From positions 1-23,755 of IMG/VR virus record IMGVR_UViG_3300037882_002444: a stretch of 23,755 nucleotides of DNA. The stretch is one strand, 5' to 3'. Made by a program: the position numbers and the translations under genes. Each line of letters starts with the position of its first letter. Within the stretch, counting starts at the first letter, position 1. A model generated the notes under the pieces. It searched no databases, was not told where the DNA came from, and was given only the letters and a program-made list of their open reading frames with translations. Shown here one piece after another: positions 1-23,755 of the stretch. The stretch is from a virus.

Positions 1-44
1 CACCGAGATCTACACTCTTTCCCTACACGACGCTCTTCCGATCT
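1..44 (+). other. Illumina TruSeq/P5 adapter remnant (artefact)
   Basis: These bases match the 3' part of the Illumina P5 plus TruSeq read-1 adapter, beginning CACCGAGATCTACAC and ending in the diagnostic GCTCTTCCGATCT. It is a sequencing construct joined to the biological sequence, so the contig end is an untrimmed read end. Nothing upstream of position 45 should be interpreted biologically. An open frame that starts at 46 on the plus strand is not a credible gene. Confidence 0.98.
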
Positions 45-91
45 CATGGGGTCTGGCTGTCGCCTGGCCCCGGAAGGTCGAGCGGGCTCAC
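45..91 (-). CDS. Partial leftward ORF truncated by the contig end
   Basis: A GTG at 91-89 overlaps the TGA stop of the upstream minus-strand ORF in a GTGA arrangement, the same coupling used throughout this genome. The visible peptide begins VSPLDLPGPGDSQTP and then runs into the adapter, so its length and product are unknown. The call rests only on the coupling pattern and an open frame of 15 codons. It could be chance. Confidence 0.25.
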
Positions 92-243
92 GACACCGCC
101 CATCCCTCTGCTACGAGCTCATGCAGCACGGTCATCGCGGCGGCCAGCGAGACGCGAACGTGGTCGACCTTGGCCGAGCAGCGGCGGTAGTTGAGGCGGA
201 ATGTCTTGGCCTGGGTGCCGTTGGTGATTCTGATGGTCTGCAT
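88..243 (-). CDS. Small hypothetical protein (51 aa), end of leftward operon
   Basis: A minus-strand ATG at 243-241 opens a 51-residue frame starting MQTIRITNGTQAKTF and ending WAVS with TGA at 90-88. The composition (mixed beta-prone start, then a helical part with LAAAMTVLHELVAEG) looks like a small folded protein, and codon use matches the GC-rich neighbours. It shares direction with the other minus-strand genes and is followed by a GTGA-coupled frame. It lies downstream of the GTGACA repeat region. No family is recognised. The opposite-strand frame over the same bases looks like a shadow. Confidence 0.55.
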   Translation of the reverse strand: MQTIRITNGTQAKTFRLNYRRCSAKVDHVRVSLAAAMTVLHELVAEGWAVS

Positions 244-277
244 GATGATTTAGCCTATTGCACTGGCTGTGCCAAGT

Positions 278-556
278 TCAGTTTGCGAGGTTTCCGCTGT
301 TCGACGTGCGACCGGTGACATTCCGCGTCACCTCAAAGTGACAATTTTTGCTCGTCGTCGATTCTACCGAAGAAAACTGGTGACAATTTTTGGCGCCAGA
401 ATCTGGTGAAGTGACAATTTGTGTCACCTCCAAACCGAACGCGTCGGCTATGTGGTGCTCCCATTCGGACTGGTCGGCCTCAGGGTTGCGCTGTAGCTCG
501 CGCGCCATTGCGTCGAGGTTGCGCTGCAGTTGGGCGCGCAGCGATTGGCGACTCAC
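278..556 (-). CDS. Small hypothetical protein (92 aa) with a C-terminus reading through a repeat array
   Basis: The GTG start at 556-554 overlaps the TGA of the preceding leftward gene (GTGA), and GAGGG lies just upstream as a ribosome binding site. The first about 45 residues (MSRQSLRAQLQRNLDAMARE onward, then HHIADAFGLE) look like a normal helical phage protein. From about residue 44 on, the frame runs through the GTGACAATTT repeat array and yields a Ser/Thr/Asn/Cys-rich tail (with NCHQF and NCHFEV) that looks like translated noncoding DNA. The original gene may therefore have ended near 430 and been altered by insertion or repeat expansion, or the tail may really be expressed. Function unknown. 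Confidence 0.55.
   Translation of the reverse strand: MSRQSLRAQLQRNLDAMARELQRNPEADQSEWEHHIADAFGLEVTQIVTSPDSGAKNCHQFSSVESTTSKNCHFEVTRNVTGRTSNSGNLAN
314..428. repeat. GTGACAATTT direct/inverted repeat array (iterons, operators or transposase sites)
   Basis: GTGACAATTTTTG occurs perfectly at 338-350 and 380-392. A third copy, GTGACAATTT, sits at 411-420 as the left arm of an inverted repeat (GTGACA, 5-base spacer, TGTCAC, 411-427). A further inverted pair, GGTGAC/GTCACC, spans 314-332. Starts of same-orientation copies are 23, 42 and 31 bases apart. It lies largely between plausible coding parts of the minus-strand operon. Candidate roles are an iteron-type origin, a regulator's operator array, or binding sites for a Tn7/Mu-family transposase at an element end. 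Sequence alone does not decide. Confidence 0.75.
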
Positions 557-894
557 AGCACCCTCGTCGTTCTGCCGTCATGCGCAAATACACCATCACG
601 GCCAATCGAAACGTTGGCGTCACTGTGCAGTCTAGTGGCGCGCTTCATGTGCGACTCAGCGTTTGCGCGGTAGTCGTCGAATTCACGCTGAAGTTTAGCT
701 AGTTTTCCTTTCCACTCGTCACGGATATCGTCCACCCTGTCGCTGCTTGGGGGCGAATAGAACGCCATCCCGTATTGACGATGACCGACGCTAACATCCT
801 CTGCGATGGCTGATAGCTGCTCATCGGTCAGCGCAACGCCGCATTCTTCGGCTGATTGCGAAATGCATTCTCTCCAATAGTCGCTGTCGCTCAC
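553..894 (-). CDS. Hypothetical phage protein (113 aa), leftward operon
   Basis: It begins with GTG at 894-892, overlapping by one base the TAG stop of the HTH gene (TAGTG). A strong GAGAGGG ribosome binding site precedes it, so translational coupling is likely. The protein starts MSDSDYWRECISQSAEECGV and has an acidic helical N-terminus, a middle with SPPSSDRVDDI, and a heptad-like helical segment (about residues 58-85, KGKLAKLQREFDDYRANAES) that could form a coiled coil. No enzymatic motif is visible. Being cotranscribed with the regulator suggests a role in lysogeny control or early take-over, but that is inference from position only. Confidence 0.8.
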   Translation of the reverse strand: MSDSDYWRECISQSAEECGVALTDEQLSAIAEDVSVGHRQYGMAFYSPPSSDRVDDIRDEWKGKLAKLQREFDDYRANAESHMKRATRLHSDANVSIGRDGVFAHDGRTTRVL

Positions 895-1094
895 TATCCG
901 ATCCCTCTCAGTGCCTTGGAAATTGCCGCACGAACCGCTTTGATCCGCTCAGGATCGCGCGGCGACTTGCCGTCTCGGTAGCGACTGACCGCTGACTCGG
1001 ACAGCCCCAGTATATCGGCTACCGCTCGCTGTCGTCGATGCATAGTTATGAGCCGCTCTAGTCGGCGCCGGTCTGTGTCGGTGAATCCTGCCAT
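894..1094 (-). CDS. Small helix-turn-helix regulator (Cro/repressor-like, 66 aa)
   Basis: The 66-residue protein has a clear helix-turn-helix: RAVADILGLSESAVSRYRDG at about residues 23-42, where an Ala-Asp-Ile-Leu-Gly-Leu-Ser turn precedes a Ser-Ala-Val-Ser-Arg-Tyr recognition helix. This is the pattern of Cro/C1-type and YdaS-like phage regulators that repress divergent early promoters. It has no C-terminal peptidase or oligomerisation domain, so it is more Cro-like than CI-like. It is the first gene of the leftward operon and faces the rightward operon across a region with repeated TTGCG/CGCAA half-sites, its likely operators. No strong ribosome binding site precedes the ATG at 1094-1092. 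Family assignment is confident; whether it maintains lysogeny is not known. Confidence 0.85.
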   Translation of the reverse strand: MAGFTDTDRRRLERLITMHRRQRAVADILGLSESAVSRYRDGKSPRDPERIKAVRAAISKALRGIG

Positions 1095-1133
1095 ACGGGT
1101 GAACTAGCACGCCCGCCGGACACTGCAAGATAA

Positions 1134-1199
1134 TTGCGCAACGGCCTTGCGTGATCCACACGGATAGGCTAACCCTCTACCCTATGCAAGAACTCGCAA
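1134..1199. promoter_or_regulatory. Divergent operator/promoter region with TTGCG/CGCAA half-sites
   Basis: The palindrome TTGCGCAA is at 1134-1141, and CGCAA-N5-TTGCG forms a 15-base dyad at 1137-1151. Another CGCAA lies at 1195-1199, inside the start of the rightward gene. The region sits between the HTH regulator (leftward) and the first rightward gene, exactly where phage operators lie. A weak rightward promoter can be drawn (TTGCGT at 1147-1152, 17-base spacer, TAACCC at 1170-1175), overlapping the dyad. Operator assignment is inference; the repeats are seen directly. Confidence 0.5.
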
Positions 1200-1594
1200 A
1201 GTCATTCTCACAACTAGTCGACTCTCTCAACGGCGGAGCCAAGGGTCTTGCCGAGGCGCTGCAGCGAATTGCGCCTGACGCTTGGAGGATTGCCGTGCGC
1301 CAGGTGGTAATAGACGCCGCGTGCGGACTACTGGCGTGGACAATCATCGTTTATGGTATCCTGTCAGTGGCTCACATCCTGCGCACGTGCTCCAAATCGG
1401 CGAGTGATGAACCGGAGAGTATTGGCCGTGGAGGACTCATGACGGACAAAGCCGCGTATGTGCTTTGGTCGCGTATCGTGACAGGTACTGGATTGGTTAT
1501 CTATGCGGTAGCTGTGTCATGTTACATGCCGGAGCTGCTCAATCCCCAGTACGAGGCCGCGTCGCAAATGGCCGAAAGGTTCCTGGTGAAGTGA
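1184..1594 (+). CDS. Two-helix membrane protein of unknown function
   Basis: Counting from the ATG at 1184, this is a 136-residue protein. An amphipathic N-terminus (MQELAKSFSQLVDSLNGGAK) is followed by two hydrophobic segments at about residues 42-66 (with GLLAWTIIVYGILSVAHIL) and 98-115 (with GTGLVIYAVAVSCYM), predicted to span the membrane. A polar loop of about 30 residues lies between them. A GTG at 1151 would add 11 residues but overlaps the operator dyad, so the ATG is preferred. Neither start has a good ribosome binding site, and the ATG could be near-leaderless from the weak promoter upstream. It is the first rightward gene after the regulator, a position often used for superinfection-exclusion or early membrane proteins, but that role is only a guess. 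Confidence 0.75.
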   Translation: MQELAKSFSQLVDSLNGGAKGLAEALQRIAPDAWRIAVRQVVIDAACGLLAWTIIVYGILSVAHILRTCSKSASDEPESIGRGGLMTDKAAYVLWSRIVTGTGLVIYAVAVSCYMPELLNPQYEAASQMAERFLVK

Positions 1595-1595
1595 C

Positions 1596-1805
1596 ATGCG
1601 ACCTCACCCAATCATAACCCTGCGCCCTCCGCCAGCTACCCACCAGCTACCAACCGGAGCGGTCTTCGTGACCAACGCTCTCGGTTTCATGCGCGAGTGC
1701 CGCAACAGCGAGCGCCGCCCGCCCGCTTGCATCGTCAGGGCAGGGACGCTCCCTCCGTACCCTGCCCCGGTGTTCGTGCGCTACCTGCCGGGGGTGACAC
1801 GATGA
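1596..1805 (+). CDS. Small Pro/Arg-rich hypothetical protein (69 aa)
   Basis: The ATG follows the previous stop by one base with GGTGAAGTG upstream as ribosome binding site, and the TGA stop overlaps the next ATG (ATGA). This double coupling and GC-rich third positions support real coding. The peptide (MRPHPIITLRPPPATHQLP onward) is rich in proline and arginine, with no recognisable domain, signal peptide or membrane segment. Because the product is low complexity, the call is less sure than for its neighbours. Confidence 0.55.
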   Translation: MRPHPIITLRPPPATHQLPTGAVFVTNALGFMRECRNSERRPPACIVRAGTLPPYPAPVFVRYLPGVTR

Positions 1806-2062
1806 GTAAACTAGAACTTGGCTCAGAGGTAGTCGATAAGGTAACCGGATGGCGCGGAATTGCTGTAGCGTTCTCAGCTACACTCGGATCGCTCCCAACG
1901 TGGCAGGTTCAAAAGCGCGAACTGTCCACTGATGGAAAAACGCTAGAGGAGTGGTTCACTGAGCACCGGCTATCGGTAGTTGGCGAAGGAGTCAGTCTCG
2001 ACCTTCCGGTGAAGGTTAGACTGCCAGCTGGGTTCGCTGCTAGGGAGGTATCCAAATCATGA
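1802..2062 (+). CDS. Small phage protein with a DKVTGWRGIA motif (86 aa)
   Basis: The ATG at 1802 overlaps the previous stop (ATGA) and is preceded by GGGGGTGA, so this start is preferred over an in-frame ATG at 1697. The protein starts MSKLELGSEVVDKVTGWRGI. The pattern Leu-Gly-Ser-x-Val-x-Asp-Lys-Val-Thr-Gly-(Phe/Trp)-x-Gly recurs at the N-terminus of small uncharacterised phage and prophage proteins that look like compact SH3-like beta barrels (from memory, not searched). A helical EEWFTEHRLSVVGEG part and a beta-rich end follow. Function unknown. It sits in the rightward early chain and overlaps the following gene by four bases. Confidence 0.8.
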   Translation: MSKLELGSEVVDKVTGWRGIAVAFSATLGSLPTWQVQKRELSTDGKTLEEWFTEHRLSVVGEGVSLDLPVKVRLPAGFAAREVSKS

Positions 2063-2271
2063 CCCGCCAAACCGACATATCCTGCCGCACCATCCTCGAC
2101 CGCGTACTGTTCGAGATCCGCCTATCAATGCGCGGATCGTTGTCGACGAACCTCCTAGCGCGCAAACTCGAAACCAAGGCGGCGCTTCTACAGCCACAGC
2201 TGCGTGAGTTCGAGCTCGCGGGGCGCATCCGGTACAACGCCGACAAGGATGGATGGGAGCCGGTGCCGTGA
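2059..2271 (+). CDS. Small winged-helix-like hypothetical protein (70 aa)
   Basis: The ATG lies in an ATGA overlap with the previous stop. The protein has helices (TILDRVLFEIRLSMRGSLST, then NLLARKLETKAALLQPQLRE) followed by a short hairpin (GRIRYNADKDGWEPV). This is the layout of a minimal winged-helix domain: a conditional helix pair that reads a ligand or DNA and a wing with Gly-Arg-Ile-Arg-Tyr. It is too short and diverged to name a family. It may be a DNA-binding early regulator, inferred from fold appearance and context only. Confidence 0.75.
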   Translation: MTRQTDISCRTILDRVLFEIRLSMRGSLSTNLLARKLETKAALLQPQLREFELAGRIRYNADKDGWEPVP

Positions 2272-2657
2272 CCGCGCCAATCGACAGAACAGGCCACACC
2301 TACGGCTGCCGGCGCGTGCTCGGAAAGTCGGATCAATCCGTCACCGAACCCGATGGACGAGTGATCGTCAAGTGGCGCTGCGAGTGCCTCACATGCGGCG
2401 CAATCGGTCACCTGCGCGCGGACAGCCTAATCCACAACGACCGCACCGGAGTTGATGTCTGTAAATCGTGCATGATCACTCGACCTGACCGTGCGCCATC
2501 AGCGGGAAAGCATTGCCGAGTCTGCTACGACATGCCGCACCGTCGCCCAGTGGTTGGGGCTTGCGCGTGCGGAGGTAGATTCGAGACCGAGGTATTCGGG
2601 CCCGCTGAGATGTACCGCGGTTACTCGCGGATTGCTGACTGCGCGGGGGTGATGTGA
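2268..2657 (+). CDS. Zinc-ribbon protein with multiple CxxC/CxC knuckles
   Basis: The GTG at 2268 overlaps the previous stop (GTGA) and has GGGAG upstream; an in-frame ATG at 2253 is possible. The 129-residue protein opens with RTGHTYGCRRVLGKS, then WRCECLTCG, then DVCKSC. This resembles the small cysteine domain (Gly-x-x-(Phe/Tyr)-Gly-x-(Leu/Arg)-x-Val, then Trp-x-Cys-x-Cys-x-Cys-Gly) that accompanies phage HNH and AP2 proteins. The C-terminal half adds HCRVCYDM and ACACGGRF, so about five cysteine pairs may bind two zincs. It directly precedes an HNH endonuclease gene and may act with it in DNA recognition, which is inference. Confidence 0.8.
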   Translation: MTAPIDRTGHTYGCRRVLGKSDQSVTEPDGRVIVKWRCECLTCGAIGHLRADSLIHNDRTGVDVCKSCMITRPDRAPSAGKHCRVCYDMPHRRPVVGACACGGRFETEVFGPAEMYRGYSRIADCAGVM

Positions 2658-3088
2658 TGGCAAAGCACAACATCGGCCATAAGAATGGATTCTGGAAAGG
2701 CGGAAGATCTGTCGCGTCCAACGGGTATGTGCTGGTGCGCGTCGGGATGGATCATCACGCGGCTGACGTGCGAGGTTATGCGTATGAACACCGTCTCATT
2801 GCTGAGCAGACACTTGGAAGGCCACTCCTCCCCGGAGAGCAGGTTCATCACAAGGACGGAAATAAAACGAACAATTCGCCCGGCAACCTAGAAGTGTGCG
2901 CGTCGCTTGCGCATCACTTTCTGAGGCACAGAAAAACCGACTGTCGTCGTATGCCAAACGAGGCGAACCCACAAGTGTTCTGTCAGTGCGGATGCGGGAA
3001 ATCGTTTCTCAAGTTCGACGCGTCTGGACGACCAAGAAAGTTCATCAGCGGCCACAACCAAAGAACCAACAGAGGCGATCATGTCTGA
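2657..3088 (+). CDS. HNH homing-type endonuclease
   Basis: The ATG at 2657 shares its A with the previous stop (TGATG) and follows GGGGGTG; a GTG one codon earlier is possible. The 143-residue protein carries the HNH core: YEHRLIAEQTLGRPLLPGEQ, then VHHKDGNKTNNSPGNLEVC. The adjacent histidines of VHHKDGN, the asparagines of the loop, and the later HHFLRH make up a metal-binding beta-beta-alpha nuclease site. A C-terminal CQCGCGKSFLKFD...GRPRKFISGHNQR segment is a small zinc-binding module often attached to such enzymes. Free-standing HNH enzymes in phages commonly nick or cut cognate genomes and spread themselves. It lies between a zinc-ribbon gene and a DUF5131 gene and overlaps the latter by 8 bases. 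Confidence 0.92.
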   Translation: MAKHNIGHKNGFWKGGRSVASNGYVLVRVGMDHHAADVRGYAYEHRLIAEQTLGRPLLPGEQVHHKDGNKTNNSPGNLEVCASLAHHFLRHRKTDCRRMPNEANPQVFCQCGCGKSFLKFDASGRPRKFISGHNQRTNRGDHV

Positions 3089-4118
3089 TAACACTTCAAT
3101 TTCTTGGTGCGATGCCACATGGAACACGACCAGTGGATGCTCTAAGGTATCAGATGGGTGCAAAAACTGTTTTGCTGAATCGATGGCGGCGCGGTTTTGC
3201 GGCGATGGGCTCCCGTACCATGGTCTAATCCGCAACGGTCACTGGTCTGGCGACGTCCGGTTCGTAGCAGAGAAACTCGACGCCCCGCTGCGCTGGAAGC
3301 GACCACGACGAGTCTTCGTCAACTCAATGTCGGACCTGTTCCACGAGTCGCTCACCAACGAGCAAATCGCGGCCGTGTTCGGGGTCATGGCGGCCTGCCC
3401 GCAGCACGTTTTTCAGGTGCTAACGAAGCGCGCGAAGCGGATGCTTGAATGGTTCGAGTGGTACGAAGGCGATAGCGGCACGGGAGCTCATCCGTATGCA
3501 GCTGTAATGCAAGCGGTTGCCACGGTGGATGCTGCTCCTAGCAGCTCAAAGGACTGGTTTGAAATTGGCAAGCATGCCCCTTGGCCCCTCCAAAACGTCC
3601 ACCTCGGCGTGTCCTGCGAGAACCAAGCGGCAGCAGACGAACGAATCCCGCTGCTGCTCCAATGTCCCGCTGCGGTCAGGTGGGTGAGTTACGAGCCGGC
3701 GTTGGGCGGTATCGACATCTCCGACGCGCTCAGTGGCTATTGCGGGGGCTGCCGCATTCATGGCGACTTCAACCATTCCGGACGGTGCGAACGGACGAGA
3801 CTCGATTGGGTCGTATGTGGCGGCGAATCTGGCCCCCGCGCTCGCCCAATGCACCCGGACTGGGTTAGGTCAATCCGCGACCAGTGTAAGTCGGCTGGTG
3901 TTCCGTTTCATTTCAAGCAGTGGGGAGAGTGGCTTCCAGGCGGCTTCTACGATGGGTTCATCGTTCCAGACTGCATGGGCTCAGCGATGAACAACCCAAA
4001 GAACATGCACTACTTCGAGCCGCCACTTGGGAAGGTCTGGCGTGTCGGAAAGCGGCAAGCTGGTCACCTGCTCGACGGCCACGAATACCGCATGTGGCCG
4101 GGGGACGAGTGGCAATGA
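3081..4118 (+). CDS. Phage Gp37/Gp68 family protein (DUF5131)
   Basis: The 345-residue protein opens with SISWCDATWNTTSGCSKVSD, then GCKNCFAE. The signature is Trp-Thr/Cys-x-x-Thr-Trp-Asn and a Cys20-x6-Cys27-x2-Cys30 cluster, followed by RVFVNSMSDLFHESL and FQVLTKRAKRM, then VHLGVSCENQAAADERIPLL and VVCGGESGPRARPMH. All are hallmarks of the Gp37/Gp68 (DUF5131) family found in many phages. The three-cysteine cluster and beta/alpha repeat pattern recall radical SAM iron-sulfur enzymes, but the reaction is not established to my knowledge. Full family length is present. An unusual longer segment near 230-245 (CGGCRIHGDFNHSGRC) adds a second cysteine/histidine site that may bind metal. It overlaps the HNH gene by 8 bases and the next gene by 4. 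Confidence 0.93.
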   Translation: MSDNTSISWCDATWNTTSGCSKVSDGCKNCFAESMAARFCGDGLPYHGLIRNGHWSGDVRFVAEKLDAPLRWKRPRRVFVNSMSDLFHESLTNEQIAAVFGVMAACPQHVFQVLTKRAKRMLEWFEWYEGDSGTGAHPYAAVMQAVATVDAAPSSSKDWFEIGKHAPWPLQNVHLGVSCENQAAADERIPLLLQCPAAVRWVSYEPALGGIDISDALSGYCGGCRIHGDFNHSGRCERTRLDWVVCGGESGPRARPMHPDWVRSIRDQCKSAGVPFHFKQWGEWLPGGFYDGFIVPDCMGSAMNNPKNMHYFEPPLGKVWRVGKRQAGHLLDGHEYRMWPGDEWQ

Positions 4119-4366
4119 ACCGCAACTACCCCCTAGCAATCCTGATGGTCTTGGCCCGCACGGAGCTCGAGCGCGACAACGCTACCCGAGCAGCACGAGA
4201 CGCGCGCCGCGAACGCGACGAGCTGGTCAGGGAAAAGCACGAGTACGCGTCAGAACTGGCGCGGATGAGGCTGGCGGTGAAGCAAGCCAAGGTTGCGATT
4301 TCGCGGATTGGTGAGCTCGAACGATTCGAGCGGATATTCGACGCCGCAATGCGAGGTGAGAAGTGA
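4115..4366 (+). CDS. Small coiled-coil protein (83 aa)
   Basis: The ATG at 4115 overlaps the previous TGA (ATGA) and is chosen over upstream in-frame starts that would run through the DUF5131 gene. The protein is almost entirely helical and highly charged: after MNRNYPLAILMVLARTELER come Ala/Arg/Glu heptads (about residues 17-70) typical of a coiled coil. No catalytic motif is seen. It may form a homodimer or bind a neighbour product. Function unknown. Confidence 0.8.
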   Translation: MNRNYPLAILMVLARTELERDNATRAARDARRERDELVREKHEYASELARMRLAVKQAKVAISRIGELERFERIFDAAMRGEK

Positions 4367-4635
4367 AACGAAGACTCACTCCGCCAAAATGCATGGGGCA
4401 GCGGATGAGCGCGTTTGGAGTCGCCAGCTGGTCACTCACGATTCACGGAATAGGCCGCATAATGCTCACGCGACTGCTAAAAGGCACCTCGTGGTACATT
4501 GTCGACAACGGCACTCAGGTTCGCTCTGGATTCGTGTTGGCAGGAGAGCAAGCGGCCGCCAACTCCGCCGAGCGCTGGCTCGTCAAACGCGCGGAGTTGA
4601 CGCTGAAGCTGGCAGGACGGAGGGTAACCCAATGA
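4363..4635 (+). CDS. Hypothetical protein (90 aa)
   Basis: A GTG start in a GTGA overlap with the previous gene opens a 90-residue frame (MKRRLTPPKCMGQRMSAFGV onward). The middle (TRLLKGTSWYIVDNGTQVRS) looks like a small antiparallel beta sheet and the end (NSAERWLVKRAELTLKLAGR) is helical. An internal ATG at residue 11 or 15 could be the true start. No family recognised. Both ends use four-base overlaps, supporting expression. Confidence 0.75.
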   Translation: MKRRLTPPKCMGQRMSAFGVASWSLTIHGIGRIMLTRLLKGTSWYIVDNGTQVRSGFVLAGEQAAANSAERWLVKRAELTLKLAGRRVTQ

Positions 4636-5024
4636 TCCTAGTATATTTGATCCACCGATTCGGCGGCGACCCCAGGAACCTCGAGTCAGCCGAGCACTGG
4701 GCGGCCTGGCTCACCCTGCACTTCGATGCGCTGTTCATTGTCCCCTGGGTCCCACTGTGCCGTCACTGGCCAGATTCGGGCCGCACGCGCGAGCTTGGGC
4801 TCGAGATTGACCTGGACGCTCTCGGGCACTGTCGACGCGCCATTGCAGTCTGTGGGCTACCAGGAGGCGTCCTATCTACTGGTGGCGCAATCGAATTCCA
4901 GGAGGCGCGCGAACTTAGAATGCACCCGGTCGACTGCTCGATATTCGAGACACCTGAGCAGCTCGAAGCTGACATGGATGCGATGGCGCGACTTGAGCGC
5001 GAATTTGGAAGGCGAAATCTGTGA
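4632..5024 (+). CDS. DUF4406-like nucleoside 2-deoxyribosyltransferase relative
   Basis: The ATG at 4632 (ATGA overlap) gives 130 residues; a longer upstream frame is a read-through of other genes. The protein starts MILVYLIHRFGGDPRNLESA, a beta strand and Gly-Gly loop followed by an Ala-Glu-His-Trp-Ala-Ala-Trp helix, then FIVPWVPLCRHWPDSG. It continues with GLEIDLDALGHCRRAIAVCG and LSTGGAIEFQEARELRMHPV. This is the Rossmann-like order of the DUF4406/nucleoside 2-deoxyribosyltransferase group, where the Asp of the middle helix and the Glu of the Gly-x-Ala-x-Glu motif line the nucleoside site. Such enzymes exchange or hydrolyse nucleobases on deoxyribose. Catalytic activity here is inferred from the motif layout and is not certain; phages often use these in nucleotide or DNA-base modification. 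Confidence 0.75.
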   Translation: MILVYLIHRFGGDPRNLESAEHWAAWLTLHFDALFIVPWVPLCRHWPDSGRTRELGLEIDLDALGHCRRAIAVCGLPGGVLSTGGAIEFQEARELRMHPVDCSIFETPEQLEADMDAMARLEREFGRRNL

Positions 5025-5272
5025 ACTACATGAACTGCCCAGACTGCAAAGGACCGGCTCTGTTTGAGCACATCGAAGACGGCTACAACGATTGGCGCCA
5101 TAGGCTTGTTGCGGCCGGAGTCCCGATTCCTTCGCCGCTGAAATTGAAGCAATTGGCGCTAGCGCAGCTTGCCACTGGTGGAGAAGATGTCATCGGTGCA
5201 TTGATCTCGATTCATCACCAGAAGCATTCCACCATCGAATCCGCCCGCGCCGCGATCGGCGGTGGCAAATGA
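5021..5272 (+). CDS. Small protein with an N-terminal CxxC (83 aa)
   Basis: A GTG start in a GTGA overlap begins MNYMNCPDCKGPALFEHIED. The Cys-Pro-x-Cys-x-Gly near the N-terminus suggests half of a zinc knuckle, with His or later residues completing it, or a redox pair. The remainder is helical (ALAQLATGGEDVIGALISIH). No family is recognised. It is linked by ATGA to the next gene. Confidence 0.75.
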   Translation: MNYMNCPDCKGPALFEHIEDGYNDWRHRLVAAGVPIPSPLKLKQLALAQLATGGEDVIGALISIHHQKHSTIESARAAIGGGK

Positions 5273-5517
5273 AGCGCCTAAACCACACGCTGCTGTCGCT
5301 GCTCGGTGAGTCGAAGTGGCGCGGAGAAGTATCCATGTGCCAACAGATCGCCTGCAGCGACGAACACCAACCAACCGAAGATGCGCTGTTCGAGCTGGTA
5401 AAGGAAGGCCTAGCGGAGTGGTTCGGGAGCAACGACCTGCCGCTGCGCTACCGGATTACGCCGGCAGGAAACGCGAAACTGATTGAGTTCTGCGCGGTGA
5501 AAGGCGGCGGCAGATGA
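5269..5517 (+). CDS. Small winged-helix-like hypothetical protein (82 aa)
   Basis: The ATG in an ATGA overlap gives MKRLNHTLLSLLGESKWRGE. The helical opening, the middle (EDALFELVKEGLAEWFGSND) and the closing LRYRITPAGNAKLIEF have the look of a MarR/winged-helix-type 'recognition helix plus wing' ending in the Tyr-Arg-Ile-Thr-Pro-x-Gly motif seen in many wHTH proteins. It could be a DNA-binding regulator. The match is by pattern only. Confidence 0.75.
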   Translation: MKRLNHTLLSLLGESKWRGEVSMCQQIACSDEHQPTEDALFELVKEGLAEWFGSNDLPLRYRITPAGNAKLIEFCAVKGGGR

Positions 5518-5747
5518 ACTCCAGCATAAACGAGTCAGCGAATACCGCATTGTCCGGATTCGACCTGTGCGACGCGTGGGGATGCGACGGAAACGGCACC
5601 GTCGACTGTTCCGAGTGCCTAGGTGAAGGATCGGTCCACCGTTGCGGAGACGACTGCTGCTGCTGCGATCCACAGGATTGTGTTCTGTGCCCGATCTGTG
5701 GCGGCGATGGGTTCATCGTTTGCCCTGGGTGCGGAGGTGGCAAGTGA
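5514..5747 (+). CDS. DnaJ-type cysteine-rich zinc-knuckle protein (77 aa)
   Basis: It begins in an ATGA overlap. Of 77 residues, 15 are cysteines, arranged as CDAWGCDGNG, CSECLGEG, CPICGGDG and CPGCGGGK. These are CxxC-x-Gly-x-Gly knuckles as in the DnaJ central domain, which binds two zincs and unfolded protein. Between them lies HRCGDDCCCCDPQDCVLC, an unusually dense run of cysteines that could bind additional metal. There is no J-domain. Small DnaJ-zinc-finger proteins occur in phages, usually with unknown roles. It overlaps the next gene (GTGA). Confidence 0.8.
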   Translation: MNSSINESANTALSGFDLCDAWGCDGNGTVDCSECLGEGSVHRCGDDCCCCDPQDCVLCPICGGDGFIVCPGCGGGK

Positions 5748-5932
5748 CCGAGCCAACCGCCGAAGACATCGCCGTCGACCTCGCCCCCCGCTCCCCAGAG
5801 GAATGCGCCGCTCGAGGTATCCTCCACTCAAGTCAGGACGACCACAGCACGGCCATCCTCGACACCGACCCCGAATGGCTACTGCTCGGAATGCTGGGCG
5901 CTGCCGCAAGAAAGAACCTCAAACAGTGTTGA
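5744..5932 (+). CDS. Small acidic hypothetical protein (62 aa)
   Basis: A GTG in a GTGA overlap starts MTEPTAEDIAVDLAPRSPEE; this short form is preferred over an in-frame ATG at 5642 that would run through the preceding gene. The product is acidic, ending in a helical hydrophobic stretch (EWLLLGMLGAAARKNLKQC) too short and amphipathic to be a clear membrane anchor. No family recognised. It is coupled by a four-base TTGA overlap to the next gene. Confidence 0.65.
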   Translation: MTEPTAEDIAVDLAPRSPEECAARGILHSSQDDHSTAILDTDPEWLLLGMLGAAARKNLKQC

Positions 5933-6441
5933 AATCCCTCATCCTCTCCATCCTCCTCTCTCTCCCCAGAACCCCTGGAGATGCCACCGAGCCAGACGCA
6001 GACCGCAGCGCGCGCCTCGACGTTCTGGCCACCGCGATCGACTCTGCTTCGCGCTCAAACCCGGGCCTAGCAGGCGCACTCATCGAGCAAGCCAACAGCG
6101 AATCGCATCTGGACGGCGCCGTGGCGCAGTGCCAGTGCAAGCGATGGGAATGCGATCCGGCGCGCTCACACGGCGGCATCGTGTTTCACGCTCACGGCTA
6201 CTTTCAACTCCATGACGCGCATTCGTTCGCGCCCGACTGGTGGAACTCGTTTTGCGACTCGCTCGACGTTGATGCGCAGACCATCGCGGCAAGGTTGATT
6301 GCCAGGCGGATTGATGTTTCGAAGCTCGAATGCAGCTTCGCGCGACTCAAGGGCGGAGCTGTGCCGTGTACCGCGCCGTGGGCGGTTGCTCGGGCTGGCA
6401 GGGCTAGGGGATTTGCGGCACGGTTGAGAGCAGGACGATAG
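5929..6441 (+). CDS. Secreted transglycosylase-like muralytic protein
   Basis: Start is TTG at 5929 in a TTGA overlap (a GTG one codon earlier is equally possible). The first residues, MKSLILSILLSLPRTPGDA, form a signal peptide. The mature part contains GALIEQANSESHLDGAVAQC, where the Glu of Glu-Ser-His resembles the catalytic glutamate of lytic transglycosylases, and later HAHGYFQLHDAHSFAPDWW, which resembles the Gly-x-x-Gln-Leu motif that follows it in the lysozyme-like fold. A cysteine cluster (CQCKRWEC) between them may form disulfides or bind metal. At 170 residues it is a single-domain enzyme. It sits in the early/accessory chain, not next to a holin. It could loosen peptidoglycan for entry, defence against other phages, or lysis. 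The family call rests on motifs only. Confidence 0.7.
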   Translation: MKSLILSILLSLPRTPGDATEPDADRSARLDVLATAIDSASRSNPGLAGALIEQANSESHLDGAVAQCQCKRWECDPARSHGGIVFHAHGYFQLHDAHSFAPDWWNSFCDSLDVDAQTIAARLIARRIDVSKLECSFARLKGGAVPCTAPWAVARAGRARGFAARLRAGR

Positions 6442-6446
6442 AACCC

Positions 6447-8864
6447 ATGAGCGAACCAACTCCAATTGATGTCATCGAAGGCCAATCTCGCTGGTCACTG
6501 CATCGCGGCTCGTGCCTTGACCTGCTGCGTTCACTTCCCGACAATTGCGCCGATGCGTGCGTGACAGACGGACCCTACGAATTGGGCTTCATGGGCAGGT
6601 CATGGGATGGCACCGGAATCGTCTACAGGGTCGAGTTGTGGCAAGAAATGCTTCGCGTTCTGAAGCCTGGCGCTCACCTGCTATCGTTCGGAGGTACTCG
6701 CACGTACCACCGTATGGCCTGCGCCATTGAAGACGCTGGATTTGATGTGAGAGATTCCATACACTGGATCTACGGTTGCCTATCCGACGACACCGACGCT
6801 CTGACTAGGCGCGGATGGGTGCGCGGAACTGAATTGCTTCCGTCGGATGACGTGATGCAATGGGATACGGAAACCGGCGAACTGTCATGGGCCAGGCCGT
6901 CGAAGATTCATCTGTACGACTACAATGGGCGCATGGTCCACCTGCGCAATCGCCACACCGACCAGGTTCTGACGCCCAATCACCGCGTGTTCTGCACTAC
7001 CAAAAAGCACTCACGGGAAACGGAGTGGACCCGTGGATTCATTGAGGCCGGGGCAATGAAACGCGCCCATGTAGCAAAGCTACCGATGGCTGGACTACTT
7101 CAGGGCGACGGAGGCCCGACTCCAGACATAGCGTATCTGGTTGGTTGGTGGCTAACCGATGCCTGGAAGCACGGAGGCGGCAAGGCAATCATGTTCTCGC
7201 AGTGCAAGCCGTCTACGCTTGCTAAGCTACGCGACGCGCTAGCCCTGTACTCTCCGTCGGAATACACCAAGAAGCCAAAGAAACCACAGCATGCCGTTGA
7301 GCACACGTTTTACGTGAGCGGCGAGCTAGCAGAATACATGCTAGCAAACCACCCGGATCGTGAACTAACGTGGGGCATGCTGTCATGGAACACCGAGTCA
7401 CGCGTTGCGCTATGGCGCGGGCTGATGGACGGTGACGGATCGCAGCCTGAATGCCAGGAGGCTCACGCTTTCTGGAGTAAGAAGCAAGAGCGACGAGACA
7501 TCTTTCTGGCGCTGTGCGTATCACTTGGGATGCGCGCATTTGATGCTCCGGAGAAGTCAGTTGTCAACGTCAACATCGGAACCGACTCAACGGAGTTGCA
7601 ATACAAGCACCGGGTTTCCGCCCCAGACGTTGACTATTGCGGCAAGGTCTGGTGCGTCACCGTGCCAACGGGGGCCTTCGTTGCTCGAAGGAATGGCCGC
7701 CCATTCATAACCGGAAACTCAGGCTTTCCGCACTACCTAAACGTGTCAAAAGCCATCGATAAGGCTGATGGTTTATCCGACCAGCGCGTCGTAACCTCAA
7801 CCTACACAGCGAGCGGCAACGCTGGAACCTCGACGAAAGACAAGGGCGGAACGTTCGCGGTCGGTGCCGAGAACTCGCCGCCAATTGAGCTCAAGCGCAC
7901 CATCGGAGCCACCGACAAGTCGCGCGCATGGGACGGCTGGGCAACGGCGCTGCGGCCATCGCACGAACCGATCGTTGTGGCACGCAAGCCGTTCGATGGC
8001 ACGGTCGTCGACAACATTCTGACCAACGGCGTAGGCGCACTGAACATCGACGCCTGCCGGGTACCGCGCAACGCATCAGCAGAACGTGGCGAGTCTTGGG
8101 CGAAGTCCGGCAACACCGCGCAACCCGGCGCCGGCAAGATAGCAGTGCCACCTGGCAACGGAATCAACTCGCATCCGCTCGGTGGCTGGCCTGGAAACGT
8201 CGTTATGACTCACGACGCGCGTTGTTCCGAAATCTCATGCGTTCCCGGGTGCCCGTGCCACACCATGGGGGAGATGAGCGGGAATCTGTCCAACGGCGGG
8301 CAGAATGCGACAAGCGACAGGGCCAAGATAGGCGAGCTCTGTTACGGCGAGTACGGACCAGACTCGGAACCGACTAGGTTCGCTGGCGACTCCGGAACCG
8401 CCGCCCGCTACTTCAACCAGTCGCGATGGACCGAGCAGGACGATCCTAACTGGCCCGGATTCTACTACTGCTCGAAGGCCGGAACTGCAGAGCGTGAACT
8501 TGGGTGCGAGAAGCTGGAAAAGCGAAGCGCGGCAAAGCTCACCGAAAGCCATGAGGGCGCGGCGCGGCTGAACTGCCCGAGCACTGGCGCGGGTCGCACA
8601 TCAGAAGGTCGCGCGAACTTTCACCCAACAGTCAAGCCACTCGAGTTGATGCGCTGGCTCTGCAAACTCGTGACACCGAAGAACGGGATCATCATTGAGC
8701 CATTCGGTGGAAGCGGCAGCGGCGTCATGGCGCCAATCCTGGAAGGTTTCCGGTGTATCGCGTCAGAGCTGACCGAGGATTACTGGCCCATCATCGAGGC
8801 GCGTGTTGTATGGGCCGAGCGCGAAAGATTCAACGCAACGAGACAACTGCAATTGTTCGGATAG
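6447..8864 (+). CDS. Beta-class DNA methyltransferase (N6A/N4C) interrupted by an intein
   Basis: Of 805 residues, about 491 are the host protein after removing an internal intein (residues 111-424). Order of motifs: a DGPY tetrapeptide at residues 41-44 in ACVTDGPYELGFMGRSWD (motif IV, normally D/N-P-P-Y/F), a target-recognition middle region, HPTVKP at 726-731 (motif X side) and EPFGGSGSG from 751 (motif I, the S-adenosylmethionine loop). Motif IV before motif I defines the beta class. It transfers a methyl group to adenine N6 or cytosine N4 in a site that cannot be read from sequence, perhaps protecting phage DNA from host restriction. No restriction gene is adjacent, so it looks like an orphan phage methylase. 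The second residue of DGPY is Gly instead of Pro. A ribosome binding site GAGCAGG precedes the ATG at 6447. Confidence 0.93.
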   Translation: MSEPTPIDVIEGQSRWSLHRGSCLDLLRSLPDNCADACVTDGPYELGFMGRSWDGTGIVYRVELWQEMLRVLKPGAHLLSFGGTRTYHRMACAIEDAGFDVRDSIHWIYGCLSDDTDALTRRGWVRGTELLPSDDVMQWDTETGELSWARPSKIHLYDYNGRMVHLRNRHTDQVLTPNHRVFCTTKKHSRETEWTRGFIEAGAMKRAHVAKLPMAGLLQGDGGPTPDIAYLVGWWLTDAWKHGGGKAIMFSQCKPSTLAKLRDALALYSPSEYTKKPKKPQHAVEHTFYVSGELAEYMLANHPDRELTWGMLSWNTESRVALWRGLMDGDGSQPECQEAHAFWSKKQERRDIFLALCVSLGMRAFDAPEKSVVNVNIGTDSTELQYKHRVSAPDVDYCGKVWCVTVPTGAFVARRNGRPFITGNSGFPHYLNVSKAIDKADGLSDQRVVTSTYTASGNAGTSTKDKGGTFAVGAENSPPIELKRTIGATDKSRAWDGWATALRPSHEPIVVARKPFDGTVVDNILTNGVGALNIDACRVPRNASAERGESWAKSGNTAQPGAGKIAVPPGNGINSHPLGGWPGNVVMTHDARCSEISCVPGCPCHTMGEMSGNLSNGGQNATSDRAKIGELCYGEYGPDSEPTRFAGDSGTAARYFNQSRWTEQDDPNWPGFYYCSKAGTAERELGCEKLEKRSAAKLTESHEGAARLNCPSTGAGRTSEGRANFHPTVKPLELMRWLCKLVTPKNGIIIEPFGGSGSGVMAPILEGFRCIASELTEDYWPIIEARVVWAERERFNATRQLQLFG
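6777..7718 (+). other. LAGLIDADG intein within the methyltransferase (residues 111-424)
   Basis: The extein flanks WIYG and SGFPHYLNVSKAID join to a continuous motif found in uninterrupted phage methylases, so the junctions are Cys1 (TGC at 6777) and Asn314 (AAC ending 7718), with Ser as the +1 residue. Block A is CLSDDTDALTRRGW; block B is VLTPNHRVF (Thr-x-x-His); the homing endonuclease motifs are AYLVGWWLTDAW (229-240) and ALWRGLMDGDGSQ (321-333), so catalytic Asp238 and Asp330 are candidates. The C-terminal blocks are KVWCVTVPTGAFV and GRPFITGN. The residue before the terminal Asn is Gly, not the usual His. Block F has Cys where many inteins have Asp, and Thr sits two residues before the last Asn. 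It should splice in frame without phage fitness cost if active. Confidence 0.93.
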
Positions 8865-8873
8865 GGAGACCAC

Positions 8874-9179
8874 ATGCCAAAGCGACTAACCAGCGACGAA
8901 GTGACAATCCGCAATCTGACCACCATCAACAAGGCATTCGACCGACGCGTTGTCGCCAAGGACAAGCAAATCGCTCGCCTACAAATCGAGCGCACCGAAA
9001 TCGAGCGCGAGCGGCAGGACGAGCTCGACAAGTGGCTGGAAGGGTACAAGCCAGCCAAAGCTGATGAGTTGCTGCTTGAGGCTGGAATGCGCGTCGACTC
9101 GGGAATTGAGACGGTTCGCTGGAACGAAGGCGAAGTACCAAACGGCGAGCAGTCGGGCGATCCTGATTTGGAGGAGTGA
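8874..9179 (+). CDS. Coiled-coil hypothetical protein (101 aa)
   Basis: The ATG at 8874 follows GATAGGGAGA at good spacing. The central part from KDKQIARLQIERTEIERERQ is a clear coiled coil (about residues 29-57), and the ends are acidic. The stop overlaps the next gene's start region (GTGATG). No catalytic motif is visible. It may be a structural or scaffolding partner in the DNA-metabolism block, which is inference from position. Confidence 0.82.
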   Translation: MPKRLTSDEVTIRNLTTINKAFDRRVVAKDKQIARLQIERTEIERERQDELDKWLEGYKPAKADELLLEAGMRVDSGIETVRWNEGEVPNGEQSGDPDLEE

Positions 9180-9718
9180 TGGCAAAACCAACGCGTAGAG
9201 CTGAACCATTCGATTCCGACCGCTGCCGTGTCTTCGCGGTGACTACCCTGGCGCTACCACCGGCACTGCCGCGCCTGACCCGCCCCGAGCGTCACGGTGG
9301 CCTGCTCTACGCGTTCGTGCTTCCGCTGTCGGTCTGCCCGTCATCGAACACCACGGGTCGAGCTGGGATGGCTGGGCAGGGTTGGCGCATGGGAAAACTC
9401 AAATCGGCTTGTTGGGGCTACATGAAACCGCAGTCACTTCGCTCGCGTGACTTCCGGTTGCCACTGCCTGGACGCCCGCAAATCATCGCGACCAGGTTCA
9501 GCACGAATGAGCCGGATAGCTGCTGCAACTGGGCAAAGATACCGATTGACATGCTGACAGTGGCGAGGACCATAAACGGTCGCACGCAGCAGCATCGGCT
9601 CGGAATCATTGTCGACGACGCGCCGAAGCACGTTGACGTCGTGCAGCGCTGGGAGCCGGCGAAACGCGGTCAAGGCTTCGTTTACCTCGAGATTTACGAG
9701 GGGGAACCGACATGGTGA
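9179..9718 (+). CDS. RusA-like Holliday junction resolvase
   Basis: Start ATG at 9179 (GTG at 9176 is an alternative). The 179-residue protein has the RusA arrangement: an N-terminal PLSVCPSSNTTGRAGMAGQG and GWRMGKLK region, then EPDSCCNWAKIPIDML and RLGIIVDDAPKHVDVV. In RusA enzymes three aspartates and a lysine (Asp-x-Asn-x-x-Lys-x-x-x-Asp, later Asp-Asp) coordinate magnesium; the corresponding residues here are Asp113, Asn117, Lys120, Asp124, Asp146 and Asp147. The Asp-Cys-Cys-Asn spacing is a variant of the usual Asp-x-Asp-Asn. RusA-type resolvases cut four-way junctions before packaging. It is in the block between the methylase and the replication genes. Activity is inferred. Confidence 0.8.
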   Translation: MAKPTRRAEPFDSDRCRVFAVTTLALPPALPRLTRPERHGGLLYAFVLPLSVCPSSNTTGRAGMAGQGWRMGKLKSACWGYMKPQSLRSRDFRLPLPGRPQIIATRFSTNEPDSCCNWAKIPIDMLTVARTINGRTQQHRLGIIVDDAPKHVDVVQRWEPAKRGQGFVYLEIYEGEPTW

Positions 9719-10002
9719 ACGCATTCCGCAACCGTTGCAAACGCGGCGGCGACCTAACCGGGCGCATTGTCGGCCCCTATGTCGCTGTCCCGTTGGTGAC
9801 GACGCTGCCAGCTCGGTCTACTACGTGCTCGCTCCTGACCGACTGCGGCCGAGGCGTGTCGGTCTGGTTGGAATTGCGATTGAACAACTCAACCGTCGCC
9901 GAGGGGCGCGAGCCTTCGGAGGCGCGAGCGCGTCGAGAGGCGACGCAACAGGCAATCAAGCTCCTGCGCGCCGAGGCTGACCGACTCGAGCGAGAGGACT
10001 GA
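9712..10002 (+). CDS. Hypothetical protein (96 aa)
   Basis: ATG at 9712 overlaps the end of the resolvase gene and has GAGGGGGAA upstream; a GTG at 9715 is one codon on. The protein begins MVNAFRNRCKRGGDLTGRIV, then a beta-rich region with PYVAVPLVTTLPARSTTCSL and VSVWLELRLNNSTV, and a charged helical end (ARARREATQQAIKLLRAEAD). The two cysteines are not in a zinc pattern. No family recognised. It is the last gene before the regulatory gap at 10003-10108. Confidence 0.75.
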   Translation: MVNAFRNRCKRGGDLTGRIVGPYVAVPLVTTLPARSTTCSLLTDCGRGVSVWLELRLNNSTVAEGREPSEARARREATQQAIKLLRAEADRLERED

Positions 10003-10003
10003 A

Positions 10004-10057
10004 CACCCGCCGCCTAATCCGTGACGCCGCGGGATGCCTTGGGGCGTGAGGCGGGTG
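10004..10057 (+). promoter_or_regulatory. Stem-loop in the gap before the replication genes
   Basis: CACCCGCC at 10004-10011 pairs perfectly with GGCGGGTG at 10050-10057, with an inner ACGCC (10024-10028) and GGCGT (10043-10047) stem in the loop. There is no T-run after it, so it is not a standard intrinsic terminator. It may terminate weakly, stabilise the upstream transcript, or separate the two operons. Confidence 0.45.
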
Positions 10058-10067
10058 GAATTGGGGG

Positions 10068-10107
10068 TTGACTATTCGCATGTAACGCGGTAATGTTACG
10101 AGATTAC
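10068..10107 (+). promoter_or_regulatory. Probable promoter with overlapping GTAAY half-sites
   Basis: TTGACT (10068-10073) and TAATGT (10091-10096) are separated by 17 bases, a good -35 and an acceptable -10. GTAAC (10082), GTAAT (10090), GTTAC (10095) and ATTAC (10103) form interleaved half-sites over the -10 and start, for example GTAAC-N8-GTTAC and GTAAT-N8-ATTAC. The predicted start of transcription lies a few bases before the ATG at 10109, which lacks a ribosome binding site, so the mRNA may be nearly leaderless. Confidence 0.6.
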
Positions 10108-10108
10108 A

Positions 10109-10885
10109 ATGGTAGCGAGCTACACTCCAATCTTTCGGTCGATACTCACCTCGACAATCTGGCTCGAGAAGCCTCACGTCAAAGTCGTATGGTGGACAAT
10201 GCTGCTAATGTGCGACAGAAACGGCATTATTGAGGGCGCAATCCCGGGAATTGCCAACGCCGCTGTCGTGACGCTCGAAGAATGCCGGCAAGCCATCGCG
10301 ATACTGTTGGCACCAGACCCTGACAGCCGAACGAAGGAATTTGAGGGTCGAAGATTGGAGGAAATCGACGGAGGTTGGCGCATCCTAAACCACCAGAAGC
10401 ATAAGGATAAGCTTGGGTTCTCGTCAGAGGCGAACCGTGTTCGCGTAGCCAAGTGCCGGGCCAGGAAAGCAGCAAAAGATGTAACGCCAGGTAATGCCAG
10501 TAATATCCAAAGTAATGATCTAGATCCTAGATCTCTAGATCTAAATCAACCTATACCCCCTACCCCCAAGGGGGACGTGTTCGTGGTTTGCCCTGCGGAT
10601 CTGGACCTGACTCCGGAGCAAATCGGAATCCTTGAGACTTCGCTGATTCCGTCGTGGGCGATCCCGATGATGCGAACCGACCTGGTTGGCAAGTGGGTCA
10701 CTCGCAAGTCGGCGGACAAGACCCTGGACCAGTGGCGTTCGTACCTGTACGCAGCGATGCTCCGGCAGTGGCGCAGCGACAAGCGGCCGCACAAGCCAGC
10801 GCCAGAAGCGTCAATCGACGAGCAGCCCAAAGGCGGAAAGCCCGGAGAAGTCTGGCACAAAGACGGGTACTGGTACCGACCATGA
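10109..10885 (+). CDS. Replication initiator candidate (lambda O-like, with embedded origin)
   Basis: The 258-residue protein has an N-terminal region (ILTSTIWLEKPHVKVVWWTM, then NGIIEGAIPGIANAAVVTLE and EGRRLEEIDGGWRILNHQKH) with the order of the phage winged-helix 'replication protein' domain: Ser-x-Ile-Trp, Trp-x-x-Leu-x-x-x-Asp, Gly-x-Ile-x-x-x-x-x-Leu-Ala, and a wing ending Trp-x-Ile-Asn-Tyr/His. A basic stretch (RVRVAKCRARKAA) leads to a disordered linker at about residues 125-152, which is where the repeats at 10481-10542 lie. The C-terminal half is helical (GKWVTRKSADKTLDQWRSYL). The next gene is a DnaB-like helicase. This is the lambda O arrangement, so the protein probably binds the repeats and recruits the helicase. 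Family by fold pattern, role by context. Confidence 0.75.
   Translation: MVASYTPIFRSILTSTIWLEKPHVKVVWWTMLLMCDRNGIIEGAIPGIANAAVVTLEECRQAIAILLAPDPDSRTKEFEGRRLEEIDGGWRILNHQKHKDKLGFSSEANRVRVAKCRARKAAKDVTPGNASNIQSNDLDPRSLDLNQPIPPTPKGDVFVVCPADLDLTPEQIGILETSLIPSWAIPMMRTDLVGKWVTRKSADKTLDQWRSYLYAAMLRQWRSDKRPHKPAPEASIDEQPKGGKPGEVWHKDGYWYRP
10481..10542 (+). repeat. Iteron-like array and GATC-rich repeats (candidate replication origin)
   Basis: GTAAC at 10481 and GTAAT at 10491, 10500 and 10512 form four copies in one orientation, 9-12 bases apart, with a partly repeated GCCAG context. Immediately after comes GATCTAGATC (10517-10526, a perfect palindrome) and a tandem pair of CTAGATCT (10527-10534 and 10535-10542), AT-rich relative to its surroundings and holding four GATC sites. 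It lies in the linker-coding part of the initiator gene, like the lambda origin in O. The same half-site occurs at the promoter before the gene. Origin function is inferred. Confidence 0.65.
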
Positions 10886-12207
10886 GCGAGCCCATCACCG
10901 ACCTGGAAGCAGAGAGCGCCGTCATAAGCGCATGTCTTGCCGATCCGAAGTCGGTCAGCGCTGCGTTGACGGTCTGCGCTCCGGAGGACTTCTACGACCT
11001 TTCAACCAGGTCTATCTTTGCAGTCATGGCGGAACTAGACGGCCTTGGTTGGGACGTGACCCAGGTGGCGCGCGAGATTCGCCGCCAGTCCGGTGACGCT
11101 GCCGCCAGGCAAGCGATGCGACTCATGGTCGACCTAGGCGGCGCACCATTCACCGGGCGCGTCCTAGAGCATTCTCGCGCCATCTACGAGGCAGCCCAAA
11201 ACCGCAAGATGGTACTGGTCCTGCGGTCGGCTTTGGTGAGTGCCGAACAGCGGCGGGTCGGAGAGGCAAGGGAACTGCTGCTTGAGCTCGATAAGCTCGA
11301 GCGGTCCGACACGCAGATCCTAAGCCTGCAGCAGATGGCGCTCGGTGCGTACCAGAAAGCCAAGGAACCGCGGGCTCGCCACACACTGACTTGGGGAAAC
11401 TACCAGCTCGACGACATGACCGGAGGGATCCGACCGGCTCACACTGGAGTCATCGGCGCCGGAACCAGCCAGGGCAAATCGAGCAAAGTGATCCACATTG
11501 CCAAGTGCAACATATCGCGCGGGGCACGGGTGCTAGTTGTGTCGAACGAGGACGATGAGCAGGTGTACGGCAATCGGTTCGTGGCCAGCTACTCTGGCAC
11601 GAGCGCGAAGAACATCCGCGACCACTGCATTGCAGACGAGGACCACAGTGCAATCACCGAGGCGATCAATGGTATGAGCAACGCGCCGATGTTTATGCAC
11701 GTCCAGGACATGCCGTGGGAACGGGTAGCATTGAAGATCGACCAGACGGTTCTGCGTGAGCAGATCGATTTGGTATTTCTTGACTACATCCAGGAATGCT
11801 GGTGCGAGACTCGGTATAATTCGCGGCAGCTCGAACTGCAGGCTGTCGCGCGCCGATTCCGTGGTATCATGAGACGTCGCAAACGTGCCGGCATCATCTG
11901 CTCGCAACTCACAGGATACGAACCAGGCAAGCCACCGTCGAAGGAGATGGCTCGCGAGTGCAAGGACATCACGAACGGAGCCGAGCAAATCCTACTGCTC
12001 TACACGTCGAGCGAAGGAGAACGGATGGGCAATCTCGACAAGTCAAAGGAAGGCGAAACGGGAATCGTGAAACTTAACTGGAACAGCGTGACGGCGAGCT
12101 ACGAGAAGGCGGAGCGAATAGACGAAGCGATGGCATGGGCCGACGAGCGCTACGACGGTTTCAGCGCCACGTGCGCCGACATCGACGGAGCGATTGCAGG
12201 ATTCTGA
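10882..12207 (+). CDS. Replicative DnaB-like helicase
   Basis: The ATG at 10882 overlaps the previous TGA (ATGA); upstream in-frame starts would overlap the initiator gene. The 441-residue protein has a DnaB-type N-terminal helical domain (DLEAESAVISACLADPKSVS, EDFYDLSTRSIFAVMAELDG), a linker, and a RecA-fold C-terminal domain. The Walker A loop GAGTSQGKSS starts at residue 192 and the Walker B strand DLVFLDYIQE is at about 296-305, close to DnaB's Asp-Tyr-Leu-Gln. RARVLVVSNEDDEQVYGNRF matches the Glu-rich switch before the second helix. It unwinds DNA ahead of the fork as a hexamer. No separate loader gene is seen, so the initiator may load it. Confidence 0.92.
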   Translation: MSEPITDLEAESAVISACLADPKSVSAALTVCAPEDFYDLSTRSIFAVMAELDGLGWDVTQVAREIRRQSGDAAARQAMRLMVDLGGAPFTGRVLEHSRAIYEAAQNRKMVLVLRSALVSAEQRRVGEARELLLELDKLERSDTQILSLQQMALGAYQKAKEPRARHTLTWGNYQLDDMTGGIRPAHTGVIGAGTSQGKSSKVIHIAKCNISRGARVLVVSNEDDEQVYGNRFVASYSGTSAKNIRDHCIADEDHSAITEAINGMSNAPMFMHVQDMPWERVALKIDQTVLREQIDLVFLDYIQECWCETRYNSRQLELQAVARRFRGIMRRRKRAGIICSQLTGYEPGKPPSKEMARECKDITNGAEQILLLYTSSEGERMGNLDKSKEGETGIVKLNWNSVTASYEKAERIDEAMAWADERYDGFSATCADIDGAIAGF

Positions 12208-12230
12208 CAGCAACAGATAGGGAGAAGACA

Positions 12231-12626
12231 ATGATCAACGGAACAATCTCAGGGCGGCTAGGCAAAGACGCGGTGATGCGCGACACGAAGGTCGGGCCCA
12301 TCTGCTCGTTTTCGATCGCGTCTGACTCGAAGCGCGGAGGCGAGAAAATCACCACATGGGTCAACTGCTCAATCTTCGGCAACCGCGGCGAGAAGCTGTG
12401 CCAGTACCTGGCCAAGGGCACATCGGTTGTGGTAGTTGGCGAGCTGAGTCAGCGAACGTACGAGGGCAAGGCGCAGCTTGACTGCAAGGTTGACCAGCTC
12501 GACCTGATGGGTGGCGGACAGCGACACGACCAACCAGCGACGGCACCGGCGCAGACGAGCGGAGGGTTTGACGAGGGGCAATACGTGGGCGCAGCACCGG
12601 CCGCGGATGACGACTTCCCATTCTGA
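12231..12626 (+). CDS. ssb: Single-stranded DNA-binding protein
   Basis: ATG at 12231 with a strong AGGGAGA site. The 131-residue protein is an SSB OB-fold: MINGTISGRLGKDAVMRDTK, then ICSFSIASDSKRGGEKITTW, WVNCSIFGNRGEKLCQYLAK and GTSVVVVGELSQRTYEGKAQ. A Gly/Gln/Ala-rich flexible tail ends in DDDFPF, the acidic tip by which SSBs recruit replication partners. It coats single strands exposed by the helicase encoded just upstream. Full length for phage SSB. Assignment is secure. Confidence 0.96.
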   Translation: MINGTISGRLGKDAVMRDTKVGPICSFSIASDSKRGGEKITTWVNCSIFGNRGEKLCQYLAKGTSVVVVGELSQRTYEGKAQLDCKVDQLDLMGGGQRHDQPATAPAQTSGGFDEGQYVGAAPAADDDFPF

Positions 12627-12635
12627 GTCAATGCA

Positions 12636-12905
12636 ATGACCTACAACGAGATCACATTCGAGGCTGAGCTTGACGCTCAAATCTATTCAATCCGCGCGCT
12701 ACTCATCGAGAAGAACCGCGCCTATGGCGACAGCGCGCTCGCCCCGCTGAGGTGCTTTTCGAAGGCATCGGTGATTGAGCAGCTGCTAGTCAGAATCGAC
12801 GACAAACTGACCCGACTGCAGCGCGGCAGCAACGCGGGCGAAGACGTTGAGCTCGACCTGATTGGCTATCTGTTGCTCTTGCGGATTGCACGGGAGCGTG
12901 AGTGA
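12636..12905 (+). CDS. MazG-like/DUF1599-like all-alpha protein (89 aa)
   Basis: The protein contains LLIEKNRAYGDSALAPLRCF, LLVRIDDKLTRLQRGSNAGE, then EDVELDLIGYLLLL. The pattern Lys-Asn-x-Ala-Tyr-Gly-Asp-Ser, Arg-Ile-Asp-Asp-Lys-Leu-x-Arg and Glu-Asp-x-x-x-Asp-Leu-Ile-Gly-Tyr resembles a small phage family related to MazG/DUF1599 nucleotide pyrophosphohydrolases, where acidic residues hold metal for hydrolysis of nucleoside triphosphates. Only part of a typical MazG core is present. It follows SSB and probably trims nucleotide pools or supports base modification. Family moderately sure, activity inferred. Confidence 0.7.
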   Translation: MTYNEITFEAELDAQIYSIRALLIEKNRAYGDSALAPLRCFSKASVIEQLLVRIDDKLTRLQRGSNAGEDVELDLIGYLLLLRIARERE

Positions 12906-13057
12906 TGAAACGCCCCAAGGAACCGCCGAGAATTCAAATGCACACGATAGCGTACCGCGTTGGCTGGTTAGGTGTGAAGTCTACCTATTGCACCACATGC
13001 GGAAAGCTCATCGGGTACGCAGACGAGAACAAGCGCTGCAAGGGAGCGAAACGATGA
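12905..13057 (+). CDS. Small zinc-knuckle protein (50 aa)
   Basis: The ATG at 12905 shares its A with the previous stop (TGATG) and the TGA overlaps the next ATG (ATGA). The 50 residues start MKRPKEPPRIQMHTIAYRVG and include STYCTTCGKLIGYADENKRC, a Cys-x2-Cys-Gly-Lys knuckle with a later Cys, likely binding zinc together with His13. Basic ends suggest nucleic-acid contact. No family recognised. The double coupling supports that it is real despite its size. Confidence 0.65.
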   Translation: MKRPKEPPRIQMHTIAYRVGWLGVKSTYCTTCGKLIGYADENKRCKGAKR

Positions 13058-13278
13058 CGACCGAAACGATGTTGGCTACGCTCAAAGCCAACCCCAACAC
13101 CGAAGCGCGCGCCGTTTCGTCAACGCAAGGCCCACCGATGCACGCGTGGACCTGCTACCGCGAAGGCGATGTATGCCACATCCAGATTGCGACGGAGGAG
13201 TCGGTTGGTGACACAACGGTCAACGAGGCGTTTCCCGTGGTGCCGATGCGGGGGGACTGGGAGGTGGTTGCGCTGTGA
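13054..13278 (+). CDS. Hypothetical protein (74 aa)
   Basis: The ATG at 13054 is in an ATGA overlap; an in-frame ATG at 12862 would overlap two genes and is rejected. The sequence MTTETMLATLKANPNTEARA is followed by a beta-rich part (AWTCYREGDVCHIQIATEES) and ends MRGDWEVVAL. It looks like a small single-sheet domain with no catalytic motif. Coupled by GTGA to the lipoprotein gene. Confidence 0.72.
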   Translation: MTTETMLATLKANPNTEARAVSSTQGPPMHAWTCYREGDVCHIQIATEESVGDTTVNEAFPVVPMRGDWEVVAL

Positions 13279-13520
13279 AATATACGCTACTGTTTTTGGC
13301 CCTCGCCTCCTGCTCACTCGAGCTACCCGCCGGCACAATCCGCCCCGTCGACGAGTACTGCCTGCCCGGCACGTGCGCAGCTGGGGAGCTATGTTACGAC
13401 GGCGAATGCTACGGACGGTGCAACTCTGACTCTGACTGCGCTTCGGACTGGTGCGGTCCAATCGCTGAGAAGCCAGGCAATTGGTGCATTCCTGGGAGCA
13501 GGATACGAGAGAGGATGTAG
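13275..13520 (+). CDS. Cysteine-rich outer-surface lipoprotein (81 aa)
   Basis: A GTG in a GTGA overlap starts a lipoprotein signal: MKYTLLFLALASC, whose Leu-Ala-Ser-Cys fits the lipobox cut before Cys13. The mature protein has eight further cysteines in a repeated pattern, CLPGTCAAGELCYDGECYG then CNSDSDCASDWCG and a final WC, likely four disulfides. Similar Cys-x-x-Asp-(Ser/Ala)-Asp-Cys knots are common in lipoproteins of Myxococcota, so the gene may be host-derived. In phages, small lipoproteins can block receptors after infection (as T5 Llp does), but no evidence beyond the lipobox supports that here. Confidence 0.82.
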   Translation: MKYTLLFLALASCSLELPAGTIRPVDEYCLPGTCAAGELCYDGECYGRCNSDSDCASDWCGPIAEKPGNWCIPGSRIRERM

Positions 13521-13534
13521 CCACAAAAGACTGA

Positions 13535-13559
13535 ACCCGCCAGATGCTAACTGACGGGT
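13535..13559 (+). promoter_or_regulatory. Stem-loop after the lipoprotein gene
   Basis: ACCCGCCAG (13535-13543) pairs with CTGACGGGT (13551-13559) over nine positions with one C-A mismatch and a 7-base loop. No T-run follows, so it is not a classical terminator. It sits just before the next start region (13584) and may affect readthrough or translation. Confidence 0.4.
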
Positions 13560-13583
13560 CCTGGATGCCTCGAGGGAGAGGTC

Positions 13584-14255
13584 TTGTCCACAGAAAGGTT
13601 GCACGACATGCTGGCAGAGTCAACCGAAACGGCACCGAGACACCGCTACCCACTCAACCGACAACGCGGCGGCTACAACCGAGAGGTCGAGTGGTACCTG
13701 ACGGAACTATCGCGGATCATGGGTGAGCGCTCCAACTTCGGCGGTCTAGTTGCGTCAATCGAGCGCGGTGGATCCGGAGGCAATAGCGGCACCAAGGGCG
13801 TGGGAATGGTCCGAATTGAGCCGTTCGAGAATGCCGGCAACCTACACGCTACGCTCGACGACGACCGCTCGGTTCACGGAACGTTCGCCAGAGCCTACGC
13901 CTGCGAACAGACATGGCGCCGTCTCGGAATCCATAGGCAATGGCGTCTTGCTGCCCGCTACTGCCTCACCCGCGAGAAGCTCCCGCCGGGACTCCATGGG
14001 CAGCTGGGTGACCTATCAGCAGTTGCGTTCGTCGTCGCCTACCAGGCGGGACCAGAACAGGTCCAAAGGCTTTGGGTTGGTGCCGCCAAGAAGGGCGCCT
14101 TGCGATGGGCTGAGGACGCGGCAGCAAAGGCGTTGGAGATCGACCATGCGGTTTGGGATGAAGAGCGGGCCGGTGTGAACCGGAGAAAGGCAACCTGTAA
14201 ACCAGCATCGAGCGAGTCTGTTTACGTTGACTTTGGCAGAGGGGGCTTCAGATGA
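13584..14255 (+). CDS. Hypothetical protein (223 aa)
   Basis: The first start is TTG at 13584 preceded by GAGGGAGAGG; the ATG at 13608 with AGAAAGG nine bases upstream is a good alternative (215 aa). The product begins MSTERLHDMLAESTETAPRH and has a basic middle with WYLTELSRIMGERSNFGGLV, a Gly-rich loop with ASIERGGSGGNSGTKGVGMV, and a helical C-terminal half with ACEQTWRRLGIHRQWRLAAR and ALRWAEDAAAKALEIDHAVW. It resembles no family I can name. Its position, upstream of a zinc-ribbon gene and the packaging block, fits a late-transcription regulator or a DNA-binding protein, but this is inference. ATGA overlap with the next gene. Confidence 0.78.
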   Translation: MSTERLHDMLAESTETAPRHRYPLNRQRGGYNREVEWYLTELSRIMGERSNFGGLVASIERGGSGGNSGTKGVGMVRIEPFENAGNLHATLDDDRSVHGTFARAYACEQTWRRLGIHRQWRLAARYCLTREKLPPGLHGQLGDLSAVAFVVAYQAGPEQVQRLWVGAAKKGALRWAEDAAAKALEIDHAVWDEERAGVNRRKATCKPASSESVYVDFGRGGFR

Positions 14256-14896
14256 GATGCCCAAATTTGTCAGGGGAAAGGTTTGGGCTGCTTACGGTGA
14301 TCGAACGTTTTGGTGTAGATGAAGCTGGAAGGAAAGGCGTCTCTTGGAGATGCATTTGCGATTGTGGGCGCGAGACATACAGATACACGTCGCAGCTTAT
14401 GGCGGCGCGAAAATCCGGATCGGAGTCGCAGTGCAGATATTGTCTCGGTGAATTCCGCCGAGGAAGGCGAGCTGCTGCTATAGACAGGATTCGCCAGATC
14501 TGGATAGATCGCTACGATGAATGTGGAACACTGTGGTCTGCGTTGGAGCTTGAGCTGATAGAGGGAGATATACGAAGCGAGCTAATTCGAAACGGGATCG
14601 AGGCTCCTGACGTGGATGATGTTCCTCCACAGCTACCGATTGTGCTGCACGACAACGAGGGGCATGCGTTTGGGCCAAGTTCAAAAATATCGATGAAGTA
14701 TCTGGCCCTGAACGAAGTCAGAAAGGTTCTATTCTCGGACAAAATCGAAATAGAGCTAGTTCACCAGCGCCGACAGCGCTGGATGCGGGACCAGTTTGAT
14801 GACGCGGATGTGGGTGAATTCGTGGAATTGGGACGTGGGTTCATAAGGACTGAGATTGCTACCGGGGATCGTTTTGGTGCGGAGGCTGCAGAATGA
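14252..14896 (+). CDS. Zinc-ribbon protein with atypical codon use (214 aa)
   Basis: ATGA overlap with the previous gene. The N-terminal 70 residues are a zinc ribbon: SGERFGLLTVIERFG, then WRCICDCGRETYRYTSQLMA and CRYCLGE. The Gly-x-x-Phe-Gly-x-Leu-Thr-Val...Trp-x-Cys-x-Cys-x-Cys-Gly...Cys-x-x-Cys pattern is the small domain often found before HNH or AP2 modules in phages and recurs here at 2268. Instead of an HNH, a 140-residue helical region follows with WIDRYDECGTLWSALELELI. The gene uses AGA, AGG, ATA and GGA more than its neighbours and looks less GC-rich, suggesting recent acquisition. Function unknown, possibly DNA recognition. Confidence 0.8.
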   Translation: MRCPNLSGERFGLLTVIERFGVDEAGRKGVSWRCICDCGRETYRYTSQLMAARKSGSESQCRYCLGEFRRGRRAAAIDRIRQIWIDRYDECGTLWSALELELIEGDIRSELIRNGIEAPDVDDVPPQLPIVLHDNEGHAFGPSSKISMKYLALNEVRKVLFSDKIEIELVHQRRQRWMRDQFDDADVGEFVELGRGFIRTEIATGDRFGAEAAE

Positions 14897-15258
14897 CCGG
14901 ACATGACCAGTTACTGACCGTCGCCCAAGCCGCCGAACTAATGGGCCTCAGTCGCCGTCAGGCACGTCGAAGACTGACAGCGCTCCACGCCAAGCATCCA
15001 GCCTTGCGACTGCTCCACCGCCCAGCCTACGACGGCGAGGGAGCCAATTATCGGGTGAGCCCGACCGCACTGCGCCGAGTGCTGCTTGACGACGACGCAA
15101 TCACCCTGCAGGACGTGTCGTCTCGTGTGGGTATCTTGGAGGCAGACGGCAGGGTGAGCAGGCTCCGAATTGACCGGCTCGAAAATGAGCACAATCGGCG
15201 TAAATCATGCCAGTTCAGCGACCGGCCCGCCGTTGAAAGCGGGACACATGGGACATAA
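14893..15258 (+). CDS. Helix-turn-helix protein (excisionase/MerR-like N-terminus, 121 aa)
   Basis: ATGA overlap with the preceding gene. The N-terminus TVAQAAELMGLSRRQARRRL (about residues 9-28) is a helix-turn-helix of the DNA-binding 'excisionase or MerR-like' type, followed by a wing-like segment with YDGEGANYRVSPTALRRVLL. The rest contains a helical segment SRVGILEADGRVSRLRIDRL that could pair as a coiled coil. It may be a regulator of the packaging/late block, whose candidate promoter overlaps its 3' end. No catalytic residues are present. Confidence 0.78.
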   Translation: MTGHDQLLTVAQAAELMGLSRRQARRRLTALHAKHPALRLLHRPAYDGEGANYRVSPTALRRVLLDDDAITLQDVSSRVGILEADGRVSRLRIDRLENEHNRRKSCQFSDRPAVESGTHGT

Positions 15259-15261
15259 AAA
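15233..15261 (+). promoter_or_regulatory. Candidate late-operon promoter
   Basis: TTGAAA (15233-15238) and TAAAAA (15256-15261) are separated by exactly 17 bases, a near-consensus sigma-70-type arrangement (5/6 and 4/6). It overlaps the last codons of the HTH gene and points toward the small genes and the terminase block. The adjacent noncoding gap (15259-15318) holds no other recognisable element. Confidence 0.5.
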
Positions 15262-15318
15262 ACCGCCCCGTATAGGGACCCACCAAGAAAACCGAGCTGA
15301 CAGTGCTAGGCCACACCG

Positions 15319-15540
15319 GTGACCACAGACGCCTGCGAGTTCTCGGCAGACCTGTCCCTCGAAGCCCGATGCGTCAGGTGCAGGGTCAGAAGGGCCACGC
15401 CAGACGAGTCGGAGCTGACGCTCCAGGAGAGCGGTGGCGACTCGAAGGGCGTCAAAGCCTCATGCGTAGTCGTGACACCCGCCGCCTGTGAGTGCGGAGA
15501 GTATCGCGTCAGGGTTCGCGCAAAGCTGGAATTTGGATAG
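15319..15540 (+). CDS. Small cysteine-containing hypothetical protein (73 aa)
   Basis: Start GTG at 15319, AGG-like site weakly visible upstream. The protein MTTDACEFSADLSLEARCVR continues CRVRRATPDESELT and later CECGEYRVRVRAKLEFG. The Cys-x-x-Cys and Cys-x-Cys-Gly could form a zinc ribbon. Codon use is GC-rich in third positions, like neighbours. It is the first gene after the candidate late promoter. No family recognised. Confidence 0.55.
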   Translation: MTTDACEFSADLSLEARCVRCRVRRATPDESELTLQESGGDSKGVKASCVVVTPAACECGEYRVRVRAKLEFG

Positions 15541-15543
15541 ACA

Positions 15544-15699
15544 ATGAAACGCCGACGAGTGGTCGAAGTTGACCGGGACATGAGGGCCCGCAAGGCTCGA
15601 ACGGAACGACAACCTGCCAAGCTGCCTACACTGACCGCAAAGCTGGCGGAGTTCGACTGGCGGATGCTGTTGGCGGGCAAGATGGCGCAGGCTACCTGA
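15544..15699 (+). CDS. Small basic hypothetical protein (51 aa)
   Basis: The ATG at 15544 begins three bases after the previous stop, and the TGA overlaps the small terminase ATG (TGATG). The sequence MKRRRVVEVDRDMRARKART is strongly basic, followed by a helical AKLAEFDWRMLLAGKMAQAT. Its coupling to the terminase gene supports expression. It may bind DNA at packaging. No family recognised. Confidence 0.6.
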   Translation: MKRRRVVEVDRDMRARKARTERQPAKLPTLTAKLAEFDWRMLLAGKMAQAT

Positions 15700-16157
15700 T
15701 GGCAACGGCCAAACGAAAGCGCAAGTCATCTCCGAAGCGCCCAAGCCCGGAACGGATGGCAGAGATACTGTCAATCGTTGACATTGAGCCACCCAACAAG
15801 ATCGCCGACAAATACGGTGTCTCAGAGCGGACTATATGGCGGTGGAAGGCTGCTCTAGCCAAGGGTGAGCTGCCAGAGGTGGCACGCCTTGTCAGCCGAT
15901 TGAAGTCTGCAGCGGCGCAAGCCTGCAAGGACCTACTCACCTCGACGTTCGACGCTTCTCTGAGGCGTATTGGGGCACAGCTTCCACAAGCATCAATTTC
16001 GGAGGCAATAAAAGCGGCCGAGATGTGCGGAGACCTGCTCATTACCCGCAAGGTCATGAATGTCGAGGGCGATTCAGAAGATCAAGCAGCTCCAGGCGAT
16101 GAAGGCCTGGGCGGACGCGCAAAGGGCGGCGCAGAGGAACGCCAACCGGTTCACTGA
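15699..16157 (+). CDS. Terminase small subunit (probable)
   Basis: The 152-residue protein has a basic N-terminus (MATAKRKRKSSPKRPSPERM) and a helix-turn-helix, NKIADKYGVSERTIWRWKAA, at about residues 32-52, followed by helical segments suited to a ring-forming oligomer. This is the general layout of phage small terminases, which recognise pac/cos DNA and hand it to the large subunit. It precedes the large terminase and overlaps it by 98 bases out of frame (or 59 if the latter starts at 16099). The role is from context and the HTH; no specific small-terminase signature is certain. Confidence 0.75.
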   Translation: MATAKRKRKSSPKRPSPERMAEILSIVDIEPPNKIADKYGVSERTIWRWKAALAKGELPEVARLVSRLKSAAAQACKDLLTSTFDASLRRIGAQLPQASISEAIKAAEMCGDLLITRKVMNVEGDSEDQAAPGDEGLGGRAKGGAEERQPVH

Positions 16158-17520
16158 GCGCGCGCCCGATAGCCTACTCGACTATTTCTGCCAGCTTAAT
16201 CCTGAGTTGGTTCGGCCGGATTGGCTCAAACCGATATCCGACCTATTCGCCAGGGCAGCCAAAGGAGAACCAGTCAGAGCATGTGTAGCGGCACCTCCGC
16301 AGCACGGCAAGACCGAGCTTTTCAAGGCAGGCATATGCCAGGCCATCGAAATAAACCCGAAGCGGCGCAACCTTTATGTGAGCTACTCGGCCACCAGAGC
16401 CGAGTACATCAGCAACCAGATTCGCCGGCAGCTCTCCAACAGGGGAGTCGTAACCGAAGGCACCCGAGGCCATTGGGAGACCAAGGAAGGCGGAGGGCTT
16501 CACGCGTGCGGAGTTGACGGAGGGGTAACCGGATTCCCGATTGACGGGATCATCGCCCTCGACGACCTGCTCAAGAACGCCAAGGAAGCGCGCTCATCCA
16601 CGATTCGAGACGGCAAGGTAGAAGACCTTCGCCAGTCAGTTCTGACTCGAGCCCACCCTGGCGTTGCGGCGATGAATGTCGCTACCCGGTGGCACCCCAG
16701 AGACCCTTCAGGCGTACTGATTGCCGAGGGCTGGGAAAGCGTCAATCTCACGGCTATTGCCGAAGAGTGTGACGTGCTTGGGCGACAAGTAGGCGAGGCG
16801 CTAGCCCCGGAAATCCGCCCAATAGACTTTTTGCTGCAACAGAAGCGGGACCTGACCGACGGCCCATTTGCTGCAATGTACCAAGGCAGGCCACGTCCCC
16901 GCGGCGGCACAGTCTTCCACGAGCCGAACTTCTACACCGAACTGCCACGTGAGGGCTACGCGGTTGGGTTCGGGATCGACTTGGCCTACACGGCCAAGAG
17001 TAACGCCGACTGGTCGATCTGCCTCGAAATGTGGCGAGTCGGCGCATTCGACGATCCGCAGGCAAAGTTCTACGTCGTTGGGGTTGACCGGGCGCAGGTT
17101 GAGGCCCCTAGTTTCGCTCTGACACTCAAAGCTCGTTCCGTTCGAAGGCCTGGAGCTAGGATGCTCTGGAGGGCAAGCGGAACCGAGAAGGGATCGGCAA
17201 CGTTCCTCAAAGCTCAAGGGATCCCGATCGTTTGGGTTCCTCCTCCTGGAGACAAGTTCGTTTCAGCCACAGCCGTTGGAGCGGCATGGAACGACGGTAG
17301 AGTCCTAGTTCCTGACCCAGAGGAATTCCCCGAGGTCAAGCGCTGGCTGCCAGCTTTCCTCCAATCGATCGACGACTTCACTGGTGTTGGCGATGAGCAA
17401 GACGACGACGTTGACGCACTGGGTAACGCCCACAAGCTACTGACGAGCAAAAAAGGCACGCAAGAATCCGAAGACTCAGGCTCAGCTGGCACCGCCAGAC
17501 GACCAGATCGACTAGTCTGA
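16060..17520 (+). CDS. Terminase large subunit
   Basis: 486 residues. The ATPase part has APPQHGKTELFK at about 78-89 (P-loop) and IIALDDLLKN at 164-173 (Walker B), and MNVATRWHPRDPSGVL at 205-220 (coupling motif). The nuclease part starts VGFGIDLAYTAKSNADWSIC with Asp307 and Asp317, and DDDVDALGNAHKLL near 455 carries the third metal ligand. It pumps DNA into the prohead and cuts concatemers. The P-loop lacks the first glycine (Ala-Pro-Pro-Gln-His-Gly-Lys-Thr), as in many phage terminases of this class. The start could be 16060 or the ATG at 16099; both overlap the small subunit gene. TGATG coupling to the portal gene. Confidence 0.93.
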   Translation: MSRAIQKIKQLQAMKAWADAQRAAQRNANRFTERAPDSLLDYFCQLNPELVRPDWLKPISDLFARAAKGEPVRACVAAPPQHGKTELFKAGICQAIEINPKRRNLYVSYSATRAEYISNQIRRQLSNRGVVTEGTRGHWETKEGGGLHACGVDGGVTGFPIDGIIALDDLLKNAKEARSSTIRDGKVEDLRQSVLTRAHPGVAAMNVATRWHPRDPSGVLIAEGWESVNLTAIAEECDVLGRQVGEALAPEIRPIDFLLQQKRDLTDGPFAAMYQGRPRPRGGTVFHEPNFYTELPREGYAVGFGIDLAYTAKSNADWSICLEMWRVGAFDDPQAKFYVVGVDRAQVEAPSFALTLKARSVRRPGARMLWRASGTEKGSATFLKAQGIPIVWVPPPGDKFVSATAVGAAWNDGRVLVPDPEEFPEVKRWLPAFLQSIDDFTGVGDEQDDDVDALGNAHKLLTSKKGTQESEDSGSAGTARRPDRLV

Positions 17521-19202
17521 TGGCACTCAAACCCAAAACAGCTGCGAAGCCAAAGCCGGACATGACGACTGCTGTGTCGGCACGCGAACCGCGCACGAGC
17601 GCTGTGTTGGGGTGGAGCCCCGAGCGAATCCGCCAGGCCGAACTGCAGTGCGGCGCAGGAAACTACCAGCTCGCCGCGGACCTTTGCGAAGCGATGATGC
17701 CCGATCCGCGGGTGTCGAAGTGCCTCGACCGTCTCTACTCTGCGACGACGCTACCGCTCACGTTTCAGCTCCCGGGAAAGGATGCTGAGTCATCCAAGAA
17801 CGACCCGACCTGCCAAGCGCTGGACGCCGACTTTTGGAAGATGCTCCCCGAGCAGACCATGCGGTCGATCGTTGCGTGGCTGTCGATCTTTTGGGCCTGC
17901 CTGGTCCATGTAGACGGGTGGAAACTCGACGAGGAAACTGGGCGAGTCCTGCCGATTCTTTCGGTGTGGACGCCGCGCAACCTTCGAAACGACTCGGCTC
18001 AGGGCTGGGTTGCTCGCGTCGCGGGCGGCTCCAATACCTGGGGAGTCGAGCAGAAAATCACCCCTGGCGATGGTAATTGGGTCTTGTTCCTACAGGGCAA
18101 CGACTACCGGTCGCCCCTGAAGGCGCCTTGGCTAGGGATCGCGTCCTGGTGGCTACTCGGCAAACGCTATGCACCCGTGGACTGGGCATCGTCGAGCGAG
18201 CGCCACGGGCAAGGGCAGATCTTCGTTACCAACACCATGTCCGCTGGAGCCGCTGGGCTCGAGGCTGACGTTGGTGAGGAGCTGCCGAACGACTCGGCAA
18301 AGCAGAAGGTTGCCAACAAGGTCGCGACGAGCGGCAAAAATGGCGTAGTTGTATTCCCTCGCGGTTGGCAGGGCAAACTCGAGACCGACGGCGCGAAGAC
18401 TTACGAGACTTTCGAAGCGCAGAAGAACGCCGCGAACTCCGAGATCGACATGGCCCTCATTGGGACCAACCTCACGAGTGAGGTAGCAACTAATGGGTCA
18501 CGCGCAGCCGCTCAGGTGCACGAGAGCGTTGATGCGGTCAAGTTCAATGGACTGCTCGAGCTGATCGCCACGACGCTACACGACCAGCTGCTTCCATGGT
18601 GGCACCGCTACAACATCAATCAGGGACCAGTCCCCTACCCGCATTGGGACACCAAGCCGCCGCGCGACACCAAGGCAGAGGCCGAGGGGCGCAAGGCTGA
18701 CGGTGAGGCATTGGCGGCGTACGTCAACGCAGGCGCCCAGATCGACCAGGTTGCTTGGTTCGAGGGCGAAGTGAAGTTGATCCCTGGGGCGACCCAAGAG
18801 ATCAAGAAGCCTGTTGCGCCGGCGCCAGTCATCGCCCCGGCTGCACCGCCCGCAACTCCTCCCAAGGCGCCAAAAAAGTCCGCAGCGCTCGCCCTAGCAG
18901 ATGGTTCGATCCGCGCTGAAGCTGCCACGCAAACTGCATTCGACCGTGGTCGGGAATACACCGACCGTCTGGAGGGCGAGTGCGTGGCCCACGCTGCCAA
19001 GGAGCTGGCTCCAACTGTGGCAAGCGTACTTCGCGCCATCGATGAGTCCACTGACTACGAGGACGCCAAGGCGCGAATCATCGCAGCCTATGGCGACTCG
19101 GTTACCGACTCCAGACTCGTGAGACTGACCGAGGCAGCGCTCATCATGGCGCAAGAAGCGGGCAGATTGACGGTCGACCAAGAGCTACTGACCGAGGAAT
19201 AA
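17520..19202 (+). CDS. Portal protein, DUF935 / Mu gp29-like
   Basis: 560 residues. The order PERIRQAELQCGAGNYQLAA, DLCEAMMPDPRVSKCLDRLY, FWACLVHVDGWKL and RWLGIASWW-like LKAPWLGIASWWLLGKRYAP, then SEIDMALIGTNLTSEVATNG and SRAAAQVHESV, is characteristic of the DUF935 (Mu gp29) portal family. A Pro/Ala-rich linker at about residues 435-460 precedes a helical C-terminal domain. The portal ring is the DNA channel of the capsid and the docking place for terminase. It starts with a shared base of the terminase stop and is followed without gap by the Mu F-like gene. Confidence 0.92.
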   Translation: MALKPKTAAKPKPDMTTAVSAREPRTSAVLGWSPERIRQAELQCGAGNYQLAADLCEAMMPDPRVSKCLDRLYSATTLPLTFQLPGKDAESSKNDPTCQALDADFWKMLPEQTMRSIVAWLSIFWACLVHVDGWKLDEETGRVLPILSVWTPRNLRNDSAQGWVARVAGGSNTWGVEQKITPGDGNWVLFLQGNDYRSPLKAPWLGIASWWLLGKRYAPVDWASSSERHGQGQIFVTNTMSAGAAGLEADVGEELPNDSAKQKVANKVATSGKNGVVVFPRGWQGKLETDGAKTYETFEAQKNAANSEIDMALIGTNLTSEVATNGSRAAAQVHESVDAVKFNGLLELIATTLHDQLLPWWHRYNINQGPVPYPHWDTKPPRDTKAEAEGRKADGEALAAYVNAGAQIDQVAWFEGEVKLIPGATQEIKKPVAPAPVIAPAAPPATPPKAPKKSAALALADGSIRAEAATQTAFDRGREYTDRLEGECVAHAAKELAPTVASVLRAIDESTDYEDAKARIIAAYGDSVTDSRLVRLTEAALIMAQEAGRLTVDQELLTEE

Positions 19203-19978
19203 TGGCCAAGTCGAAGGATCTGTCCCTCGACATGACATCCGATCCCTCGGAGTTCACCGAGGCAGTCGAGGAATTCTCGAAGCGTCGAGTGATCTCGAAG
19301 GCAGAGGCCGATACGCTCGAGGCCTACGCGCGCAGGCGAGCATGGTGGATCGCTGGTGTCGCCCAAATGGACGTCGCCAATGACGCCCACCAGTCGATCA
19401 TCGAAGCGATGCGCGATGGCGTACCGTTTGAGGACTGGAAAAAGAAGGCGGGAGCAGCAATCGAGGCAGAATGGGGCCGCAAGGACTCCGCCCGCCTGCA
19501 ACTGATCTTTCGCAACGCCACCACCCAAGCCTACAACGCTGGGCGACTCGAGCAGATGGAGCAGCCGCACATTGCGGCGGTCCGCCCCTACAAGATGCTC
19601 GACGTGGTGCAGGACACGCGCACGAGCGACACCTGCCGCAAGTACACCAACCCCGAAGTTGTTCTCCCTTGGGATGACCCGTTCTGGCTGACCCACTCAC
19701 CTCCACTGCACCACGGATGCCGAAGCGGGATCCGCTCTCTACGTCGTGGTCCTGCTGAACGGCAGGGCGTCACGAAGCCCGAAGACCTACCCGACAATCC
19801 GATTCCTGAAGGCTGGGGATTCCACCCGTCGCGCACGGTTCCGCCGACTCCAAGCGAGCGCAAAAATCCCCCAGACCCTGAGCTGCAGCTGATGGCGGCA
19901 GTCAAGGGCGGGAAGTATTTGCGGGAGTCTAAGCCGGTCAAAATCCCGAAGCGCTTGATCGACAAGAAGATCGACTAG
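19202..19978 (+). CDS. Mu F-like minor head protein
   Basis: 258 residues. The Mu F domain is visible as LQLIFRNATTQAYNAGRLEQ, then DVVQDTRTSDTCRKYTNPEV and PWDDPFWLTHSPPLHHGCRS, with the conserved Asp-x-Arg-Thr-Ser-Asp-x-Cys and Pro-Pro-x-His-His-Gly-Cys-Arg. These proteins act in early head assembly and are injected or bound near the portal in Mu-type phages. The end (PVKIPKRLIDKKID) is basic. It overlaps the portal stop by one base (TAATG). Confidence 0.92.
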   Translation: MAKSKDLSLDMTSDPSEFTEAVEEFSKRRVISKAEADTLEAYARRRAWWIAGVAQMDVANDAHQSIIEAMRDGVPFEDWKKKAGAAIEAEWGRKDSARLQLIFRNATTQAYNAGRLEQMEQPHIAAVRPYKMLDVVQDTRTSDTCRKYTNPEVVLPWDDPFWLTHSPPLHHGCRSGIRSLRRGPAERQGVTKPEDLPDNPIPEGWGFHPSRTVPPTPSERKNPPDPELQLMAAVKGGKYLRESKPVKIPKRLIDKKID

Positions 19979-20004
19979 ACGCCGCGACAATCTTTCAAAC
20001 CCTG

Positions 20005-20028
20005 CGCCCCTCGATGGGCAGCGGGGCG
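20005..20028 (+). promoter_or_regulatory. GC-rich stem-loop before the protease-scaffold gene
   Basis: CGCCCC (20005-20010) pairs with GGGGCG (20023-20028) across a 12-base loop. The right arm holds the only GGGGCGGA-type ribosome binding site for the ATG at 20040, so the stem could reduce translation or terminate partly. No T-run follows. Confidence 0.4.
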
Positions 20029-20039
20029 GACGTGTTTCC

Positions 20040-21368
20040 ATGGCATTCAAATTCAACGCATCAGCCTCGGGATCCGAAGCGGACATCCAGATCACAGGTG
20101 TGATCGGCGACGACTTCTGGTCCGAAGAGCCATGTACCACTGAAATGGTACGCAAAGCACTCGGCCAGGCGCCGAATGCAAAGCTCATCAAAGCCTTCGT
20201 TGATACCGATGGCGGCGACGTCTGGCAAGGATTCGGAATCTACCAGGCGCTACTCGAGCATCCGGCACGGGTGGAGGTGACGGTAGGTGCTCGCGCGCAG
20301 TCGTGCGGATCGCTGATTGCGATGGCTGGTGACTCAGTGTCGATGCACGAGACGTCGAAGCTGCTCGTTCACAACCCGTGGAGCATCATGGCTGGCGACG
20401 CCGCAAAGCTCGAGAAGCGCGCAAAGGACCTGCGAAACCTCGAAGACTCGTTCGTCACCGCTTATGCGTCGCGCTCTGGAATGAGCGAAGAAGACACGCG
20501 AAAGCTCATGGACGAAGACCGTCTCATGAGTGCAGCGGAAGCCAAAACGCTCGGGTTTTGCACGGATATCCGCAAAGCCCCAAAGAAGGGCGACAGCGCT
20601 TCAGCGATGAGTGACCAGGAGCTGACAGACGCAATGTCGAAGCTACGAAACAAGGTTCAAGCGAGCGCAACCGCGCTCCGCATCGCGGCAATGTCGCCGC
20701 CACAACCTACCAACGAACCCCCGGCACCCTTGCCGGCGGAAGCAGCAAGAGAAAAAACCATGCCCCAACTCGCAGTAGTCCTAGCTGCCCTCTGCCTTGC
20801 CGAGGGTGTTTCCGACAATGAGGCCACGGTCTCAATCAACGCTCTCAAGTCCGCCAAGGGCGAACGCGACAAGCTGCTCGAAGCAGTAGGCGCGAAATCC
20901 ACCGACGAAGCCGTTGGTCTCGTCAAAGCGCTCTCTGAGAAGGCTGCGCTTGCTGACGCCAGCGCGAAGCAACTCGCTGACAACAAGGCCAAGGCGCTCG
21001 CTGACAAGAAGACCGCGCTGATTGTTGCCGCGTCTACTCCTGCCAAGTCGCGCGACGTCGACCCGTCGAATCCGCATGCGGGCAAGCTCACGCCTGCGCT
21101 CAAGGGCTGGGCCGAAGCCTCGTCTATTGAGACGCTCGAGGGATTCCTTGCCGGGGCACCCGTGGTGCTCGTGGGCGACGGAGTCCGCGAGCCAACGCAC
21201 GCCACCGGCGGCAACGGCGGAACGGTTGTGCTTTCGCACAACGGCAAGACCTTCGCTCAAATGCCCCCCAAGGCGCGCGCTGAGCTGAAGAAGGACAATC
21301 CCGAACTGTACGCCTCGATGCGCCAAACCTGGATCGACAGCGGATCCCCTGCGGCGGCAACCAACTAA
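20040..21368 (+). CDS. ClpP-type head maturation protease fused to scaffold
   Basis: 442 residues. The N-terminal about 185 residues are a ClpP-like serine protease: FVDTDGGDVWQGFGIYQALL (oxyanion glycines), then GARAQSCGSLIAMAGDSVSM with Ser88 aligning with the nucleophile, and LLVHNPW with His111; the Asp partner is less clear. A Pro-rich linker at about 225-240 leads to a helical, Ala/Lys/Asp-rich region with KSTDEAVGLVKALSEKAALA and a C-terminal PPKARAELKKDNPELYASMR. That end resembles scaffold C-termini of Mu-like protease/scaffold proteins. The enzyme cleaves itself and head proteins during maturation. See the separate internal start. Confidence 0.9.
   Translation: MAFKFNASASGSEADIQITGVIGDDFWSEEPCTTEMVRKALGQAPNAKLIKAFVDTDGGDVWQGFGIYQALLEHPARVEVTVGARAQSCGSLIAMAGDSVSMHETSKLLVHNPWSIMAGDAAKLEKRAKDLRNLEDSFVTAYASRSGMSEEDTRKLMDEDRLMSAAEAKTLGFCTDIRKAPKKGDSASAMSDQELTDAMSKLRNKVQASATALRIAAMSPPQPTNEPPAPLPAEAAREKTMPQLAVVLAALCLAEGVSDNEATVSINALKSAKGERDKLLEAVGAKSTDEAVGLVKALSEKAALADASAKQLADNKAKALADKKTALIVAASTPAKSRDVDPSNPHAGKLTPALKGWAEASSIETLEGFLAGAPVVLVGDGVREPTHATGGNGGTVVLSHNGKTFAQMPPKARAELKKDNPELYASMRQTWIDSGSPAAATN
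20760..21368 (+). CDS. Possible internal start giving a separate scaffold protein
   Basis: Just after the protease's Pro-rich linker, ATG at 20760 is in frame (residue 241) with AGAGA eight bases upstream. Initiation here would give a 202-residue scaffold (MPQLAVVLAALCLAEG onward) without the protease, as Mu does with its I and Z products from one reading frame. The helical, charged composition of this part supports a scaffold. The internal initiation itself is inferred. Confidence 0.5.
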   Translation: MPQLAVVLAALCLAEGVSDNEATVSINALKSAKGERDKLLEAVGAKSTDEAVGLVKALSEKAALADASAKQLADNKAKALADKKTALIVAASTPAKSRDVDPSNPHAGKLTPALKGWAEASSIETLEGFLAGAPVVLVGDGVREPTHATGGNGGTVVLSHNGKTFAQMPPKARAELKKDNPELYASMRQTWIDSGSPAAATN

Positions 21369-21407
21369 CCAACAAGCATTGCTGGCGTGGATGTCTTGCC
21401 TTTCGGG

Positions 21408-21441
21408 GCGAGCTGGTCCCGCTCGCGCTGAAATCTAGGAG
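21408..21441 (+). promoter_or_regulatory. Stem-loop and strong RBS before the capsid gene
   Basis: GCGAGC (21408-21413) and GCTCGC (21421-21426) form a perfect six-base stem with a 7-base loop, followed by AGGAG (21437-21441) eight bases before the capsid ATG. A stem just upstream of a strong ribosome binding site is common before capsid genes and may protect the mRNA or mark a processing site. Confidence 0.5.
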
Positions 21442-21449
21442 CAATTCAA

Positions 21450-22736
21450 ATGGCAGTACTTTCTAGCACCGACCTCTACTCTCCCGAGATCGTCACCGAC
21501 GCAATGCGCGGCGCGCTAAAGGGAAAAAACGGACTGATGGGCAGCATCATCGTCAGCGCTGGCGCCGTCAAAGTCAGCGGAACCATGCCCAAGGGCGGGA
21601 AGGCAGCGATCGGGAAGCAGATCGATATGCCTTACTGGAACACGTTGGGCGACTTCGAGACTCTCACGGAATCGCAGAGCCCAACGCCCCAGAAGATGGG
21701 CCAAGGATTCGAGAGTGCCACCGTGGCGCGCAAATCGATCGCCTATGAGTCGTCTACGTGGGCGCAAGGCGTGGCTGCGATGGCTGGATCAGAGGACCCG
21801 GTGCAGATCCTAGCGGAAGAGGCAGCGAAGAGCGCCGTTCGCGCGATGGACTCGATCATGATTGCGGAGGCGCAGAATAGTCCGCTCGTGTACAGCAACT
21901 ACAGCGCAACCGCGCCGCAATATTTGACGTGGCAAAAGATGCTTCGCGCAGTAGCCAACAAGATGGGCGACGAGAGCCCGGGCATTGTTGCACTGGCGTG
22001 TCATTCGCTTGTGGCAGCAGATCTCACACTGCAGACGGATGCGCAGGGGCGCCAATATCTGGCAGATCCTGGCTCAAAGATGGTGGCCGAGAAGGTGATT
22101 GGAATTCCGATCATCGTGTCGGATCGCATGCCTCTCACTGGATCGTCAATGAGCACGGTCACTGGTCCGTTCACCACGGCGCTGGGTTCTGCCGCTGGTT
22201 CCGGGTCTGCTACCTACACCATTGCCGTCACTGACGTGACCAAGATGGGTGCCTGGAAACTCGTGATTGAGGTGTTGAGCACTGGTGAATGCGGAACGGC
22301 AACGATCCGTTTCTCGACTGATGAGGGCAACACCTGGAGCGCGGCAATCACCACGGCTGCTACCACGGCTGCCACCTCACTGGTCGACACTGCTGTCGAT
22401 TCGCTCGTCGGAAACAATGGGCAAACCGGCGTGTCTATCACGTTCACCAGCGGCGGCGGCAACGACTTGGTTGACGGCGAGTTCTACCGCAGCACCGCGA
22501 ACCTCTGTTGCGAAAGCCAAATCTGGATGCCAGGCGCAGGAACGTTTTGGTACAACGAGGCGGCTCTGGCTCTCAAGGTGGACGAGGACATCATGGAGGA
22601 CACCGACCTTGGCGCCATGCATCTCTACTACGCCCCGAAGGTCTATCGTCGGCGCTCTGGTGGCTCGCGCCCTGGTGTTCTGCGCTTGAAGAGCAACGTA
22701 GGCGACTTCATCGGCGGATCGTTCGCCACGTCGTAG
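21450..22736 (+). CDS. Major capsid protein (HK97-fold) with an inserted beta domain
   Basis: 428 residues. The N-terminal arm (MAVLSSTDLYSPEIVTDAMR), the helical spine (KSAVRAMDSIMIAEAQNSPL) and the end IVALACHSLVAADLTLQTDA with VIGIPIIVSDRMP are typical of phage coat proteins of this order (protease-scaffold, then coat). The C-terminal end, WYNEAALALKVDEDIMEDTD and YYAPKVYRRRSGG, returns to the core. Between about residues 238 and 350 lies a Thr/Ser/Gly-rich beta segment with GTATIRFSTDEGNTWSAAIT that reads as an inserted domain on the outside. Highest-expression RBS in the window precedes it. Assigned from order and pattern; no direct HK97 signature was checked. Confidence 0.88.
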   Translation: MAVLSSTDLYSPEIVTDAMRGALKGKNGLMGSIIVSAGAVKVSGTMPKGGKAAIGKQIDMPYWNTLGDFETLTESQSPTPQKMGQGFESATVARKSIAYESSTWAQGVAAMAGSEDPVQILAEEAAKSAVRAMDSIMIAEAQNSPLVYSNYSATAPQYLTWQKMLRAVANKMGDESPGIVALACHSLVAADLTLQTDAQGRQYLADPGSKMVAEKVIGIPIIVSDRMPLTGSSMSTVTGPFTTALGSAAGSGSATYTIAVTDVTKMGAWKLVIEVLSTGECGTATIRFSTDEGNTWSAAITTAATTAATSLVDTAVDSLVGNNGQTGVSITFTSGGGNDLVDGEFYRSTANLCCESQIWMPGAGTFWYNEAALALKVDEDIMEDTDLGAMHLYYAPKVYRRRSGGSRPGVLRLKSNVGDFIGGSFATS

Positions 22737-22742
22737 TCAGCC

Positions 22743-23000
22743 ATGGGAATCACGGCATTTCGACTGCGTGAAAGGCGCGCTCTGGCTCTGCAGGGTGCGC
22801 CCGTCCCTCCGCGTCCGGAAACACCGGACGAGCACATTGCTCGGCTGCGTGCCGACAATGCGGATTTGCGCCGCAGGCTAGCTGATGCTCTAGCTCTGAA
22901 GGCAGAGCAGGTGCCGGCGGCAGTGCCTGAGGCTCCCACGGAGCGCGAACAGCCACAGACGCAGCAATCCACCTGGCAGAAGCCAAAGCGCCGTGGCTAG
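22743..23000 (+). CDS. Small coiled-coil head-region protein (85 aa)
   Basis: Start ATG at 22743, six bases after the capsid stop, no clear ribosome binding site. The sequence MGITAFRLRERRALALQGAP, then EHIARLRADNADLRRRLADA (about residues 30-50, a coiled coil), ends with a Gln/Pro-rich tail. Small proteins of this layout (a conserved Gly-Ile-Thr-Ala-(Phe/Tyr)-Arg-Leu start and a coiled coil) follow the coat gene in several Mu-like head clusters, but function is unknown. GTG of the next gene overlaps its end. Confidence 0.75.
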   Translation: MGITAFRLRERRALALQGAPVPPRPETPDEHIARLRADNADLRRRLADALALKAEQVPAAVPEAPTEREQPQTQQSTWQKPKRRG

Positions 23001-23268
23001 CGAGCACTGGGTATCTAACCATCGTCGGTATTGCTTCTTGCGATATCTCGAATGTTTGAAGCTCGACGACGGCACAGATCTGCTTTGGGACGGGAAGCGC
23101 CGGCAAGTCGCTGGCGCTTCAATCCCGACAACCTTTCCCGCTCGGACTCAGCTCCTGGCAGCGGGCTATCTGGTCCTGGAAGAGCTCCAGGGCGCCAACG
23201 AAGAAGAACTCACCAGTGCGGGCCTGAGCGCCACGCAAGCAGCGGCCGTTGTCGCCGCGATTGGATGA
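22993..23268 (+). CDS. Hypothetical protein (91 aa), head-tail region
   Basis: GTG at 22993 overlaps the end of the coiled-coil gene. MASEHWVSNHRRYCFLRYLE opens a mixed alpha/beta protein; its end, NEEELTSAGLSATQAAAVVA, is a repeat-like helical motif (Glu-Glu-Leu-x-x-Ala-Gly-Leu-x-x-x-x-Ala) resembling helix-hairpin-helix 'Leu-x-x-Ala-Gly' segments. It may belong to a head-tail connector or a DNA-contacting adaptor. No family named. Confidence 0.68.
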   Translation: MASEHWVSNHRRYCFLRYLECLKLDDGTDLLWDGKRRQVAGASIPTTFPARTQLLAAGYLVLEELQGANEEELTSAGLSATQAAAVVAAIG

Positions 23269-23271
23269 CCT

Positions 23272-23640
23272 ATGGCTGACTTTCGCACAACTGAAGGCGA
23301 CATCCGTTTCATTGACGAGACCAAGCGTGCGGACGCGAATGGAATCGAAGTTTCCGACACAGCAGTGGCCAACCTGCGCATTCAGAAGCGCACGGTCACG
23401 GTAGACGAGGCCGATCTGACCGGCGCGTCGCAGGCGGTAAACGTAGGCACCGCACTGCCGACGAATGCTGTCGTGCTCGCCCATGAGATCGTAATCAACG
23501 AGCAAGGGGCTGGCCAGAGCGACTTGACCATCACGCTTGGCGGAACCGTCGCGAACGCGATCGTTGCCCCGTTGCCCGTCTCCGTCGTATGGATCCGTGC
23601 ATGCGTGCAACTTTTGTGCCATCTGGTGCGGCACCGATAG
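23272..23640 (+). CDS. Beta-rich virion protein, apparently frameshifted near its end
   Basis: Starts ATG at 23272, three bases after the previous stop, with GGATG upstream. The first about 105 residues are coherent (MADFRTTEGDIRFIDETKRA, TVTVDEADLTGASQAVNVGT, SDLTITLGGTVANAIVAPLP), a Thr/Val-rich beta protein suited to a virion decoration or head/tail protein. Then VWIRACVQLLCHLVRHR is unlike the rest. In another frame the DNA reads ATFVPSGAAPIGKVLPAGGN, and after about 23680 a third frame stays open to the contig end (VASLTSSWCAAECASSAS). This suggests one or two single-base indels (real or sequencing error), so the intact gene probably extends beyond 23640. Confidence 0.6.
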   Translation: MADFRTTEGDIRFIDETKRADANGIEVSDTAVANLRIQKRTVTVDEADLTGASQAVNVGTALPTNAVVLAHEIVINEQGAGQSDLTITLGGTVANAIVAPLPVSVVWIRACVQLLCHLVRHR

Positions 23641-23755
23641 GCAAGGTATTGCCGGCGGGCGGAAACCGAACCATCGAGCCGTGGCCTCGTTGACCTCATC
23701 ATGGTGTGCAGCCGAGTGCGCGTCGAGCGCCAGTTCGACTCGCACTGTTGAGAAG

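Follow-up and report, generated by a model that had tools for sequence, protein, structure and literature searches.

The viral contig analysed here (23.8 kb; the whole stretch of 23,755 nucleotides is called the window) contains genes for terminase, portal, head maturation protease, major head protein, a DnaB-like helicase and SSB, as judged by PHROG matches. On the forward strand, an ORF at 6447..8864 encodes the 805-aa, intein-containing precursor of a phage N6/N4-type DNA methyltransferase. Both ends of this ORF matched N6_N4_Mtase (Pfam PF01555, E 2.2e-16), and they also matched PHROG phage DNA methyltransferase families. The N-extein (6447..6776, forward strand) has 110 residues and terminates in HWIYG. 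The C-extein (7719..8861, forward strand) starts with Ser+1 (SGFPHYLNVSKAID), in agreement with the YG/SGFP found at the junction in intein-free homologs (the slash marks the insertion point here and below).

The N-extein has a motif-IV-like DGPY at window positions 6567-6578 (ORF residues 41-44). The motif could be matched in 74 intein-free homologs, all with DPPY at this place, and DPPY was also found in most of the intein-bearing ones, whereas the window methylase has DGPY. This substitution may give the window methylase a lower or changed activity. The same contig has two more HNH endonuclease-like genes by PHROG matches (2654-3088 and 14252-14896), which are possible free-standing homing endonucleases. 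At the contig end (window 1-45), the first ORF starts with HRDLHSFPTRRSSDL, which reads as translated Illumina adapter sequence. Adapter contamination is probable at this end.

The intein occupies 6777..7718 on the forward strand and runs from Cys1 to Asn314 (314 aa, codons 111-424 of the ORF). All 314 codons are in frame with the 805-aa ORF, and no stop codon interrupts them. Cys1 (TGC, 6777..6779), which is invariant in the allele family, is the putative class 1 N-terminal nucleophile. The block B core TPNHRV (6972..6989) includes Thr66 (B:7), His69 (B:10) and Val71 (B:12), the last being Trp in class 3 inteins. The first LAGLIDADG motif, YLVGWWLTDAW, covers residues 119-129 (7131..7163), and the second, LWRGLMDGDGS, lies at 7410..7442, with its GDG invariant in 19 of 19 aligned members. 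In block F, the family-wide invariant Cys293 (F:4) is located at 7653..7655. Block G ends with Thr312-Gly313-Asn314 (7710..7718); G:5 is Thr or Ser in the family, and the Gly and Asn are invariant. The terminal Asn314 is encoded by AAC (7716-7718) and Ser+1 by TCA (7719-7721). All of these features are on the forward strand.

The insert therefore has blocks A, B, F and G together with the terminal nucleophiles, and it lies in a conserved host protein whose homologs exist without it. The same site and residues were found in 22 other alleles, and the predicted fold agreed. These results confirmed that the intein is real, excluded chance, and indicated that it is intact by sequence. The earlier note had taken the insert for an intein of the LAGLIDADG type and its host for a phage DNA methyltransferase, and this description is upheld by the motifs, the fold and the Pfam and PHROG methylase matches. 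Its boundaries proved exact, since the Cys1 and Asn314 codons lie at the ends, and the flanks are HWIYG/SGFPHYL, which includes the WIYG/SGFPHYL that it had stated. Each of the residues that it had listed (Cys1, Cys293 at F:4, Thr312, Gly313, Asn314 and Ser+1) was also found in place.

An AlphaFold2 model of the intein, calculated with 19 aligned members as input, reached a mean pLDDT of 95.4 and a pTM of 0.92. The top PDB matches in Foldseek were the homing-endonuclease inteins TliVMA, PI-SceI and PI-PfuI, followed by I-DmoI. The model thus predicts a HINT plus LAGLIDADG fold with confidence. Pfam LAGLIDADG_3 matched the intein weakly (E 0.006, under the Pfam cut-off), and the matches of a PDB sequence search were confined to the N-terminal splicing half, with AceL NrdHF-1-1 clear and Mtu RecA and others weaker. 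Both LAGLIDADG motifs have acidic residues, and the fold around them matches I-DmoI and PI-SceI. The intein is probably mobile.

The junction was uninterrupted in all 80 intein-free methylases and read YGSGFP in 75 of them; these 80 were found with a joined-extein (intein-free) query, and their count is no measure of intein frequency. Inteins at the insertion point of the window were found at 22 further loci, and they are 30-58% identical to the window intein. The nearest relative is another IMG/VR intein at the same site (L007, 58% identity). Homologous inteins were also found in mycobacteriophages ShiLan (gp65), Lilac (gp101), Hannaconda (gp142) and Dorothy (gp75), at 32-34% identity and 100% coverage. 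The ShiLan, Lilac and Hannaconda inteins occupy the identical site, W-L-Y-G / C ... T-G-N / S-G-F-P-K. For Dorothy, the matching stretch covers 981 nt (327 codons), in agreement with the 327 aa published for its intein (Gosselin 2023, PMC9957025).

This allele has been treated in several papers. Kelley 2016 (PMC5050341) lists DNA methyltransferase inteins for clusters F1, F3 and E and names DNMT-1/2. Gosselin 2023 (PMC9957025) counted 21 inteins at one position of this methylase family, with Dorothy_75 as the prototype, and described the actinophage allele as patchy and horizontally transferred. The same methylase gene was treated by Arsenault 2025 (PMC11855218). The earlier note had considered the allele undescribed, and it had named homologous inteins documented at this site with the same residues as evidence that would overturn it. 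Such inteins were found in mycobacteriophages and are described in the three papers (PMC5050341, PMC9957025, PMC11855218), and the claim was abandoned. By sequence, the window intein is a divergent new member of the described phage DNA-methyltransferase intein allele at the site W-x-Y-G / S-G-F-P.

In the intein tree, the window intein clusters with seven IMG/VR contigs (SH-aLRT 99%), and an adjacent clade holds the actinophage alleles. The deep joins of this tree have long branches and were left out of inference, and L123 in it is the Switzer primase intein, not a DNMT intein. Between the window intein and L007, the differences per codon position were 0.32, 0.27 and 0.63 at positions 1, 2 and 3; dS was saturated in most intein pairs and gave no reliable dN/dS, so this pattern was used alone. 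Third codon positions are thus roughly twice as divergent as the other two, which indicates that the intein protein is under constraint.

The window intein shares with the Dorothy_75/ShiLan_65 allele the host gene family, the insertion site, the LAGLIDADG domain, Cys1, the Thr-His pair of block B, Cys F:4, the TGN end and Ser+1. It differs in belonging to the separate, 99% supported clade of IMG/VR contigs and in being 13 residues shorter than the ShiLan intein. The ShiLan methylase also has the ShiLan-domain insert, which is missing from the window methylase. An IMG/VR methylase (L003/L011) has, besides the intein, a ShiLan-domain-like insert in the C-extein (YCAIILENLTELEAQ...SLEPVVMARKP), placed as in ShiLan gp65. 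In the methylase of L002/L008, the C-extein is lengthened in frame after SRKDRDEGL by a sequence (SESYVDLTFSAS...VSVEESH) that is missing from the other methylases and is possibly a further insertion element.

The catalytic residues were compared over 23 alleles (the window and the 22 loci). Cys1, Thr B:7, His B:10, Cys F:4, Gly G:6, Asn G:7 and Ser+1 were invariant in all 23, G:5 was Thr in 20 and Ser in 3, and B:12 was Val in every allele, never Trp. Cys1, Cys F:4 and Gly-Asn were also found in other phage inteins that align over the full length, namely those of RDF, ThyX, ribonucleotide reductase, nucleotidyltransferase and polymerase. Among inteins in general, Asp is the commonest residue at F:4 and Cys is the second (review, PMC4031507). 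The sequence features of class 1, namely Cys1, Thr B:7, His B:10, a terminal Asn and a nucleophilic +1 residue, are all present in the window intein. The defining residues of class 3 inteins are Trp B:12, Cys F:4 and Thr G:5, and these inteins do not require Cys1 or Ser1 (PMC5222942), which they usually lack. Like the class 3 inteins MP-Be DnaB and Msm DnaB-1, which have Cys F:4, Thr G:5 and Ser or Thr at +1, the window intein has Cys F:4 (Cys293), Thr G:5 (Thr312) and a Ser at +1. Those inteins need Trp B:12 and not Cys1, whereas the window intein has Val B:12 (Val71) and Cys1. Given the invariant Cys1 and the missing Trp, class 1 is by sequence the much likelier mechanism.

The earlier note had read these residues as an unusual mix of class 1 and class 3 and as a possible intermediate. 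The mix turned out to be the standard of the family, invariant or nearly so in the 23 alleles. Class 3 or intermediate status of the window intein was set aside on account of Val B:12 and the invariant Cys1.

We conclude that the intein is very probably a class 1, LAGLIDADG homing-endonuclease-containing intein and a divergent member of the known methylase allele, its splicing, chemical steps and homing being inferred from the sequence. Cys1 would attack the Gly-1 carbonyl in an N-S acyl shift, with help from Thr66 and His69, and the N-extein would then be passed to Ser+1 by transesterification. Cyclisation of Asn314 would release the intein, and an O-N shift would join ...WIYG-SGFP... into the active methylase. 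Homing would proceed through cleavage of intein-free alleles by the LAGLIDADG domain. In this scheme, Cys F:4 probably has an assisting role, as Asp usually does there, rather than acting as the first nucleophile.

Known phage inteins provide comparisons for the Gly-Asn end. Class 1 phage inteins with Gly in the penultimate position are documented in PMC5050341, which also describes the Bethlehem RDF intein, in which splicing with this Gly is almost complete and the Gly-to-His mutant accumulates precursor. The mycobacteriophage RDF (metallophosphoesterase) intein of the Bethlehem gp51 type is a full-length homolog of the window intein (23.6%). It is of class 1 and has Cys1, Cys F:4, Thr-Gly-Asn and Ser+1 as in the window. 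We read these residues in the intein of the related phage Nepal (L028), which has 317 aa with Gly316 and Arg157, as well as Cys1, Cys F:4, TGN and Ser+1; its length and positions fit the G316/R157 numbering of the tested Bethlehem intein. The RDF intein differs from the window intein in host gene and site, and in Nepal a His lies five residues from its C-terminus, whereas the window intein has none there. Blocks F and G of the window intein are free of His, as they are in most family members. Asn cyclisation would therefore have to be assisted differently than in the RDF intein. The gp41-1 intein, for which a class 1 to 3 transition was proposed (PMC12245125), is a class 1 intein with Thr G:5 like the window intein. 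However, it has Asp F:4 and a penultimate His in place of Cys F:4 and the penultimate Gly.

Homologous phage DNA polymerase/terminase inteins combine Cys1 with the full Trp B:12-Cys F:4-Thr G:5 set and a Gly-Asn end. Their sequences showed Cys1 plus Trp-Cys-Thr in L023, L024 and L026 (3501-4523 in each) and also in L119 and L120. Judged by sequence, these five are better candidates for a mixed class 1/class 3 intein than the window intein. Tori and Perler reportedly dealt with mixed class 1/class 3 inteins in 2011 and are said to have found splicing by the class 3 route.

Three other readings were weighed against class 1 splicing in a known allele. The window intein and the other phage inteins that have Cys1, Cys F:4 and Thr-Gly-Asn could form a living bridge between class 1 and class 3, in which the N-extein also passes via Cys F:4 and the switch is completed by the gain of Trp B:12, a residue that related polymerase and terminase inteins have together with Cys1. 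If true, this would contradict the published argument that class 3 cannot arise stepwise from class 1 (PMC7664689), and we hold it to be very unlikely.

The window intein itself could be an intermediate between the classes, with Cys F:4 as a possible first nucleophile, a block F branched intermediate and a dispensable Cys1. It shares three features with class 3, namely Cys F:4, Thr G:5 and Ser+1 (PMC5222942), and the related polymerase/terminase inteins do pair the full Trp-Cys-Thr set with Cys1. However, three class 3 inteins in which Trp B:12 was mutated to Ala failed to splice and gave precursor only (PMC5222942), and the family has Val at this position throughout. The invariance of Cys1 and the Ser at G:5 in three alleles also argue against this reading, as do known class 1 inteins with Cys F:4, a polyphyletic group in contrast to the monophyletic class 3 (PMC3196547). 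We consider an intermediate highly improbable.

Lastly, the intein could be degenerate or unable to splice and be kept because the phage can do without the methylase. This would be consistent with blocks F and G without an assisting His, with DGPY in motif IV and with the sporadic occurrence of the methylase family among actinophages (PMC9957025), but it deserves very little credence against nucleophiles and block B residues that are all intact and invariant family-wide, intact endonuclease motifs, the constraint seen in the codon-position pattern and the many phages that keep relatives with the same terminal residues.

Taken as a class 1 member of the methylase allele, the window intein reveals no new intein class. 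A patchy known actinophage intein allele now extends to divergent phages from metagenomes and to one Actinomycetes MAG contig, with a residue set (Cys1, Cys F:4 and the Gly-Asn end) that is stable over 23 alleles. The place to study a transition from class 1 to class 3 would be the polymerase/terminase inteins, not the window intein. The allele family, for its part, is a handy natural series for studying how Asn cyclisation proceeds without the usual histidines.
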